Translations under genes and position numbers: made by a program
Assembly: GCA_947500135.1 (NCBI GenBank)
Contig: CANMQX010000002.1
Span: forward strand, 248,001-312,000
Source: an uncultured Paracoccaceae bacterium
GTDB taxonomy: Bacteria; Pseudomonadota; Alphaproteobacteria; Rhodobacterales; Rhodobacteraceae
Direction of reading: 5' to 3'
Length of the DNA: 64,000 nt
Notes under the pieces: generated by a model
What the model was told of the DNA's origin: nothing
Databases searched by the model: none
What the model saw: only the letters and a program-made list of their open reading frames with translations
In this document: one piece after another, positions 1 through 64,000 of the stretch
How the letters are laid out: every line of letters begins with the position of its first letter
How positions within the stretch are numbered: the first letter of the stretch is position 1

Positions 1-164
1 AGATCGGCCAGCATCACCGTCTTTTCGCCCTCATCCACTGTGCTGCGAATGCGCGCAGCGGCGGTCCAGGGCAGGAATTGGGGGTATTTTGCTACATCGG
101 CAACCAGATCATACATCTGCTGGGCGGTGTATGGCAGAAACTTCGTCTCGGAATGGGTCGGCAT
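1..164 (-). CDS. RatA/COQ10-like START-domain protein (3' end cut by window edge)
   Basis: The first 54 codons are visible, running leftward off the window. The N-terminus ([20 protein letters not shown], then a [13 protein letters not shown] stretch) is the classic start of the RatA / coenzyme Q-binding COQ10 family, a START-fold small-molecule carrier. In bacteria the family is often labelled a type II toxin, but in alphaproteobacteria it more plausibly assists ubiquinone function. The ATG at 162-164 is the only sensible start. The gene is divergent from hpt, with about 84 bases between them. The family call is firm; the toxin label should not be taken literally. The C-terminal half is not visible. 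Confidence 0.8.
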
Positions 165-248
165 TGCGTGTCTTTCGCGGGTGACTTCACCCACGGATGT
201 CGTAAACTCCACCCGAAAAATCAACCCACTAACGCGCGAGACGTCCAC

Positions 249-797
249 ATGCCGCACCGCCCCTATGCCATCGATGAAATGATCAGCGCCAAGTCCATTG
301 CGGCCCGGATAGAGGATCTGGCACGCGACATTCAGGCTGATTTCGCCAATACCGACAAGCTGGTCGTGGTGGGGCTGTTGCGTGGGTCCTTCGTATTCAT
401 CGCCGATCTGGTGCGCGAATTGGACCTGCCCGTCGAGGTCGATTTTCTAGAAGCATCATCCTATGGAGACGCCATGGAAAGCAGCCGGGAAGTACGTATT
501 TTCAAAGACTTGCGCGGCCAAATTGAAGGGCGTGATGTGCTGGTGGTCGAAGATATCATCGATACCGGCCACACACTCAGCCATGTCAGTGACTACCTGC
601 AAACCAAACATCCCGCACGGCTGCGATCCATCGCCCTGCTTGATAAACCCGCCCGGCGCGAGGTTGATTTCAAAGCCGATTGGACTGGCTTTGAAATCCC
701 CGATGAATTCGTGGTGGGCTACGGGATCGATTTTGCCCAACGCAACCGCAACCTGCCCTTTATCGGCAAAGTGCGGTTCACCGACGACGCCGCATGA
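249..797 (+). CDS. hpt: hypoxanthine(-guanine) phosphoribosyltransferase
   Basis: A 182-residue cytosolic purine-salvage enzyme that converts hypoxanthine or guanine plus PRPP to IMP or GMP. The PRPP-binding motif EDIIDTG is at residues 101-107, preceded by the hydrophobic strand VLVV, and the GLLRGSFVF segment (residues 42-50) matches the family's first conserved loop. The length is normal for bacterial Hpt. The reading frame stays open upstream to about position 78, but the ATG at 249 gives the expected N-terminus and avoids running into the divergent gene. Its stop overlaps the start of a small downstream gene (ATGA, 794-797), suggesting translational coupling. Confidence 0.93.
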
Positions 798-970
798 GCC
801 CGCATTGGCTTCTTCGGGCCAAACGCTGGGCACAAAACCCGCCATCGCGCAAACGGATCAGGCTGGTCTTTGGCGTGATTGCGTTCTGCATTGTGCTTTA
901 TCTGATCGAACGAACAGTCGGTTGGCCGTCATTGCTGACCCCAAACGATATGCGGCGGGGATTGGGGTAA
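794..970 (+). CDS. 58-residue single-pass membrane protein overlapping hpt
   Basis: A 58-codon frame whose ATG overlaps the hpt TGA (ATGA). The product has a basic N-terminus ([16 protein letters not shown]), one hydrophobic helix (about residues 24-38, [15 protein letters not shown]) and a short polar tail. This arrangement predicts an N-in inner-membrane miniprotein. It is made plausible by the overlapping start, by positive charges flanking the helix and by the stop immediately before the intergenic gap. I do not recognise a family. The conserved-looking overlap suggests coupled translation with hpt; no function can be inferred. Confidence 0.6.
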
Positions 971-981
971 CCTGGGTTGTG

Positions 982-1005
982 TTGAAGCGTTCACGTAAAC
1001 TTCAA
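982..1005. promoter_or_regulatory. Inverted repeat upstream of the cytochrome c' gene
   Basis: TTGAAG (982-987) and CTTCAA (1000-1005) form a 6-bp inverted repeat with a 12-base spacer, about 60 bases before the cytochrome c' start. It is followed after five bases by a run of T. It could be an operator, or a weak terminator for the hpt transcript. The stem is short, so this is only a candidate. Confidence 0.25.
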
Positions 1006-1064
1006 GCAGATTTTTTCAAAACCTGTGCCTATAGTGGGGCTATCCACACTTATTGGGGGCACCA

Positions 1065-1538
1065 ATGACTTTGAACTGGAAAACACTTATTACCATCACG
1101 GCAATCGCAACAACCGGGGCAGCATTTGCGGGCGGCCATACGTCAACGCCGGAAGAAACTGCGATGAAAGTGCGCAAGGCGCATATGCAGCTTCTTTCAT
1201 TTAATCTGGGCGTTCTGGGCGGCATGGCGCAGGAAAAAGCACCCTATGACGCACAGGCCGCATCCATCGCAGCCGCCAATCTGGCGGCCATGGCGGGGAT
1301 CAACCAAACCGGTTATTGGCTGGATGGCACAGACACCAGCGTTGAGGGCAGTCGGGCAAAGGCGGAAATCTGGACCGATCCGGCTGGTTTCGAAGAAGAC
1401 ATATCCGATCTGGCCGGCGCATCCACCGCATTGGCGGCGGTCGCGGGTGACGGGCTTGATGCACTCAAGGCGGCATTCGGTCCTGTCGGCAAGGCCTGTG
1501 GTGATTGTCACGAGGCATATCGCGCACCGCGCAACTAA
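1065..1538 (+). CDS. cytochrome c' (class II c-type cytochrome)
   Basis: A 157-residue periplasmic haem protein. A Sec signal peptide covers about residues 1-22 (hydrophobic ITITAIATTGAAFA, cleaved after AFA). The rest is an alpha-helical bundle ending in the C-terminal haem motif CGDCH (residues 145-149), which is diagnostic of class II cytochromes c. Such proteins bind NO or shuttle electrons. The ATG at 1065 is preceded by a GGGGG ribosome-binding site at good spacing; an in-frame TTG at 1053 is less likely. The diheme cytochrome gene starts 3 bases after the stop, so the two are almost certainly co-transcribed and may exchange electrons. Confidence 0.88.
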   Translation: MTLNWKTLITITAIATTGAAFAGGHTSTPEETAMKVRKAHMQLLSFNLGVLGGMAQEKAPYDAQAASIAAANLAAMAGINQTGYWLDGTDTSVEGSRAKAEIWTDPAGFEEDISDLAGASTALAAVAGDGLDALKAAFGPVGKACGDCHEAYRAPRN

Positions 1539-1541
1539 GCC

Positions 1542-2423
1542 ATGAAAGCCCTGCGCTGGATCGCCATTCTGTTCGTTTTCGGGCTGGTCGTCGGGTGGGT
1601 CGTGACACGGGCCCAAACATTGCCCGATGACGCGCTTGACGGGTTGGTCGGCGATCCTGCGCGGGGTCAGATCACCTTTGCCGCTGCAGGCTGCGCATCC
1701 TGCCATACAGCCCCAGATGACACATCCGAGTTGCTATCCGGCGGGCAGGTTTTTGCGACGGGTTTTGGGACCTTCATCGCGCCCAATATCTCGCCCGATC
1801 CAGAACATGGGATTGGCAATTGGACCGATCTGGAGCTCGCCAATGCGATTGTCAAAGGCGTGTCGCCGGACGGCAGCCATTATTACCCCGCCTTCCCTTA
1901 CAGCGCCTATAACAAGGCGAAGATGCAGGATGTGGTCGATCTGATTGCCCATCTGCGCAGCCTTCCCGTCTCTGACATCGCCAGCAAACCGCATCAGATC
2001 GGGTTCCCGTTCAACATCCGGCGCAGTGTCGGCGGCTGGAAGTTGTTTTTCGGCGGTAACGCCTGGGTTCTGCAAGATACCCCAACCGAACAGATCAGCC
2101 GCGGTCGTTATCTGGTTGAGGCGCTGGGCCATTGCGCCGAATGTCATACCGCCCGCAATGCGCTGGGCGGCTTACAACGGGATCAGTGGATGGCAGGCGC
2201 GCCCAACCCATCGGGCAAAGGGCGCATTCCGAATATTACACCAACCGGGCTGCTTTGGTCAGAGGATGAAATCGCGTCCTACCTGAAATCCGGTTTCACC
2301 CCCGATTTCGACACTGCTGGCGGCGAAATGGTTGCTGTGATCAAGAATACCAGCCAGTTGAGCGATGACGACCTCGCCGCCATCGCCGCCTATCTCAAAG
2401 CGATCCCCGGCGTTGGCGAATAG
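1542..2423 (+). CDS. membrane-anchored diheme cytochrome c
   Basis: 293 residues. An uncleaved N-terminal anchor (residues 6-22, WIAILFVFGLVVGWVVT) is followed by two cytochrome c domains with haem motifs CASCH (51-55) and CAECH (198-202). Both domains carry the F/A-PNISPD-type and PNITPT loops typical of the cytochrome subunits of membrane alcohol/gluconate dehydrogenases and relatives, which pass electrons to ubiquinone or oxidases. No dehydrogenase catalytic gene is adjacent; the partner here is the cytochrome c' immediately upstream. The stop abuts the convergent lipA stop with no bases between. The fold is clear; the electron donor is unknown. Confidence 0.87.
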   Translation: MKALRWIAILFVFGLVVGWVVTRAQTLPDDALDGLVGDPARGQITFAAAGCASCHTAPDDTSELLSGGQVFATGFGTFIAPNISPDPEHGIGNWTDLELANAIVKGVSPDGSHYYPAFPYSAYNKAKMQDVVDLIAHLRSLPVSDIASKPHQIGFPFNIRRSVGGWKLFFGGNAWVLQDTPTEQISRGRYLVEALGHCAECHTARNALGGLQRDQWMAGAPNPSGKGRIPNITPTGLLWSEDEIASYLKSGFTPDFDTAGGEMVAVIKNTSQLSDDDLAAIAAYLKAIPGVGE

Positions 2424-3383
2424 TCAGACCGCGCCCAGTTTTTTCAGCCGGGCCGCCCGCAACTGCGCAAAATCGTCGCCAGCATGATAGGATGACCGGG
2501 TCAGCGGCGTGGCAGAAACCATCAGGAACCCCTTGCCATAGGCCGCCTTTTCATAGGACGCGAATTCTTCAGGCGTGACAAAGCGGTCAACCGCGTGGTG
2601 CTTTGGCGTCGGCTGCAGATATTGGCCGATGGTCAGGAAATCGATATCGGCGGCGCGCATGTCTTCCATGACCTGAATAACCGCTTGGCGGTCTTCACCA
2701 AGGCCCACCATGATCCCGGACTTGGTGAACATGGACGGATCAAGCTCTTTCACCCGCTGCAAAAGGCGCAGCGAATGGAAATAGCGGGCACCGGGGCGGA
2801 CCTCTGGATACAGGCCCGGTACCGTTTCAAGGTTGTGGTTGAACACATCCGGCCTGGCATCCACGACCACCTTCAATACGTCATCATGGCAGCGGATGAA
2901 GTCCGGGGTCAAAATTTCAATCGTCGTGCCGGGTGATTGGCGGCGAACGGCGCGGATGGTTTGCGCGAAATGCTCTGCCCCGCCGTCTTCCACATCATCG
3001 CGATCAACCGATGTGATCACCACATGGTTCAGACCGAGTTTCTTGACGGCATCGGCAACGCGCCCGGGCTCGAATACATCCAGCGCTTCAGGCGGCTTAC
3101 CAGTGGCAATGTTACAGAACGTACAGGCGCGGGTGCAAACCTCGCCCATGATCATCATCGTCGCATGACCTTGCGACCAGCATTCGCCGACATTGGGGCA
3201 GCCAGCCTCTTCGCAAACCGTGACCAGCTTGTGTTCACGCATGATATTGCGCGTCGTCTTGTAACCTTCAGAGGTTGGCGCCTTGACCCTGATCCAGTCC
3301 GGTTTCTTCGGCTGGGATGCATCAGGGCGGCGTTGCTTTTCAGGATGACGCTGTGCCGGAATTTTCAGGTCGCGCGCGGTCAT
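2424..3383 (-). CDS. lipA: lipoyl synthase
   Basis: A 319-residue radical-SAM enzyme that inserts two sulfurs into octanoyl groups on the E2 and H proteins of 2-oxoacid dehydrogenases and glycine cleavage. It shows both Fe-S cluster motifs: the auxiliary C-x4-C-x5-C set ([12 protein letters not shown], Cys57, 62, 68) and the radical-SAM C-x3-C-x2-C set (CTRACTFC, Cys83, 87, 90). The ATG at 3383 has a GTGGAG Shine-Dalgarno six bases upstream, preferred over a GTG 12 bases earlier. The length is normal. The gene is convergent with the diheme cytochrome and has its own upstream region. Confidence 0.97.
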
Positions 3384-3444
3384 GTTGAACTCCACTAAAC
3401 TCAGCTTATACCTAGCGACGGGTCAGTGGTTTGTCCAACAGCAT

Positions 3445-3465
3445 AGCCCCGCGCATGGCGGGGCT
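3445..3465 (-). terminator. GC-rich hairpin downstream of the DUF6456 gene
   Basis: A perfect 8-bp stem (AGCCCCGC at 3445-3452, GCGGGGCT at 3458-3465) with a five-base loop lies between the DUF6456 gene stop (3522) and the lipA start. It sits where transcription from the upstream minus-strand gene should end. It lacks a clear U-tract, so termination could be weak or Rho-assisted. Confidence 0.5.
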
Positions 3466-3521
3466 GCAAGTATTGCATGGATAGGCTTACGCCACATGAA
3501 CACAACTTTAACGTGCGCAAT

Positions 3522-4643
3522 CTATCCGATCATCGGCGCGAACTGACCTTGCGTTTCTTCATAGTGACGTTTGAGGCGTTGTAGTGCAATCCGCAGAACG
3601 ATCTTACCGGATCTGGCGGACCAGCCCATCGTCTTTTCTGTTTGTTCCAACCCTTCAAGAAAGCAACAGCAGCGCAAGGCCACGTCGCCCAGGCCGGGAC
3701 CAAGATCGGATAGGGCATGCGCCACACGATTGCGCGCAGCGATTGAGCCGGCGGGGCCTTCCACGGATGCGTCCGTTTCACCGCCCGTCACAAATGCATC
3801 CCAGCTCTCGACCGGCTCTGTGCCGACCTGTGCCAGCTCGTAATCCTCGCGCAGGCGCTCACCCGCCGCAACCAGGTCACGTTTCAGGAATGGATCGCCA
3901 TCGCGATCCTTGCGGCGTGCCAAACCAATCAGGGGGCTTTCGGTTGCATAGTAACGGGTGGGCTGACGCACAACGCCTTCGATCTCTTGCAGGTCCCAGG
4001 CGGCATCGCTTTCAAGGGCCGCACGCTTTTCAGCAAACCCGCTGGCGCGATTCTCATCCTCAGCAGTTAGTCGTCGAAGCGCAGAACGTCCTGTATTTGT
4101 TATGAAATAACGGGCGACACGCATTTCAGGATCAGGACAGGTAATCCAGTCTTTCAATGCCATGGCCTGCGCAATTTCGCGATCCACAACCGCGGTGCGT
4201 AGCTGTTCCCCCTCACCGGTCTCCCGGACAACTACGGATGTTTCCATCTCTTTGGCGACGGCCAGCACCGCGCCTTGTTCACATAACCGGCGCAAAATGC
4301 GTTTGGCCTCTTGGTCAATCCGAGCCTGCGTTAAGCCCGCATTCTGGTCCATATCACCTTTCCAGCACTCTATATTCATCGTACCCTTTTCCCTTTTTTG
4401 GTCTGTGTCATATGCGGAAACTTTGGCAGACAGCGATTTGAGAGCAGCATCAATTAACGGGTCATCACGCCGACCTTCAAAACGGCGAACCTGACGAAGA
4501 ACCGTGGATGGATGGCAATCACTTGCCCGGGCGACCGCACGGATAGACAATCCGGACTCCGTGTGTTCAAGATAGTGACGGACTGCTTGAGGTACCCAAC
4601 GCGGCAGCAAGTCGGACCGTTCTGGTCCCTGTAGTACAGTCAT
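3522..4643 (-). CDS. HTH / DUF6456-domain protein, putative DNA-binding regulator
   Basis: 373 residues. An N-terminal helix-turn-helix (about residues 25-55, containing LSIRAVARASDCHPSTVLRQ) is followed by a linker and a C-terminal DUF6456-like domain (LGLARRKDRDGDPFL-type block). No signal peptide or membrane segment is visible. The ATG at 4643 follows a GGGACGAGTGAG purine-rich leader and is preferred to an upstream in-frame start. I recognise the architecture from alphaproteobacteria, where it is widespread and poorly characterised, but I know of no established function. It is divergent from a DUF6477 gene, a second lineage-restricted family, across a 246-base region that probably holds both promoters. 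Confidence 0.7.
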   Translation of the reverse strand: MTVLQGPERSDLLPRWVPQAVRHYLEHTESGLSIRAVARASDCHPSTVLRQVRRFEGRRDDPLIDAALKSLSAKVSAYDTDQKREKGTMNIECWKGDMDQNAGLTQARIDQEAKRILRRLCEQGAVLAVAKEMETSVVVRETGEGEQLRTAVVDREIAQAMALKDWITCPDPEMRVARYFITNTGRSALRRLTAEDENRASGFAEKRAALESDAAWDLQEIEGVVRQPTRYYATESPLIGLARRKDRDGDPFLKRDLVAAGERLREDYELAQVGTEPVESWDAFVTGGETDASVEGPAGSIAARNRVAHALSDLGPGLGDVALRCCCFLEGLEQTEKTMGWSARSGKIVLRIALQRLKRHYEETQGQFAPMIG

Positions 4644-4889
4644 CTCACTCGTCCCTTTACCGAAATTCCCAACACGCAAGAGCAGGTCGCCGACAAAGTC
4701 AGCGCATCGACAACTCAACTTATGCGTGTTTGGTTACTCAAATGTTAACGGCTTGTTTCGTCCATCAACTATTCTTTCGAAAAGATAAACAAATCTGATG
4801 GCAGCGTGCTTAACAAATGGTGTTTAGGCAACACCCGCTGAACATGTGTCAACTTACGGCGACTCACCTCGCCATATAAAGGTTTACAC

Positions 4890-5186
4890 ATGCTCGATAT
4901 CAACACACGATTGGCCAAACTCAAACGCCCCGGATTGCTGGCACGCGCTGCCCGATTTGGGGTCGATGATTATCGTCGGAACACTCATCTGGCCCGAATC
5001 TTCCAGACAGAGGACCTGCCACGCCATGCAGAAGCCTTGATGCGCCTATTCGATATAGAGGCCGAGATGGAAACCGCCCGTCTGGAAAAATCCGGAAACT
5101 ACCAGCCGGGACGCCATGTAGATGTTTTGATCGCTATCGCGGGCGAGGCCCGGCTGTTGCGGGCCACCGCCATTCCGATCAGGTGA
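4890..5186 (+). CDS. DUF6477-like small cytosolic protein
   Basis: 98 residues, mostly charged helices (MLDINTRLAKLKRPGLLARA at the start, an acidic middle, GRHVDVLIAIAGEARLL near the end). It has no signal peptide and no membrane span. The sequence matches my recollection of the DUF6477 family of Rhodobacteraceae, which has no assigned function. It is divergent from the DUF6456 regulator gene. Its last 8 bases (5179-5186) overlap the 3' end of the convergent MttB-like gene. The start is the first ATG after a gene-free region. Confidence 0.65.
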   Translation: MLDINTRLAKLKRPGLLARAARFGVDDYRRNTHLARIFQTEDLPRHAEALMRLFDIEAEMETARLEKSGNYQPGRHVDVLIAIAGEARLLRATAIPIR

Positions 5187-6729
5187 ACGCATCCGGCATG
5201 CTGGCCTTCTTATCGGCCACATAGGCACGCAGTTTTGCCTCAACTTCCGGGTCAAGTGCCGGTTGCTGATACGTATCGAGCAGTTTCTTGACGCGGGCAG
5301 TGGCCAGAGTTTGCGTATCGCGCGCACCCTCTTCATCCCAGGTTTCAAACGGCTTGTAGTCCAGCAGGTCGGAACGCCAGAAAGCGGACTTGAAATTCGC
5401 CTGCGTATGCGCACAGCCCAGATAGTGGCCACCCGGGCCCACTTCTGCAATCGCATCCATTGCCTGACCGTTTTCGGAGGTATCAATGCCTTGGGCAAAA
5501 TGGTGCAACGTGCCCAGCTGATCGGCATCCATCACGAATTTCTCGAAAGAGGCGACAAGCCCGCCCTCCAGCCAGCCACATGAATGCAGCATGAAGTTCA
5601 CGCCGGACAGCAGGCCCATCTGCAGGCTGTTCGCCGTTTCATAGGCGGCCTGCGCATCGGGCAGCTTCGATCCGCAGAACGACCCAGCCGACCGGTAAGG
5701 AAGGCCCAGACGACGGGCCAACTGCCCTGCCCCATAGGTAATGTGGCTCGCTTCTGGCGTCCCAAAGGTCGGCGCGCCAGAGTTCATATCGATCGAGGTG
5801 ACGAAAGTGCCCATGATCACAGGCGCACCGGGGCGGATCAGCTGCGAATAGGCGACGCCGGCCATAACCTCGGCCAGAACCTGTGTCAGCGTGCCCATCA
5901 CCGACACAGGCGCCATCGCACCACCAACAATAAACGGGCTGATGATAGACGCCTGATTATTCTTTGCGAAGACTTCCAGCGCGCCCATCATGATGCTGTC
6001 AAATGTCAGGGGTGAGTTGATGTTGATCAACGATGTCATCACCGTGTGATCCTGCACGAATTCCTTACCGAACAGGATTTCACACATTTCCACCGAATCC
6101 TGCGCGCGGCTGGGCTCCGTCACCGACCCCATGAACGGCTTGTCGCTGTAAACCATATGGGTCAGCAACATATCCAGATGGCGTTTATTGACTGGCACAT
6201 CCGTGGGTTCGCAAACGGTCCCACCGGAATGGTGCAACCATTTCGACATATAGCCCAGCTTCACGAATTTTTCGAAGTCGTCCATCGTGGCATAGCGGCG
6301 TCCACCTTCGGCATCACGCACGAATGGCGGACCATAAACAGGGGCAAGCACAAGATTCTTGCCGCCAATCTCGACATTGCGCGCGGGGTTGCGGGCATGC
6401 TGGGTAAATGTTGATGGGGCCGTTGCACACAGCTTGCGCGCCAGACCACGCGGAATACGCACCCGTTCGCCATCAATCTGGGCACCGGCCTCTTTCCAGC
6501 GGGCCAATGCTTCGGGGCTGTCGACAAAATTGACACCGATTTCGGCCAGTACAGTTTCGGCATTGGCTTCGATCAAGTCCAACGCCTCATCGGTCAGGAC
6601 TTCGTAATTGGGCACGTTGCGCTCAATATACTTGGCCGTCTCAATGCTCACGGCTGTCCGTTCAGCCCGGCGGGCCGCACCACCGCCACCACGCGCACGG
6701 CGAGCTGTTTTGACTGGTGCATCCGACAT
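5179..6729 (-). CDS. trimethylamine methyltransferase (MttB) family protein, non-pyrrolysine type
   Basis: A 516-residue protein of the MttB superfamily, whose members move a methyl group from quaternary or tertiary amines to a corrinoid protein. The whole length is open without an internal amber codon, so it is the non-pyrrolysine branch (substrates of known members include glycine betaine and carnitine-like compounds). The family TIM-barrel core is recognisable (for example [20 protein letters not shown] and [20 protein letters not shown]). A Gly/Arg-rich N-terminal tail (residues 8-25) is unusual. The ATG at 6729 has GGAGG eight bases upstream. No corrinoid protein or reductive-activase gene lies nearby, so the methyl acceptor is unknown. 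Confidence 0.8.
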
Positions 6730-6791
6730 GATCATCCCTCCGGCAAATACTTGGCACGTTCTTAACCCCGGCACGGGAATGACCTTGCCGT

Positions 6792-6815
6792 TTTTGCGCC
6801 ACCTCCGACGCAAAA
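6792..6815. promoter_or_regulatory. Inverted repeat in the guaA / mttB-like divergent region
   Basis: TTTTGCG (6792-6798) and CGCAAAA (6809-6815) are perfect 7-bp inverted arms with a 10-base spacer, 51 bases before the guaA ATG and 63 bases before the divergent mttB-like ATG. The position between two divergent starts suits a regulator site. I do not recognise it as a known operator. Confidence 0.3.
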
Positions 6816-6865
6816 GCGACATTGGCATCTCTTGCGCCGCATTCCCAAGCAGCTATAGAGGCGAC

Positions 6866-8425
6866 ATGGAACACAATACCCACGAACGCCTTCTTATCAT
6901 CGATTTCGGCAGTCAGGTGACCCAGTTGATCGCGCGCCGCCTGCGCGAACTGAACGTCTACTGTGAAATTCACCCCTATCAAAATGTCGACGACGCTTTT
7001 CTGACGGCATTCGCCCCCAAGGCGGTGATCCTGTCTGGCGGCCCCGACAGCGTGACCCGCGAAGGATCACCGCGCGCGCCTGACAGTGTGTTTGGCATGG
7101 GTATTCCGGTCCTTGGCATCTGCTATGGCCAGCAAACCATGATGACTCAGCTTGGCGGCAAGGTTGTCAGCGGCGAAGGCACATCCGAATTTGGCCGCGC
7201 CTTTGTGACACCGCAGGGCAAGCTGCAATTGCTCGACGGTTGGTTCGCCACCGACAAAGAACAAGTCTGGATGAGCCATGGTGACCATGTCTCTGAAATT
7301 GCGCCGGGATTTGTGGTCTATGGGACCTCGCCCAACGCACCCTATGCCATTACGGCGGATATCGCGCGCAACTTTTACGCCGTACAATTCCATCCAGAGG
7401 TGCACCACACCCCCAACGGCGCGAAGCTTTATGAAAACTTCGTCCGGCTGGCCGGGTTCAGCGGCGATTGGACCATGGGCGCTTACCGTGAACAGGCCAT
7501 CGCCGCGATCCGTGAACAGGTTGGCGACAGCCATGTGATCTGTGCGCTATCCGGCGGGGTCGATAGCTCTGTCGCTGCAGCCCTGATCCACGAGGCGGTG
7601 GGCGATCAACTGACATGTGTGTTTGTCGATCACGGGCTTTTGCGGCTGAACGAGGCCGAAGAAGTCGTTGGCATGTTCCGCGACAACATGAACCTGCATG
7701 TGATCCATGCCCAGGAACAAGATCTGTTTCTTGGCGAACTCGAAGGGCAGTCAGACCCTGAAACAAAGCGCAAGATCATCGGCAAACTGTTCATTGACGT
7801 GTTCCAAAAGTATGCAAACGGGATCGACGGGGCGGAATTCCTAGCCCAGGGCACGCTCTACCCCGATGTGATCGAAAGCGTCAGCTTTTCCGGCGGCCCA
7901 TCGGTGACCATCAAATCGCACCACAATGTCGGCGGCCTGCCCGAAAAGATGGGGCTGAAATTGGTCGAACCTCTGCGCGAGCTATTCAAGGATGAAGTGC
8001 GCGCATTGGGCCGTGAATTGGGTCTGCCCGCCAGCTTCATCGGACGGCACCCTTTCCCGGGGCCTGGCCTTGCGATCCGTTGTCCGGGCGAAATTACCCG
8101 CGCCAAACTGGACATCCTGCGCAAGGCGGATGCGGTCTATATCGACCAGATCCGCAAGCATGGGCTTTACGATGATATCTGGCAGGCATTTGTAGCCATC
8201 CTGCCGGTGCGGACGGTTGGTGTGATGGGTGACGGGCGTACCTATGACTATGCCTGCGCCCTGCGGGCGGTGACGTCGGTCGACGGAATGACGGCGGATT
8301 ACTACCCGTTCAGCCATGAATTCCTGGGTGAAACGGCCACGCGTATCATCAACGAGGTGCCGGGTATCAACCGGGTGACCTATGACATCACCAGCAAACC
8401 ACCCGGCACGATTGAATGGGAATGA
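6866..8425 (+). CDS. guaA: GMP synthase (glutamine-hydrolysing)
   Basis: A 519-residue enzyme that converts XMP to GMP using ATP and glutamine. The N-terminal class I amidotransferase has nucleophile Cys86 (GICYGQQ) and a VQFHPEV His/Glu motif near residue 170. The central ATP-pyrophosphatase has the P-loop [11 protein letters not shown], and the C-terminal dimerisation domain ends with the conserved KPPGTIEWE. The frame is open upstream into the divergent gene, but the ATG at 6866 gives the standard N-terminus ([17 protein letters not shown]). The stop is directly followed by the convergent orphan gene's stop. Normal length and a certain identification. Confidence 0.98.
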
Positions 8426-9499
8426 TCAGGTCGGACGCAGCAGGTTATCGTTGATGACCTGTTGACTGTTGGTCAGCAAATCACGCCGGTCACCGCTGGC
8501 CATGAAACGATAGAACGGCGTCTGGGTCCAGGCTTGTTCGGCAGCGGCGCGGGATTCGGCAGCGCGCCGTTCCTCCATCCAGGCGCGTGCGGCATCGGCA
8601 CGCATCGAACTGGGCACACCCGACAATGCGGCAAAAGGGTCGCTGCGGCTGCCGCCTGATTGCGCATCGCCTGCGGCCTCGATCATGACGGGCAATACTG
8701 CGGCGGCCAATTTGCCACCAATATCGCCCAGAATACGCTCGGCCTGCTGACCACCCAGTTCCTGTATCAGCTGACTACGCAGGGTTTCGGTAAAGGGCCG
8801 GGTATTCGAGCCGGGGGTCAGATAGCTCAGCGCGGCATTGCGGACTACGGTATTGGCGGTCGTGTGCAGGGTAAACACCACCTGCGCGGTGCGGCTGGCG
8901 CCCGGCGGCAACCCCATCAGGCTAGAGGTGAATGCGAAATTGGCACTGGCCAGACCGGCAATGGCGCTACCGGAATCTTCCCATGTGCCGACGCCCTGAA
9001 ACACGCTGCCCGCAAACCGGGCCGCCATCGCACCGCCAAGGCTCAAGCTGCCAGATGCCGCAGCAACCGGAATGCAGCACATGAAAATGATGCCCGAAAT
9101 GTCACGCACCAGACGCAAGCCGGTCAGCGTGTTTTCGGCCATGGTCACACGTTCATCAACCTGATGCATGTTATGCGACGTCACCCGCCGGAACCGGGCT
9201 TGCGACTGGTCCTGCAATTGCGGAATCTCTTCGTATTTCGCGGCAAGAAATGTGACGGCCGACCGGCCATCCGCCACAACCAACGAATTAAAGGCTGCCC
9301 CCTGCTCATCATAAAGCCGTTCGCGCCAACGTCGGAATTTTCCGACATCATGGTGGATCTCCTGCATGCCACTGCTGTCGGTCGTGACCCGAAGTGACAT
9401 GACGTGGGATTTCGCCTGTGCCCATTGGCGTAAAATCTGCAGGCAACCATCGTAGTTAATCTGCCACTCGGTGCCCTGCGCGTCTGTAAATGTCGTCAT
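8426..9499 (-). CDS. Unrecognised 357-residue protein with central hydrophobic Gly/Ala-rich region
   Basis: I do not recognise this protein. The N-terminal 130 residues are soluble and charged and contain VVADGRSAVTFLAAKYEEIP and a coiled-coil-like stretch. Residues about 133-215 are hydrophobic and rich in Gly, Ala and Ser (ISGIIFMCCIPVAAASGSLS, then GGAMAARFAGSVFQGVG), long enough to enter a membrane. The C-terminus is helical, with a run of Ala/Arg/Glu (MEERRAAESRAAAEQAW). There is no N-terminal signal peptide. The ATG at 9499 has GAGGG seven bases upstream, preferred over an earlier in-frame start. It is monocistronic between guaA and the pseudopeptidase gene. The hydrophobic core in an otherwise soluble protein recalls membrane-inserting effectors, but this is speculation. 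Confidence 0.6.
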   Translation of the reverse strand: MTTFTDAQGTEWQINYDGCLQILRQWAQAKSHVMSLRVTTDSSGMQEIHHDVGKFRRWRERLYDEQGAAFNSLVVADGRSAVTFLAAKYEEIPQLQDQSQARFRRVTSHNMHQVDERVTMAENTLTGLRLVRDISGIIFMCCIPVAAASGSLSLGGAMAARFAGSVFQGVGTWEDSGSAIAGLASANFAFTSSLMGLPPGASRTAQVVFTLHTTANTVVRNAALSYLTPGSNTRPFTETLRSQLIQELGGQQAERILGDIGGKLAAAVLPVMIEAAGDAQSGGSRSDPFAALSGVPSSMRADAARAWMEERRAAESRAAAEQAWTQTPFYRFMASGDRRDLLTNSQQVINDNLLRPT

Positions 9500-9599
9500 T
9501 AAAATACCCTCTAAACCACGGAACACGTCAATCATCGGTTCCGGCAAGTCGGATTAAAGGACGAATAACATCATCTGCATAGTCTGAATTTCCGCCGTT

Positions 9600-10220
9600 T
9601 TACGGGTTTTTGAGCGCTTTCAGCAGTAAATCAGCAGATAACTCGCCCACCGCACAGTCCGCCAGCCGCCCCGATTGGCCCCTCTGGAACCAGATATCGC
9701 GCTCAGCCAGCCCGATACTGACCTGCGGACCAATGCGCAGCGGGTCACGGCCCCAATGGGTGCCGGCAAAGGATTCCTGCATCATCCAGTCGGTTAACTT
9801 CGCACGGGGCTGACCGGCACGCGCGATCAGAAAACCAGCGATACACTCCACTTGGCGCGCCACCAACCCGCGCAACATCTGCTCTTCGCTACGACGCGCC
9901 CTGATCTGCGCCAGCGCAAAATCCGCCACGCCATGCTGAACCTGCACCGCATGACCATAAAGATGGGCAACCAGATAGGCCGCGTCGGGACGGGTGGCAG
10001 CGGTTTTGGTGATGAAAATGACATTACGACTGGTGCAAAAGGCAACATCGCGGTTCACCTGTCGGTCCGCCCCGCATTCACCCGCAATCACATCAACGGT
10101 TTGAACGCGCGGCATGCGATCAAAGGCTTCCGCAGCCACATTGGCCACATCAGCCACTGGATCAGCCGCAAGAACAGTGGCGTTAAAAAGCCAAAGCAAC
10201 ACAATGTGCATTCTTGTCAT
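9600..10220 (-). CDS. exported YpfJ-like zinc-metallopeptidase homologue lacking the catalytic glutamate
   Basis: 206 residues with a signal peptide (about 1-19, MHIVLLWLFNATVLAADP). Three landmarks match the YpfJ neutral zinc metallopeptidase family from memory: the helix motif, which in active members reads HExGHHVQ and here reads HLYGHAVQ (His86, His90); the downstream QADC-type element, here QVEC (123-126); and a C-terminal WFQRG...ADC block (177-189). The catalytic Glu is replaced by Leu87, so hydrolytic activity is unlikely although the two His remain. The ATG at 10220 has GGAGG five bases upstream. It is divergent from the small exported-protein gene, 64 bases away. It may bind a ligand or act as a regulator or chaperone. 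Confidence 0.7.
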   Translation of the reverse strand: MTRMHIVLLWLFNATVLAADPVADVANVAAEAFDRMPRVQTVDVIAGECGADRQVNRDVAFCTSRNVIFITKTAATRPDAAYLVAHLYGHAVQVQHGVADFALAQIRARRSEEQMLRGLVARQVECIAGFLIARAGQPRAKLTDWMMQESFAGTHWGRDPLRIGPQVSIGLAERDIWFQRGQSGRLADCAVGELSADLLLKALKNP

Positions 10221-10284
10221 GACCGCCTCCGCATGCCGCGCGAATAGGGTTGCAAAATCCAACGCAACGCCCCCTACTCCGCCT

Positions 10285-10632
10285 ATGATGAAACACATCC
10301 CCCTTGCACTGGCAATGCTGCCAACCAGCGGCATTGCTGCACCCTTGCCATCACTGGCCTGCCAGGGGGCAGCACCCGATTGGATGCTGACAATAGCTGG
10401 CGGGACTGCGCAATTTACTTTCCAACGGCAAAGCGACATGACAATCCCGCATCAGACAAGCGCAGAGGGTCAGGATTGGCCCAAAGCACTGACCCTGATC
10501 AGCCGCAATGACACCGCCATTGTGATCATCGACAACCGGGCCTGCAACGAAGCGCCCTACACTGCCGAGGTTTTGACCCAACGCGGCCAGACCCCGATCC
10601 TGCTGACCGGCTGCTGCACGGCAATCGAATGA
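10285..10632 (+). CDS. small exported protein, COG3650-like
   Basis: 115 residues. It has a signal peptide (MKHIPLALAMLPTSGIAA) and then a single small beta-rich domain with a WMLTIAGGTAQFTF segment resembling the GxxPxWxL...F signature of COG3650 / HslJ-neighbourhood periplasmic proteins. There are three or four cysteines (mature N-terminus, RACN, GCC), suggesting disulfides. The start is one of two adjacent ATGs (10285 or 10288). Its stop overlaps the DMT-exporter start by ATGA, so the two are translationally coupled. The function is unknown. Confidence 0.65.
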   Translation: MMKHIPLALAMLPTSGIAAPLPSLACQGAAPDWMLTIAGGTAQFTFQRQSDMTIPHQTSAEGQDWPKALTLISRNDTAIVIIDNRACNEAPYTAEVLTQRGQTPILLTGCCTAIE

Positions 10633-11492
10633 ACAGTACTCTGACGGCCGCCCTGTGGATGATTGGGGCCATTGTGGCATTTACCAGCATGGCTGTCGCC
10701 GGGCGTGTGATCAGTGTTGAGCTGAACACATTCGAAATCATGTTTTATCGCAGCCTGACGGGCATTGTGATTGTCGTTTCGGTGGCCCAATTTGCGGGCA
10801 CCATCGGACAGATCGGCAGGAACCACATCCGGCTGCATTTCGTCCGAAACCTTTGCCATTTCGCCGGGCAGAACCTCTGGTTCTTCGCGCTGACCGTAAT
10901 TCCGTTGGCGCAGGTCTTTGCACTGGAATTCACCACGCCGATCTGGGTGATTCTTCTTTCACCTCTATTCTTGCAAGAACGGATCACCGTCATCGGGTTA
11001 TTAAGTGCCGCACTGGGTTTCATTGGCATCCTGATCGTGGCGCGGCCTGATCCGGCAACACTGGACCTTGGTATTCTGGCCGGGGCGGCTTGCGCGGTTT
11101 GCTTTGCACTGACAGCAATTTTCACGCGCAAACTGACACGCACGGAAAGCGTCACAACAATCCTGTTTTACCTGACAACGCTGCAAGCCGGGTTCGGCGC
11201 AATCTGCGCATTGATCTATGGCGGGGGTCAGATGACCCTGCCGTCGGTCACAGGGTTGCCTTGGGTTGTCCTGATCGGGATCGCTGGGCTGGTCGCGCAT
11301 TTTTGTCTAACGCAGGCACTGCGCATTGCGCCGGCAAGCGTTGTGATGCCCATCGATTTTGTGCGTCTGCCGGTGATCGCCGTGGTCGGAATGCTGCTTT
11401 ATGATGAACCGATTGATGCACTGGTCTTCATCGGCGCGGGGCTGATCTTTGCGGCGAATTATATTAACATCACGCGCGGTCAGCGTGCGTGA
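10629..11492 (+). CDS. DMT-superfamily exporter (EamA domain)
   Basis: A 287-residue inner-membrane protein with ten predicted helices in two five-helix EamA repeats. The first repeat begins at residue 3 (LTAALWMIGAIVAFTSMAVA) and the second near residue 150 (LAGAACAVCFALTAIFTRKL). The family exports amino acids, nucleosides or other metabolites, and the substrate cannot be assigned. The start ATG overlaps the upstream small-protein stop. The length is typical. The next gene begins after 161 bases. Confidence 0.88.
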   Translation: MNSTLTAALWMIGAIVAFTSMAVAGRVISVELNTFEIMFYRSLTGIVIVVSVAQFAGTIGQIGRNHIRLHFVRNLCHFAGQNLWFFALTVIPLAQVFALEFTTPIWVILLSPLFLQERITVIGLLSAALGFIGILIVARPDPATLDLGILAGAACAVCFALTAIFTRKLTRTESVTTILFYLTTLQAGFGAICALIYGGGQMTLPSVTGLPWVVLIGIAGLVAHFCLTQALRIAPASVVMPIDFVRLPVIAVVGMLLYDEPIDALVFIGAGLIFAANYINITRGQRA

Positions 11493-11578
11493 TCAAAATT
11501 AGTTTTCGCAAAAGTTGCGCGACTCGCCCCACTAGTGCATTTTTGTAACGTAGCGACCTGCGGCATTCTGTGACGTGG

Positions 11579-11603
11579 CGTCAAGAATTGACGGTATCGT
11601 CAA
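11579..11603. promoter_or_regulatory. Three alternating CGTCAA/TTGACG half-sites before the FadL-type gene
   Basis: CGTCAA (11579-11584), TTGACG (11588-11593) and CGTCAA (11598-11603) alternate in orientation with spacers of 3 and 4 bases, about 50 bases before the ATG at 11654. The middle element could also serve as a -35 box (TTGAC). The arrangement suits a dimeric repressor competing with RNA polymerase. The regulator is not identifiable from this window. Confidence 0.4.
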
Positions 11604-11653
11604 CCGCTCTCTAAGGTCGTCGCTACAGTAATATTCATGACAGGGATGAGGAC

Positions 11654-12739
11654 ATGAAAAACACATTGACGGCAGGCGCAGCGCTGCTGCTGACAACAAC
11701 AGCAGCACATGCAGTCGGGCTAGACCGCTCTGCGCAATCGGTTAGCGTTCTTTTCGAAGAGGGCGGCGAAACAGGCTCTTATGCAGAACTCAGCTATGGC
11801 TACGTGATGCCAGACATCAATGCGGCCTATCTTGACGCGCTTGGCGGCGCGGAAATTGATGACGTTGCTGAAGATTTCAGCCAACTCGGATTTGGTTATA
11901 AGCGCGACCTTGATGCAGGCTGGTCGATTGCGTTGATCATTGATGAACCTTACGGCGCGAACATTCAGTATCCCGATGGGCTGGTTCCGGCGGTTCTGTC
12001 AGATGTATCTGCCGAACTGGACTCACTGTCTGTGACAGCGATCGGGCGCTACAAATTCAACGAAAACTTCAGCGCCTATGCTGGCCCCCGCGCACAGCGG
12101 ATCGAAGCAAGCATCGTGCTGCCTAACGGTGGTACAACCGTCGATCTGGATGAAAGCACAGCTTACGGCTACCTTGTCGGTGCCGCTTACGAGCGTCCCG
12201 AAATCGCACTGCGCGTTGCGCTGACATATTTCTCTGAAATCGAACACACGTTCGACACGACAACTGCAGGCGTCGTTGAGGAAGAACTGGACGTAAAAAC
12301 ACCCCAGGCCGTTAACCTCGACTTCCAGACCGGGATTGCCGCGGACACATTGTTGTTCGGTTCGATCCGCTGGGCGGAATATGAAGTGGTTGAAGTGATC
12401 CCAACACCTGTTGGTGTCTCAATCACCGACATCGACACAGGCACGTCCTACAGCCTGGGTGTTGGTCGCCGCTTTAGCGACCAATTCTCGGCATCGCTTG
12501 TCGGCACCTTTGACACCGAAGGCGATGACGATCTTGTTTCACCGCTCGGGCCGACAAATGGCAGCTACTCGGTTGGTGTTGGTGGCCAGTACAAGGTCAA
12601 TGACAACGTGACCCTTTCGGGTGGTGTGCGTTACATCAACTTTGGCGATGCAACGATTGCACCCGGTGGCACCGAAGTTGCATCGGCAGAAGATAACAGC
12701 GCAATCGCTGTAGGCTTCAAGGTTGGCTACAACTTCTAA
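11654..12739 (+). CDS. FadL/OmpP1-type outer membrane transport protein
   Basis: 361 residues. A signal peptide (1-21, TLTAGAALLLTTTAAHA) precedes the FadL-family N-terminus (GLDRSAQSVSVLFEEG), which forms the plug. After it come alternating amphipathic strands and a terminal aromatic strand ending VGYNF, as required for Bam recognition. Family members take up hydrophobic compounds such as long-chain fatty acids or aromatics. It is shorter than E. coli FadL (about 420 mature residues) but in the range of alphaproteobacterial homologues. It is a single-gene unit, with a strong terminator right after the stop and repeat half-sites upstream. Confidence 0.85.
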   Translation: MKNTLTAGAALLLTTTAAHAVGLDRSAQSVSVLFEEGGETGSYAELSYGYVMPDINAAYLDALGGAEIDDVAEDFSQLGFGYKRDLDAGWSIALIIDEPYGANIQYPDGLVPAVLSDVSAELDSLSVTAIGRYKFNENFSAYAGPRAQRIEASIVLPNGGTTVDLDESTAYGYLVGAAYERPEIALRVALTYFSEIEHTFDTTTAGVVEEELDVKTPQAVNLDFQTGIAADTLLFGSIRWAEYEVVEVIPTPVGVSITDIDTGTSYSLGVGRRFSDQFSASLVGTFDTEGDDDLVSPLGPTNGSYSVGVGGQYKVNDNVTLSGGVRYINFGDATIAPGGTEVASAEDNSAIAVGFKVGYNF

Positions 12740-12760
12740 GATCTGCACATTCCCAAGTTG

Positions 12761-12790
12761 AAAGCCCCGCCCATCCGGCGGGGCTTTTTT
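12761..12790 (+). terminator. Strong Rho-independent terminator of the FadL-type gene
   Basis: An 11-bp perfect stem (12761-12771 with 12777-12787, core GCCCCGCC/GGCGGGGC) with a 5-base loop runs straight into six T (12785-12790), 21 bases after the stop codon. This is the clearest intrinsic terminator in the window. The A-run on the other side makes it potentially bidirectional. Confidence 0.93.
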
Positions 12791-12848
12791 CTTGCGCAAC
12801 AGCATGATCCGGGTTGCGCCTCGCCGTCCAAGCAGATCAAGTCGCGCC

Positions 12849-13772
12849 ATGGCACAAGTACAAAAAACCATCTCTGCCCGCGCATGGGCTGAACTGTTCT
12901 TACTTGCCCTGATCTGGGGGGCATCGTTCCTGTCGATCCGGATCGCGTTGAATGAGGTCGGGCCAATGACGTCAGTTGCCCACCGAACCGGCTGGGCCAT
13001 GCTGATCCTGTGGATTTACATCGCGCTACGCCGTTTACCCGTACCCCGAAATCCGCGCATTTGGGGGGCATTTCTGCTGATGGGCCTGTTAAACAACGTC
13101 ATCCCGTTCAGCCTGATGGCATGGGGGCAGTTGCATATCGAAACCGGGCTCACCTCGATCCTGAACGCGGCCACCGCCATATTCGGCATCCTCGCGGCAG
13201 CGCTGTTTTTGTCAGACGAACGACTGACCCTGCGCAAGGCGATTGGGGTCACATTGGGCTTTCTCGGCGTTGCGACGGCCATCGGCCTATCGGCGCTAAC
13301 GGAGTTCAACATCCGCTCACTTGGGCAATTGGCCGTCATCGGCGGCACGATCAGCTATGCGCTGGCCGGGGTTTGGGCGCGCAAGACATTGGGCGGCTTG
13401 TCACCACAAGTGGCCGCAGCCGGTATGCTGACCGGATCCAGCCTGATTACCCTGCCAATGGCATGGATCGTCGAAGGGCCGATCAGCCTGTCCTTGCAAC
13501 CACAAACATGGGCCGCCATCGGTTATTACGCAGCCATCGCAACCGCGCTCGCCTATCTGCTCTATTACCGGGTGTTAGACCTGGCAGGCAGCGGCAATCT
13601 GATGCTTTGCACATTGCTTGTGGCCCCCGTGGCCATCATCCTTGGCGCAGTTGTGCTGGGTGAAGAACTGCCGTTGCAGGCTTTCACAGGTTTCGGGCTA
13701 TTGGCCCTGGGGCTGATCATCATTGATGGGCGTTTGTTCAAGGCGGTCCAACACCGCATGGGCCGCGCGTAA
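12849..13772 (+). CDS. DMT-superfamily exporter (EamA domain), second copy
   Basis: 307 residues with ten predicted helices in two EamA repeats (first repeat ELFLLALIWGASFLSIRIAL near residue 15; second near residue 160, GGTISYALAGVWARKTLGG). It is a metabolite exporter of unknown substrate, only distantly similar to the exporter at 10.6 kb, so not a recent duplicate. The ATG at 12849 is chosen. An in-frame ATG at 12804 would add 15 basic residues and cannot be excluded. The last 75 bases overlap the 3' end of the convergent lpxB, an unusually long tail-to-tail overlap. Confidence 0.87.
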   Translation: MAQVQKTISARAWAELFLLALIWGASFLSIRIALNEVGPMTSVAHRTGWAMLILWIYIALRRLPVPRNPRIWGAFLLMGLLNNVIPFSLMAWGQLHIETGLTSILNAATAIFGILAAALFLSDERLTLRKAIGVTLGFLGVATAIGLSALTEFNIRSLGQLAVIGGTISYALAGVWARKTLGGLSPQVAAAGMLTGSSLITLPMAWIVEGPISLSLQPQTWAAIGYYAAIATALAYLLYYRVLDLAGSGNLMLCTLLVAPVAIILGAVVLGEELPLQAFTGFGLLALGLIIIDGRLFKAVQHRMGRA

Positions 13773-14876
13773 GCCGGGTGCCTCACCACCCTGCCCCAAT
13801 CGCTGCATAGTCAGCGCCATCGCGTCGCGTTGATCATCAGGATTTTGCAAGACCTTCAGAACGGCATCGGCAATCGGACCTGGCTGACAATCCTTGCCAA
13901 TAAATTCAGGCACAACCCGGGTTTCGCTGACCAGATTGACCAGCGTGACGGTATCAACCCGCAACATCCGTCCGATGATAATCCGGCTCAACCAAGCCAT
14001 ATCATAGGCAATGACCATCGGCGTGCCATTGGCAGCAAGTTCCAGCGATACTGTGCCAGAGGCCGCCAAAGCCACATCCGCACGCTTGAAATATGCCGGC
14101 CGCGTTTGTGCGCCCGGTTCCAACACCGTCACCGGCACAGACCAGCCCGCCACCTGTTCCCGGACAAGATCATAAACACCTGCGGTCGTCGGAATAACAA
14201 ATTGCGCATCGGGCACAGACGCCGCGATCTGTTCCACCGCCTGACCAAAGCACGCCGCCAACCGCGACACCTCGCCCTTGCGACTGCCCGGCAGGACCAT
14301 GATCATGGTCCCCGCGATACCCAATGCGGCGGCGTCTGCATCGGTGGCTACAGGTTCTGCCACCACTGGGTGGCCGACGAAATCACAGTCCATTCCCGCC
14401 GCCTGCATATATGGCGGTTCAAACGGGAACAGCGCCAGCACATGATCGATATGGCGAGCCATCTTTGCCGCCCGCCCCGGACGCCAGGCCCACACCGTCG
14501 GGGCGACGTAATGGACCGTGCGAATATCACTGGCGGTTTTGACCAAGCGGGCGACGCGCAGGCAAAAATCGGGGCTATCGATCGTGATCAGGATATCGGG
14601 CTGAGTTTCAACCACCGCATTCGCCATCTGACGGATACGCGCCTTCAAGGCGCGGTATTTCGGCAGAATTTCAGCCAGCCCCATCACGCTTAACTCATCC
14701 ATGGGAAAGCGGCTGACCAGACCCTCGGCCTGCATCAACGGGCCACCAACACCGTCAAACGTCACGTCTGGGCGCAGGGCTTTCAGTCCGGCCATCAAGG
14801 CCGCCCCCAGCTTGTCGCCAGAGGCTTCACCAGCGATCACAAACACCCTCAAGCGCCCGGCCTCGGGCGGACCCAC
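13698..14876 (-). CDS. lpxB: lipid-A-disaccharide synthase
   Basis: About 392 residues. It is a GT19 glycosyltransferase that joins UDP-2,3-diacylglucosamine to lipid X, forming the lipid A disaccharide at the inner membrane. The N-terminal RVFVIAGEASGDKLGAALM block, a VAPTVWAWRPGRA motif and the MVLPGSRKGEV segment are all typical. The start is ambiguous: GTG at 14876 (28-base overlap with lpxI) or TTG at 14852 (TTGA overlap with the lpxI stop). Both imply translational coupling. It is the last gene of the lpx group. The 3' end overlaps the convergent DMT exporter. Confidence 0.95.
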   Translation of the reverse strand: MGPPEAGRLRVFVIAGEASGDKLGAALMAGLKALRPDVTFDGVGGPLMQAEGLVSRFPMDELSVMGLAEILPKYRALKARIRQMANAVVETQPDILITIDSPDFCLRVARLVKTASDIRTVHYVAPTVWAWRPGRAAKMARHIDHVLALFPFEPPYMQAAGMDCDFVGHPVVAEPVATDADAAALGIAGTMIMVLPGSRKGEVSRLAACFGQAVEQIAASVPDAQFVIPTTAGVYDLVREQVAGWSVPVTVLEPGAQTRPAYFKRADVALAASGTVSLELAANGTPMVIAYDMAWLSRIIIGRMLRVDTVTLVNLVSETRVVPEFIGKDCQPGPIADAVLKVLQNPDDQRDAMALTMQRLGQGGEAPGLRAAHAVLDRLEQTPINDDQPQGQ

Positions 14877-15628
14877 AGAAACATCTGATGCGCGTCAAGC
14901 ACCCGCAAAACCTCCAGCAGGTCCAGCACCATCACGCCACCCGCCTCGATCACGATACCCGCCAAACCAGCGCGGGCAGCCGCCTGCGCCGTGGCGGGAC
15001 CAATCAGCGGCAGATCGGCACGGCGATCCTGATCCGGCTTTGGGGCCTTGAACAGGAACCCACCCGGTAGCTGCCCCGCCTTCGCGATCATCGCATCGGT
15101 GCCATCCTGATCCTCGGTCATCGCAACACGGCCCCCGGCCACGATACAGGCCTGCCCCTGATCGGCAGCACCTAGGGCGGCCAGACAATCATCGGCAGCC
15201 GTCACGGCATCGGGGTCGGCAGGCCTGACCTTGGTCAGCACACCAGCAGATGGCAGCAAATCAGGCGCAATCTCATGTGCTGCGACAACGGCAAACCCGG
15301 CTTCTTCCAGCAGCGCAATAATCACCCGCAACGCGCCATCATCGCCCTTGGCCATGGCGGCCTGCACCTTGGGGATCAACGGCATGGTTGCGGCATCAAT
15401 CAGCGCCGGATCAATCTGCGGACGTTTCACAGCACCGGCCATGCAAATCCGGGTAACACCGCGCGCAGTCAGATCGGCAAGAAAACTGCCCAACTGCTCC
15501 AGCCGAAACGTCAGATCCACATCCAACGCAGGTGCGAAACCCTGCATCGCGCAAACAAGCGGCCGTTGCGACAAACGGGCAACCAATGCCGGGGGCAAAT
15601 CACCCGTACCTGCAATCAGGGCCAGCAT
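14849..15628 (-). CDS. lpxI: UDP-2,3-diacylglucosamine pyrophosphatase, LpxI type
   Basis: 259 residues. It cleaves UDP-2,3-diacylglucosamine to lipid X and UMP in lipid A synthesis, replacing the metallophosphatase LpxH of enterobacteria. The N-terminal MLALIAGTGDLPPALVARL fold and the C-terminal DUF1009 domain (GGFLFKAPKPDQDRRADLP, then VIEAGGVMVLDL) are diagnostic. The position between lpxA and lpxB is the usual alphaproteobacterial arrangement. Its ATG overlaps the lpxA stop by one base (TGATG), and its 3' end overlaps lpxB. Confident. Confidence 0.95.
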   Translation of the reverse strand: MLALIAGTGDLPPALVARLSQRPLVCAMQGFAPALDVDLTFRLEQLGSFLADLTARGVTRICMAGAVKRPQIDPALIDAATMPLIPKVQAAMAKGDDGALRVIIALLEEAGFAVVAAHEIAPDLLPSAGVLTKVRPADPDAVTAADDCLAALGAADQGQACIVAGGRVAMTEDQDGTDAMIAKAGQLPGGFLFKAPKPDQDRRADLPLIGPATAQAAARAGLAGIVIEAGGVMVLDLLEVLRVLDAHQMFLWVRPRPGA

Positions 15629-16410
15629 CAGCCGGGCGTCAGAAAGTTGCGATCTGTGTCGCCCAGAATGAAGTCCACCATCTGCTGAACGTAGTCACTG
15701 TCGCTTTCATCCGCCAGACGATGGGCGCGATCCTGAAACGTGCCCTCGCCATCTTTGAGCATCTGAAACGCCGCACGCAATGACGTGATATCGGCACGAG
15801 GCACACCTTTGCGCTTCAACCCAACCAGATTAAGGCCATCCAGCACACCGCGCGGGCCTTGCACCAAACCATGTGGAACCACGTCCTTTGTGACCATGGT
15901 GACAGCGCCGATAATCGCGCCCTGCCCGATGCGCACCCATTGATGCACACCGCAAAGACCACCGACAATCACGTCATCCTCAATCACACAATGGCCTGCA
16001 ATGGCCGATGAATTCACGATGATCACCCTGTCGCCAACGGTCGCATCATGGGCGATGTGACAGCCTGCCATAAACAACCCATCATCGCCAATCCGGGTCT
16101 CACCGCCGCCCTTGCCGGTTCCGGTATTCATGGTCACATGTTCGCGGATGGTATTGCGGGCGCCGATCCGCAGGCGGGTCTTTTCGCCATCAAATTTCAG
16201 GTCTTGGGGAATCTCACCAATAACCGAAAACGGAAAGATCACGGTGCCATCACCAATATGGGTATCGCCGGTCAGCACAACATGGCTTTTCAGCTCAACA
16301 CCGGCACCTAGAACAACTTCTGGGCCGATGGCGCAGAACGGGCCAATCGTGCAGCCGTCACCGATGACAGCACCATCATCAATGATCGACGAAGGGTGAA
16401 TGTCCGCCAT
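15628..16410 (-). CDS. lpxA: acyl-ACP:UDP-N-acetylglucosamine O-acyltransferase
   Basis: 260 residues. It catalyses the first acylation of lipid A. The N-terminal left-handed beta-helix is built from hexapeptide repeats (IHPSSIIDDGAVIGDGCTIG and onward), with catalytic His121 in the conserved AHDATVGD context. The C-terminal helical domain carries LNLVGLKRKGVPRADI. The length is normal. Start and stop overlap neighbouring genes by single bases (TGATG) on both sides, so fabZ, lpxA and lpxI are translated as a coupled block. The beta-hydroxyacyl-ACP substrate is drawn from the pool FabZ also uses. Confidence 0.97.
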   Translation of the reverse strand: MADIHPSSIIDDGAVIGDGCTIGPFCAIGPEVVLGAGVELKSHVVLTGDTHIGDGTVIFPFSVIGEIPQDLKFDGEKTRLRIGARNTIREHVTMNTGTGKGGGETRIGDDGLFMAGCHIAHDATVGDRVIIVNSSAIAGHCVIEDDVIVGGLCGVHQWVRIGQGAIIGAVTMVTKDVVPHGLVQGPRGVLDGLNLVGLKRKGVPRADITSLRAAFQMLKDGEGTFQDRAHRLADESDSDYVQQMVDFILGDTDRNFLTPG

Positions 16411-16871
16411 CAGCCTTGCAAATCCATCATCGCGGTAAACTCGGCCTCTGCGGCCATTTCGCCTTCGACCTTGGCGATGCCCTTGAACTTCCAGACCTTG
16501 CCGCCAGGTTTGCCGCGTGTGGTTTCAACATGCATCTCCAGCACATCGCCCGGCACCACCTTGCGGCGGAATTTGCAGCCATCAATCGCCATGAAGTAAA
16601 CCAGCAGATTGCCCTCGGTCAGGCCAAGGGATGCACCAACCATCACCGCCGTTGTCTGGGCCATCGCCTCGACAATCGTGACACCGGGCATGATTGGGTT
16701 ACCGGGAAAATGGCCCTGAAAATGCGGCTCGTTCATGGTGACATTCTTGATGCCGACGGCCGATGCCGTGCCATCAATGCTATGGACCTTATCGACCAGC
16801 AAGAAAGGATAACGATGCGGAAGGATTTTCTGGATCAGCTGAATGTCAGCTTCGGTTACCGGCTCGGTCAT
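16410..16871 (-). CDS. fabZ: 3-hydroxyacyl-ACP dehydratase
   Basis: A 153-residue hot-dog-fold enzyme of type II fatty acid synthesis that dehydrates 3-hydroxyacyl-ACP to trans-2-enoyl-ACP. The catalytic pair is visible: His54 in [14 protein letters not shown] and Glu68 in [10 protein letters not shown]. The N-terminal [11 protein letters not shown] motif is conserved. It is encoded directly before lpxA with a TGATG overlap, so enzymes that compete for 3-hydroxyacyl-ACP are co-expressed. An 86-base gap separates it from the upstream ompH. Confidence 0.97.
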
Positions 16872-16957
16872 GGCAAAGGCAGCTCCTTGTTATTCCTGCG
16901 GTTCTCAGGCCGCTTGCCCCCTGACTAGCAAGGCAGGCGCAGCCGGGCAAGCATGGG

Positions 16958-17479
16958 CTACCTGCTGCCATCCCCCAATTGGGCGTCAACACGCACAATC
17001 ACATCATCTGTAATATTGGCAGACCGGACCGACAGGACAACATTGCGCTGCTCCAACACAATGGATGCGCCGCGTTCCAACATGACATTGGCCACGATCC
17101 CCTGCACCTGTTCTTCGAACCGGGCACGGGCGTCGGCGCGCATCACCTGCAATTCAACGGTCTTGGCATCGCGGGCGCGGCGGACCTCTTGTACCTTGTT
17201 GTCAAAGGCTTCTGCCTCCGCACGGAACGCCTCTGGCGCCATATCTGGGCGACGCTCGGTCAGGCTCAACTCTTCATTGCGCAAGGTTTCGGCGATACGG
17301 TCATTTTCAGCCTGCACCGCGGACACCTCCGCGGCCAGGTCAGCCTCAATGCGGCGACCATAAAGGGTCTCGGTATATAGCCGGTCACTGTCAATAATCA
17401 GCACAGACGGCGATGTCTGCTGCGCTGGAACTGGCATTGCCAGCATCAGCCACAGCAGGATCGCCGCCAGAATGCGCAT
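16958..17479 (-). CDS. OmpH/Skp-family periplasmic chaperone
   Basis: 173 residues. The signal peptide is residues 1-19 (MRILAAILLWLMLAMPVPAQ). A beta segment (VLIIDSDRLYTETLYGRRI) and a long charged coiled coil (about residues 45-125) form the prongs of a Skp-type trimer that escorts unfolded outer membrane proteins to BamA. The TGATG overlap with the bamA stop supports this role. Sequence identity to E. coli Skp is low, but fold, length and position agree. Confidence 0.88.
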   Translation of the reverse strand: MRILAAILLWLMLAMPVPAQQTSPSVLIIDSDRLYTETLYGRRIEADLAAEVSAVQAENDRIAETLRNEELSLTERRPDMAPEAFRAEAEAFDNKVQEVRRARDAKTVELQVMRADARARFEEQVQGIVANVMLERGASIVLEQRNVVLSVRSANITDDVIVRVDAQLGDGSR

Positions 17480-19782
17480 CAGAAACTGGTCGAGATCGTT
17501 ACATCAAACGACTTCGTTTCATCGCGATCCTCAGACTCCAACGCTTCGGTAAAGTTGAACCGCAAAGGACCAATCGGCGTCGTCCAGAAGATCGACACAC
17601 CGGCAACCGTGCGGGGCGTGAACTCATCATAAATGACCTCTTGACCAAAGGTTTCACCAACATCCCAGACAGAGCCATAATCGATGAATGCACCGCCAGT
17701 GATCCCGTATTCCGTCGGCAGGCCAAGCGGAAATTCCGCCTCAAGCCGCGCCACAGCAAAGGCATTCCCACCCAGCGCATCATCGGTCGCATCATCACGC
17801 GGACCGATACCGCCGGCTGCAAATCCACGCATCACGCGGCTGCCCAGGAAAAAGCGGTCGGTGACCCGGCTGCTGCCGTCTTGATATTCCAGCAAGCCGC
17901 CTTCAAGCGTGGCGCGCAGCGTGACTTCCTCGTTCAGGATCTTGGTTTCCGCACCAGCCAGCGCTGTCGTCTTGATGAATTGTGAATCGCCAAACCCAAA
18001 CTCCTGACCAAAGCGCAGCAAGACACCGGCATTGGGGTTCAACCCGGTCCGGCGGGTGTCATAGCTATAGGTATACCCAAGCGAGCTGTTGGAAACGCGG
18101 CCTTCCTCGGCTTCGTTCTGGATGATCTGACTGGCGCTGCTGGATACATCGTTCAAGTCGGTGAACTCATACGCATAATAAACCGTCAGGCGGCCATTCT
18201 CACTGACAGGAAACCGCAGTGATGGGCTGATACGCAGCGTATCGGTATCATACAGCGCGTTTTCATTATCCGTTGTGCGATACGACAGATCAAAGCCAAA
18301 GCGCAGATCGCGGCCCAGGAATGCCGGTTCGGCAAACCCAAAAGCAAGGCGGCGATTGCGGCGCGCTGTGGACAGCTCAAACTTCAACCGTTGGCCGCGC
18401 CCTTGGAAATTGCTCTGGTTATAGGCAGCAAGCAGGCCAGCGCCGGTATCGGTGTTATAGTTGGCACCAAATGTCAGCGTACCGGTTGGGCCCTCTTCGA
18501 CATCAACATCGATGACCACCTGACTGGGCGAAGATCCCTCGCGTGCATCAACGGTCGCGTTCTGGAAAAAGCCAAGGCCACGGATGCGGCGGGCACTTTC
18601 ACGGATTTCGCGGGGGTTGAACGGGTCACCTTCGACCACGCGGAACTGGTTGCGGATCACGCGGTCAAGCGTTGTGCCATTGCCCTCGATATCAATCCGC
18701 TCAACAAAAATGCGCGGACCGGGGACTAGCACATATTCGACGTTCAGCTGCAAGGCACGATCATTGCGGGTGATCCGGGGATTCACCTGCAGGAAATTGA
18801 TCCCCCGCTGCGTCGCAAGACGTTCAATCCGGCTGATATCGGTTTCAATCGGCACAGGCGAATATGTGGCACCGGTGCGCAAGCGCAAGGCGCTTTCAAA
18901 TTCGGCGGCATTCACGCCGGGGATTTCGCTGCGGATGGACACATTGCCAAAGGTGAATTTCTGACCTTCGCGCAGATTGAAAGTCACCAGATAGGCGTCG
19001 CGTTCCCGTGTCAGACCCACATCCACGTTCTGCACGGTGAAATCCGGGTAGCCGCGCGAGCGGTAGAAATCTGTCAACAATTCACGGTCGCGGGCGATCC
19101 GTTCAGGCGAATATGTGTCGCGCGAGATGATCGTGCGCAGCAGACCCGCCTGTTTGGTGTCCAGAACACCGCGCAAGCGACGCTCCGAATAGGTGCGGTT
19201 ACCGACAAAGCTGATGCGCTCAATCTCGGTCACCCCAGCCTCAACCACCTCAAATACCAGATCAACGCGATTGTCAGACAGCCGGATGATGCGCGGTGTC
19301 ACAACCGCATTGATACGGCCTTGTTGGGCATAGGCCTGGGTAATCGCATTGGTGTCCTGTTCGGCCTGGGTCGGGTTATAGACCCGGCGCGGCTGGGACT
19401 GGACAAGCTCAAGCAGCTGCGCGTCACGCAGGCGCGCATTACCTTCGATATTGATGCGGTTGATGGTTGGGTATTCAACTACATTGATCCGCAAAGTGCG
19501 GCCAACGGGGGTCACGTCAACGGATTCAAACAGGCCAGAGGCGCGGATGCGCTGTGCCGCATCGTTCAATTCGGCGGTGGACAAAGCGGCACCGCGTTCG
19601 ATGCCCGCAAATGTCAGGATCGTGCCATCAGCGACGCGCTGATTACCTTCGATATTGATCGCGTTGAAGGCAAAGCTCTGGGCGATTGCGGCACCACCCA
19701 TCCCGGCCAATAGCACAATAAACCCGGCACGCCGGATCACTGTCATACATCGCGCCGCCGCGCGCCCCACCATATATTTCAT
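17479..19782 (-). CDS. bamA: outer membrane protein assembly factor BamA
   Basis: 767 residues, the central subunit of the beta-barrel assembly machine. After a signal region (about residues 1-35) come five POTRA repeats, the first starting AFNAINIEGNQRVADGTIL and the last around FVERIDIEGNGTTLDRVIR. The C-terminal 16-strand barrel carries the surface-loop motif VMRGFAAGGIGPRD (family VRGF) and ends in a terminal Phe strand (DVTISTSF). The ATG at 19782 has an AGGCGAC ribosome-binding site seven bases upstream. Alternative ATGs at 19773 and 19746 would also leave a signal peptide. Confidence 0.96.
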   Translation of the reverse strand: MKYMVGRAAARCMTVIRRAGFIVLLAGMGGAAIAQSFAFNAINIEGNQRVADGTILTFAGIERGAALSTAELNDAAQRIRASGLFESVDVTPVGRTLRINVVEYPTINRINIEGNARLRDAQLLELVQSQPRRVYNPTQAEQDTNAITQAYAQQGRINAVVTPRIIRLSDNRVDLVFEVVEAGVTEIERISFVGNRTYSERRLRGVLDTKQAGLLRTIISRDTYSPERIARDRELLTDFYRSRGYPDFTVQNVDVGLTRERDAYLVTFNLREGQKFTFGNVSIRSEIPGVNAAEFESALRLRTGATYSPVPIETDISRIERLATQRGINFLQVNPRITRNDRALQLNVEYVLVPGPRIFVERIDIEGNGTTLDRVIRNQFRVVEGDPFNPREIRESARRIRGLGFFQNATVDAREGSSPSQVVIDVDVEEGPTGTLTFGANYNTDTGAGLLAAYNQSNFQGRGQRLKFELSTARRNRRLAFGFAEPAFLGRDLRFGFDLSYRTTDNENALYDTDTLRISPSLRFPVSENGRLTVYYAYEFTDLNDVSSSASQIIQNEAEEGRVSNSSLGYTYSYDTRRTGLNPNAGVLLRFGQEFGFGDSQFIKTTALAGAETKILNEEVTLRATLEGGLLEYQDGSSRVTDRFFLGSRVMRGFAAGGIGPRDDATDDALGGNAFAVARLEAEFPLGLPTEYGITGGAFIDYGSVWDVGETFGQEVIYDEFTPRTVAGVSIFWTTPIGPLRFNFTEALESEDRDETKSFDVTISTSF

Positions 19783-19852
19783 TTTTGTCGCCTGTACTGC
19801 CAACCCATTTTCTACCGGAGTAGCCCGTCCGCGACACATTGTCAAAACGAAC

Positions 19853-19874
19853 AAACGCGCCCAAGGGCGCGTTT
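19853..19874 (-). terminator. Perfect hairpin between the 41-residue gene and bamA
   Basis: A perfect 10-bp inverted repeat (AAACGCGCCC at 19853-19862, GGGCGCGTTT at 19865-19874) with a two-base centre lies in the bamA leader. Read on the minus strand it is followed by a T-rich stretch (TGTTCGTTTTGAC). It could terminate or attenuate readthrough from rseP and the small gene, giving bamA partly independent expression. Confidence 0.5.
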
Positions 19875-19903
19875 CATGCTATATCTGGTGATATTTTTTG
19901 TGG

Positions 19904-20029
19904 TTAGGGCAACATCACGTAGGCAGCAATATGTAAGGCGATCATTATGATCACGGCAAACCGCAACCAGTCAATGTTCAACCGCACCAAGGTGCGAAAG
20001 CCGCGATATCCTGCTGTTAAGGTTTCCAT
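19904..20029 (-). CDS. 41-residue membrane miniprotein between rseP and bamA
   Basis: A short gene with an ATG at 20029 and TAA at 19904-19906, preceded by AAAGGTGGG as ribosome-binding site. The product begins METLTAGYRGFRTLVRLNID and ends in a hydrophobic helix (about residues 22-40: LRFAVIIMIALHIAAYVML). It looks like a single-pass inner-membrane protein with a basic cytoplasmic side. It sits 78 bases after the rseP stop on the same strand, in a cluster of envelope-assembly genes. I know of no family. A role with RseP or Bam is only inferred from position. Confidence 0.6.
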   Translation of the reverse strand: METLTAGYRGFRTLVRLNIDWLRFAVIIMIALHIAAYVMLP

Positions 20030-20107
20030 AATCCCACCTTTGGGGTTGCTGACGTTGCCTTATGGTAAACCTGAATTAAGGCAAAACCGTGGCGGCAAGC
20101 GTGCCAG

Positions 20108-21430
20108 TTATGGACAAAGCAATGTATCATTCAGGACCGTGAACGACATCAGCGAAAGGATCAAAGCAAGCCCCACAAACATGAACACCTGCACCGCACG
20201 ATCACTTGGTTTACGGCGCAAAACGGCCTCATAGGCATAAAACATCAGGTGACCACCATCCAGAACGGGAATCGGGAACAGGTTGATCAGGCCAACAGCC
20301 GCCGACAGCGCACCGATAAACCAGATGAAACTGACGGTCCCCTGCCGCGCCATCGATCCGCTAGTCTCGGCAATACCGACGGGGCCGGACAGGTTGCAGG
20401 TCGAAATCTCACCGATGATGATATGTTTGAGCGCCGAGATCGAGGTGGACATGCTGTACCACAGCCGGTCCACGCCGATCTGTACAGCCTCCAGCGGGCC
20501 TACAGATTCCCGCATCTCATCAAAAAACAGCTGCCCCCCGATCCCCATCAGCCATCGGGTTTCAAACCCGTCTGCCACCGGCAGATCAACACGGCGCGGG
20601 GAAAGCGTTACATCCAGCACTTCATCTTGCCGCCATAGCGTCAGCTGCAGGGGCGCACCTTCTGCCGCTTTCACAATTGACTGCACCTGGGTAAAGGCGA
20701 AAATCGGGTCGCCATCAATCGCCGTAATCACATCACCTATCCGCATGCCCGCATCATCAGCAGCTGAACGCGGGGTCAGACTGGACACCAAGGGCGGCAT
20801 GACAAACGGGCCATCAATCACCAGTTCTCGGCCATCGCGTTCAACCACATAGTCAAGCCGCGGCTCTTCGGGGACCAGATCAACAATGCTACCGTCGCGC
20901 TGTTCTGGATCAAACGGCACCCCACCGACGGATAACAAAACGTCCCCTTCACGCAAATCGGTGGCAAAGCTTTCCGGCAACGGCTGCGCCTGCCCGAATG
21001 TCAGCGGATCAGCGGTGCGGCCATCATGCATGATGATGCCGCCAAAGATGATAATCGACAGAATGAAGTTGAAAATCGGGCCTGCCGCCACTGTTGCGGC
21101 ACGCGCCCATAGCGGCGCACCCAGCATGGTTTTGCGCATATCAGCGGGGTCAATCTCGCCATCGGACCCAACGCTGGCCGCATTCGCATCGCCCATGAAT
21201 TTGACAAAACCACCAATGGGCAATGCCGCCACCTGCCATTCAGTGCCGCGTTTGTCAGTGCGGCTATACAAAACCGGGCCAAAGCCCAGCGAAAACACAT
21301 CCGCATGGATGCCACACCAGCGGCCAACGATGTAATGACCATATTCATGGATCGCAACGATGACAGACAGGGCCATCACAAAAGCTGCAATCGTAAAGGC
21401 GAAATTGCCGAAATTCGGCAAAAATTGCAT
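20108..21430 (-). CDS. rseP: site-2 intramembrane metalloprotease RseP
   Basis: A 440-residue inner-membrane zinc protease that cleaves anti-sigma factors and signal-peptide remnants within the membrane. The active-site helix is AIHEYGH (His28, Glu29, His32). One or two PDZ domains lie in the middle (a VSSLTPRSAADDAGMRIGD core is visible), and the second metal-ligand region GLINLFPIPVLDGGHLMFY is near residue 385. The ATG at 21430 is preferred; a TTG three codons earlier is also possible. It follows dxr by 13 bases. Gene order dxr-rseP-bamA is standard. Confidence 0.96.
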   Translation of the reverse strand: MQFLPNFGNFAFTIAAFVMALSVIVAIHEYGHYIVGRWCGIHADVFSLGFGPVLYSRTDKRGTEWQVAALPIGGFVKFMGDANAASVGSDGEIDPADMRKTMLGAPLWARAATVAAGPIFNFILSIIIFGGIIMHDGRTADPLTFGQAQPLPESFATDLREGDVLLSVGGVPFDPEQRDGSIVDLVPEEPRLDYVVERDGRELVIDGPFVMPPLVSSLTPRSAADDAGMRIGDVITAIDGDPIFAFTQVQSIVKAAEGAPLQLTLWRQDEVLDVTLSPRRVDLPVADGFETRWLMGIGGQLFFDEMRESVGPLEAVQIGVDRLWYSMSTSISALKHIIIGEISTCNLSGPVGIAETSGSMARQGTVSFIWFIGALSAAVGLINLFPIPVLDGGHLMFYAYEAVLRRKPSDRAVQVFMFVGLALILSLMSFTVLNDTLLCP

Positions 21431-21443
21431 CAGATCCAAAGTC

Positions 21444-22613
21444 TTATCCCAACTGGCCGATGGCCTCGCCCGCGCGAATGCGGGCCAGCCTATCTGTTTC
21501 TATCACGTTATCTAAGGTGATTTCGGCATTTTGCAGCCCATCCGATGATGACATTTTGTCCAACGTCGCGGCAACCACCCGGCTCATATCCAGAAAACCA
21601 ATCTCACCTGCAATAAACTCATCCAGCGCACGTTCCTTGGCGGCGTTGAAAACGGCACCGGACAAGCCACCCTCCTGCATCACGCGGGTGGCCAGTGCCA
21701 AGGCCGGATAACGGGCGTGATCGGGGGCCTCAAAACTTAGCGACCCGATCTTCGCCAGATCAAGCCGTTCCACCGGCAGCGCCTTTCGGTCGGGCCAGTG
21801 CAACGCATAACCGATGGCATGACGCATATCCGGCGGGCCAACATGGGCCATCAGCGCCCCATCATTGAACCCAACCATGGCGTGGATCAGGCTTTCGCGA
21901 TGGATCAGCACCTCGATCATATCAGGCGAAACACCAAAAAACTCTTTCGTTTCAATTAACTCCATCGCCTTATTAAACATGGAGGCTGAATCAATCGTGA
22001 TCCGCTGACCCATATCCCAATTGGGATGGCTGGACGCTTCGGCCAGCGTCGCATGCGCCAGTTTTTCGACCGGCCAGTCACGAAACGCCCCACCGCTGGC
22101 GGTGATAATGACCCGTTCAACGGCAACCATATCTTCGCCCACAAGGGCCTGAAACACGGCTGAATGTTCGCTATCAACCGGCAGAACAGTCGCACCGTGG
22201 TCCTTAGCACGGCCCAACAGTAACGGCCCCGCCGTCACCAACGATTCCTTATTAGCCAGCGCCAGCGTCGTGCCATGCGACAGTGCCGTCAGACCCGGCA
22301 TCAGGCCCGCAGCCCCCACAATGGCCGACAAGGCCCAATCGACCGGGCGGGTTGCCGCCTCAACAATCGCGTCGGGGCCAGCGGCCACCGCAACAGACGT
22401 GCCCGCCAATAGCGCCTTCAATTCCTCATAGTATTCGGGGTAACAGGTCACCGCCAGATCGGCATTCAACCGGCGGGCATCAGCGGCCAGTTGGGTTACA
22501 TTGCGCCCCCCCGTCAGGGCAACCACATCATAGGCATCGGCATTACGCGCTATCAGATCAATCGCGCTCTGCCCCACCGATCCGGTTGCACCAAACAGCG
22601 TGATCCGCCTCAA
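21444..22613 (-). CDS. dxr: 1-deoxy-D-xylulose-5-phosphate reductoisomerase
   Basis: A 389-residue NADPH-dependent enzyme of the non-mevalonate isoprenoid pathway that makes MEP from DXP. The N-terminal dinucleotide-binding motif is ITLFGATGSVGQSAIDLI, the metal-binding region is LPVDSEHSAVFQ, and the active-site loop includes ITASGGAFRDW. The start appears to be TTG overlapping the cdsA stop (TTGA, 22610-22613), giving translational coupling. Its products feed UppS upstream in the same operon. Confidence 0.96.
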   Translation of the reverse strand: MRRITLFGATGSVGQSAIDLIARNADAYDVVALTGGRNVTQLAADARRLNADLAVTCYPEYYEELKALLAGTSVAVAAGPDAIVEAATRPVDWALSAIVGAAGLMPGLTALSHGTTLALANKESLVTAGPLLLGRAKDHGATVLPVDSEHSAVFQALVGEDMVAVERVIITASGGAFRDWPVEKLAHATLAEASSHPNWDMGQRITIDSASMFNKAMELIETKEFFGVSPDMIEVLIHRESLIHAMVGFNDGALMAHVGPPDMRHAIGYALHWPDRKALPVERLDLAKIGSLSFEAPDHARYPALALATRVMQEGGLSGAVFNAAKERALDEFIAGEIGFLDMSRVVAATLDKMSSSDGLQNAEITLDNVIETDRLARIRAGEAIGQLG

Positions 22614-23413
22614 AAGGCTACTCCCGGCACGTTGAACACAACAGCGACAAGCAGCATGAACAAGGCCGCACCCAGCAAGGCATCAAACCGATCAAACAGC
22701 CCGCCATGCCCCGGGATCAGGGTGGAACTGTCCTTAACCCCCATCCGGCGTTTCAGCGCGCTTTCGGCAATGTCACCCATCTGCCCGGCAAAGCTCAACA
22801 CCATGGAAATCAGGATAATCACCACACCGGCGTTGGTGAAAAGGGTAAAGATAAAGCCAACAATCCCCGCGCCGATCCAGCCGGCAATCGTGCCGCTCCA
22901 GGTCTTTTTGGGGCTGACCTTTGGCCAGAATTTCGGGCCGCCCAGCGACTTGCCCGCGAAATAGCCAAAGATATCTGTGACGATGACCACCGACATCAGC
23001 CACAAAAGCCAGGTAAATCCGAAATCCATCCGAAAATGGACAAGGCCCCAGCCCGCGACCTGAATGCCAAGGGCAAAGATAAAGAATGTCTTGATCTCGG
23101 TCTTTAGTTGCGTCGCCCCGATGATCGGCACCACAAGAAACAGCAGCAGCGTCCATTGTGTATCGTTCGCCAATTGGCCTGACATCACGGATGCAACCAG
23201 CGCAGCCAGCAACATACCCTTTGTGGGTTCATCCTTGCGGATCATCATCCACAATTCCCAGATCATCACCGCGCTGACAAAGACCACCAGCATCTGAAAC
23301 CAGACACCACCCAAGATGACGCCAGCCGCTCCAACGACGGTCATCGCCGCGCTGGATACAAGGCGGACGGTCAAATCATCCCAATTTGTCGGGTTGGGTG
23401 GCGGTGTATCCAT
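22610..23413 (-). CDS. cdsA: phosphatidate cytidylyltransferase
   Basis: A 267-residue multi-pass inner-membrane enzyme that makes CDP-diacylglycerol, the precursor of all phospholipids. The CDS signature is near the C-terminus (SALKRRMGVKDSSTLIPGHG, followed by GLFDRFDALLGA), including the catalytic Asp residues. About seven to eight hydrophobic helices are present. The ATG at 23413 is two bases after the uppS stop. Normal length. Confidence 0.96.
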   Translation of the reverse strand: MDTPPPNPTNWDDLTVRLVSSAAMTVVGAAGVILGGVWFQMLVVFVSAVMIWELWMMIRKDEPTKGMLLAALVASVMSGQLANDTQWTLLLFLVVPIIGATQLKTEIKTFFIFALGIQVAGWGLVHFRMDFGFTWLLWLMSVVIVTDIFGYFAGKSLGGPKFWPKVSPKKTWSGTIAGWIGAGIVGFIFTLFTNAGVVIILISMVLSFAGQMGDIAESALKRRMGVKDSSTLIPGHGGLFDRFDALLGAALFMLLVAVVFNVPGVAF

Positions 23414-23415
23414 GA

Positions 23416-24141
23416 TCAGGCGGGCACAGCCCCAAAGCGGCGGGCGCGGCCACCGAAATTCGCCAGAACCTGCGCAAATTCATCACGGGTGAAATCGGGC
23501 CACAACGTATTGACGAATTCATATTCGGCATAGGCCGACTGCCAGAGCAGGAAATTCGATATCCGGGCCTCACCACTGGTGCGGATCACCAGATCAGGGT
23601 CCGGCAGCACATGGGTATCAAGGAATTTCGACAGGGTTTCGGCATCGACCTCATCATGGGTCAGACGGCCCTGCTCAATCTCATAGGCTAGACGCTTCGC
23701 CGCGCGGGTCACCTCATCGCGACCACCGTAATTAAGGGCGACAGTCAGATGCACGCGGTCATTGTCAGCTGTCAGCAATTCCAATTCGTCCATCAGAGTG
23801 ACCAGCTTGTCATCCAGCCGCACACGGTCGCCGATGAAACGGACACAAACACCGGCTTCGAACAAATCCTTCGCCTCGCGCTCCAAATATTTGCGGAACA
23901 AGGTCATCAGACCGGCAACTTCAGTCTGGGTGCGTTTCCAGTTCTCGGTCGAAAAGGCAAAGATGGTCAGATATTTGACCCCCAGCTCCGGGCATGCCTC
24001 CACAATCTCGCGGACGCGGCGGGCACCGGCATGGTGACCAAACAGACGCGGGCGACCGCGCTGCTGGGCCCATCTCCCATTACCATCCATAATGATGGCG
24101 ACATGGTGCGGGGTGGTCTTGGGGTCGATATCCTTGGGCAT
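23416..24141 (-). CDS. uppS: isoprenyl transferase (undecaprenyl diphosphate synthase)
   Basis: 241 residues. A cis-prenyltransferase that makes undecaprenyl diphosphate, the lipid carrier for peptidoglycan and O-antigen. The catalytic motif IIMDGNGRWAQQRG (Asp19) and the C-terminal DLVIRTSGEARISNFLLWQ are diagnostic. The ATG at 24141 has a GGGGG ribosome-binding site; an in-frame ATG at 24162 lacks one. It is tightly linked to frr and cdsA. Confidence 0.96.
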   Translation of the reverse strand: MPKDIDPKTTPHHVAIIMDGNGRWAQQRGRPRLFGHHAGARRVREIVEACPELGVKYLTIFAFSTENWKRTQTEVAGLMTLFRKYLEREAKDLFEAGVCVRFIGDRVRLDDKLVTLMDELELLTADNDRVHLTVALNYGGRDEVTRAAKRLAYEIEQGRLTHDEVDAETLSKFLDTHVLPDPDLVIRTSGEARISNFLLWQSAYAEYEFVNTLWPDFTRDEFAQVLANFGGRARRFGAVPA

Positions 24142-24175
24142 AATTGCCCCCTTTTTATCCATGAATGATCAGGCG

Positions 24176-24739
24176 TCAGACCTGCATGATCTCCGCCTGT
24201 TTGGTCTCCAAAGTATCATCAACGATTTTTATATGCGCGTCTGTGATTTCCTGCACAGTGCTTTCCCAGAATTTCTGATCGTCCTCGGACAGACCGTCAG
24301 CCTTGGCCTTCTTGATCTGATCCATACCGTCTTTGCGCAGGTTGCGGACAGAAACACGCGCACTTTCGGCATAATGGCCGGCAACCTTTGTCAACTCGCG
24401 GCGGCGTTCCTCGTTTAACTCCGGGATCGGCAGCATGATGATCGTGCCATTCAGCTGCGGGTTGATGCCTAAACCACTTTCACGGATGGCCTTTTCAACC
24501 TTGCCGACAAGGCCCTTGTCCCAGACATTGATGGTGACCATGCGGGGTTCTGGCACATTGACCGTGCCAACCTGATTGATCGGGGTCATCGACCCATAAG
24601 CATCAACCATGACCGGCTCCAACATCGAACCAGACGCACGACCCGTGCGCAGCGACGCAAGTTCCGTCCGCAGATTGGCGATTGCACCCTCCATACGGCG
24701 GGTCAGGTCGTCGGTATCAAGTTCAAAATCGTCAGACAT
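24176..24739 (-). CDS. frr: ribosome recycling factor
   Basis: 187 residues, normal for RRF, which splits post-termination ribosomes together with EF-G. The three-helix bundle is interrupted by the beta domain ([20 protein letters not shown]). The conserved region [20 protein letters not shown] and the helix [19 protein letters not shown] are present. The start ATG at 24739 has GAGGAAGAG upstream. It lies 116 bases after pyrH in the usual pyrH-frr order. Confidence 0.97.
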
Positions 24740-24855
24740 CTTTGCTCTTCCTCATCGGGCTTTGCCCGGGCTTTCATCGTATTAAGGGAATAGCCTGCAC
24801 TTGTATAGGTCAGGATATGCGGACCATTTGTGCAGTTTTTATGACCGTAAGCTGG

Positions 24856-25581
24856 TCAATCACGGACAATCGTATAAGTCCCCTCACCCGCCAGAATGCC
24901 CCGAAAGCCCCCCGGCTCATCCAGTGAAAAGACGATAATCGGCAGCGCGTTGTCGCGGGCCAGAGCGATGGCGCTGGCATCCATGACGCCCAGATGTTTT
25001 TGCAGCACTTCGTCATAGCTGACATTGTCATACCGGACCGCATCATCATGTTTGGCGGGGTCCTTGTCGTAAACACCATCAACCTTAGTGCCTTTGAAAA
25101 TCGCCTCGCAAGCCATTTCATTGGCGCGCAGGGTCGCGGCGGTATCAGTGGTAAAATATGGGTTGCCCGTGCCCGCAGCAAAGATGCAAACCCGTTTCTT
25201 TTCAAGGTGGCGGACGGCGCGACGGCGGATATAGGGTTCGGCAACCTCATTCATGGTGATGGCAGAAATCACACGGGTATGAATGCCCAGTTCTTCCAGG
25301 GCCGATTGCATCGCAAGGGCGTTCATCACCGTGGCCAGCATCCCCATATAGTCTGCCGTGGTCCGCTCCATCCCCTGGGCGGAGCCTTGCAAGCCACGGA
25401 AAATGTTACCGCCGCCAATCACCATGCAAATCTCAACGCCCATATCATGGACCGATTTCACCTCGCGGGCGACGCGCTGCACTGTTGGTGGATGCAGGCC
25501 AAACGTCGTGTCCCCCATCAGCGCCTCCCCCGAAATCTTCAGCATGACCCGGCTGTAGGTCGTTGTTTCGGTGTCGGTCAT
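24856..25581 (-). CDS. pyrH: uridylate kinase
   Basis: 241 residues. A hexameric bacterial UMP kinase of the amino acid kinase fold, at the head of pyrimidine nucleotide supply. The N-terminal [14 protein letters not shown] motif, the nucleotide loop [10 protein letters not shown] and [18 protein letters not shown] are conserved. In most bacteria rpsB-tsf precede pyrH; here the upstream neighbour is the divergent miaA, so the cluster promoter should lie in the 105 bases at 25582-25686. Confidence 0.97.
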
Positions 25582-25686
25582 GGCGGCCCCCTGATGCGCA
25601 GATTATTGCCGCGCAAAATGTATGAAAAGCGTTTGGGGTTCAATGGCAGCTTGCCCAGTTTCGGGCAAAGGGGCAGTAATGACGCG

Positions 25687-26589
25687 ATGATCACGATCCA
25701 ACCCGATAAACCTGTCCTGATTGCGGGGCCAACGGCCTCTGGCAAATCGGCGCTTGCTCTGGCGATTGCCGAAAAACAGGGGGGCGTGATCATCAATGCC
25801 GACGCGCTGCAGGTCTTTGACGGTTGGCGCATTCTGACGGCGCGACCCGATGACACCGATCTCGACCGGTTGGAACACCAGCTTTACGGGCATGTGCCCT
25901 TTGATGCGGACTATTCAGTGGGGCATTGGCTGCAAGACATCAGCCCGTTCCTTCAGGCAAGCAAGCGACCCATTATCGTCGGCGGCACCGGGTTGTATTT
26001 CAACGCATTGACGCAAGGCTTGGCCAACATCCCGGCGACACCTGAAGCATTACGAACGCGGGCTAACACTCTGACGTTAAATGATTTGCTGACTGATCTT
26101 GATCCAGAAACGGCCTCCCGGATCGACACCCAAAACCGGGCACGGGTCCAGCGGGCGTGGGAAGTATTGCGAAACACAGGCAAAGGGTTGGCACAATGGC
26201 AGGACGAAACGCCGCCGCCACTCCTGCCGACCGCCCAAGCAACCTGTATCACACTGGACGCGCCCAAGGATTGGCTGAACGACCGGATCGCACGGCGCTT
26301 TGACATGATGCTGGACCAGGGCGCGCTGGATGAGGCCGAGGCGATGAGGTCGCATTGGAACCCAAACCTGTTATCCTCCAAAACCATCGGGGCACGGGAA
26401 CTGATCGCCTACCTACATGGTGACCTCACCCTTAGTCAGGCGCGTGAGAAGGCCATCATCGCCTCGCGGCAATATGCAAAACGGCAACGAACATGGTTCC
26501 GGTCGCGCCATAAGACATGGCACCACATCCCCGCTAATCGCCCTGACATATCCGCAACACTGCGATTCGATGGAAACGCAGGCAATTGA
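25687..26589 (+). CDS. miaA: tRNA dimethylallyltransferase
   Basis: A 300-residue enzyme that prenylates A37 of tRNAs reading UNN codons, using dimethylallyl diphosphate from the MEP pathway (dxr is in the neighbouring operon). The P-loop GPTASGKS covers residues 14-21, the catalytic-Asp region is INADALQVFDGWRI, and IVGGTGLYF follows. The frame is open far upstream in antisense to pyrH, but the ATG at 25687 gives the standard N-terminus. The C-terminal QYAKRQRTWFR motif is conserved. Confidence 0.96.
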   Translation: MITIQPDKPVLIAGPTASGKSALALAIAEKQGGVIINADALQVFDGWRILTARPDDTDLDRLEHQLYGHVPFDADYSVGHWLQDISPFLQASKRPIIVGGTGLYFNALTQGLANIPATPEALRTRANTLTLNDLLTDLDPETASRIDTQNRARVQRAWEVLRNTGKGLAQWQDETPPPLLPTAQATCITLDAPKDWLNDRIARRFDMMLDQGALDEAEAMRSHWNPNLLSSKTIGARELIAYLHGDLTLSQAREKAIIASRQYAKRQRTWFRSRHKTWHHIPANRPDISATLRFDGNAGN

Positions 26590-26643
26590 TGTAAAAAGGA
26601 TTTCTGCCCAGACTTGTCAAAAATCAACATTGAGGCAAAGTTG

Positions 26644-27462
26644 ATGACCATGACAGAACTGGAACGCCCGTCAGCACTCGTGCTGACGGCACTCACCTTT
26701 GGCGGGCAGGCATCACGCTGGCGGACCGAAGCCATGCGCAGCCATGACACCGGGCGGCTAATCCATATCACCAAAGGTCAGGGCCGGATCACTGTGGCCG
26801 GGCTCACTGGCGGCTACGGGCCCAACAACCTGATCTTCATCCCGCCCAAAACGATGTACGGGATCGAATTGGGGCCAACGGTGTTCGGGCAAATTTTGAC
26901 ACTGCCCGCCGATCAGATGCAGGAATACAACAGCCCGTTCCATCTGCGCCTGCTGGATGTGGTCAACCAAAAAGAGCTGCAAGGCCTTTTCGAAGCAATT
27001 GAGCGAGAGCTTCAACCCAACGGGGACCGTCGGGCGGCGCTGTGTCATCTTGGACTGCTCAACATCTTTGTCGAACGGCAATGCCGCGCACAACCAACCG
27101 GCACCGCTGATCACAGACGAAACAGCGCCGCCGCCCGGCTTGTGGCGCGCTATACCGGGCTGATTGCGCAGGATTACATGCAGGATCGCAGCGTGGCCGA
27201 TTATGCCGCAGCACTGAATGTGACCCCGACCCATCTGACACGCAGCTGCAAACAGACCTGTGACCGCTCCGCACTTGGGCTGCTTAATGACCGGATCTAT
27301 TTCGAAGCCTGCCGCTTGCTGCGCGACACACCGATGCCAGTGCAGGACATCGCCAAATCTCTGGGGTTCCAGTCCGCCGCCTACTTCACCCGCAGCTTTC
27401 AATCAAAATCAGGGCAAACGCCATCTGGCTTTCGGCGGAACAAAGGTGCCGGGGCGGGCTAA
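26644..27462 (+). CDS. AraC-family transcriptional regulator
   Basis: 272 residues. A cupin-type ligand-binding N-terminus (about residues 20-100, with GRLIHITKGQGRITVAGLTG) is followed by an AraC HTH pair (about residues 165-268, with VADYAAALNVTPTHLTRSCK and the second-helix signature VQDIAKSLGFQSAAYFTRSF). The ATG at 26644 has GAGG eight bases upstream. It lies 54 bases after miaA. The target is unknown: the next gene on the same strand is the HEAT-like protein, and no transporter or enzyme is adjacent. Confidence 0.88.
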   Translation: MTMTELERPSALVLTALTFGGQASRWRTEAMRSHDTGRLIHITKGQGRITVAGLTGGYGPNNLIFIPPKTMYGIELGPTVFGQILTLPADQMQEYNSPFHLRLLDVVNQKELQGLFEAIERELQPNGDRRAALCHLGLLNIFVERQCRAQPTGTADHRRNSAAARLVARYTGLIAQDYMQDRSVADYAAALNVTPTHLTRSCKQTCDRSALGLLNDRIYFEACRLLRDTPMPVQDIAKSLGFQSAAYFTRSFQSKSGQTPSGFRRNKGAGAG

Positions 27463-27500
27463 CACCGACCATCAGTAAAAAATCGGATGGTTCTCAAGAT

Positions 27501-28715
27501 ATGGATGATTTGATGTTCTCCGGGCTGGACGAAATCGAATGGGCGCAACTGATACATGCGTATAGGGACGCATCCGACGTTCCTGACGATATTCGCGCGC
27601 TTGTCAGCACCGATGAAAAATTGGCAAAAGATGCTTTGTGGCGTTTGTTCGGGAACATCTATCATCAAGGGACACGTTACACAGCCACAGCACCCGCGGT
27701 TCCATTCTTGGCAGAGGCTGCCCTTGCAGTGGAACCCGAACGTTCGGCAGCCGTTCTTGATCTTCTTTCGGCCATCGCAGAACCCGCAGCGGACCGCATA
27801 TATGATGATCAAATGACAGTTGCGTCATTTGCGACAACCGTGCGTGATGAAGAAAATGCACTTTCGGTAGAGGCGTTGGCAGAGTGCCGCAAATTCGGCT
27901 GCCCACCAACGGTGGAGGCCGACGTATACGAAGCTGTCATCGCGCAGATCCCCCGACTGATATCGGCGCTAGATGTCTCTCATCGGGATATTCAGATCGG
28001 TTTATTTGGACTTCTGGGAAATGCCCCATCACATAGTGAGGACGCGCAAGACCTTGCCGAAAAAGCTCTGTTATCAAGCGGCGGCGATGATGCGCTTCAA
28101 GTGGCCGCCGTTGAGTGTTTGTCGCGTTTGGGGCGTTCAGTCGAAGTGGAACATGTCGCGCTCCAAATCGAAAAACTTGCTGACATGCACAGCTCACCTT
28201 TCGTGAAAGCGCATCTCGTATTGGCAAAAAATGACAGAAGCGAAGCGGGCTTGGATGCATTGTTGTCCGTGTTGGATCAGGCCGAAAAGCTGTACGAAAT
28301 CGACCGCGAAACTGAGCGCGGAAAAGGCTGGACGGTGTCTCATATCGCAAATGCGTTGAAACCTTGGGCGGCAAGCAAGAAAGACCGCATTTGCGAAGCA
28401 CTCATGCGGTCACTTCCTGTAGCGAAAAAGTTTGAAGCTGACACGAGCGTTCTCATTGACGTACTTGTTTACGCGCTGGCCAGCCCACAGCCGTCGAAAG
28501 ACTTCTTCGCAAAGAAGCGGGCCAAAGACCTTACATCAATCGAAAGACGTGCCCTCCATAACATCGTCGAATTTGGTTTTTGGAAAATCGGCGACCAGTG
28601 GCTCGGGAATTTCACAATGCAAATCGCATCATATGGCCTTCCCGACAGGCCGGCCGACTTGCGGAGGTATCTTGAGACAAAAGAAAATCCCCTCACACGT
28701 TGGTTTCGGCCTTAA
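27501..28715 (+). CDS. HEAT-like helical repeat protein, function unknown
   Basis: 404 residues, no signal peptide and no membrane span. The N-terminal segment (WAQLIHAYRDASDVPDDIRA, ALWRLFGNIYHQGTRYTATA, VPFLAEAA) matches a widespread HEAT-repeat hypothetical family in which a helical solenoid fills most of the length. Paralogues in other bacteria often sit near polymorphic toxins, so an immunity-like or protein-binding role is conceivable, but no toxin gene lies here. Codon use looks more A/T-tolerant than in neighbouring genes, hinting at acquisition. The start follows a 38-base gap after the AraC gene. Confidence 0.7.
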   Translation: MDDLMFSGLDEIEWAQLIHAYRDASDVPDDIRALVSTDEKLAKDALWRLFGNIYHQGTRYTATAPAVPFLAEAALAVEPERSAAVLDLLSAIAEPAADRIYDDQMTVASFATTVRDEENALSVEALAECRKFGCPPTVEADVYEAVIAQIPRLISALDVSHRDIQIGLFGLLGNAPSHSEDAQDLAEKALLSSGGDDALQVAAVECLSRLGRSVEVEHVALQIEKLADMHSSPFVKAHLVLAKNDRSEAGLDALLSVLDQAEKLYEIDRETERGKGWTVSHIANALKPWAASKKDRICEALMRSLPVAKKFEADTSVLIDVLVYALASPQPSKDFFAKKRAKDLTSIERRALHNIVEFGFWKIGDQWLGNFTMQIASYGLPDRPADLRRYLETKENPLTRWFRP

Positions 28716-28797
28716 CCACGCTTTTTGGGCAAAACCGATGCCCGGCACGACACGCCAAGGCGACCTCCGCCACCTCATCAATTGTCAGGCATTTCTC

Positions 28798-28807
28798 AAA
28801 GCGCTTT
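28798..28807. promoter_or_regulatory. LacI-type palindrome AAAGCGCTTT before the family-5 ABC operon
   Basis: This 10-bp palindrome is identical to the core of two sites in the aglE-aglR divergent region (50001-50010 and 50162-50171). It lies 188 bases before the binding-protein ATG in a 280-base region (28716-28995) that otherwise holds only a doubtful 44-codon frame. It may be a target of the LacI regulator at 50.2 kb or a paralogue. Confidence 0.45.
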
Positions 28808-28995
28808 AGAATTTAGCGCTAACGGGTTCGTTTACGACATGCGGAACGTCGCAATTGTGATGTGTTTCGTAAAACCATTTGTTGACCTGTACACCGAAAT
28901 GTTGCGCAATGGCGCGGGACGGAATGGGGAGGCGGACGCAACAAAGTTGCTCGCACCCCTGTTTAAAAAATAGAATGTGTCACAGGGAGAGAATA

Positions 28996-30654
28996 ATGAC
29001 GCAAAACACCAAACCAATGCATCCGGCCGCCGTGATGTATGCGGCAGAAGAACGGGCAGGCAAACTCAGCCGCCGTGAATTTCTGGCGCGTGCAACATCG
29101 CTGGGCCTGACGGCAACCGCAGCTTACGGTCTTCTGGGCATGACAGCCCCAGCACAGGCGGACGGGCACGCACAACAAGGCGGGACCCTGCGGATGCAGA
29201 TGGAAGTCCGCGCGCTCAAGGATCCACGCACCTATGACTGGACCCAGATCGCCTATTTCACACATGGCTGGCTGGAATACCTCGTAGAGTACAACAATGA
29301 CGGCTCTTTCGCGCCAATGCTGCTGGAAAGCTGGGAAGTCAACGAAGACGCCACCGTCTACACGCTCAACGTCCGTCCGGGTGTAAAGTGGAACGATGGC
29401 AGCGACTTTACCGCAGAGGATGTTGCACGCAATATCGCAGGCTGGTGTGACAAGAACGTCGAAGGCAACTCCATGGCGGGCCGTTTCGCCGTGCTGATCG
29501 ACGAGGCCACAGGCACAGCCGTCGAAGGCGGGATCGAAGTTGTTGACGCAACAACGGTCAAACTGAACCTGCCCGCCTCTGACATCTCGCTGATTGCGGG
29601 TATGGCGGACTATCCGGCAGCCGTGACACCGGCTGATTTCGATCCGGAAAACATGCTGGGCAACCCGGTGGGCACTGGACCGTACAAGCCTGAAAGCCTC
29701 GAAGTTGGGGTCAAAGGTGTGCTGGTGCGCAACGAAGACCACGACTGGTGGGGCTATGAGGCTGGCAAAGGCGCCTTCCTCGACCGGATCGAATATATCG
29801 ATTACGGCACTGACCCATCCGCATGGGTGGCAGCCGCGGCAGCTGACGAAGTTGACATGTTCTACGAAACTGTCGGTGATTTCGTTGATGTGGTCGAAGG
29901 TATCGGCTGGGAACGGTCCGAAATCGCATCCGCCGCAACCATCGTGATCCGGCCCAACCAACTGGCTGAAGTCGACGGGATGAAACCCTATGCTGACAAA
30001 CGCGTGCGGCAGGCCATTGCCATGGCGGTCGATAACGCCGTTTGTCTGGAACTGGGCTACGCCAACCGGGGTGAACCCGCGCGCAACCAGCATGTCGGAC
30101 CAATGCACCCCGCATGGGCGGATGTGCCCGGCCTACCCCACGATCCGGAAGGCGCGCTTGCGTTGCTGACCGAAGCAGGGATGGCCGATTTCGAGATGGA
30201 GATCACCTCTATCGACGATGACTGGCGCAAAAACACCACCGATGCCGTAGCAGCCCAGCTGCGCGACGCGGGCTTCAACGTCAAGCGGACCATCATTCCG
30301 GGGTCAACCTTCTGGAACGACTGGACAAAGTATCCGTTCTCTTCCACGAACTGGAACCACCGTCCGCTCGACACGCAGATCCTTGGGCTGGCCTACCGGT
30401 CTGGCGAAGCATGGAACGAAGCAGGCTTTGCCAATGCTGAGTTTGACACGCTTCTGGCAGAGGCAAACAGCCTGGCCGATGCGGATGCACGGCGTGAAGT
30501 GATGGCCAAGCTGCAGGCGATCATGACCGATGAAGGTGTGACCATTCAGCCTTACTGGCGGTCACTGTACCGGCACGCCAAGCCGGGCATTGTCGGCTGG
30601 GATATGCATATCGCATACCTGCCGCAGGTCTATAAGATGGCCTTCGCCGCCTAA
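28996..30654 (+). CDS. ABC importer substrate-binding protein, family 5, Tat-exported
   Basis: 552 residues. A long N-terminus carries a Tat-like signal (KLSRREFLARATSLGLTATA, about residues 24-43, cleaved near QADG). A family-5 solute-binding domain (bacterial extracellular solute-binding proteins for oligopeptides, nickel or alpha-galactosides) follows, with the signature YTLNVRPGVKWNDGSDFTAE near residue 120. The ATG at 28996 has AGGGAG upstream. It is the first gene of a four-gene import operon. The ligand is not readable. A sugar ligand is a possibility because some rhizobial family-5 proteins bind alpha-galactosides and a LacI-type palindrome lies upstream. Confidence 0.9.
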   Translation: MTQNTKPMHPAAVMYAAEERAGKLSRREFLARATSLGLTATAAYGLLGMTAPAQADGHAQQGGTLRMQMEVRALKDPRTYDWTQIAYFTHGWLEYLVEYNNDGSFAPMLLESWEVNEDATVYTLNVRPGVKWNDGSDFTAEDVARNIAGWCDKNVEGNSMAGRFAVLIDEATGTAVEGGIEVVDATTVKLNLPASDISLIAGMADYPAAVTPADFDPENMLGNPVGTGPYKPESLEVGVKGVLVRNEDHDWWGYEAGKGAFLDRIEYIDYGTDPSAWVAAAAADEVDMFYETVGDFVDVVEGIGWERSEIASAATIVIRPNQLAEVDGMKPYADKRVRQAIAMAVDNAVCLELGYANRGEPARNQHVGPMHPAWADVPGLPHDPEGALALLTEAGMADFEMEITSIDDDWRKNTTDAVAAQLRDAGFNVKRTIIPGSTFWNDWTKYPFSSTNWNHRPLDTQILGLAYRSGEAWNEAGFANAEFDTLLAEANSLADADARREVMAKLQAIMTDEGVTIQPYWRSLYRHAKPGIVGWDMHIAYLPQVYKMAFAA

Positions 30655-30661
30655 ATCAAAC

Positions 30662-30691
30662 GGGCCGCTCCAGCGATGGGGCGGCCCTTTT
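30662..30691 (+). terminator. Hairpin after the binding-protein gene (attenuator / 3' stabiliser)
   Basis: A 10-bp stem with one G-T wobble (30662-30671 with 30678-30687, core GGGCCGC/GCGGCCC) followed by four T, 8 bases after the stop. It sits between the binding protein and the permease genes and probably allows partial readthrough, yielding more binding protein than membrane components. Confidence 0.65.
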
Positions 30692-30778
30692 CACGACAGG
30701 CGGATCATCGAAAAACCGGGGCCGCCCCAAAACAATAAGCCAGGCAACGACCTGACCTAGCTCACAACAGGGGCCTTT

Positions 30779-31834
30779 ATGGGACTGTTTATTCTACGAC
30801 GCCTTGGGGTGATGATCCTCACGGCCTTATGCCTGACATTCATTGTCTTTTGGCTCACCAATCTGGCGCCAAATCTCGAAAAACTCGCCAAAACCCAAGG
30901 CAACGCGCGGATGTCAGATGAGGCCGTGGTCAGCTGGCTTGGAAACCGGGGCTATTCGCAACCCCTGCCAGTCAAATACGGCCAATGGCTCGGCGTCCTG
31001 CCCGGTTACGTTATCGAAGGCACGGATGGAGAGACCCGCGCCCGCTGCACCACCCCGGGACAGCCAATTGAAGAGGCATCATCCTTTTGTGGCATCCTGC
31101 AAGGCGACTGGGGCTTCTCGACCGTCTTCAAAGACGAGGTCAGCACGATCGTCGGCACCCGGCTTGGACTAACAGGCAAACTGATGCTGGCGGTCATGCT
31201 GGTCATGGTGCCCGGCGCGCTGATCATCGGGGTCTTGGCGGGCATGCGCGAAGGGTCACGCACAGATCGCAGCCTCTCAACAGTCTCCATTGTGACAACG
31301 GCAACGCCTGAATATGTCTCTGGGGTGATCCTGATTGCAGCCTTGGCAACCAAGGCGTTCATCGAATGGGACACGATCCCATTCAAAGGGACCGCCACGG
31401 CGGCCATGGATGATGCGAATTTCGAAAACTTCTTCCTCCCGGTGATCACCATCGCGCTTTACGGCATGGGCTATATCGCCCGGATGACACGCGCGTCGAT
31501 GACCGAGGTGATGACCGCGCAATATATCCGAACCGCCCGGCTCAAGGGTGTCAGCTTTCCCAAGATCGTGCTGAAACACGCGCTGCGCAACGCGCTGATC
31601 GCACCTTTCACGGTGATCATGCTGCAATTTCCCTGGCTCCTGAACGGGGTGGTAATCGTCGAAACGCTGTTTAACTACAAGGGTTTCGGCTGGGTGCTGG
31701 TGCAAGCCGCCGGGAATAACGACATCGAACTACTTCTCGGTGTTTCCATTGTCTCTGTCTTCGTGGTGCTGATCACGCAGCTGATTTCCGATATCGGCTA
31801 CGTCTTCCTCAACCCACGCATTCGCATTTCTTAA
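30779..31834 (+). CDS. ABC importer permease (OppB/DppB type)
   Basis: 351 residues. The N-terminal signature helix MGLFILRRLGVMILTALCL is followed by a periplasmic loop of about 100 residues containing two Cys (ARCTTPGQ, SSFCGILQGDWG). Further inner-membrane helices follow, with the cytoplasmic EAA loop around TARLKGVSFPKIVLKHALRN that contacts the ATPase. It is slightly longer than typical DppB because of this loop. The ribosome-binding site AGGGG is upstream of the ATG. It is co-transcribed with the next permease, 12 bases downstream. Confidence 0.92.
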   Translation: MGLFILRRLGVMILTALCLTFIVFWLTNLAPNLEKLAKTQGNARMSDEAVVSWLGNRGYSQPLPVKYGQWLGVLPGYVIEGTDGETRARCTTPGQPIEEASSFCGILQGDWGFSTVFKDEVSTIVGTRLGLTGKLMLAVMLVMVPGALIIGVLAGMREGSRTDRSLSTVSIVTTATPEYVSGVILIAALATKAFIEWDTIPFKGTATAAMDDANFENFFLPVITIALYGMGYIARMTRASMTEVMTAQYIRTARLKGVSFPKIVLKHALRNALIAPFTVIMLQFPWLLNGVVIVETLFNYKGFGWVLVQAAGNNDIELLLGVSIVSVFVVLITQLISDIGYVFLNPRIRIS

Positions 31835-31846
31835 GGAGGACAGGAT

Positions 31847-33292
31847 ATGGAACCCCTCACCTGGACCGGCGCCGTAGGCGCATTCCTCAACCCAATCTTC
31901 GCCATTGTCGTCGGGCTATTTGTCATCGCGCTGATCGCCCAGCTTGTGCTTGGCTTCTTCGCACCTGCGGTCACACTACAGGCCAATCCTGACGGCACAC
32001 TGGCCGGGCGCGGCGGGGCATTGGGCGCGACAGAGACCGCAAGCAAATACCTGTTTCTGGCTGTGATCGCGCTGATCCTCGTCTACCTGATCGCGCCGAT
32101 GATCCTGCCCTACGGAATGGTCGGGATCGTTGGCGAGATGTCGCAACGCTTCCTTCCCGTTTGGATCGCCCTGATCATCACGTTCACCGTATCGATCATC
32201 TACAAACGCAAAATGGGGCTTTACGGCAAACTCTTTGACAGCACTGTGGGCATGATCGGGTTCGGGATTGTCATGTTCTGGGTCTTTACCGCGTTTTTCG
32301 TGGGCGCGTTCGACTGGATCGCCACACATGACTACCTGAGCCAAGTATCAGGATTGAAAAACAAGACGCCGGGCGTCGCAGTGCCAGAAGGCACCGTTGG
32401 CGACATCCCGCATTACCTGCTGGGCGGTGACAATCTGGCGCGCGATATCTTCAGCCGGGTTGTCTCTGGCTCCACTTTCGTGATTGCCATCGCACCGCTG
32501 GCCACGATCTTTGCCTTCATGGTTGGGATCACACTTGGGCTGCCTGCGGGCTATTACGGGGGGCTGCTGGACACGGTCCTGTCTTTCCTCGCCAACCTGA
32601 TCTTGGCCTTCCCGGTGATCCTGCTGTTTTACCTGCTTGTGACCCCGGAAATCGTGCTGACAGGCATCCCCAGCTATATGGCGGCGGTCCTGTTTGTCTT
32701 TCCGATCATCTTCTTCGGGGTATTGCTGAACTCGCGCTACTACACGCAACCCCAAAAACGGACAGCCATCCTTGTGCCTGTGCTTGGGATCCTGGGCTGG
32801 CTCTACCTGTCAGTGATCAACCAGAAAGGCACAGTCATCAACTTCCTGCCCGAGTGGATGGACCTCTTTGACATCACGATCCTTGTGGTCTTTGTCTCGG
32901 TCGTCTTCGTGAACGCGCCGACGGTGTTCAGGATCGTGCGGGGGCTGACGCTGGATTTGCGTACCCGCGACTATGTGGCCGCCGCCCAGACACGGGGTGA
33001 AGGCGCGTGGTACATCATGCTGTGGGAAATCCTGCCCAATGCACGCGGACCGCTGATCGTCGATTTCTGCCTCCGGATTGGCTACACCACCATCCTGCTG
33101 GGAACCTTGGGTTTCTTCGGGCTGGGGCTGTCATCCGAAAGCCCGGACTGGGGGTCCACGATCAACGAAGGGCGCAAACTCCTGCTGATCTATGCACACC
33201 CTGCCCTGCCGCCTGCGGTCGCTCTCCTCAGCCTCGTGTTGGGGCTGAACCTACTGGCCGACGGCCTGCGCGAAGAAAGCTTGAAAGATTAA
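31847..33292 (+). CDS. ABC importer permease (OppC/DppC type), N-terminally extended
   Basis: 481 residues, against about 280-310 for ordinary OppC/DppC permeases. The C-terminal half is a standard BPD permease: GGDNLARDIFSRVVSGSTFV near residue 190 matches the family's LGTDxxGRDxxSR motif, and the EAA loop is around YVAAAQTRGEGAWYIMLWEI. The first 180 residues add about four extra hydrophobic helices (starting VGAFLNPIFAIVVGLFVIAL), and about 90 residues are inserted inside the permease domain (FGVLLNSRYYTQPQKRTAIL and on). The start has a perfect AAGGAGG. I know this extended form only vaguely; the extra helices have no assigned role. Confidence 0.9.
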   Translation: MEPLTWTGAVGAFLNPIFAIVVGLFVIALIAQLVLGFFAPAVTLQANPDGTLAGRGGALGATETASKYLFLAVIALILVYLIAPMILPYGMVGIVGEMSQRFLPVWIALIITFTVSIIYKRKMGLYGKLFDSTVGMIGFGIVMFWVFTAFFVGAFDWIATHDYLSQVSGLKNKTPGVAVPEGTVGDIPHYLLGGDNLARDIFSRVVSGSTFVIAIAPLATIFAFMVGITLGLPAGYYGGLLDTVLSFLANLILAFPVILLFYLLVTPEIVLTGIPSYMAAVLFVFPIIFFGVLLNSRYYTQPQKRTAILVPVLGILGWLYLSVINQKGTVINFLPEWMDLFDITILVVFVSVVFVNAPTVFRIVRGLTLDLRTRDYVAAAQTRGEGAWYIMLWEILPNARGPLIVDFCLRIGYTTILLGTLGFFGLGLSSESPDWGSTINEGRKLLLIYAHPALPPAVALLSLVLGLNLLADGLREESLKD

Positions 33293-33300
33293 TCGTTAAC

Positions 33301-33323
33301 GGACCCCGCGTGCGGTGGGGTCC
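33301..33323 (+). other. Intercistronic hairpin between permease and ATPase genes
   Basis: GGACCCC (33301-33307) and GGGGTCC (33317-33323) form a perfect 7-bp stem with a 9-base loop, 8 bases after the permease stop. There is no U-tract, so it is more likely an mRNA processing or stability element than a terminator. Confidence 0.4.
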
Positions 33324-33381
33324 GACGCATTGCCGACGCTTTGCAGACATCAAATTCAGCCCAAATGGGAATAGTTAACAG

Positions 33382-35454
33382 ATGACCGATCAACCCATCC
33401 TCGAAATCGACAAACTGTCCATTTCCTTCTTCACCCGCTTGCGCGAAATTCCCGCCGTGATGGATTTTTCCGCCAATGTCATGCCGGGCGAAGCCCTTGG
33501 TTTGGTTGGGGAATCCGGCTGCGGCAAATCAACCGTGGCGCTTGGTGTGATGCAGGATCTGGGCGTCAATGGGCGCATCGTCGGCGGATCAATCAAGTTC
33601 AAGGGCCGCGATCTCTGCGAGATGTCAACAGAAGAGCTGCGCGACATCCGCGGCAGCGAAATTGCCATGATATATCAAGAACCTATGGCATCCCTAAACC
33701 CCGCGATGAAGATCGGTAAACAGCTGATGGAAGTGCCAATGATCCACGAAGGGGTCAGCGAAAAAGAGGCATATGCGCGGGCCCTTGAAGTCGTCACCGA
33801 CGTCAAACTGCCAGACCCGGAACGGATGCTCAAAAGCTACCCTCACCAGCTGTCCGGCGGGCAGCAACAGCGGATCGTGATCGCCATGGCACTGATGTCG
33901 AAACCATCGCTGCTGATCCTTGATGAACCCACAACGGCGCTTGACGTGACCGTCGAAGCTGCCGTGGTCGAACTGGTCAAAGATCTGGGAAAAAAATACG
34001 GCACTTCCATGCTTTTTATCAGCCATAACCTGGGGTTAGTGCTGGAAACCTGCGACCGGATTTGCGTGATGTATTCGGGCGAAGCCGTCGAACGGGGCAG
34101 CATCGAAGACGTGTTTGACGAGATGCAGCACCCTTACACACAGGCCCTGTTCCGGTCGATCCCCCTGCCCGGCGCCGACAAAAATGCGCGACCCCTTGTG
34201 GCGATCCCCGGAAATTTCCCGCTGCCGCACGAACGACCAGATGGGTGCAATTTTGGCCCACGCTGCGACTATTTCGAAGCCGGGCGTTGCGACGCCGGTT
34301 TCATCCCGATGGAACCCGTCCCCAGCAACGACCGCCACCAGTCCCGCTGCCTGAAGTTCCGGGAAATCGACTGGAATGCACCCATTCAAGTCGCTGATAC
34401 AAAAGAAAAACCCGAACCGGGACCGGTTGTTCTGAAAATGGACAACCTTAAGAAATACTACGAAGTTGCGGCTAACGCGCTCTTTGGTGGTGGTGACAAA
34501 AAGGTGGTCAAAGCCAACGAAACCCTGTCGTTCGAAGCCCGCGAAAGCGAAACGCTGGCCATCGTGGGCGAATCCGGTTGCGGCAAATCCACATTCGCCA
34601 AGGTGCTGATGGGATTAGAAACCGCGACGGAGGGACAAATTCTGCTGGATAATCAATCCATTGGCGACACCGCGATTGAGAACCGCGACACTAAAACCGT
34701 GGCCGACATCCAGATGGTGTTCCAGAACCCGTTCGACACGCTCAACCCCTCTATGACCGTCGGGCGCCAGATCATGCGGGCATTGGAAATCTTTGGCGTC
34801 GGTGCAAACGATACAGAGCGGCGCGCCCGCATGCTGGAATTGTTGGACCTTGTGAAGCTCCCCCGCGCCTTTGCCGACCGGATGCCGCGACAGCTAAGTG
34901 GTGGGCAAAAACAAAGGGTTGGGATCGCCCGCGCCTTTGCCGGGGATGCAAGGATCGTGGTCGCAGATGAACCTGTTTCGGCACTGGATGTGTCCGTACA
35001 GGCGGCGGTGACCGACCTGTTAATGGAAATTCAACGCGAACATAAGACAACGCTTTTGTTCATCAGCCACGACCTGTCCATCGTGCGCTATCTGTCTGAC
35101 CGCGTGATGGTGATGTATCTGGGCCATGTGGTTGAACTCGGCTTCACCGATCAGGTGTTTTCACCGCCTTATCACCCCTATACGGAGGCCTTGCTTTCCG
35201 CCGTCCCGATCGCCGACACAAGCGTCAAAAAGAAACATATCGTGCTTGAGGGCGACATCCCATCCGCTATGAACCCGCCCAGCGGTTGCCCGTTCCAGAC
35301 GCGCTGTGGCTGGAAATCAAAGGTTGCAGGCGGGCTTTGCGAAAAAGAGGTGCCGCCAGTGCGCATGCTGACCGACGGTCATCAGATCAAATGCCACCTG
35401 AGCGATGCGGATTTGTCAGATATGGAACCAGTCATTCAGATTGCAGCAGAATAA
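33382..35454 (+). CDS. Fused double ATP-binding protein of an oligopeptide-type ABC importer
   Basis: 690 residues in which two OppD/OppF-like ATPases are joined, as in YejF/GsiA-type proteins. The first unit has Walker A GESGCGKSTVA (about residue 47), LSGGQQQR and LLILDEPTTALD. The second has GESGCGKSTFA (about residue 395), LSGGQKQR and VADEPVSALD. Each is followed by the oligopeptide-transporter C-terminal Cys motif (CNFGPRCDYFEAGRC; CPFQTRCGW). Both active sites look intact. It supplies energy to the two permeases upstream and completes the operon. Confidence 0.93.
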   Translation: MTDQPILEIDKLSISFFTRLREIPAVMDFSANVMPGEALGLVGESGCGKSTVALGVMQDLGVNGRIVGGSIKFKGRDLCEMSTEELRDIRGSEIAMIYQEPMASLNPAMKIGKQLMEVPMIHEGVSEKEAYARALEVVTDVKLPDPERMLKSYPHQLSGGQQQRIVIAMALMSKPSLLILDEPTTALDVTVEAAVVELVKDLGKKYGTSMLFISHNLGLVLETCDRICVMYSGEAVERGSIEDVFDEMQHPYTQALFRSIPLPGADKNARPLVAIPGNFPLPHERPDGCNFGPRCDYFEAGRCDAGFIPMEPVPSNDRHQSRCLKFREIDWNAPIQVADTKEKPEPGPVVLKMDNLKKYYEVAANALFGGGDKKVVKANETLSFEARESETLAIVGESGCGKSTFAKVLMGLETATEGQILLDNQSIGDTAIENRDTKTVADIQMVFQNPFDTLNPSMTVGRQIMRALEIFGVGANDTERRARMLELLDLVKLPRAFADRMPRQLSGGQKQRVGIARAFAGDARIVVADEPVSALDVSVQAAVTDLLMEIQREHKTTLLFISHDLSIVRYLSDRVMVMYLGHVVELGFTDQVFSPPYHPYTEALLSAVPIADTSVKKKHIVLEGDIPSAMNPPSGCPFQTRCGWKSKVAGGLCEKEVPPVRMLTDGHQIKCHLSDADLSDMEPVIQIAAE

Positions 35455-35468
35455 AATCAATGACTTAC

Positions 35469-35489
35469 GGGGTGAAATTTATTCGCCCC
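35469..35489. terminator. Hairpin shared by the convergent ABC ATPase and transglycosylase ends
   Basis: GGGGTGAA (35469-35476) pairs with TTCGCCCC (35482-35489) around a five-base A/T loop, with one G-T wobble. It lies 15 bases after the ATPase stop and spans the transglycosylase stop codon. It lacks a T-run, so it is a candidate bidirectional terminator only. Confidence 0.4.
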
Positions 35490-36111
35490 AAATCACCCGA
35501 ACGTAGTTCTGCGTCTCGCGATATGGCGGCACACCGTTGTAACGCTCCACAGCGCCCGGCCCTGCATTATAAGCCGCCAGGGCCAGCCGCCACGTCCCGA
35601 ACTTGTCAAATTGCTGGCGCAGATAACGCGCGCCACCTTCCAGATTCTGGGCCGGGTTACTGGCATCCACACCCAGCAACCGCGCGGTGGGCGGCATCAG
35701 CTGCGCCAGCCCCATCGCGCCTTTGACGGACCGGGCATTGGGGTTCCAGCCGCTTTCCTGCTGCACAAGGCGCAAAAACAGATCCTCTGGCACGCGGTTC
35801 TTGCGCGCCGCATCGCGGGCCGTGTTCAGGTACTGGCCGCGATAGCTGCCCGTGTAAGCCGGGGTTGATCCGGGTGCCCCAGGCACTTCAACACGTGGCG
35901 GCTGCAATCGAACAGAGTTGTTATATTGCTGCGATGCACGCCCATCCAACACCGACAGCTGGCTTTGAAACAAGGCCGAGCGTGACATCGTCGATACCTG
36001 TTCCTGCGCCATACCCGCAGAGCCCGCGCCTATCAAAGCACCTATGCAAACCGATCCAAAATAGCGCACCTGGCCCAATCCAATTTCCTGTTTCACCCGC
36101 AACCTAGCCAT
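35479..36111 (-). CDS. Lytic transglycosylase (SLT domain)
   Basis: 210 residues. An N-terminal export signal (about residues 15-35, [19 protein letters not shown]) is followed by a low-complexity linker and an SLT family-1 domain (about residues 95-205). Catalytic Glu is in the [11 protein letters not shown] motif, followed by [13 protein letters not shown] and [15 protein letters not shown]. It cleaves peptidoglycan with anhydromuropeptide formation. The start could be the ATG at 36111 or an in-frame GTG at 36147; I prefer the ATG. It is divergent from ssb. Confidence 0.92.
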
Positions 36112-36209
36112 TTTCAGCCGCGAAACCACCCCCACCGCGTAATTCACTGTTAACCTTGTGTGTCCAGTCTGTCACAAAAGCGCAAAGCAGAATCGCGGGA
36201 GGTGCCAGT

Positions 36210-36722
36210 ATGGCCGGATCAGTGAACAAAGTTATTCTTATCGGAAATCTGGGTGCCGACCCCGAGGTGCGGACATTCCAGAACGGCGGCAAAGTGTGCA
36301 ATCTGCGCATCGCCACATCCGAGAACTGGAAAGACAAAAACACCGGCGAACGGCGCGAAAAAACCGAATGGCATTCGGTGGCAATCTTTCAGGAAGGCCT
36401 CGTGCGGGTCGCAGAGCAATATCTGAAAAAAGGATCCAAGGTTTACATCGAAGGCAAGTTGCAAACCCGCAAATGGCAGGATCAATCCGGTCAGGATCGA
36501 TATTCAACCGAAGTCGTTCTGAACGGCTTTGACGGCACGCTGACCATGCTGGACGGCCGCAGCGAAGGCGGCGGCGGTGGTGGTGGCAACTACGGCGGTG
36601 GTGGCGGTTATAGCGGCGGCGGGGGCAGTTCCTATGGCGGCGGCAACGACGGTGGCTATGGCGGTGGTAGTTCCCAAGGCGGTGGCGGCGGCACCGACAT
36701 GGATGACGAAATCCCGTTCTAA
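36210..36722 (+). CDS. ssb: single-stranded DNA-binding protein
   Basis: 170 residues. The N-terminal OB fold ([19 protein letters not shown] through [14 protein letters not shown], residues about 5-115) binds ssDNA. A Gly-rich, Ser/Tyr-containing linker follows (residues about 118-160), encoded by GGC/GGT-rich DNA at 36568-36695, and the conserved acidic tip is DMDDEIPF, which recruits partner proteins. The ATG at 36210 has GGGAGG seven bases upstream. The frame is open upstream but without a good start. Confidence 0.97.
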
Positions 36723-36725
36723 ACC

Positions 36726-37040
36726 ATGACCGAACTGGCGCCGGAAGCAAAGATTCTGATCCTGAATGGCGGCATTCTGGCGGTGGCCTATCTGGGCATA
36801 TATCCCAGCTTGGAACAAAAGACGTTGAACCGGATTATGACGATTGACGTGATCCTGTCAGCCATCGCTGTTGGGGTGGCTGGCGCACTTTTCTGGGGTA
36901 GCGGCATCCGCTTCAACATGTTGCTTTTCCAAAGCAACTGGGCAGTGTTCAGCATCCTCACACTGATGATCATGGAAATTCCGCTATTCCTGCGTTTCGC
37001 AGAAAAGCACGATATCGACCTGACCGGCGGGGATTCCTAG
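36726..37040 (+). CDS. Small three-helix membrane protein
   Basis: 104 residues, three predicted helices (about 10-25, 38-58 and 70-90, for example VILSAIAVGVAGALFW) and an acidic C-terminus. It starts 3 bases after the ssb stop, so it is likely co-transcribed. Its last 4 bases overlap the convergent aroB stop. I do not recognise the family; it resembles conserved hypothetical inner-membrane proteins of alphaproteobacteria. No function is implied by position beyond co-expression with ssb. Confidence 0.7.
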   Translation: MTELAPEAKILILNGGILAVAYLGIYPSLEQKTLNRIMTIDVILSAIAVGVAGALFWGSGIRFNMLLFQSNWAVFSILTLMIMEIPLFLRFAEKHDIDLTGGDS

Positions 37041-38152
37041 CGTCCGGCCAGTGCATCCTCCAACACCGACAAAACAGCCTCTGACGGCACGTCGGACGTG
37101 ATAAACGCCTCCCCAATGCCGCGCGCCAGAATAAAGCGCAGCTTGCCATCCAGCACTTTCTTGTCCTGGCTCATCAGACCGAGCAAAGCATCGGCATCGG
37201 GCAGGTCACCGGGGATGTCCGCGATATCCACCTTCATCCCCATGGCGCGCAGATGGGCACGCACGCGGCTCGGGTCTTCCTGGCTGCACAGGCGCAGCCG
37301 GGCCGATAGTTCAAAAGCCAGCGCACAGCCAATGGCGACACCTTCACCATGCAGCAGGCGGTCGGAATAGCCAGTCGCGGCCTCGAGCGCGTGGCAAAAG
37401 GTGTGACCAAGGTTCAAAAGCGCGCGATCGCCCTGCTCTGTCTCGTCCCGCTGCACGATATCCGCCTTCATCTGGCAAGATCGGGTAACGGCCTGCACCC
37501 GCGCATCCATGTCACCTGCCGCCAAGGCAGGCCCATTCTGTTCCAGCCAGTCAAAGAAATCCGCATCACCCAGCAGCCCGTATTTGACCACCTCGCCATA
37601 GCCTGCAAGAAAATCGCGCGGCGTCAGCGTACCCAGCAGCGCCGTATCCGCCAGCACAAGCGATGGCTGATGAAACGCGCCAATCAGGTTCTTGCCCATG
37701 GGCGAATTGATCCCTGTCTTACCCCCGACAGAGCTATCGACCTGCGCCAAAAGGCTGGTTGGAATCTGTACGAACCGAACACCGCGACGCAGCACAGCCG
37801 CAGCGAACCCGGCCAGATCACCGATGACGCCGCCGCCGAAAGCCACAACAATATCGCCACGCTCGACCTTTTGCGCCAGCAGCCATTCAACCGTGCGTTC
37901 CAGCTCAGCCCAGCATTTCGTCGCCTCACCCGGTGGTAATGCCAATGCCTCGGACGTCAGACCCGCCGCAGTCAGCCCTGCCTGCAACGCCTCTAAATGT
38001 AAATCGGCGACGTTCTGATCCGTTACGATACAGATATGTTTGCGCCCACCCCTGGGGGCTAGAAACGCACCAGCCTTCTCCAACAAACCCGGTGCAATTT
38101 CAATATCGTAGGCCCGGCCCGGCAGATCCACATGTACGGTTGCGGCAGTCAT
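37037..38152 (-). CDS. aroB: 3-dehydroquinate synthase
   Basis: A 371-residue NAD- and Zn-dependent enzyme, second step of the shikimate pathway. The nucleotide-binding region VAFGGGVIGDLAGFAAAV, QIPTSLLAQVDSSVGGKTGI and the metal-ligand region GEVVKYGLL / LNLGHTFCHALEA are all present. The frame is open upstream through aroK, but the ATG at 38152 overlaps the aroK stop (TGATG) and gives the normal N-terminus (MTAATVHVDLPGRAYDIEI). The aroK-aroB order is standard. Confidence 0.97.
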   Translation of the reverse strand: MTAATVHVDLPGRAYDIEIAPGLLEKAGAFLAPRGGRKHICIVTDQNVADLHLEALQAGLTAAGLTSEALALPPGEATKCWAELERTVEWLLAQKVERGDIVVAFGGGVIGDLAGFAAAVLRRGVRFVQIPTSLLAQVDSSVGGKTGINSPMGKNLIGAFHQPSLVLADTALLGTLTPRDFLAGYGEVVKYGLLGDADFFDWLEQNGPALAAGDMDARVQAVTRSCQMKADIVQRDETEQGDRALLNLGHTFCHALEAATGYSDRLLHGEGVAIGCALAFELSARLRLCSQEDPSRVRAHLRAMGMKVDIADIPGDLPDADALLGLMSQDKKVLDGKLRFILARGIGEAFITSDVPSEAVLSVLEDALAGR

Positions 38153-38709
38153 CAGCAAGGCTCCAGAATTTTGGGATGGGATTGCAGGACCTCCAGCGCG
38201 CTGGAGGTCGTATCGTCGATAGAGGCATCGCGGCGGATCGCCAGTCGCAAACCGGCCTTTGCGTAAACAGGTTTGCGGGTTTGAAAAATCTCGGCCAGCG
38301 TGGCCTTGGGGTTCGCGGTGCGCAGCAAAGGGCGCGTGTCCTTGTGGCGCACCCGCGCCCATAGCGTTTCCAGATCAGCATCCAGCCACAGCGCGATCCC
38401 CATTTCGGCAATGGCATCACGATTGGCTTCCGCCAGAAAGGCACCACCACCGGTGGACACCACGCTTGGCGGGCCAGACAACAAACGGCGCAGCACCTCG
38501 GCCTCGCGCTTGCGAAAAAACGCCTCACCATCGCGTGCGAAAATCTCGGCAATTGTCAGGGCGGCAGCCTCCTCGATGGCACTATCGCTATCCACAAAAT
38601 CAACGCCTAAACGTGCGGCCAAGGCACGCCCAATCGCCGTTTTTCCCGACCCCATCATGCCCACCAAAACCACCGTGCGGTGCAGCTGGTATCCCGCCCG
38701 ATCCGTCAT
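38152..38709 (-). CDS. aroK: shikimate kinase
   Basis: 185 residues, phosphorylating shikimate with ATP. The P-loop is GMMGSGKT (17-24), the shikimate-binding Asp region is VDFVDSDSAIEEAA, and VVSTGGGAFL is the second substrate motif. The ATG at 38709 has GCAGGAGG nine bases upstream, preferred over a TTG 33 bases earlier. Coupled to aroB by a TGATG overlap. Confidence 0.96.
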   Translation of the reverse strand: MTDRAGYQLHRTVVLVGMMGSGKTAIGRALAARLGVDFVDSDSAIEEAAALTIAEIFARDGEAFFRKREAEVLRRLLSGPPSVVSTGGGAFLAEANRDAIAEMGIALWLDADLETLWARVRHKDTRPLLRTANPKATLAEIFQTRKPVYAKAGLRLAIRRDASIDDTTSSALEVLQSHPKILEPC

Positions 38710-38862
38710 TTGCCGCGCCCTCCTGCCCAAGGCCGTTTGCAACCTCGCGAAAAATTAGTGAATGAATGCCGTGATCTTGCGGAAAAGACCATATATAAAC
38801 ACCTTCACAAGTGGCACTTAGACCACATATTCGAGGCAGTTACACGAAACGAGGTGCGGGCA

Positions 38863-39015
38863 ATGTGGCGATTGATTAAGACATTGGTGTTTTTGATCAT
38901 CCTGGCTGGTGCGGGGCTGATCGCCTACGCTTATATTGGCCCGATCTTTTTTCCGGCTGATTTTGCGGCCCCAACCCAAGAGGTAACGCAACCTGTCACG
39001 CTTGATACAAATTAA
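38863..39015 (+). CDS. 50-residue single-pass membrane protein
   Basis: A short frame with ATG at 38863, GAGGTG seven bases upstream. The product (MWRLIKTLVFLIILAGAGLI...) has one hydrophobic helix at about residues 5-25 and a polar tail rich in Thr/Gln. It could be a membrane miniprotein or a lipidless exported peptide. Its 3' end overlaps the next gene by 14 bases, so they are probably coupled. It is not a family I know. Confidence 0.6.
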   Translation: MWRLIKTLVFLIILAGAGLIAYAYIGPIFFPADFAAPTQEVTQPVTLDTN

Positions 39016-40522
39016 GCCCGGGCCGCTTTGCGGTCTGCTATGCGTCTTGGCGGCGCCTGTGATGGCACAGGATGGTGTGGCACCGCTATCGGCTATCGAT
39101 TGGCTGTCGCAAAGCATCGAACCCGCCAAGCTGGCCGAACCGCCTGTGGCAAACGGCATTCGCACGCCCGTTGTAACGGTGACCCCGCTGGATGGACCAT
39201 CCAAGGATCCAATCGGGTTGCTGCCTGCAAATGTGACCGGCCTGCCGCCATCCATCTGGTCGGCAAGTGATGAGGCGACGCTGGTCGACTTGGTCCGTGC
39301 CGAACGGGTTGAAACGCTACCGGCGATTCAGGAATTCCTACGTGTGCTGATGTTGGCAGAGGCTGATCCACCATTAGGCGCAGGCCCTGACGGCGCTCTA
39401 TTTGTCGCGCGGGTGGACAAGCTGTTGGACCTTGGCGCATTGGAACAGGCCAAATCCCTGATCGAGGCCGCAGAGCCCGACACAGCCCCCCTTTTCAGGC
39501 GGTGGTTCGACGTGGCCCTACTTACTGGGACAGAGGATGAAGCCTGTGATGTGGTTAAATCTACTCCGTCCATTGCACCAACGTATTCGGCGCGAATCTT
39601 TTGTCTTGCGCGCAATGGTGACTGGAACGCCGCCGCGCTGACGCTGAATACACACCGGGTTTTGGGTGATATCAGCGAGGCCGAAGAGGCGCTGATCTCC
39701 CGCTTCCTTGACCCTGAACTTTTTGAAGGCGAACCACCGCTGGACCCGCCCGCCCGTGTCAGCCCGCTGATGTTCCGCATGCACGAGGCGGTTGGAGAAC
39801 CACTAATCACCGCCAATCTGCCGCTGGCCTTTTCCCATGCAGACTTGCGCACAACAACCGCCTGGAAATCCCAGATCGAAGCGGCAGAGCGGCTGGCGCG
39901 CCATGGTGCCGTTTCCGAAAATGTGTTGCAGCGCATCTATACCGCCCGCACACCTGCCGCATCCGGCGGTGTCTGGGATCGGGCCGATGCGATCCAGCGA
40001 TTTGATGTGGCCTTGCAGGCCCGTGATCCAAGGGCGCTATCGCGCGCCCTGCCCGACGCCTGGGATGCAGCACAAGAGGCCCGTGCCGAGGTGCCATTCG
40101 CGAAACTTTACGGGGCCGCGTTGCAGGATATCCCGCTTAGCGGTGACGCGGCTGACATTGCATTTCAAGTCGGGCTTTTGTCACCAGCTTACGAAACTGT
40201 CGCGCTGAACACGCAAGGGCAAGACCCGTTCCTGATCGCACTCGCCCGCGGTGTCCCACAAGAAGTGCGCGTTACGACACCCCGGTCGCTCGCGATCCAA
40301 TCCGCCTTCAACGGCACGCCAACGCCGGATGATCTGCAAACCCTGGTTGATGATGGCAAGCTGGGTGAGGCGCTGTTAAGGGCCGTTGCCCTCTTTCATC
40401 AGGGGTATTCTGGTGATGCAGGGTCACTGACTGACGCACTGGCGCTGTTCCGTGCTGTGGGGCTGGAGGATGTCGCCCGGCGTGCCGCCCTGCAATTGAT
40501 GATCCTGGACCGGGCCACATGA
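39002..40522 (+). CDS. Exported 506-residue protein, function unknown
   Basis: The frame starts at TTG 39002, inside the 50-residue gene. Its N-terminus forms a signal peptide (MIQIKPGPLCGLLCVLAAPVMA). No in-frame ATG would preserve that signal, so the TTG is the best start. The rest is Ala/Leu/Glu/Asp-rich and helical (ALFVARVDKLLDLGALEQAK, later GKLGEALLRAVALFHQG), resembling TPR-like solenoids, with no membrane span. The function is unrecognised. The stop overlaps the xerD start by ATGA. This small-protein / exported-protein / xerD order may be a conserved lineage arrangement, which I cannot check. Confidence 0.7.
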   Translation: MIQIKPGPLCGLLCVLAAPVMAQDGVAPLSAIDWLSQSIEPAKLAEPPVANGIRTPVVTVTPLDGPSKDPIGLLPANVTGLPPSIWSASDEATLVDLVRAERVETLPAIQEFLRVLMLAEADPPLGAGPDGALFVARVDKLLDLGALEQAKSLIEAAEPDTAPLFRRWFDVALLTGTEDEACDVVKSTPSIAPTYSARIFCLARNGDWNAAALTLNTHRVLGDISEAEEALISRFLDPELFEGEPPLDPPARVSPLMFRMHEAVGEPLITANLPLAFSHADLRTTTAWKSQIEAAERLARHGAVSENVLQRIYTARTPAASGGVWDRADAIQRFDVALQARDPRALSRALPDAWDAAQEARAEVPFAKLYGAALQDIPLSGDAADIAFQVGLLSPAYETVALNTQGQDPFLIALARGVPQEVRVTTPRSLAIQSAFNGTPTPDDLQTLVDDGKLGEALLRAVALFHQGYSGDAGSLTDALALFRAVGLEDVARRAALQLMILDRAT

Positions 40523-41451
40523 GTGCCGCAGACCACCCCATGGCCCGCTGGGTACAGGTATTTCTTGAGGCGCAAGCCGCCGAACTGGACGCCGCGACCA
40601 ATACACAATTCGCCTATGCACGCGACCTGCAGAATTTTGCCCTTTGGCTGGCCGATAAGTCACTACATTATGCCACGGCAAATCGTGATCATATCGAAAG
40701 CTATCTGATCACATGCGAGGCCGAAGGGTTGGCCAAATCAACACGCGCCAGACGGCTGTCTGCCATCAAGCAGCTTTACCGTTTCGCGTTTGAGGAAGGT
40801 TGGCGCGACGATAACCCTGCGATCCAGATCAAGGGGCCGGGCCGCGCCAAACGGTTACCCAAAACACTTGAGATTGCGGAAGTGGACCAATTGCTGGAAG
40901 CCGCGCGCAACAGCAAACGCGACGCGCTGCGCAATACATGCCTGATGGAACTGCTTTATGCCACAGGCATGCGGGTGACTGAATTGGTCAGCCTGCCTGT
41001 CTCTGCCGCACGGGGCGATCCGCGCATGCTGCTGGTGCGCGGCAAAGGCGGCAAGGAACGGCTTGTGCCATTGTCACCCCCTGCCCGCGCGGCCCTCGCC
41101 ACCTATCTGACCGAGCGGGATGCGGATGAAGATGCCGCGCGCCAAAAAGGCAAACCGCCGTCGAAATTCCTGTTCCCATCGCGCGGGGCAGCAGGGCACA
41201 TGACGCGGCAGCGGTTCTTTTTGCTGATCAAGGAATTCGCCGTCGCGGGCGGCGTGTCACCGGGCAAGGTGACACCACACACATTGCGCCACGCCTTTGC
41301 CACGCATCTTTTGGCAGGCGGTGCTGATCTACGATCAATCCAGACCATGTTGGGTCATGCTGACGTGGCCACCACGGAAATCTACACCCATGTGCTAGAT
41401 GCCCGGCTCAAGGAACTGGTTTTGGAACATCACCCATTGGCAAAGCCTTGA
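40519..41451 (+). CDS. xerD: tyrosine recombinase XerD (site-specific)
   Basis: 310 residues. A SAM-like N-terminal core-binding domain (about 5-100) precedes a catalytic domain with the full set Arg152 (TGMRVTEL), Lys176 (RGKGG), His254 and Arg257 (HTLRHAF), His280 (LGHADV) and nucleophile Tyr289 (EIYTHV). With XerC it resolves chromosome dimers at dif during division. XerC versus XerD cannot be settled absolutely by eye; XerD is preferred from the overall pattern. The ATG overlaps the upstream stop. It is not flanked by integrase-type att repeats. Confidence 0.92.
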   Translation: MSAADHPMARWVQVFLEAQAAELDAATNTQFAYARDLQNFALWLADKSLHYATANRDHIESYLITCEAEGLAKSTRARRLSAIKQLYRFAFEEGWRDDNPAIQIKGPGRAKRLPKTLEIAEVDQLLEAARNSKRDALRNTCLMELLYATGMRVTELVSLPVSAARGDPRMLLVRGKGGKERLVPLSPPARAALATYLTERDADEDAARQKGKPPSKFLFPSRGAAGHMTRQRFFLLIKEFAVAGGVSPGKVTPHTLRHAFATHLLAGGADLRSIQTMLGHADVATTEIYTHVLDARLKELVLEHHPLAKP

Positions 41452-41503
41452 AGCCTGCCCGCGCACACCCCATAAATACATCGTCTTTATGTGAAAGCCT
41501 CTG

Positions 41504-42799
41504 ATGGAACCTACGATCTCTGACGCTGCCTTTTGGATCACGGCTGGCGCCATTCTTGTTTTGCTTGTGCTGTCGGGGTTCTTCTCTGGCTCTGAAACGG
41601 CATTGACTGCGGCGTCACGCGGCAAGTTGCGGACGGCCGCCGATAAAGGGTCCAAAGGCGCCGAACGTGCCTTGAAAATTACCGAAGATAACGAGCGACT
41701 GATTGGGTCGGTCCTGTTGGGCAATAACGTGGTCAACATTCTGGCCACGTCGCTGGCGACGGCGGTGCTGACACAGCTTTTTGGACAAAACGGGGTGGCG
41801 GCGGCCACACTGATCATGACCCTGCTGGTGCTGATCTTTGCGGAGGTGCTGCCAAAAACCTTTGCGATCACCTACCCCGAAACTGTGGCGTCAACGGTTG
41901 CAGCCCCTATCGGGTTGGTGGTCAAGGTGTTTGCGCCCATCGTAACCGCCGTGCGCTATCTGGTGCGCGGTGTGCTGTTCCTTTTTGGTGTCCGCACTGA
42001 CCCCGATAGCCATATCCTCGCCGTGCGCGAAGAAATCGCCGGGGCGTTGTCGCTGGGCCATTCTGAAGGGATCGTTGAAAAGGAGGATCGGGACCGCATC
42101 CTTGGCGCGCTCGACCTCAATGACCGCACGGTTGAAGAAGTCATGCTGCACCGGTCAGGGATCGAAATGATCGATGCGTCGATGACACCAGAGGATATTC
42201 TAGCCCAAATCCTGACCAGCCCGCATACCCGCCTGCCCCTGTTCAGGGACGATCAGGAAAACATCATCGGGGTGATCCACGCCAAGGACCTGTTGCGCGC
42301 GATGCATAAACTGCTGGCGGGCGGTAACGCCAAAGGGCTGGCCGCCTTTGATGTGACCAAGGTCGCGATGGAACCATACTTCGTGCCTGAAACCACAACG
42401 CTTGACGATCAGATGCGCAATTTCCTCAAGCGCAAGACGCATTTTGCGCTGGTGGTTGATGAATATGGCGGGCTGCAAGGGCTCATCACGCTGGAAGATA
42501 TCTTGGAAGAGATAGTGGGTGAGATCGCCGATGAATTCGATGATGACGCCGCCGACCAGATATCACCGACCAGCGATGGGGCGTATGTGGTCGATGGCGG
42601 CATGACGATCCGCGACTTGAACCGCGCGCATGACTGGAACCTGCCAGATGACGAAGCCAACACCGTCGCCGGTGTGGTTATTCATGAGGCGCAGATGATA
42701 CCAGTCGAAGGCCAGGTGTTTTCCTTCCACGGCTTCCGGTTCGAAGTCGTTGATAAGGACCAGAACCGGATTGCGACCCTGAAAATCCGCAAGCTCTGA
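41504..42799 (+). CDS. HlyC/CorC-type protein with CNNM and CBS domains
   Basis: 431 residues. An N-terminal CNNM/DUF21 membrane domain (three to four helices, starting FWITAGAILVLLVLSGFFSG with the SGSETAL motif) is followed by two CBS domains (from about residue 205; LPLFRDDQENIIGVIHAKDL) and a C-terminal CorC_HlyC domain (DGAYVVDGGMTIRDLNRAHD). These proteins are implicated in Mg2+/Co2+ efflux or resistance. The hemolysin name is historical. It is monocistronic after xerD and convergent with the GNAT gene. Confidence 0.92.
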   Translation: MEPTISDAAFWITAGAILVLLVLSGFFSGSETALTAASRGKLRTAADKGSKGAERALKITEDNERLIGSVLLGNNVVNILATSLATAVLTQLFGQNGVAAATLIMTLLVLIFAEVLPKTFAITYPETVASTVAAPIGLVVKVFAPIVTAVRYLVRGVLFLFGVRTDPDSHILAVREEIAGALSLGHSEGIVEKEDRDRILGALDLNDRTVEEVMLHRSGIEMIDASMTPEDILAQILTSPHTRLPLFRDDQENIIGVIHAKDLLRAMHKLLAGGNAKGLAAFDVTKVAMEPYFVPETTTLDDQMRNFLKRKTHFALVVDEYGGLQGLITLEDILEEIVGEIADEFDDDAADQISPTSDGAYVVDGGMTIRDLNRAHDWNLPDDEANTVAGVVIHEAQMIPVEGQVFSFHGFRFEVVDKDQNRIATLKIRKL

Positions 42800-42816
42800 T
42801 ATTCAGCCTGCTGCTA

Positions 42817-43320
42817 TCAGCTGCGCGCGGCGGAATCTCTGGCCAACATGGGCAAGATCAATCCCCATGGCGTTTTCTGCGGTGGTCCCGACGGCGCGAA
42901 ATCCAGTTTCTTATAAACGGCAATCGCTCGTGCGTTATCTGGATGCGGATCGGTCGCGATCACGGGTGCCCCTGCTTCAAAGAGAGCTTGTATTCTTGCG
43001 CCGATGAACGCGGATCCATGCCCAACGCTGACCATTTCGGGATCGCCGATATATTGGTCAATGCCGCGCGCGCCCTTTGGAAGACCGGCAAAGTGATGAT
43101 CCTCCCAGCCGTGAACGGTATAGTCCTGCATGAACGCAAATGGCCGTTCGGCAATCGAGACGATCCAGCGTGCGACACGCGGGTCGGCGAGATCTGTTGC
43201 ATCATAGGGTTCGTCAGCGTCCCACCATTCGCGAACGTGCGGATGCGATTGCCATTCCTTGAGCAAGGCGAGGTCGTCCAGCGTCGCCTTGCGAAAAACA
43301 TATTGATTGGGCGTCATCAT
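42817..43320 (-). CDS. GNAT acetyltransferase (AAC(6')/siderophore-acetylase-like subgroup)
   Basis: 167 residues. An N-terminal GNAT strand (VFRKATLDDLALLKEWQSHP) is followed by PHVREWW, IDQYIGDPEM, the acetyl-CoA loop region GHGSAFIGARI and a C-terminal DPHPDNARAIAVYKKLDF. The VREWW/GIDQYIG pattern places it with the AAC(6')-like and IucB-like GNATs. A resistance role cannot be claimed from sequence alone. Two adjacent ATGs (43320 and 43317) start it. It is convergent with the CorC gene. Confidence 0.82.
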   Translation of the reverse strand: MMTPNQYVFRKATLDDLALLKEWQSHPHVREWWDADEPYDATDLADPRVARWIVSIAERPFAFMQDYTVHGWEDHHFAGLPKGARGIDQYIGDPEMVSVGHGSAFIGARIQALFEAGAPVIATDPHPDNARAIAVYKKLDFAPSGPPQKTPWGLILPMLARDSAARS

Positions 43321-43418
43321 GTGAGCAGTCTAGCAGATCACCCGCAGATCAATACCGGTTCGAACCAAGAAGTCACTGCATCCCGGTCGTGAATCTGGAC
43401 CGCGCTTTGACGCGCGCA

Positions 43419-44510
43419 TCACCGATAGTAGAGCGATTGACCGTTATGGAAGACCTGCACTTTGGACGGATCGGCAGCCATGCGGACGGATTTACCGCGT
43501 AAATCTGCGTGGATACCGGGCAGTTTTCCGATGATCGCATCATTATCGGCCACCTTGTCGAAATAGAGCAATGTGACTTCGCCCAGTGCTTCGGTGATGT
43601 TCACCTTGCCCTCAAAGGCGTATTCGTCACCGGTGGTTTCAACCATGTCCTCGGGGCGAATACCGATATTCACCTTCAGGCCCTTATCCGCTGCCTGCGT
43701 GGGCACGGCGGACCTTGCCACCCCACCACCATTCAGCTTGATGGTGGTCTGTTCACCGGTTTCAACAATTTCACCGCTTAACAAATTCATGGCCGGTGAA
43801 CCGATGAACTGGGCCACGAATTCATTTTCGGGACGTTCATAAAGCTCCAACGGTGACCCCACTTGCGCGATGCCTTTATTGGCCAGAACCACAATGCGGC
43901 TGGCCAACGTCATCGCCTCGACCTGATCGTGGGTAACGTAAATCATCGTGCTTTCGGGCATCGATTCCTTGAGCTGCGCAATCTCAATCCGCGTGGCGAC
44001 ACGCAATGCCGCATCAAGGTTCGAAAGTGGCTCATCAAACAGATAGACTTTGGGGTCGCGCACGATCGAGCGGCCAATGGCAACTCGCTGACGCTGACCA
44101 CCTGACAAAGCCTTTGGCAGTCGGTCCAGATATTCATCCAATTGCAGGATCGTGGCGGCACGGTTAACCGCCTCGTCAATTTCCTTGGGTGACTTCTTGG
44201 CCAGTTTCAGCGCAAATGACATGTTGTCACGCACCGTCATATGCGGATAAAGCGCATAGGACTGGAACACCATAGCGATGCCGCGCTGTGCCGGTGGGAC
44301 GTCATTCACCAGTTGCCCGTCAATTTCCAACGTACCGCCGGTAATCTTTTCAAGGCCCGCGATCATCCGCAGCAGCGTGGATTTCCCACAGCCTGATGGA
44401 CCAACAAACACGATCAGCTCGCCCTGTTTGATATCCAGATTGATGTTTCTAAGTACATCCACCGTGCCACCATAGGTCTTGGCGACATCCACCAGTTTCA
44501 GATCAGCCAT
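43419..44510 (-). CDS. aglK: ABC ATP-binding protein of the alpha-glucoside importer
   Basis: 363 residues, a MalK/UgpC-type ATPase. Walker [19 protein letters not shown], signature [16 protein letters not shown], Walker [14 protein letters not shown], switch His in YVTHDQVEA, and a C-terminal OB-type regulatory domain (about 240-363). It is the last gene of aglE-F-G-A-K; the ATG has GGGAG seven bases upstream. Subunits of this type sometimes serve several carbohydrate importers, but location ties it to agl. Confidence 0.93.
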
Positions 44511-44524
44511 GTCTCACTCCCCTT

Positions 44525-46171
44525 TTATTGCTTCAGCGCGAGGCAGACTTGCCACGGCCCAAGATGTAATCTGCCATCCGCTGACACATGAGCGCTGCCC
44601 AATTCGGCTCCGATGGGTGTCCAATTGCCGTCCGGCAGGTCAAAATCGGATGGTGTTTCGCTCACGTTGAATACGCAGAAAATCGTCTGATTATCTGCGA
44701 ACCGGGTGAAGTACACCACATCGCCCTTGGCCTTTACGCCATCATGGGCACCCACACTGATCGCCGGGTGCGACGTGCGAAACGCAATCGCCTTGCGGTA
44801 ATGGTGCAGCAAGGCGCCCGGCTCATCCTCTTGCGCGGCGACGGATAAATGCAAATGCTCCGACGCGACGGGCAACCACGGTTTGGTCGCCGAAAAGCCG
44901 CCATTCTGGTTGCTTTGCTCCCAAGCTATGGGCGTGCGGCAGCCATCGCGGCCCTTGAACTCCGGCCAGAATTCGATGCCGTAAGGGTCCTGCAGGTCCT
45001 CAAACGCGACATCTGCTTCGGGCAGGCCCAGTTCTTCGCCCTGATACAGACAGACAGAACCGCGCAGGCACATGATCAGCGTGGCAAACATTCGTTGGGC
45101 AGCAGGCGGCAGGTCCCAACGGCTGGCATGGCGCATCACGTCGTGATTGGAAAACGCCCAACAGGCCCAACCGTCCGCCGCCACCTCGTCCACATGGTTC
45201 ATCACGGTGACGATCCGGTCAGCGGTTGGTTGATCCTTGGCCAGAAATTCAAAGGCATAGCACATCTGCATCAGATCGTCGCCTGCGGTGTACCGGCCCA
45301 TGATCTCCAACCCAAGTTGAGCATCCCCGACCTCGCCCACGGCCGCAGCACCGTAAGGTTCCATCACAGCGCGCAAGCGCGCCAGAAACTTCACATTGTC
45401 CGGGTGGTTCTTGTCGTAAAGATGTTCTTGGTGATTATAGGGGTTCACCGATGGCGCAATTGTTGCGTTGCGCCGTTCTAAGGGCAGGCCGGGGTTATCG
45501 CGCAATTCGGCGTCATGCATGTAGAAATTAATCGTATCCAGGCGGAAACCGTCACACCCCCTGTTCAGCCAGAACCGGGCAACATCTAAAAGCGCATCCT
45601 GCACCGCGGGTTCGTGGAAATTCAGGTCGGGTTGCGACACCAGGAAATTGTGCAGATAATACTGCTCGCGCCTTGCGTCCCATTGCCAGGCAGAACCGCC
45701 AAAGATCGATAGCCAGTTATTGGGCGGCGTGCCATCAGGTTTGGGATCAGCCCAAACATACCAATTGGCACGGTCATTATCGCGGCTGGTCCTGCTTTCG
45801 CCAAACCAAGGGTGCTGGTCGCTGGTATGGCTCAACACCAGATCGATCATCACGCGAATGCCGAACCGATGCGCGGTTTCGACCACGGCATCAAAATCAG
45901 CGAGCGTGCCGAACATGGGATCAACGTCGCAATAGTCACTGACGTCATAGCCAAAATCCTTCATCGGCGACATAAAGAACGGCGAAATCCAGATCGCATC
46001 GACCTCAAGTGAGGCGATGTAAGGCAGGCGCTGGACGATCCCCAGAAGGTCGCCAATCCCGTCGCCATTGCTGTCCTGAAAGCTGCGCGGATAGATCTGA
46101 TAGATCACCGCACCGCGCCACCAGTCCTTGTCTAGGCCCAACTCGGGCGTCGTGGCAAGGTTCATGTTCAT
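44525..46171 (-). CDS. aglA: alpha-glucosidase, GH13
   Basis: A 548-residue cytosolic enzyme that cleaves alpha-linked disaccharides such as sucrose, maltose or trehalose to glucose. The GH13 order is intact: the VIYQIYPRSFQDSNGDGIGD start, DGFRLDTINF nucleophile (Asp212), GEV acid/base (Glu280) and SNHD (Asp344). The ATG at 46171 follows an AGGAAAG ribosome-binding site. It is 14 bases before aglK, and a large inverted repeat lies upstream between it and aglG. Sucrose hydrolase and trehalose-type specificity cannot be separated by eye. Confidence 0.93.
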   Translation of the reverse strand: MNMNLATTPELGLDKDWWRGAVIYQIYPRSFQDSNGDGIGDLLGIVQRLPYIASLEVDAIWISPFFMSPMKDFGYDVSDYCDVDPMFGTLADFDAVVETAHRFGIRVMIDLVLSHTSDQHPWFGESRTSRDNDRANWYVWADPKPDGTPPNNWLSIFGGSAWQWDARREQYYLHNFLVSQPDLNFHEPAVQDALLDVARFWLNRGCDGFRLDTINFYMHDAELRDNPGLPLERRNATIAPSVNPYNHQEHLYDKNHPDNVKFLARLRAVMEPYGAAAVGEVGDAQLGLEIMGRYTAGDDLMQMCYAFEFLAKDQPTADRIVTVMNHVDEVAADGWACWAFSNHDVMRHASRWDLPPAAQRMFATLIMCLRGSVCLYQGEELGLPEADVAFEDLQDPYGIEFWPEFKGRDGCRTPIAWEQSNQNGGFSATKPWLPVASEHLHLSVAAQEDEPGALLHHYRKAIAFRTSHPAISVGAHDGVKAKGDVVYFTRFADNQTIFCVFNVSETPSDFDLPDGNWTPIGAELGSAHVSADGRLHLGPWQVCLALKQ

Positions 46172-46198
46172 CGCCGTTCTTTCCTGTCGCTCTGCCCA

Positions 46199-46261
46199 TC
46201 CCGGACGTGATCCGGGACCTCTACCGGGCCGCTTGGTTGAGGTCCCGGATCACGTCCGGGA
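46199..46261. repeat. 23-bp perfect inverted repeat (REP-like intercistronic hairpin) between aglG and aglA
   Basis: Arms at 46199-46221 and 46239-46261 are exact reverse complements of 23 bases (core CCGGACGTGATCCGGGACCT) with a 17-base loop. It is the longest perfect inverted repeat found here. As RNA it forms a very stable stem without a U-tract. The arm's CCCGGA-N-TCCGGG pattern resembles dispersed palindromic repeats common in alphaproteobacteria. It probably protects the upstream aglEFG message from 3' decay or dampens readthrough into aglA-aglK. Confidence 0.85.
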
Positions 46262-46270
46262 CGGTTGTCA

Positions 46271-47428
46271 CTACTTTACCGACCCTGCGAGCAGGCCACG
46301 GACGAGGTATTTCTGCATTGCAAAGAACACCGCCAGCGGAACTGCGATCGAGACAAAGGCCGAGGTTGCAAGGATTTCCCAGTCACCCCCGCGCGTGCCT
46401 AACAATTCGACGATTTGCTTGGTCATCACTGTGGTCTGCCCGGATGCATCAATAAGGAACACCAGCGCCACCAGCAGGTCATTCCATGTCCACAGGAACT
46501 GGAAGATCGCGAAGGACGCGAGCGCCGGAAAGGACAGCGGCAGAATGATCTTGGTAAAGATCTGGAAATCGGTCGCCCCATCCACCTTAGCGTTTTCGAT
46601 AATGTCACGCGGCAAACCGACCATATAATTTCGCAACAGGTAGATCGCCAAAGGCAGGCCAAAGCCGGTATGGGCCAACCAGACCCCCAAGTACCCTTTG
46701 CCGATACCAATCGCGTTATGCAGCGATAACAGTGGGATCAGCGCCAGTTGCAGTGGTACCACCAACAGCCCCACAACAATCGCAATCAGGATCGCGCGCC
46801 CCGGGAAATCCATCCAGGCCAGCGCATAGGCCGCAAAAGCCGCAATCAGGATCGGAATGATCGTTGCCGGTATCACCACGGTCAGCGTGTTGAAGAACGC
46901 CTTGGCCATCCCTTCGGAGTTGTTTTCGTCAAACAGAACAAAGTTATAGTTCTGCAATGTGAAATCAGGCGGGGTGGTCGCATCAACAAAGACACGCTGG
47001 GCACGCCCGCTGATCTGGTCATCGTCGCCCTCCCAGACATAAGTTCCGTCAGCGTTCAGGGTGAATGTCTCTCCATCGCCCAGATCAGCCGTGTCGCCGG
47101 GCGCATTCGCGCCGAGGTTCCGGCTGGATGTGCCCCAGGCGGTCATTTCACCGCCAAAGGCGTCCTCGCCAAAGATATTGCCCTCGACCATGTAGCGGCC
47201 ATTGCCCAGATCGACCCGGTTATCATCAGGATCAGCAGCCCGAATTTGCAACGTCTGTTCTGATGCGAAAAGTGATGACCACCAACCCGACGCAGTGATC
47301 TGATCACCGGTCCGGAAAGACGATACAAACAAACCAAGCGTCGGGAACAGCCACAGCAGCACCAACAGCACGACCGAGATATTCAGCGCCCAGACAACGA
47401 TGGGCTTTCTTCCAGCAATCGCATCCAT
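46271..47428 (-). CDS. aglG: alpha-glucoside ABC importer permease AglG
   Basis: A 385-residue MalG-type permease. After the first helix (WALNISVVLLVLLWLFPTLG) there is a large periplasmic insertion (about residues 35-165, including ADPDDNRVDLGNGRYMVEGN) that is characteristic of AglG. The EAA loop is in GLPRDIIENAKVDGATDFQI. Its ATG overlaps the aglF stop (TGATG). It pairs with AglF and is energised by AglK. Confidence 0.93.
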   Translation of the reverse strand: MDAIAGRKPIVVWALNISVVLLVLLWLFPTLGLFVSSFRTGDQITASGWWSSLFASEQTLQIRAADPDDNRVDLGNGRYMVEGNIFGEDAFGGEMTAWGTSSRNLGANAPGDTADLGDGETFTLNADGTYVWEGDDDQISGRAQRVFVDATTPPDFTLQNYNFVLFDENNSEGMAKAFFNTLTVVIPATIIPILIAAFAAYALAWMDFPGRAILIAIVVGLLVVPLQLALIPLLSLHNAIGIGKGYLGVWLAHTGFGLPLAIYLLRNYMVGLPRDIIENAKVDGATDFQIFTKIILPLSFPALASFAIFQFLWTWNDLLVALVFLIDASGQTTVMTKQIVELLGTRGGDWEILATSAFVSIAVPLAVFFAMQKYLVRGLLAGSVK

Positions 47429-48435
47429 CAGCGCATCTCCTTACGAGCATTGTAGACGTTCCAGACCAGGATCGGCGTCACCATCAGCATGATGATCATC
47501 GCTGACGCGGACCCCATGCCCCAATCATTCGCGCGGAACAGCTTGTCATACATATAATTGGCCAGAACCTGCGTTTCCCATTGGCCGTTGGTCATCGCGA
47601 ACACGATGTCGAACACCTTAAGCGTGGCAATCGTGATCGTTGTCCAAACGACGACGATGGTGGACATGATCTGCGGTATCTTGATCTTGAAGAATATCTG
47701 AAACGGGTTGGCTCCGTCGATAATCGCCGCCTCAACCGTCTCTTCGGGAATGCCGCGCAGGGCGGCAGACAGGATCACCATGGCAAAGCCGGTTTGAATC
47801 CAAATTAGGACCACCATCAGGAACAGGTTATTCCAGAACGGGATTTGCAACCATTGCTGCGGCTCAGCACCACCAAAGACCAGATAAAGATGGTTTAGAA
47901 TGCCGATCTGGGCAACATCCTCGGGGCGGGCCTCGTAAACCAGTTTAAAAATCACAGCGGCACCAACAAAGGAGATCGCCATGGGCATAAAGACGATGGA
48001 TTTCGCGATATTGCCCCAGCTTAACCGATCCGTCAGCTGTGCGGCCAGCAGGCCAAACCCGGTCGCTGCGGCAGGCACAATAATAAGCCAGAGAACGTTG
48101 TTCTTCATCGCCTCGATGAATTTCGGTTCTGCGAACATCTTGCTGTAGTTGTCGAACCCGACAAAGCCGAACTCATTGCCCGGAAGGCGCTCCAGAAAAC
48201 TCAGCCGCAATGTCGCGACCACGGGGTAAGCCAGATAAAGACCCAAGGCGATAATGGCAGGCAGCAAAAACAGCCATGGCCGGATCATATTCGCCCGGTT
48301 GATGTTGCGTCCTGCATTCGGCCCTTCGGCCTTGAACAACACCTTATCGAGAAACAGATTTGCGGAATAGAAGTAGCCGACACAGCCGCCTACGCCGATA
48401 ACAATTGTCAATAAACCTTGCAGTGCTGGATGCAT
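47428..48435 (-). CDS. aglF: alpha-glucoside ABC importer permease AglF
   Basis: A 335-residue MalF-type permease. The first helix is GLLTIVIGVGGCVGYFYSAN and a second segment is PWLFLLPAIIALGLYLAYP. The cytoplasmic EAA loop carries GIPEETVEAAIIDGANPFQI. The length matches AglF rather than the larger MalF. It follows aglE after a 112-base gap that holds a perfect hairpin, and overlaps aglG. Confidence 0.93.
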   Translation of the reverse strand: MHPALQGLLTIVIGVGGCVGYFYSANLFLDKVLFKAEGPNAGRNINRANMIRPWLFLLPAIIALGLYLAYPVVATLRLSFLERLPGNEFGFVGFDNYSKMFAEPKFIEAMKNNVLWLIIVPAAATGFGLLAAQLTDRLSWGNIAKSIVFMPMAISFVGAAVIFKLVYEARPEDVAQIGILNHLYLVFGGAEPQQWLQIPFWNNLFLMVVLIWIQTGFAMVILSAALRGIPEETVEAAIIDGANPFQIFFKIKIPQIMSTIVVVWTTITIATLKVFDIVFAMTNGQWETQVLANYMYDKLFRANDWGMGSASAMIIMLMVTPILVWNVYNARKEMR

Positions 48436-48492
48436 GGCTTCCTCCCCCCGTCGCTATGTATCACGTGCGGCAATACGCTCTGCCGCCTGATT

Positions 48493-48516
48493 GTTCGGAC
48501 GGGCCACCGTCCGAAC
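48493..48516 (-). other. Perfect hairpin between aglE and aglF
   Basis: GTTCGGACGG (48493-48502) and CCGTCCGAAC (48507-48516) form a 10-bp perfect stem with a 4-base loop. There is no U-tract. The position straight after the binding-protein gene suits a 3' stabiliser that raises aglE mRNA above that of the permeases. Confidence 0.65.
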
Positions 48517-48547
48517 ATTTCTTATGCATTTGCGATAGAAGTCGCGC

Positions 48548-49906
48548 CTACTTTGCAGCATCCCAGCTGGACTGAATAGCAGCAGCGACATCTTCGGCAG
48601 ATGTCCCACCAACATAGTCAACCATACCTGTCCAGAATGAACCCTGACCAACGGCACCGGGCATTAGGTCAGATGCGTCGAACCGAAACGTTGTGGCGTT
48701 CAGCAGAATCTCACCCTGACCACGCAGAACACCATCCTTGTAGGTGTCCAGATTGACGCCAGTATGTGGTGTCAGGAACCCGGTCTGGGCCATCATCACC
48801 TCATGCGCGATCGGCAGCTTGAGGTAGTCAACAAACGCAGTTGTTGCATCAGATGCCTGTGTGACAGCCATCAACGTACCACCGCCCAGAACTGGTTTAC
48901 CCAGATCTTTTTCTTCAAATGCCGGGAAGTAGAAGAAGTCGGCATCTTCGCCCACGACCACATCATCGGGGAAGAACGCGCTGGCGAAGGACGCCTGACG
49001 GTGCATGTAGCACTGCGGCGGGGATGAGAACATGCCAGTCGGGCTGTCGCGGAAATCGGTGGACCCTACGGCGGCAGAGCCACCAGCGACCATGTCGTCA
49101 TTCCGGGCAAACATGCCGAAGGTTTCAATCGCCTCAAGCACCTTTGGATCGTTGAATGGAATTTCGTTGGACACCCACTGGTCATAGACTTCAGGCGCTT
49201 GCGTGCGCAGCATGATGTCTTCGACCCAGTCTGTCGCAGGCCAACCTGTTGCGGGACCGGATCCCAGACCAATGCACCATGGCGTTTCACCATCTGCGAT
49301 GATCTGCTCGGACAAAGCAATCAAATCTTCCATGGTTTCAGGCACTTCATAGCCCGCATCTTCGAAGTTTTCAGGGCTGTACCAGACCAGCGACTTCACA
49401 TTGACGTTGTAAAAGAAGCCATAAAACTGATCTTCGCCAGAGGCATCTGCATATGTGCCAAGGTCAACCCATGACGGGCCAGCGGCATAGTTTTCCGCAA
49501 CCCAGCTCGCCATATCGCCGCCCAGCGGGTCCAAAAGACCGCGTGATGCCAGATCAGCAGCCAGACCAGGCTGCGGGAAAACGGCGATGTTTGGGGGTGA
49601 GCCTGCTTCAGCGTCGATGACGATCTGTTGCTCGAAACCGTCAGACCCTGTGTAGGTCACATTGGCCCCTGTCGCATCAACGAAATATGCAATCGCCGAA
49701 CGGAAGATGTCATCTTCCGGCGCCAACCATGGGCCAAAGACCGTCACACTCTTCCCGCTCAGATCAGGGGCATTTTCCGCCCATGCATTGTAGCTGTCCC
49801 AGCTGAAGTCACCTTCGCCAGGTGTAAAGGCAAGGTGACCATCAGCCTGTGCCGCACCGGCAGTCAGGGCAATGGCGGCCACACTGGCATAGAGTTTCAT
49901 TGTCAT
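48548..49906 (-). CDS. aglE: alpha-glucoside-binding protein AglE
   Basis: 452 residues. The signal peptide is 1-22 (MKLYASVAAIALTAGAAQA). The rest is a family-1 carbohydrate-binding lobe protein (FGPWLAPEDDIFRSAIAYFV; later FFYNVNVKSLVWYSPENFED). The match to AglE of Sinorhizobium-type agl loci is mainly by operon order. The ATG at 49906 has GGGAGGAAT upstream. It heads the leftward operon and is divergent from aglR. Confidence 0.92.
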   Translation of the reverse strand: MTMKLYASVAAIALTAGAAQADGHLAFTPGEGDFSWDSYNAWAENAPDLSGKSVTVFGPWLAPEDDIFRSAIAYFVDATGANVTYTGSDGFEQQIVIDAEAGSPPNIAVFPQPGLAADLASRGLLDPLGGDMASWVAENYAAGPSWVDLGTYADASGEDQFYGFFYNVNVKSLVWYSPENFEDAGYEVPETMEDLIALSEQIIADGETPWCIGLGSGPATGWPATDWVEDIMLRTQAPEVYDQWVSNEIPFNDPKVLEAIETFGMFARNDDMVAGGSAAVGSTDFRDSPTGMFSSPPQCYMHRQASFASAFFPDDVVVGEDADFFYFPAFEEKDLGKPVLGGGTLMAVTQASDATTAFVDYLKLPIAHEVMMAQTGFLTPHTGVNLDTYKDGVLRGQGEILLNATTFRFDASDLMPGAVGQGSFWTGMVDYVGGTSAEDVAAAIQSSWDAAK

Positions 49907-49998
49907 TTTATTCCTCCCAATCACGCTGCGTCAGCGTGTCTCCTGATGATTCCACAAGCTGTGCAACCCACTATATCACCCGCGCGATGGAATCATAG

Positions 49999-50012
49999 CC
50001 AAAGCGCTTTGG
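49999..50012. promoter_or_regulatory. LacI-type operator O1 (CCAAAGCGCTTTGG)
   Basis: A 14-bp perfect palindrome with the central CG dyad typical of LacI/GalR operators, 93 bases before the aglE start, in the divergent aglE-aglR region (49907-50188). It is the probable site of the AglR protein for the agl operon. Confidence 0.75.
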
Positions 50013-50161
50013 ATGCGCACACCTTTCATGAACGCGCGGCATCTGTCAACAGAACGTGGCTGTTTGCAAAAAACGCTTGGATTTCTGCAGTTCAAAGGTT
50101 ACTGAAACGATTACGGTGACAATCGGCAATGACAGCGCGATGATTAGCGGGGATGCGTTTG

Positions 50162-50171
50162 AAAGCGCTTT
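50162..50171. promoter_or_regulatory. LacI-type operator O2 (AAAGCGCTTT) before aglR
   Basis: The core shared with O1, 17 bases before the aglR ATG. It is well placed for autorepression, and with O1 it could form a loop (about 160 bases apart) across the intergenic region. Confidence 0.7.
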
Positions 50172-50188
50172 GACTGACAGAAAAGTAT

Positions 50189-51220
50189 ATGAACCTCAAG
50201 GAACTCTCTCAAGAACTGGGACTTAGCCAAACCACGGTCAGCCGTGCCCTAAACGGCTATCCGGAGGTGAGCGCGGCCACACGCAAGCGCGTCGAAGAAG
50301 CGGCGCAAGCTTTCAACTACCGACCCAGCACCCGCGCCAAAGGCTTGGCAACAGGTCAGGCGCTTGCCATCGGTCACGTAATCCCAGTGTCCAGCAAACA
50401 CGAGATGGTGAACCCGATCTTTGGCGACTTCATTGCTGGCGCGGGCGAAACGTATGCCCGGCAAGGATATGAAATGATCCTGTCCATCGTTGATGATGAC
50501 AACGAAGAACAGATTTATCGCGGTTTGAAATCGCGCCGTGCTGTTGATGGTGTCATCGTCCACGGTCCACGTATGGATGACGACCGACTGCCTTTGCTGC
50601 ATGAATTGCAGATGCCCTTTGCGGTTCACGGCCGTGCCTCGGGCAGCACCACACCTTACACATGGCTCGACGTCAACAATCGCAGCGCATTTGAACGGGC
50701 AACAAATTTCCTTCTTGATCTGGGGCATCAACGGATCGCCCTAATCAACGGGCTTGAGGTGATGGATTTCGCCCATAGGCGCAGGACCGGGTACGAAGAT
50801 GCGTTAACAGGCCACGGCATTGCCATCGACCCCGCCCTGATGCGTTCGGGTGAGATGACCGAAGTTTTCGGCTATCAAACAACCCGCAACATGCTGGGTC
50901 AGGATGATGCGCCAACCGCTATCGTCGCCTCCTCCCTGATCTGCGCGCTTGGGGCGCGGCGGGCCATCGAAGAACGCGGGCTTGTGATGGGCAAGGATGT
51001 ATCGATCATCACCCATGATGACGCATTATCCTACCTGCAAAACGGCGATGAAATTCCGATTTTTACCGCAACGCGCTCCTCTGTGCGAGAAGCCGGACGC
51101 AGATTGGCAATGATGTTGCTTGATGCGGTCGGCGATCCCGGCCGCGCGCCACAACACGTCCTGCTCGAAGCGGAACTGATGGTTGGCGGGTCAACGGGCC
51201 CTTCCCCGCGAAAGGATTAA
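50189..51220 (+). CDS. aglR: LacI-family transcriptional regulator of alpha-glucoside use
   Basis: 343 residues. The N-terminal HTH (LKELSQELGLSQTTVSRALN, residues 3-22) is followed by the hinge helix region and a periplasmic-binding-protein-like effector domain (VIPVSSKHEMVNPIFGDFIA onward). Operator palindromes lie between it and aglE. It is followed within 2 bases by the GH1 gene and then glk, so regulator, beta-glucosidase and glucokinase probably form one transcript. The likely effector is an alpha-glucoside or glucose derivative. Confidence 0.9.
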   Translation: MNLKELSQELGLSQTTVSRALNGYPEVSAATRKRVEEAAQAFNYRPSTRAKGLATGQALAIGHVIPVSSKHEMVNPIFGDFIAGAGETYARQGYEMILSIVDDDNEEQIYRGLKSRRAVDGVIVHGPRMDDDRLPLLHELQMPFAVHGRASGSTTPYTWLDVNNRSAFERATNFLLDLGHQRIALINGLEVMDFAHRRRTGYEDALTGHGIAIDPALMRSGEMTEVFGYQTTRNMLGQDDAPTAIVASSLICALGARRAIEERGLVMGKDVSIITHDDALSYLQNGDEIPIFTATRSSVREAGRRLAMMLLDAVGDPGRAPQHVLLEAELMVGGSTGPSPRKD

Positions 51221-51222
51221 AA

Positions 51223-52545
51223 ATGGACTTCAAACGCACTGATTTTCCAGAAGGTTTCCTGTTTGGTGCAGCCACTGCTGCCTACCAGATCGAAGGGCAC
51301 GGGTTTGGCGGCGCCGGGCCAACCCATTGGGACACATTCGCCGCGACACCCGGCAACGTGATCCGCGCAGAAGATGGGACGCTGGCCTGTGATCACTATC
51401 ACCGCTTTGCCGAAGATCTTGATCTGCTAAAAAACGCAGGCATGGATGCCTACCGGTTTTCCACCTCGTGGGCGCGGGTGATGCCCGATGGGCAAACTAT
51501 CAATCCTGAGGGTCTCGATTTCTACGACCGACTTGTTGATGCGATGTTGGAGCGGGGTCTGAAGCCATTTCAGACGCTTTATCATTGGGAACTTCCATCG
51601 GCATTGGCCGACAAGGGCGGATGGACCAACCGCGATACCACACATTATTTCGGCGATTTCACAGATACGATCACTGACCGGATCGGCGACCGGGTCCATG
51701 CCATTGCGACCATCAACGAACCGTGGTGCGTCAGCTTCCTATCGCATTTTCTGGGCCATCACGCGCCCGGCCTGCGCGATATCCGGGCCACTGCGCGCGC
51801 AATGCATCATATCAATCTGGCGCATGGCATAGCCATGTCGCGCCTGCGCGATAAGGGCATGACAAACTGCGGCGTGGTGTTGAACTTCGACCATACCAGC
51901 CCGGCTGATACATCCCCCAAAGCAGCAGAGGCCGCCAACCTGCAAGACGCGATCATCAACCGTTGGTTTATCGAAGCGATTGCAAAAGGCACCTACCCGC
52001 AAGAGGTGTTGGATGGCTTTTGCGACCATATGCCTGACGGCTGGCAAGATGACATGGCGCAGATCAGCCAGCCCATCGACTGGCTTGGTGTGAACTATTA
52101 TACGCGCCATCAAATGGCAGCCGATCCCGGTGCGCCATGGCCCGCAATGAAAACCGTACCTGGGCATCTGGCCACGACGCAGATGGATTGGGAAATCTAT
52201 CCGGCAGGACTGCACCACTTTCTGACCCGCATGGCACAGGATTATGTGGGTGATCTGCCGCTATATGTGACTGAAAACGGTATGGCCTGGGATGACAGGG
52301 TCGAAAACGGGGCGGTCCATGACCCTGAACGAACACAGTTCGTATCCGACCATCTTCTGGCTGCCAAACAGGCCATCGCCGACGGTGCCAATGTGCAGGG
52401 GTTCTTTTACTGGTCACTGCTGGATAATTACGAATGGGCATTTGGCTATGAAAAAAGGTTCGGCATCGTGCATGTCGACTTTGAGACCTTGAAGCGCACG
52501 CCGAAAGCGTCCTATCACGCGCTCAAACGCGCCATCGCGCACTAA
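51223..52545 (+). CDS. beta-glucosidase, GH1
   Basis: 440 residues, a clan-A (beta/alpha)8 barrel hydrolase that removes beta-linked glucose (or other sugars) from oligosaccharides. The acid/base is Glu166 (TINEPW) and the nucleophile is Glu351 (YVTENGMAW). Other conserved parts are FLFGAATAAYQIEG and YRFSTSWARVMP. There is no signal peptide, so it works in the cytosol on imported sugars. It starts 2 bases after aglR and ends 8 bases before glk. Confidence 0.95.
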   Translation: MDFKRTDFPEGFLFGAATAAYQIEGHGFGGAGPTHWDTFAATPGNVIRAEDGTLACDHYHRFAEDLDLLKNAGMDAYRFSTSWARVMPDGQTINPEGLDFYDRLVDAMLERGLKPFQTLYHWELPSALADKGGWTNRDTTHYFGDFTDTITDRIGDRVHAIATINEPWCVSFLSHFLGHHAPGLRDIRATARAMHHINLAHGIAMSRLRDKGMTNCGVVLNFDHTSPADTSPKAAEAANLQDAIINRWFIEAIAKGTYPQEVLDGFCDHMPDGWQDDMAQISQPIDWLGVNYYTRHQMAADPGAPWPAMKTVPGHLATTQMDWEIYPAGLHHFLTRMAQDYVGDLPLYVTENGMAWDDRVENGAVHDPERTQFVSDHLLAAKQAIADGANVQGFFYWSLLDNYEWAFGYEKRFGIVHVDFETLKRTPKASYHALKRAIAH

Positions 52546-52553
52546 GGAAAGCT

Positions 52554-53528
52554 ATGGGCCACCCCAAAGACAAATACGCACTTGTCGCCGATATCGGTGG
52601 CACGAACACCCGTGTTGCGCTGGCCGATGGGCGCAGCATTGTGGACGGCACGATCCGGCGCTATCGCAACAGTGATTTTCCGGGTCTTGAGGCCGTATTA
52701 CGGCGCTACATCGCAGACGAAGACAGTGTCGACCCAGTTGCTGCCTGTGTCGCCGTAGCGGGCCCGGTACGTGACGGACGGGCGACGATGACCAATCTGG
52801 ACTGGGCCATCGACAAGGGCACACTGATCCGTGCGACCCGCGCAGAAACTGTCGCCATCCTGAATGACCTACAGGCGCAGGGCCATGCGCTGGGGCATAT
52901 TGCACCCGAAAACATCCGCACCATTCTTGACGGACCGGAAGGGCAGCCAAATGCCGCCAAGCTCGTCGTTGGTATCGGCACGGGCTTTAACGCAGCCCCG
53001 GTCTATGATCTTGAGCAAGGCCGGATTGTCACCCCTTCTGAAAGCGGCCATGCCAATCTGCCGATCAGGACAGAGCGTGAATTGCGCCTTTGTCAATTTG
53101 TGTCCACCGCACATGGTTTTCCGGCGGTCGAGGATGTTTTGTCAGGTCGTGGTCTGGAACGTGTTTATGCGTTTTTGGGACATGAGGCAGATGACCCGCG
53201 CGAACGCGCCGCCCATGACATCATGGAAGCCTGCGCAGATGGCAGCGACGCGCGCGCCGATGACGCAGCGCAGCTTTTCACCCGGATCCTTGGCACCGTT
53301 TGTGGCAACCTTTCATTGATCCAATTGCCCTTTGGCGGGGTCTACCTTGTCGGCGGCGTCGCGCGGGCGTTTGCTCCGCACCTGGCCCGCTTTGGGTTTG
53401 GTGAAGCCTTCCGTGACAAAGGCCGGTTTGCCGGGTTCATGGGTAATTTCGCAGTCCATGTCATCGAAGATGATTATGCCGCCCTGACAGGGTCAGCCGC
53501 GCATCTACATGGCCTGATGGGCGGATAA
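52554..53528 (+). CDS. glk: glucokinase
   Basis: 324 residues, a proteobacterial Glk-type hexokinase. The ATP loop LVADIGGTNTRVALADG is at residues 9-26, the central motif is LVVGIGTGFNAAPVYDL, and a C-terminal GGVYLVGGVARAF block follows. It converts glucose released by AglA or the GH1 enzyme to glucose-6-phosphate. It is convergent with cckA, 8 bases apart. Confidence 0.93.
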   Translation: MGHPKDKYALVADIGGTNTRVALADGRSIVDGTIRRYRNSDFPGLEAVLRRYIADEDSVDPVAACVAVAGPVRDGRATMTNLDWAIDKGTLIRATRAETVAILNDLQAQGHALGHIAPENIRTILDGPEGQPNAAKLVVGIGTGFNAAPVYDLEQGRIVTPSESGHANLPIRTERELRLCQFVSTAHGFPAVEDVLSGRGLERVYAFLGHEADDPRERAAHDIMEACADGSDARADDAAQLFTRILGTVCGNLSLIQLPFGGVYLVGGVARAFAPHLARFGFGEAFRDKGRFAGFMGNFAVHVIEDDYAALTGSAAHLHGLMGG

Positions 53529-53536
53529 CGCGCTAA

Positions 53537-55870
53537 TCAGGCCGACACCAACCGTTCCTGCAATTGCCCCTGCACTGTCTGGGTGAGTGCATTCAGCGAA
53601 AATGGTTTCGGCAAGAAGACCGAATTGGCGATCCGAGATTGTTCGTCGCCAAACGCGTCCTCTGCGTAACCAGACACAAAAACAACCTTGGTGTCAGGTC
53701 TTGCTTTCAACGCTTCGCGGACCCAGGTCGGGCCGTCCATACCCGGCATGATGACGTCAGTCACAAAGATGTCGACGTTTAGTTCGTCATCCTTAAGCAT
53801 CGAAAGCGCAGCCTCTGCGCAATCAGCTTCCAGCACCGTATAGCCGCGCAACCGCAGCGCGCGCGAGGCAAAGGCACGTACCGGTGCTTCATCCTCCACC
53901 AATAAGACAACGCCGTCAGCTTCGCTGCTAATCGGCTCTGGCCCTCTTACAGGTACGTCCAGCGGTTCTGCCACTGGCAGATCATAGCTTGGGAACAGCA
54001 GTGAAAACTGCGTGCCCCGATCAACTTCGCTTTCTGCAAAAATATAGCCACCGGTCTGTTTGACGATCCCGTATGCCGTGGACAGACCAAGGCCGGTCCC
54101 CTCACCTGTCCGCTTGGTTGTGTAGAAAGGCTCAAAAATCTTAGGCAGTTTTTCCGGCGGAATGCCGTGGCCCTCATCGGTGACCTTGACTACAACATAT
54201 TCGCCGGGGGGCACCACTGCCCGATCCTTGACCATCTGCGATTTCAGGATCAGATTTTCTGTCATCACCTTGATCTCACCACCCTTAGGCATCGCATCGC
54301 GTGCATTGACCACAAGGTTCATCAAGACTTGTTCCAACTGGCGTTTGTCAGCCTTGATCTGGGCCAGGGCTGGGTCATGGTTCAATGACAGGGTCACCTT
54401 TTCACCAACAAGACGGTTCAGCAGATGGGTCAGATCGGACAAGGTATCGCGTAAATCAATGATCTCGGGTTGCAGGTTCTGTTTGCGCGAATAGGCCAGA
54501 AGCTGACCCACAAGACTGGCGGCACGATTAGCATTCTGATGAATTTGGATTAGGTCGCTATAGTTCTGATCCCCCTCGTCATGACGCAATAACAAAAGGT
54601 CACAATGGCCCGAAATCGCCGTAAGCAGATTGTTGAAATCATGGGCAACGCCCCCGGCCAACTGACCGATTGCCTGCATCTTCTGACTCTGGACAAACTG
54701 GGCTTCCAATGTCTTCAGTTCAGTGACGTCATTCAGCACCGCGATCAGCCGCATATCAGTTTGATCACCCGATATATTTAGGGTCACCTGCACGAATGTA
54801 TCCTGATTTTCACTGCGCCCGCGCAAGAATTGCGAGATATTGCCGCCCCTGCCCTCTGCCGCCTCGCGCAACCAGTCATTGATCGGGCGACCCAGACCAT
54901 CCAGCAAATCCGCAACCCGTTTGCCAGTTGTGTCATCAACCCGCAAAAGCTGTCTTGCTTCCCGGTTAGAGGCGAGCACATCGCCATCAGGCGAGATTTT
55001 CATTAGGGGCACCGGCAGATCTTCAATCGCGTCCCAGCCCGCGTTGAACATACGCGGTGCTGCTGCCGCACTTTCAGGCAACAGATAGACATCCCGATCA
55101 CCATCGCGCCCATCCAGAACGGCAACCATCGCACTGACCTGCCCGGCCAACGTGCTTACGGTGTGGACCTCGCCACTGCGCAACGGAGTTTCCGTGATCA
55201 CCTCTGAAAGGGTTGCAGGGCTGGCCCCTAACATGGCGCGGGCGGCAGCATTCAACGTGGTAACATTGCCATTTGGCCGCACCGTCATCTGCGGCAGGGC
55301 GCAACCTTGGTCGGTACCCTTTTGTGCGTGTCCTGCATCACCAAGATCATCAAGCCGCCACAAGAGTTGGTCATCGCTGATCCGTGACACCGCCAAGCGG
55401 AAATGCCCCTGCCGCGTGACGATATCCTCTTTGCAAACCCCCTTTTCATTCAAGGCTGCCTGCAACCGCGACAGCAAGGCATCGGGGCTTGCCATAATCG
55501 TACCCAGAACAGATGCCATCGGCTGACCAGCAACCTCACCAAATCGGCTGGCACCAACCTTGTTGACATGGCGCACGTCGTACGTGTCATCTGTCAAAAA
55601 GGCCGCATCGGCATCCTGAGCGATCAAAGTCTGGGCGGCAAAACCTAGACCAGCGCCCCGGCGATAACCCAGATGTCGTTTCAACTGAAGGCCAATGCCG
55701 AGCAGCAGAAGAATACCGCCAGCAATCGAGAAGCCCATTCGTGGACTGGCCGACCCGACTAAAACGGCCAGCACGAAACATGGTACCGCCAACCCAACAA
55801 GAAGGTATGGTAACCGCATATACACAGGTCTGACCCCGGACGGCATTTCGAACGATTGATCAGTCGGCAC
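53537..55870 (-). CDS. cckA: hybrid sensor histidine kinase CckA
   Basis: 777 residues. Two N-terminal membrane helices (about 19-40 and 47-63) are followed by two PAS-like segments (about 80-160 and 270-385). The HisKA box GGVAHDFNNLLTAISGHCDL has phospho-acceptor His410, the ATPase has VNARDAMPKGG and GLGLSTAYGIV, and the C-terminal receiver has phospho-acceptor Asp705 (VTDVIMPGMDG). The HDFNN box and this order define CckA, the top kinase of the CckA-ChpT-CtrA phosphorelay that controls motility and, in this family, gene-transfer agents. The start is a GTG at 55870, with an ATG at 55846 as alternative. Confidence 0.94.
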   Translation of the reverse strand: MPTDQSFEMPSGVRPVYMRLPYLLVGLAVPCFVLAVLVGSASPRMGFSIAGGILLLLGIGLQLKRHLGYRRGAGLGFAAQTLIAQDADAAFLTDDTYDVRHVNKVGASRFGEVAGQPMASVLGTIMASPDALLSRLQAALNEKGVCKEDIVTRQGHFRLAVSRISDDQLLWRLDDLGDAGHAQKGTDQGCALPQMTVRPNGNVTTLNAAARAMLGASPATLSEVITETPLRSGEVHTVSTLAGQVSAMVAVLDGRDGDRDVYLLPESAAAAPRMFNAGWDAIEDLPVPLMKISPDGDVLASNREARQLLRVDDTTGKRVADLLDGLGRPINDWLREAAEGRGGNISQFLRGRSENQDTFVQVTLNISGDQTDMRLIAVLNDVTELKTLEAQFVQSQKMQAIGQLAGGVAHDFNNLLTAISGHCDLLLLRHDEGDQNYSDLIQIHQNANRAASLVGQLLAYSRKQNLQPEIIDLRDTLSDLTHLLNRLVGEKVTLSLNHDPALAQIKADKRQLEQVLMNLVVNARDAMPKGGEIKVMTENLILKSQMVKDRAVVPPGEYVVVKVTDEGHGIPPEKLPKIFEPFYTTKRTGEGTGLGLSTAYGIVKQTGGYIFAESEVDRGTQFSLLFPSYDLPVAEPLDVPVRGPEPISSEADGVVLLVEDEAPVRAFASRALRLRGYTVLEADCAEAALSMLKDDELNVDIFVTDVIMPGMDGPTWVREALKARPDTKVVFVSGYAEDAFGDEQSRIANSVFLPKPFSLNALTQTVQGQLQERLVSA

Positions 55871-55917
55871 TAAGAAACCTCTATCCCGCTTATCATACAG
55901 CCTTACCGCATCAAAGA

Positions 55918-55932
55918 TTAACCAAAGCTTAA
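55918..55932. promoter_or_regulatory. Perfect CtrA-type site upstream of cckA
   Basis: TTAA-N7-TTAA (TTAACCAAAGCTTAA) lies 48-62 bases before the cckA start. This is the full CtrA binding consensus known in alphaproteobacteria. It suggests that the end product of the relay controls transcription of its own top kinase. Confidence 0.6.
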
Positions 55933-56051
55933 GGAAGATTATCTCAATTCAAGAAACAATCCTAGGTTGCTTTATTGCGGCATGAAGATACCATTTCGAT
56001 CCGGGAAAATCAGATCGAGGATTTGGGTAAAACGTTTGGGGATTTTGGTTC

Positions 56052-56855
56052 CTATTGCGCCTTTAAAGCGTTGAATGTAAACAATGTCTCACCATCAATC
56101 GTGTAGCCATTGATCAGGGTTCTTGCCGCATCACTCGTCAACCACATCTCAAGCGATGCAGCGGCGTCTGATTTGACATGAGGATGACGGGCCGGGTTCA
56201 CGGGCAGATAGGCATATTGATTAAATAGCACCGGATCTCCGGCAAAAAGCAGGGCCAAATCCCCCTTGTTTCCAAAGTTCAGCCAACTGGCCCGGTCGGC
56301 AAGAATATAGGCGTTCAGACTTGATGCAGTGTTCAGGCTGGCGCCCATGCCTGCGCCGACAGCTTTGTACCACTCACCAAAATCGGCGGTATCATATCCT
56401 GCGGCATCCCATAGCGCGCGTTCTTTCTTATGTGTGCCGCTGTCATCTCCCCGACTGACAAATGCAGCCTCGGCCTGCGCAATAGCCGTCAGCGCATCAC
56501 CCGCCGCCCCGGCCCCACTTATCGCCGCATGATCAGAAGATGGCCCAACAATGACAAAATCATTATACATGATCTCGCGCCGGTGGGTACCGAAGCCAGC
56601 CTCAACAAAGGCTTCTTCCGCAGATTTTGAATGCACAAGGATCGCGTCAACATCGCCCGCCTCACCCAGTCGCAGCGCCTGACCGGTCCCAACAACAAGC
56701 AGTTGCACATCCAACCCAGTATCGCTTGCAATGGCAGGTAACAGAACCTCTGACAGGCCAGAATTATGAAAGCTGGTTGTGACAGCCATCTTTATGGTTT
56801 CAGCGGTGGCCGTACTTCCCAAAATCACGGCCAAAACTGCAAGTAAGCGGATCAT
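56052..56855 (-). CDS. tupA: tungstate-binding protein TupA
   Basis: 267 residues. The signal peptide is 1-18 (MIRLLAVLAVILGSTATA). The oxyanion-binding N-terminus MAVTTSFHNSGL is the TupA form of the TTTSxxNSGL motif that separates TupA from molybdate-binding ModA. Further family blocks are REIMYNDFVIVGP and FVSRGDDSGTHKKER, in which Ser, Thr, Asp and Arg contact the oxyanion. Its ATG overlaps the tupC stop (ATGA). It is the last gene of the fdh-tup unit. Confidence 0.93.
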   Translation of the reverse strand: MIRLLAVLAVILGSTATAETIKMAVTTSFHNSGLSEVLLPAIASDTGLDVQLLVVGTGQALRLGEAGDVDAILVHSKSAEEAFVEAGFGTHRREIMYNDFVIVGPSSDHAAISGAGAAGDALTAIAQAEAAFVSRGDDSGTHKKERALWDAAGYDTADFGEWYKAVGAGMGASLNTASSLNAYILADRASWLNFGNKGDLALLFAGDPVLFNQYAYLPVNPARHPHVKSDAAASLEMWLTSDAARTLINGYTIDGETLFTFNALKAQ

Positions 56856-57565
56856 TCGACGATATCTCCATTCAGGAATGCAACCGCTTCCGGGCTGGAA
56901 GGTGCTGCAAAAAACGTTTGTGCGGGGCCGTGATCGTTGATCTGGCCCCTCAACAAGAAGAGTACATCGCTGGCAAGCCGTCTGGCTTGACCTAGATCAT
57001 GCGTCGTCATGATTATGCGGGTGCCCGACCTTTGAACATCCACGAGCAGGCTTTCAATTTCTCTTATGGATCGCCCATCCAGATTTGCACACGGTTCATC
57101 CAGAAACAGCACTGCAGGGTCACGGATCAGCGCGCGCGCAAGGGCCAGTTTCTGTTTCTCGCCACCGGACAGGCGTGGCGCAGGCTGATCAAGCATCTTT
57201 GCAAGCCCGATCTTCGTGGCCCAATGTGTCACACGGTCATTCGCCTCCGCCTTACCCATGCCAGCCAGCGACAATGGAAAGATAAGGTTTTGCCGGACAG
57301 ATCGGCGCAGCATGATCGGACTTTGAAAGACATAAGCTTGCTGCTGGCGCGCGACATGTTCAGGAACGCCCCAATCGACCTGGCCCCGCGACAACCGTTC
57401 AACACCATGTAGGGTCTTTAGCAGGGTCGTCTTCCCTGCCCCGTTTGGTCCAATGACAATCGTGCAGCCATTCGGTGCCATATCATGATCAACCGGGCCA
57501 AGGATCGTTTTGCCCCGCCTTTGCACAACGACATCCTGCAATCTGGCGGCCATGTTTTCTACCAT
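56852..57565 (-). CDS. tupC: tungstate importer ATP-binding protein
   Basis: A 237-residue ABC ATPase. Walker A is VIGPNGAGKTTLLKTLHG, signature LSGGEKQKLALARALI, Walker B VLFLDEPCANLDGRS and switch MTTHDLGQARRLA. It overlaps tupB (57559-57565) and tupA (56852-56855), so the three subunits are translationally coupled. No C-terminal regulatory domain is present, so ATPase-level trans-inhibition by oxyanion is not expected. Confidence 0.92.
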   Translation of the reverse strand: MVENMAARLQDVVVQRRGKTILGPVDHDMAPNGCTIVIGPNGAGKTTLLKTLHGVERLSRGQVDWGVPEHVARQQQAYVFQSPIMLRRSVRQNLIFPLSLAGMGKAEANDRVTHWATKIGLAKMLDQPAPRLSGGEKQKLALARALIRDPAVLFLDEPCANLDGRSIREIESLLVDVQRSGTRIIMTTHDLGQARRLASDVLFLLRGQINDHGPAQTFFAAPSSPEAVAFLNGDIVE

Positions 57566-58263
57566 CTGCCTTCACGCTCCGTACGGGACAGGACGTGGAT
57601 GCCAAAATTCACGACAAGCGCCAAGCCAATCAGGACAAAGCCCAGCCCCAATGCCAGCGCGAAATCTCCCTTGCCGGTTTCAAGGGCGATGGCCGTCGTC
57701 AGCACACGGGTCGCATGGTCAATATTGCCCCCAACAATCATGATCGCGCCGACCTCACCAATCGCGCGGCCAAATCCCGCCAGTGACGCGGTCAACAGCG
57801 CGCGCCGGCCATCAAAGATCAGCGTCTTGATCCTTTGCCAATTGCTCGTGTTCAGCGAAATCAGCAGGTCATGATATTCGGCCCATAATTCGCGCATTGC
57901 CTGATGGGTGATCGATGCGATCAAGGGCGTTATGATGATCACCTGAGCAATGATCATTGCTGTCGGTGTGAACAGCAGCCCCAAAACCCCAAACGGGCCA
58001 GACCGAGACAGCAGCAAATAAACGATCAGCCCCACCACAACCGGCGGCAACCCCATCAACGCATTCAAGACAGCAATCACCGCACGACGAAACCGAAATC
58101 GGCGGATGGCCAACCATGTGCCCAACGGCAGAGCAATGACCGATGCAATCACCAACGCAGACAGGCTGACCTGAAGCGACCGCAACGTGATCTCGACCAG
58201 ATCACGGTCAAACGTCACAAGAAGCCAGAAAGCGGCCTGTAGACCGGACCAGATATCAGTCAT
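57559..58263 (-). CDS. tupB: tungstate importer permease
   Basis: A 234-residue permease with about five helices and a BPD-type coupling loop (LRSLQVSLSALVIASVIALP at the N-terminus; GVGGNIDHATRVLTTAIALE-like segment near the C-terminus). The TupB assignment rests on its short length and on the tupA-tupC context. It starts 30 bases after the 42-residue gene, so readthrough from fdh is likely. Confidence 0.92.
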   Translation of the reverse strand: MTDIWSGLQAAFWLLVTFDRDLVEITLRSLQVSLSALVIASVIALPLGTWLAIRRFRFRRAVIAVLNALMGLPPVVVGLIVYLLLSRSGPFGVLGLLFTPTAMIIAQVIIITPLIASITHQAMRELWAEYHDLLISLNTSNWQRIKTLIFDGRRALLTASLAGFGRAIGEVGAIMIVGGNIDHATRVLTTAIALETGKGDFALALGLGFVLIGLALVVNFGIHVLSRTEREGRW

Positions 58264-58293
58264 AATCGGGTAAGCCTTAGCCGCGCTGTGGCG

Positions 58294-58422
58294 TTAATTA
58301 TCGAGCCTGACAGACGCGCTTGATCCACGTTCCTGGCTGGAAAACCCGGCATTGGCCAAGATCAGATCGGCGCTCACTGCGATCAAGGCGGTTACAACAA
58401 AGGCGGCCAACATGGCTTTCAT
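58294..58422 (-). CDS. 42-residue exported peptide in the fdh-tup operon
   Basis: ATG at 58422, TAA at 58294-58296. The product (MKAMLAAFVVTALIAVSADL...) has a signal-peptide-like hydrophobic stretch (about residues 4-24) and a polar tail ending SVRLDN. GGGAGAG lies upstream at good spacing, and the WD40-cytochrome stop is one base before the ATG (TGA-A-ATG). It may be an anchored or secreted small subunit. It is not found by a length cut-off of 60 codons. The function is unknown; its position between the cytochrome and the importer suggests a role in this system. Confidence 0.6.
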   Translation of the reverse strand: MKAMLAAFVVTALIAVSADLILANAGFSSQERGSSASVRLDN

Positions 58423-58423
58423 T

Positions 58424-59722
58424 TCAGTTCTCTCCCGATGTGCCAGCATGGCGCAGGTAGTTGATCAAATCCGTACGGTCATCCTGACCGGTGATACGTT
58501 GCATCGGCATCTTGGTCCCCGGAATATAGTGATCCGGGCCTTGCGCAAACAAAGCATCAATTGTGTCATCTGACCAGACGATATCTGACCCAAGCAGCGT
58601 ATCTGAATAGGTATAATCGCTGACGGTGCCGGCCCGTCTGCCAAAAAGGTTGTGCAGGCTTGGCCCCGCCCTGCGAGCGCCGCCTTGCGTCAAGGTATGG
58701 CAGATGGAACATTTGCGTTTGAACTGTCGTTCACCGTTGCTCATGGTCTCGGGGTCACGTAGAAAACTCTGCTCCGTGCCTCCCATCTGGCCGTGTTCCT
58801 TCATAGTGTCCACGGGCCAGGAATAGACGATACTTTCAATGCCACTGGCATGGATATTCGCCCCGTCCGGTGAAAAGGCCAGCGCCCAGACCGGACCGTT
58901 CTGCGTTGCCTTGAAATCCCGGCTGATGCGCATTTCAGCCGTATCAATCACCATGATGTAGCCGTCGCCATCGCCCACGGCCAACTGACGGCCCTGCGGG
59001 TCATAGGCCAAAGCCAGAATGGGGCGCCGGTCAAGGGTGAAATCATCGATCTCTTCGCCCGTATTCAAATCAATGATCCTTGTGCCACCATCAATGGCAC
59101 CATAGGCCAGCCAGCCATCAGCCTCATTCAGGACCAACTGATTCACGCCAAAACCATGGCTCGCCAAAAGCTGCGTCTGCGCGCCGGTTTCTGTGTCCCA
59201 GGCGCGGATTGTTCCGTCGGTTGATGCGGAATAAAGCGTCAGACCATCCGCGGTGAAGGCAATATCATTCACACCCAGCTTGTGCCCGCGCAGGAACAAA
59301 GGTGCTGCATCACGGGCCGGAAATGGCCAAAGGCCAATGGTCGCATCCCAACTGGCCGACGCGACCAGCCCCGCCTCTTGCGACACGGCGAGCCCCACGA
59401 CCTTGGCCTGATGATCACCCAGAACGTCGCCATCGGCACCATCCGACCATAGCCGGACTTTGTAATCATCACCGCCGGATATCATCGTATCCTCATCCCA
59501 GAACATGACAGCGTTGACAGCGGCGGTGTGACCGTCCAGCCATGCGGGTTCCGTTCCTGCCCACAACCCAACAGCATTGTCAAAACTGCCCGTTGCAATC
59601 TGACCAGCCGGGGATACGGCAATATCCATCACCGGTCCGCCATGGCCTTTCAGGGTAAAGAATTCCTGCGCATGCACAGGCATAGCCGCCAAACACATTA
59701 CTGCAAGCGCACGCAGCCGCAT
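58424..59722 (-). CDS. Exported WD40-cytochrome c fusion
   Basis: 432 residues. The signal peptide is residues 1-18 (MRLRALAVMCLAAMPVHA). A WD40 beta-propeller of seven repeats covers about residues 20-310 (repeat marks GSFDNAVGLWAG, SGGDDYKVRLWSDG, SASWDATIGLWPF, SASTDGTIRAWDTE). A C-terminal class I cytochrome c domain has the haem motif CSICH (338-342) and distal ligand Met405 (GTKMPM). It begins exactly where the fdh cytochrome b gene ends. The product likely docks through the propeller and takes electrons from the formate dehydrogenase in the periplasm. Such fusions next to fdh genes are known in this lineage but functionally undescribed to my knowledge. Confidence 0.88.
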   Translation of the reverse strand: MRLRALAVMCLAAMPVHAQEFFTLKGHGGPVMDIAVSPAGQIATGSFDNAVGLWAGTEPAWLDGHTAAVNAVMFWDEDTMISGGDDYKVRLWSDGADGDVLGDHQAKVVGLAVSQEAGLVASASWDATIGLWPFPARDAAPLFLRGHKLGVNDIAFTADGLTLYSASTDGTIRAWDTETGAQTQLLASHGFGVNQLVLNEADGWLAYGAIDGGTRIIDLNTGEEIDDFTLDRRPILALAYDPQGRQLAVGDGDGYIMVIDTAEMRISRDFKATQNGPVWALAFSPDGANIHASGIESIVYSWPVDTMKEHGQMGGTEQSFLRDPETMSNGERQFKRKCSICHTLTQGGARRAGPSLHNLFGRRAGTVSDYTYSDTLLGSDIVWSDDTIDALFAQGPDHYIPGTKMPMQRITGQDDRTDLINYLRHAGTSGEN

Positions 59723-60925
59723 CTATTCAGCAGGCGTCGCACCATCGGGTGCGCTACCCTCTTTGGCTTTGACCTCATCCACCCAAAGGGAATGGTGTTC
59801 TTTCGCCCATTGTTCTTCGACCTGACCAGAGCCCATGGCATCGTATGCGCCTTCCATACCGACCGACCCGATATAGATATGGGCCAGAATGATTGCCATC
59901 AGGATAAAGCTGACAATGGCATGCCATAGCTGGGCAAACTGCATCTCTTCATGTGGGGCAAGATCGGTTGGCAGCGGGCCAAGGCCAAGGATATCAGAGA
60001 TGCCAAAGCTGTTCATCTTGGCAAAAGTGGCTGCGAACATATTGAGCTCAAACGGAAACAACAACGCCAAGCCGGATGCGGAGATGGAAGCCCCCAGGAT
60101 AATGACAGACCAGAAAATCAGCTTTTGACCGGCATTGAATTTCTTGGCCGGGGGATGTCCTTTGGTGAATATCCCGCCACCTTTCAACAACCAGTTGATG
60201 TCTGTCCGGTCTGGCAAGTTGTGATAGACCCACATCACAAAGATCATCACAAGGCCCAGCATAAACGCCCAGGAGACATTGTTATGTACCCATTTTGACC
60301 CGGCGGCGATGATCGCAAAGGATTCATGACCAAAAGCGGGGATCAGGAACTTACGGCCTAACAGCGAAATCAACCCAGTCAGGCCAAGAATGATGAACGA
60401 CCCCGCCAGCAACCAATGGCCAAAACGCTCTATCGCTTTGAACCGTTCAATGCGTTGGCCGGATTTTTCGCCATCAATGCGAATGCGACCACGCACAAGG
60501 AAAAATAGAAGCAAAGCACCGATCGTTCCCAGCAACAGATAGCTGCCATAGGTTGATAGCGGACCTTCGCGGAATGTCAGCCAACGCATGCCCCCGTCCT
60601 GCACCAGCACGGTGGCGGCCGGGCCATTATTCGACGCGGTGATATCGGCTTCATTAAACCGCAGACCACGCCACATTTCGGCATCGGAAACACCACCAAG
60701 TGTGCCCAGCTGACCTGTCGGATCAGCCGCACCACCCGGATCGCCGGTCGCATCACTGCGAAAGCCGTTATCAACCTCCTCGCCGCGTTGACGGGCCAGG
60801 ATGTCTTCCAGCGTTTGCGCCCCGCCTGTCTTTGACCGGTCAGGGGCTGGCGCAGGCTGCTCTTGGGCAAGCGCGGACGAAACCAGAAAAACCGATAAAA
60901 GCAGGACAAGCAATTGGCGAAACAT
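59723..60925 (-). CDS. formate dehydrogenase cytochrome b (gamma) subunit
   Basis: 400 residues. A signal peptide (1-19) and a soluble periplasmic N-terminal part of about 130 residues (with GFRSDATGDPGGAADPTGQL and the WRGLRFNEADI motif common to this FdhC subgroup) come first. A four- to five-helix membrane domain with b-haem ligands follows (IERFKAIERFGHWLLAGSFI, WVHNNVSWAFMLGLVMIFVM). It conducts electrons from the Fe-S subunit to quinone. The ATG at 60925 has GAGGAATGCC upstream. The end adjoins the WD40-cytochrome gene without a gap. Confidence 0.93.
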   Translation of the reverse strand: MFRQLLVLLLSVFLVSSALAQEQPAPAPDRSKTGGAQTLEDILARQRGEEVDNGFRSDATGDPGGAADPTGQLGTLGGVSDAEMWRGLRFNEADITASNNGPAATVLVQDGGMRWLTFREGPLSTYGSYLLLGTIGALLLFFLVRGRIRIDGEKSGQRIERFKAIERFGHWLLAGSFIILGLTGLISLLGRKFLIPAFGHESFAIIAAGSKWVHNNVSWAFMLGLVMIFVMWVYHNLPDRTDINWLLKGGGIFTKGHPPAKKFNAGQKLIFWSVIILGASISASGLALLFPFELNMFAATFAKMNSFGISDILGLGPLPTDLAPHEEMQFAQLWHAIVSFILMAIILAHIYIGSVGMEGAYDAMGSGQVEEQWAKEHHSLWVDEVKAKEGSAPDGATPAE

Positions 60926-60956
60926 GGCATTCCTCGACATATCATAGGTACAAACG

Positions 60957-60980
60957 GGGCGATCTGGAACCAGACCGCCC
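60957..60980 (-). other. Intercistronic hairpin between the fdh Fe-S and cytochrome b genes
   Basis: GGGCGATCTGG (60957-60967) pairs with CCAGACCGCCC (60970-60980), an 11-bp stem with one A-C mismatch and a very tight centre. It sits in the 87-base gap. Read on the minus strand only CGTTTG follows, so it is more likely a processing or stability element than a terminator. Confidence 0.55.
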
Positions 60981-61012
60981 ATCATTTGCATTTGTATTTA
61001 GATTAGAAAGGC

Positions 61013-61609
61013 TTAGCCGCCCTTCTGATCATAGGCTGTACCCCAGCCCCATGCACCGGAACCAAACCCACGGGCCACCACACGTTCACGGTAAATGCCC
61101 GATACGACATCACCATCACCCGCCAGCAGCGCCTTGGTCGCACACATCTCAGCACAGATGGGCAGCTTGCCCTCTGCAATGCGGTTGCGGCCGTATTTGG
61201 CGAATTCCGCAGTGGAATGTGTTTCCTCTGGGCCACCGGCGCAGAAGGTACACTTGTCCATCTTGCCGCGCGATCCGAAATTGCCCGCCTGCGGGAACTG
61301 CGGCGCGCCGAACGGGCATGCATAAAAGCAGTAACCGCAACCAATGCAGAGGTCCTTGGAGTGCAAAACCACCCCTTCCTCGTTCTGGTAAAAGCAGTCG
61401 ACCGGACAAACGGCCATGCAAGGCGCGTCTGAACAATGCATACAGGCGACCGAAATTGACCGTTCACCCGGTTTGCCGTCATTGATCGTGACAACCTTGC
61501 GGCGGTTGATGCCCCACGGCACTTCATGCTCGTTTTTACAAGCTGTGACACAGGCGTTGCATTCGATGCAGCGTTCAGCGTCTACGAGAAATTTTGCTCT
61601 AGCTCCCAT
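61013..61609 (-). CDS. formate dehydrogenase iron-sulfur (beta) subunit
   Basis: 198 residues, with sixteen Cys in four [4Fe-4S] clusters: CIECNACVTAC, CMHCSDAPCMAVC, CIGCGYCFYAC and CTFC...CAEMC. It carries electrons from the catalytic subunit to cytochrome b. The start has a GGGAG-type ribosome-binding site 13 bases after the catalytic-subunit stop. No membrane anchor is visible, in contrast to the E. coli FdnH-type. Confidence 0.95.
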   Translation of the reverse strand: MGARAKFLVDAERCIECNACVTACKNEHEVPWGINRRKVVTINDGKPGERSISVACMHCSDAPCMAVCPVDCFYQNEEGVVLHSKDLCIGCGYCFYACPFGAPQFPQAGNFGSRGKMDKCTFCAGGPEETHSTAEFAKYGRNRIAEGKLPICAEMCATKALLAGDGDVVSGIYRERVVARGFGSGAWGWGTAYDQKGG

Positions 61610-61622
61610 TTCTCATTCTCCC

Positions 61623-64000
61623 TTATGCTGACCAGATTTTGCAAAGAGTGGCTTTCGTCTCTTGCATCTGGGTCACTGAATCGTAGCCATAGGTTTGGGC
61701 GGTGTTGGTACTTTCGCCCAACACGTAAGGGTCAGCCCCTTCGGGATATTTGCTACGCAAATCCTCGCCTTCGAAATGACCGCCAAAGTGGAATGGCATG
61801 AATGCCACGCCTTCGCCGACACGTTCGGTGATCATGGCCATCACTTTGACCTTCGCACCTTCCGGGCCTTCGACCCAAACTTGCGTGCCATCCCGGACGC
61901 CAAGGTTGTTGGCGTCGCGTGTGTTGATTTCGACGAACATGTCCTGCTGAAGCTCAGCCAACCAAGGGTTGGACCGGGTTTCGTCACCACCACCTTCGTA
62001 TTCCACCAGACGTCCCGAAGTCAGGATCATCGGATAGTCTTCGCTGAAATCCTGCTTCTGGATCGAGGCATACATGGTCGGCAGACGATAGAACTTCCGG
62101 TCCTCATAGGTCGGATAATCCTCCACCAGGTCACGGCGGTTGGTATAAAGCGGCTCGCGGTGGACCGGCACAGGGTCCGGGAAGGTCCAGACAACCGCGC
62201 GGGCCTTGGCGTTACCAAATGGCGCACATTCATGCGCGATGGCAACACGCTGGATACCGCCGGACAGGTCGGTCTTCCAATTCACCTTGGCGACCTTATC
62301 GTCATAGTCCGACGGGAACGGCGACATGCCAGCCTCACCGACCTCTGCCTTATAGTCCTGGAACCCATCAACACCCGCCGCTTTCGCGATAAAGGCGCGT
62401 TCGCTATCGGTCAGTTCGGTATGCCAGCCAAGATCCTTGAGCATCTGATAAGTAAACTCGGGATATCCATCCTGAATATCAGAATCAAGCGATGCGACAC
62501 CTTCGGCCAGCAGATTGTCACCGTCCCGTTCCACGCCAAACCGAGCGCGGAATGTCAGGCCACCTTCAGAGACACGCTTTGACATGTCGTAAAGGTTGGG
62601 CGTTCCAGGGTGGTTCATCTCGGCTGTGCCCCAGCTTGGCCATGGCAGACCGTAGTAGTCGCCGTCTGCCGGACCGCCATTGGCCTGCAAGGTTGTGCGA
62701 TCAAACGTGTGCTGGTTGGCCATGTGCATCTTGATCCGCTCAGGGCTTTGGCCAGTGTAACCGATGGTCCACATGCCGCGATTGAACTCTCGGGTGATGC
62801 TTTCGACATTTGGTGTTTCGGCGTCCTCCATCTCGATATTGCGGAATAACCGATCGCCCCAGCCGAACTTATTGGCGAATTTCGCCATGATCACTTCGTC
62901 AGGCTTGGATTCAAACAGTGGTTCAACAACCCGATCACGCCATTGCAGTGACCGGTTTGATGCAGTGACAGAGCCCCGTGTCTCAAACTGCGTACAAGCG
63001 GGCAGCAGATAGACACCATCTGTCCGGTCATGCAGCACGGCAGAGACGGTGGGATAAGGGTCAACCACAACCAACATATCCAACTGCTCCATGGCCGTCT
63101 TCATTTCCTTCATCCGGGTCTGCGAATTGGGCGCGTGACCCCACAACACCATGGCACGTACCTTGTCAGGATTGTCCATGTTTTCAGGGTCTTCCAAGAC
63201 ACCGTCAATCCAGCGCGACACCGGAATACCGGTCAGGTTCTGCAATGACGTGTCCTTGCCCTCAGCATCTTTCGGACCGGGTGCGAACTGGGCTTTCAGC
63301 CAATCGCCATCCTCTTCCCAGACACGACCCCAATGCGCCCATGCCCCTGCAGACAGGCCATAATAGCCGGGCAGCGTGTGGGACAGAACCCCAAGGTCCG
63401 TTGCACCCTGCACGTTGTCGTGGCCGCGGAAGATGTTGGTGCCGCCACCGCTGGTGCCCATATTGCCAAGGGCCAGCTGCAACACGCAGTAAGCGCGGGT
63501 GTTGTTGTTACCATTGGTGTGCTGTGTACCACCCATGCACCAGATCACGGTGCCGGGACGGTTATTGGCCATCGTGCGCGCAACGCGGCGCAACTGCGAA
63601 CCGGGCGCGCCAGTGACACGTTCAACCTCTTCCGGGGTCCAACGGGCAACTTCTTCCTTGATCTGGTCCATGCCCCAAACGCGGGTGCGGATGAATTCCT
63701 GATCTTCCCAACCATTTTCAAAGATGTGCCAGAGGATACCCCAAACCAGCGCCACATCAGTGCCAGGACGGAAGCGCACAAATTCATCGGCATGGGCCGC
63801 CGTGCGGGTAAAGCGCGGATCGCACACGATCAAAGGCGCATTGTTCTGCTCTTTCGCCTTCAGAAGGTGCAGCAGCGATACGGGGTGCGCTTCGGCAGGG
63901 TTACCACCGATGATAAAGATCGCTTTGGAATTGTGAATATCATTGTAGCTGTTGGTCATGGCACCGTAGCCCCATGTATTCGCCACACCAGCCACCGTGG
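61623..64000 (-). CDS. formate dehydrogenase catalytic (alpha) subunit, N-terminus cut by window edge
   Basis: About 793 C-terminal residues of a molybdopterin oxidoreductase are visible. They include the bis-MGD-binding segments (NSKAIFIIGGNPAEAHPVSL, LIVCDPRFTRTAAHADEFVR, GNMGTSGGGTNIFRGHDNVQ) and a C-terminal DUF-type domain (LVEYEGGGDETRSNPWLAEL, VAFMPFHFGGHFEGEDLRSK). The Fe-S/Tat N-terminus and the Cys or Sec ligand lie beyond the window, so the metal ligand cannot be read. The family is the periplasmic, Tat-exported FDH type. The neighbouring tungstate importer favours tungsten. Confidence 0.94.
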   Translation of the reverse strand, partial: TVAGVANTWGYGAMTNSYNDIHNSKAIFIIGGNPAEAHPVSLLHLLKAKEQNNAPLIVCDPRFTRTAAHADEFVRFRPGTDVALVWGILWHIFENGWEDQEFIRTRVWGMDQIKEEVARWTPEEVERVTGAPGSQLRRVARTMANNRPGTVIWCMGGTQHTNGNNNTRAYCVLQLALGNMGTSGGGTNIFRGHDNVQGATDLGVLSHTLPGYYGLSAGAWAHWGRVWEEDGDWLKAQFAPGPKDAEGKDTSLQNLTGIPVSRWIDGVLEDPENMDNPDKVRAMVLWGHAPNSQTRMKEMKTAMEQLDMLVVVDPYPTVSAVLHDRTDGVYLLPACTQFETRGSVTASNRSLQWRDRVVEPLFESKPDEVIMAKFANKFGWGDRLFRNIEMEDAETPNVESITREFNRGMWTIGYTGQSPERIKMHMANQHTFDRTTLQANGGPADGDYYGLPWPSWGTAEMNHPGTPNLYDMSKRVSEGGLTFRARFGVERDGDNLLAEGVASLDSDIQDGYPEFTYQMLKDLGWHTELTDSERAFIAKAAGVDGFQDYKAEVGEAGMSPFPSDYDDKVAKVNWKTDLSGGIQRVAIAHECAPFGNAKARAVVWTFPDPVPVHREPLYTNRRDLVEDYPTYEDRKFYRLPTMYASIQKQDFSEDYPMILTSGRLVEYEGGGDETRSNPWLAELQQDMFVEINTRDANNLGVRDGTQVWVEGPEGAKVKVMAMITERVGEGVAFMPFHFGGHFEGEDLRSKYPEGADPYVLGESTNTAQTYGYDSVTQMQETKATLCKIWSA

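Follow-up and report, generated by a model that had tools for sequence, protein, structure and literature searches.

Does a tight block of alphaproteobacterial genes pair a formate dehydrogenase that uses tungsten with an importer that fetches the tungsten for it? Tungsten enzymes are usually linked with anaerobes and thermophiles. The window, the 64,000 nucleotides that were analyzed from an uncultured Paracoccaceae bacterium, probably contains such a block. Our best explanation, at a probability of roughly 70%, is a single unit with a tungsten-type FDH3 formate dehydrogenase, its chaperones, a TupABC-type importer, and a WD40-cytochrome c and a 42-residue peptide as dedicated partners.

Genes were assigned with Pfam and NCBIfam. 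The coordinates confirm the sequence-only reading that eight genes follow each other on the minus strand with little or no space between them. In the order of transcription, the gaps are 13 bases (alpha to Fe-S), 87 (Fe-S to cytochrome b), 0 (cytochrome b to WD40-cytochrome c), 1 (WD40-cytochrome c to peptide), 30 (peptide to tupB), -7 (tupB to tupC), and -4 (tupC to tupA). The gap of 87 bases applies to a cytochrome b start at 60925; a longer open reading frame to 60991 would give 21. The fdhA gene is cut by the window end, and the full gene encodes 991 amino acids (window-equivalent 61623-64598). Ahead of it, beyond the window, lie four more genes on the same strand, for FdhX, a TorD-like protein, DUF3306, and DUF3305. 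An inverted repeat precedes fdhA; among 86 upstream regions, the folds of the first 30 vary.

The catalytic enzyme is, by its sequence, of the FDH3 type with a Cys ligand. The 3' part of fdhA (alpha) occupies 61623..64000 on the minus strand and contains PF00384, PF04879, and PF01568. Alpha has an Fe4S4 domain, the Cys ligand, and a Tat signal, with the twin Arg read by eye in SVDRRAFLRG. Its active-site stretch, ARICHSTTV, is identical to that of 9vap_A. Selenocysteine is ruled out, as the region reads ARICHS with no stop. Alpha scored under the NCBIfam FDH alpha cut-offs (TIGR01591, 474.9 versus 666.25; TIGR01553, 346.7 versus 814.2), and the 25 families listed for it include no FDH3-alpha model. 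TIGR02811 (TAT-target peptide) scored 36.2 against a cut-off of 48.45, with a query of 60 residues taken from just after the start. A TorD/NarJ-type chaperone is encoded next door (PF02613, 108 bits). The fdhB gene (61013..61609, minus strand) encodes the 4Fe-4S subunit, and fdhC (59723..60925, minus strand) encodes a cytochrome b (gamma) with a long N-terminal extension. Both exceed the curated NCBIfam cut-offs for the FDH3 type (NF038355 FDH3_beta, 341.3 bits, cut-off 240; TIGR01583, 132.7 bits, cut-off 115.85).

The closest solved relative of alpha (1377 bits) and beta (332 bits to 9vap_B) is SoFdhAB of Shewanella oneidensis (9VAP). It is reported as a Cys-W, O2-tolerant enzyme whose FdhB has four clusters (PMC13397495). 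Unlike the enzyme in the window, it is described there as consisting of alpha and beta subunits only. The window's cytochrome b and peptide had no match among the 9vap chains, and the 60 listed of the 628 matches for the WD40-cytochrome c include no 9vap chain. E. coli FDH-N (FdnGHI) shares the plan of alpha, Fe-S, and cytochrome b subunits, and the window subunits are homologous to 1kqf chains A, B, and C (73 bits for gamma to 1kqf_C). It differs in that the window has Cys rather than Sec at the active site, a shorter beta, the gamma extension, and extra cytochrome and peptide genes. The periplasm-facing FDH3 would consist of alpha with a Cys-ligated bis-MGD metal, beta with 4Fe-4S clusters, and the gamma cytochrome b. 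By homology, formate electrons would pass from alpha to beta to gamma and on to quinone.

The WD40-cytochrome c (58424..59722, minus strand; PF00400 and PF00034) has a signal peptide, a WD40 propeller, and a C-terminal class I cytochrome c with CSICH and a Met in GTKMPM. The class I assignment rests on PF00034 (39.1 bits, cut-off 21.3). C338, C341, H342, and M405 are invariant in 30 aligned sequences. The propeller was modeled with 28 strands, interpreted as 7 four-stranded blades, and its pLDDT is mostly >90. The cytochrome part of the model is poor, too poor for judging docking. A Foldseek search with the model matched the propeller alone, which it placed among ordinary WD40 scaffolds. Cytochrome cd1 (NirS type) has an 8-bladed d1 propeller. 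A cd1-like propeller is ruled out here by the 7-blade reading, and the 50 Foldseek matches listed include no protein described as cd1, with WD40 proteins ranking highest.

The WD40-cytochrome c and the peptide accompany FDH3 in many other genomes. The family sample comprised 248 genomes, from genera of the window's family, of which 118 encode FDH3 and 130 do not. The class sample comprised 21 genomes with FDH3 and 131 without. The WD40-cytochrome c was found in 82/118 family genomes with FDH3 versus 0/130 without, and in 14/21 versus 0/131 across the class. One genome has a beta gene split by contig ends, and the remainder adjoins the WD40-cytochrome c and tup genes. Among the titles and abstract openings listed by a literature search, with subscription papers and preprints outside its scope, none concerned a WD40-cytochrome c of a formate dehydrogenase; absence from print is not claimed.

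The sequence-only reading had the WD40-cytochrome giving electrons to periplasmic acceptors. This is plausible for a class I cytochrome c that occurs only with FDH3 in the samples. It is most likely a dedicated FDH3 partner that serves as a docked periplasmic electron outlet. Desulfovibrio FdhABC3 likewise has a c-type cytochrome as a dedicated partner; that cytochrome is described as a tetraheme c (PMC13397495), whereas the one in the window carries a single heme and is fused to a WD40 propeller. The WD40-cytochrome c may instead serve FDH3 in assembly, in docking, or as a heme-dependent sensor, and offer no electron outlet. An ordinary scaffold propeller would suit such a role, 36/118 family genomes with FDH3 lack the protein at the threshold used, and gamma already offers a quinone route by homology. 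The CXXCH and Met ligand, invariant in the aligned members, are instead what is expected for electron transfer. We regard a role without electron transfer as a realistic possibility and give it less weight than the electron outlet.

The peptide (42 residues; 58294..58422, minus strand) is a microprotein with one hydrophobic span. It is present in 82/101 loci. It has 1036 homologues, and the 120 listed carry no Pfam domain. In HMM tests, it was found in 17/20 FDH3 loci from genomes with no WD40-cytochrome c match at E <= 1e-40. Searched genome-wide in the class sample, its profile matched 10/21 genomes with FDH3 versus 0/131 without at E <= 1e-3, and 13/21 versus 5/131 at the looser E <= 0.05. 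It is a conserved, unnamed FDH3 partner that is found beside FDH3 even where the WD40-cytochrome c is missing. It is most likely a small structural subunit packed against cytochrome b.

The three remaining genes encode the importer. The permease gene tupB (57559..58263, minus strand) matched NF038017 (260.7 bits, cut-off 100). It is followed by the ATPase gene tupC (56852..57565, minus strand; PF00005, 93.8 bits) and by tupA (56052..56855, minus strand), which encodes the oxyanion-binding protein. The tupC assignment also draws on the place of the gene between tupB and tupA. TupA and TupB share homology with tungstate importers of proven function, yet they score below the NCBIfam equivalog cut-offs (NF041772 TupA, 190.5 versus 400; NF041773 TupB, 173.1 versus 320). 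The TupB cut-off was reached by 0/248 family genomes. TupA is homologous over nearly its whole length to the D. alaskensis (5MY5) and Geobacter (3LR1) proteins, at 217 bits each, and it also matched 3muq, an uncharacterized TupA homologue. The oxyanion-site residues were taken as named in PMC5517513. Aligned by eye through 3LR1, the window's TupA keeps the equivalents of Arg118 (R135), Thr124, His59, Ser, Asp, and two of three Thr; in the TTTS motif, Val takes the place of the first Thr. It also differs from these importers in having its genes in an fdh block. The part of the cluster beyond the window includes a gene for a cytochrome c that seemingly bears a cut-down TupA.

Co-occurrence ties the importer to FDH3. 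TupB was found in 116/118 family genomes with FDH3 versus 50/130 without, and in 20/21 versus 28/131 across the class. The molybdate permease ModB, used as a control, was found in 110/118 versus 110/130 of the family, a slight enrichment (odds 2.5, p 0.04); p-values here serve as a guide only because the compared genomes are related. Mo import is therefore available in most FDH3 genomes. The enzyme could be flexible, accepting Mo or W, with tup scavenging trace W (or Mo) when useful. D. alaskensis TupA is reported to bind molybdate as well at nM levels (PMC5517513), and Cys-Mo formate dehydrogenases are known (PMC13397495). TupB, however, follows FDH3 far more closely than ModB does, and it is present in 7 of the 8 FDH3 genomes with no ModB match. 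The closest solved enzyme was also reported with W. A metal-flexible enzyme is unlikely on this evidence.

The tungsten-type reading draws further on the separate ModABC encoded by the window's own genome and on the position of tupB. At least 57/123 FDH3 loci have tupB within 16 kb, in four arrangements. In 31 loci, the window's included, the WD40-cytochrome c gene is followed within 2 kb by the peptide gene and tupB, all on the same strand. With start codons picked by script, 29/31 of these have a WD40-cytochrome c to peptide gap of 1 or -4, and 29/31 have a peptide to tupB gap of 15-34. Three loci have a regulator followed by convergent tup genes. There are two deep TupB clades, both found beside FDH3, and the single tree used requires a minimum of 15 changes of arrangement. 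In the window's lineage, tupB probably moved from the far end of the cluster to the tail of the operon. The proposal of one operon fits the spacing, and the order from fdh to tup is just one of several arrangements. A promoter consensus scan for a shared operon or an internal tup promoter found 4 sites versus a shuffle mean of 6.8. Terminator-like sites numbered 12 versus 11.5, and neither count is better than the shuffles. An Rfam scan of the 20-kb locus found no riboswitch or other element at the gathering threshold.

The imported tungstate could serve mainly another enzyme, such as a second formate dehydrogenase or an aldehyde oxidoreductase, with tup beside FDH3 by chance. The window's genome does encode a second FDH alpha with a NuoG-like N-terminus, and TupB in FDH3-free genomes means that tup has other uses too. 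We consider this quite improbable, as tup sits inside the FDH3 cluster and TupB accompanies FDH3 in nearly every FDH3 genome of the family sample, in a test run for FDH3 alone. That the adjacency is a meaningless accident of lineage is very unlikely: although 64/123 FDH3 loci have no tupB place within 40 kb (places listed for 146/166 genomes), the four arrangements, two clades, and 15 changes argue against it, as does co-occurrence where tup is unlinked.

The sequence-only reading of a tungsten-dependent enzyme that ensures its own metal is well supported: TupB co-occurs with FDH3, the linkage recurs, most site residues of TupA are kept, and the closest solved homologue is reported with W. The W in the enzyme itself is what we infer. 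One transcription unit would encode FDH3, its chaperones, and the importer. TupA would catch periplasmic tungstate and TupBC would import it. W would then be placed into the bis-MGD, and the enzyme would be exported by Tat. The WD40-cytochrome c and the peptide would act as its dedicated partners. A comparable case is the moeA1-mobB-tupBCA cluster of M. extorquens, an aerobic alphaproteobacterium, in which a tungstate importer is clustered with genes serving a W-dependent formate dehydrogenase (PMC13197769). As described there, tup lies beside cofactor-insertion genes for MeFDH1, whereas in the window it lies beside structural genes of the membrane-type FDH3.

In a bolder and rather unlikely reading, the alphaproteobacterial FDH3 may form a respiratory supercomplex that uses tungsten and has subunits not yet described. 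These would be a single-span subunit of about 42 residues on cytochrome b, the WD40-cytochrome c as a direct path for formate electrons into the cytochrome c pool, and a third cytochrome c whose scaffold is a truncated tungstate-binding protein (a remnant TupA lobe). If so, the coupling of tungstate supply to formate respiration would be physical and not just genetic.

Two or three unstudied components lie beside this FDH3 type, and they could matter for producing the whole complex. According to PMC13397495, the Shewanella relative tolerates oxygen and has been used on electrodes to reduce CO2. FDH3 is present in 118/248 sampled genera of the family, nearly all of them with a TupB-type permease, and tungsten limitation of their formate oxidation becomes a testable question.

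The eight minus-strand genes described by the sequence-only reading in the final 8 kb of the window (G000:C2:248001-312000) are present with the claimed spacings, and its facts on the locus are correct. They encode an FDH3-type formate dehydrogenase (alpha, Fe-S beta, and cytochrome b gamma; fdhA, fdhB, and fdhC), a WD40-cytochrome c (WD40c), a 42-residue peptide, and the importer genes tupB, tupC, and tupA. The 20-kb stretch L002 overlaps the window end and continues past it; its position p corresponds to window 55999+p. It completes fdhA (L002:5624-8599, same direction as the block, 991 aa). Beyond fdhA are co-directional genes for an FdhX-like Tat peptide, a TorD-like chaperone, DUF3306, and DUF3305. 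With these genes included, the unit is more aptly called a twelve-gene DUF3305-to-tupA block within a larger FDH3 cluster. Past the DUF3305 gene, a multi-[4Fe-4S] protein is encoded divergently. Next come a gene for a small cytochrome and a DUF6494-Mrp-BPL-DUF6505 block, in which Mrp was named from our reading of the ORF. An inverted repeat of 10 pairs lies between fdhX and fdhA (L002:8611-8638), just ahead of the fdhA ribosome-binding region. A stem of differing sequence folded near this position in several of 30 relatives shown. A CckA-like hybrid histidine kinase is encoded 181 bases past tupA on the same strand (window 53537-55870, minus strand). It is probably outside the unit, since only 2 of 80 loci, the closest two (L003 and L004), had a match in the neighborhood.

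FDH3 beta scored 341 bits against the NCBIfam FDH3-beta cut-off of 240, and gamma scored 133 bits against the FDH-gamma cut-off of 116. The alpha subunit contains three molybdopterin-oxidoreductase domains and reached no NCBIfam FDH-alpha cut-off. Its nearest solved relative is 9vap_A (1377 bits; runner-up, 326), and the active-site stretch ARICHSTTVAGVANTWGYGA has the same letters in both. A 2026 review (PMC13397495) describes 9VAP as Shewanella SoFdhAB, an oxygen-tolerant Cys-W enzyme whose FdhB has four clusters. This kinship, as homology only, is the best available evidence that the window's FDH3 may contain W. Five family genomes (G006, G047, G071, G170, and G177) each contain two FDH3 beta genes, the second copy scoring lower.

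TupA aligns across nearly its full length with 3lr1, 5my5, and the uncharacterized homologue 3muq. The site residues of DaTupA, as listed in PMC5517513, are Thr9-11, Ser12, His59, Arg118, Thr124, and Asp170. Their equivalents in the window's TupA, read by eye through the 3lr1 alignment, are V25, T26, T27, S28, H75, R135, T141, and a conserved Asp. The window's proteins did not reach the NCBIfam TupA and TupB equivalog cut-offs, and so the importer is named TupABC-type. The TupB cut-off was reached by no TupB in the family sample of 248 genomes, each with a different genus label.

FDH3 beta was found in 118 of these 248 genomes. TupB (NF041773, E <= 1e-35; every match under the NF041773 cut-off) was found in 166, namely 116/118 with FDH3 and 50/130 without (Fisher p 1.8e-27), and the control permease ModB in 110/118 and 110/130 (odds 2.5, p 0.04); these p-values are only indicative because the genomes are related and scoring covered the best first-look candidates only. 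The FDH3 genomes without TupB were G030 and G227. Among 152 class-level genomes, TupB was found in 20/21 with FDH3 (exception, G368) and 28/131 without. The proposal that the enzyme is tungsten dependent is probably right, judging from this co-occurrence and the homologue 9VAP, described as containing W.

Elsewhere, the window's own genome encodes a separate modABC, narG, an FDH alpha with a NuoG-like N terminus, NuoG, and one additional molybdopterin enzyme without assignment. It also encodes two MoeA proteins, one plain and one a 698-aa MobB-MoeA fusion (G000:C3:553379 region, L097). The fusion is possibly a metal-specific insertion branch. For M. extorquens, PMC13197769 describes two MoeA routes, of which the W route has moeA1-mobB-tupBCA.

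In at least 57 of 123 FDH3 loci, tupB lies no more than 16 kb away, placed upstream on the same strand (28), downstream on the same strand (14), downstream opposite (11), or upstream opposite (4). No tupB was found within 40 kb in 64/123, with TupB places listed for 146 of 166 genomes. We fetched 20 loci selected for upstream tup. Most have the order tupBCA, reversed DUF6505-BPL-Mrp-DUF6494, small cytochrome, reversed 4Fe-4S protein, DUF3305, DUF3306, torD, fdhX, fdhA, fdhB, fdhC, WD40c, and peptide. Some lack certain members, and tup is on the other strand in L116 and L117. The TupB tree (68 rows; midpoint root, long branches, many weak forks) has two deep clades of 47 and 21 rows (support, 100/99). 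The larger clade includes the downstream type seen in the window (27 rows; 88/86), which adjoins two upstream-type rows (94/80). The four arrangement labels need 15 changes on this tree; for the downstream same-strand label, 7 are required even when only branches with strong support are counted. Most simply, a tupBCA already resident at the FDH locus would have shifted to the operon tail in the window's lineage, a direction we infer, and a second tup type would have attached separately in other lineages. A regulator gene with HTH_17 and PBP_like domains (scanned on 150 residues from one member) follows the fdh block just past WD40c in 7/80 loci (L022, L031, L033, L042, L051, L059, and L061). 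In L051, L059, and L061, tupACB lies beyond it on the opposite strand.

A gene for a conserved cytochrome c (L002:12946-13701, about 4.9-5.7 kb past the window end) is at the cluster end where tupBCA sits in other genera. Its N-terminal part matched TupA with a probability of 94 (E 1.8e-7 for a single profile comparison; 52 columns including the signal peptide). The predicted domain (residues 33-130) has pLDDT mostly above 90. A PDB search with it placed 3muq, 5my5, and 3lr1 at ranks 1, 2, and 5 (probabilities 1.00, 0.97, and 0.92), with E-values of 0.05-0.18 and low TM-scores; nothing reached E 0.001. Pfam and NCBIfam scans of the protein gave no family match. The TupA stretch bearing the Arg118 site is absent, and a CGRCH heme motif comes next. 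The domain likely derives from TupA, cut down and without the oxyanion site. At least 2098 homologues were found among 8000 candidates scored, and the 120 listed have no Pfam domain.

The WD40c scan confirmed 104 relatives and retained 80 loci. Cytochrome b accompanies WD40c in 74 of 76 loci with >=2 kb upstream. The exceptions, L070 and L075, contain no FDH3 cytochrome b nearby and instead have a distant molybdopterin-enzyme match (31-32%). Of 72 loci with >=4 kb downstream, 29 have tupB after WD40c on the same strand and 4 have it on the opposite strand. Across the 248 family genomes, WD40c (E <= 1e-40) was found in 82/118 with FDH3 and 0/130 without, and it lies within 8 kb of FDH3 on the same strand in 76 loci. 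The class sample gave 14/21 and 0/131, with WD40c on the opposite strand once (G368) and 86 kb off once (G281). In G248, contig ends cut the beta gene; the remainder adjoins WD40c and tupBCA. Weaker WD40 proteins adjoin FDH3 in L119, L143, L145, and L155. The predicted model has 28 high-confidence strands, read as seven blades, and a poorly modeled cytochrome domain. None of the 50 Foldseek hits listed was described as cd1 nitrite reductase. Cys338, Cys341, His342, and Met405 do not vary across 30 sequences. WD40c most likely docks on FDH3 as an outlet for electrons, or it may serve as a scaffold or assembly factor.

The peptide was found in 82/101 loci (tblastn, E <= 1e-2), some of which end short of its position. 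It has the form MKA(M/F), a hydrophobic span, and GFS...VRLD. A profile was built from 25 members, and loci were fetched from 20 of the 36 genomes that have FDH3 but no WD40c match at E <= 1e-40. The profile matched a small ORF in 17/20 of these loci (E <= 1e-3), including L119, which has a 29% WD40c nearby. It also matched 11/20 loci from 19 class-level genomes, one of which (L146) duplicates a training sequence. Some class-level matches are on the opposite strand, adjoining WD40c or tup. These E-values relate to 1723 and 1657 small ORFs, and reversed sequences gave no match in either 20-locus set. Across the 152 whole genomes, matches at E <= 1e-3 were found in 10/21 with FDH3 and 0/131 others, and at E <= 0.05 in 13/21 and 5/131. 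Two of the 10 (G000 and G342) had served to train the profile, and G297 has its match and FDH3 on different contigs. A homologue search gave 1036 matches at E <= 1e-3. Of these, the 120 listed have no Pfam domain and are mostly nameless, the rest being "hypothetical" or "uncharacterized" and one "sensor domain." Small subunits exist in other respiratory complexes, and the peptide resembles these in kind. It may be a subunit of the FDH3 complex.

Tungstate importers are frequently collocated with W-utilization operons, as stated in PMC13197769. Because this is already in print, the tungsten part is a variant on a known theme. The less expected parts are the FDH3-bound WD40c, the microprotein, and the cytochrome with a likely TupA remnant.
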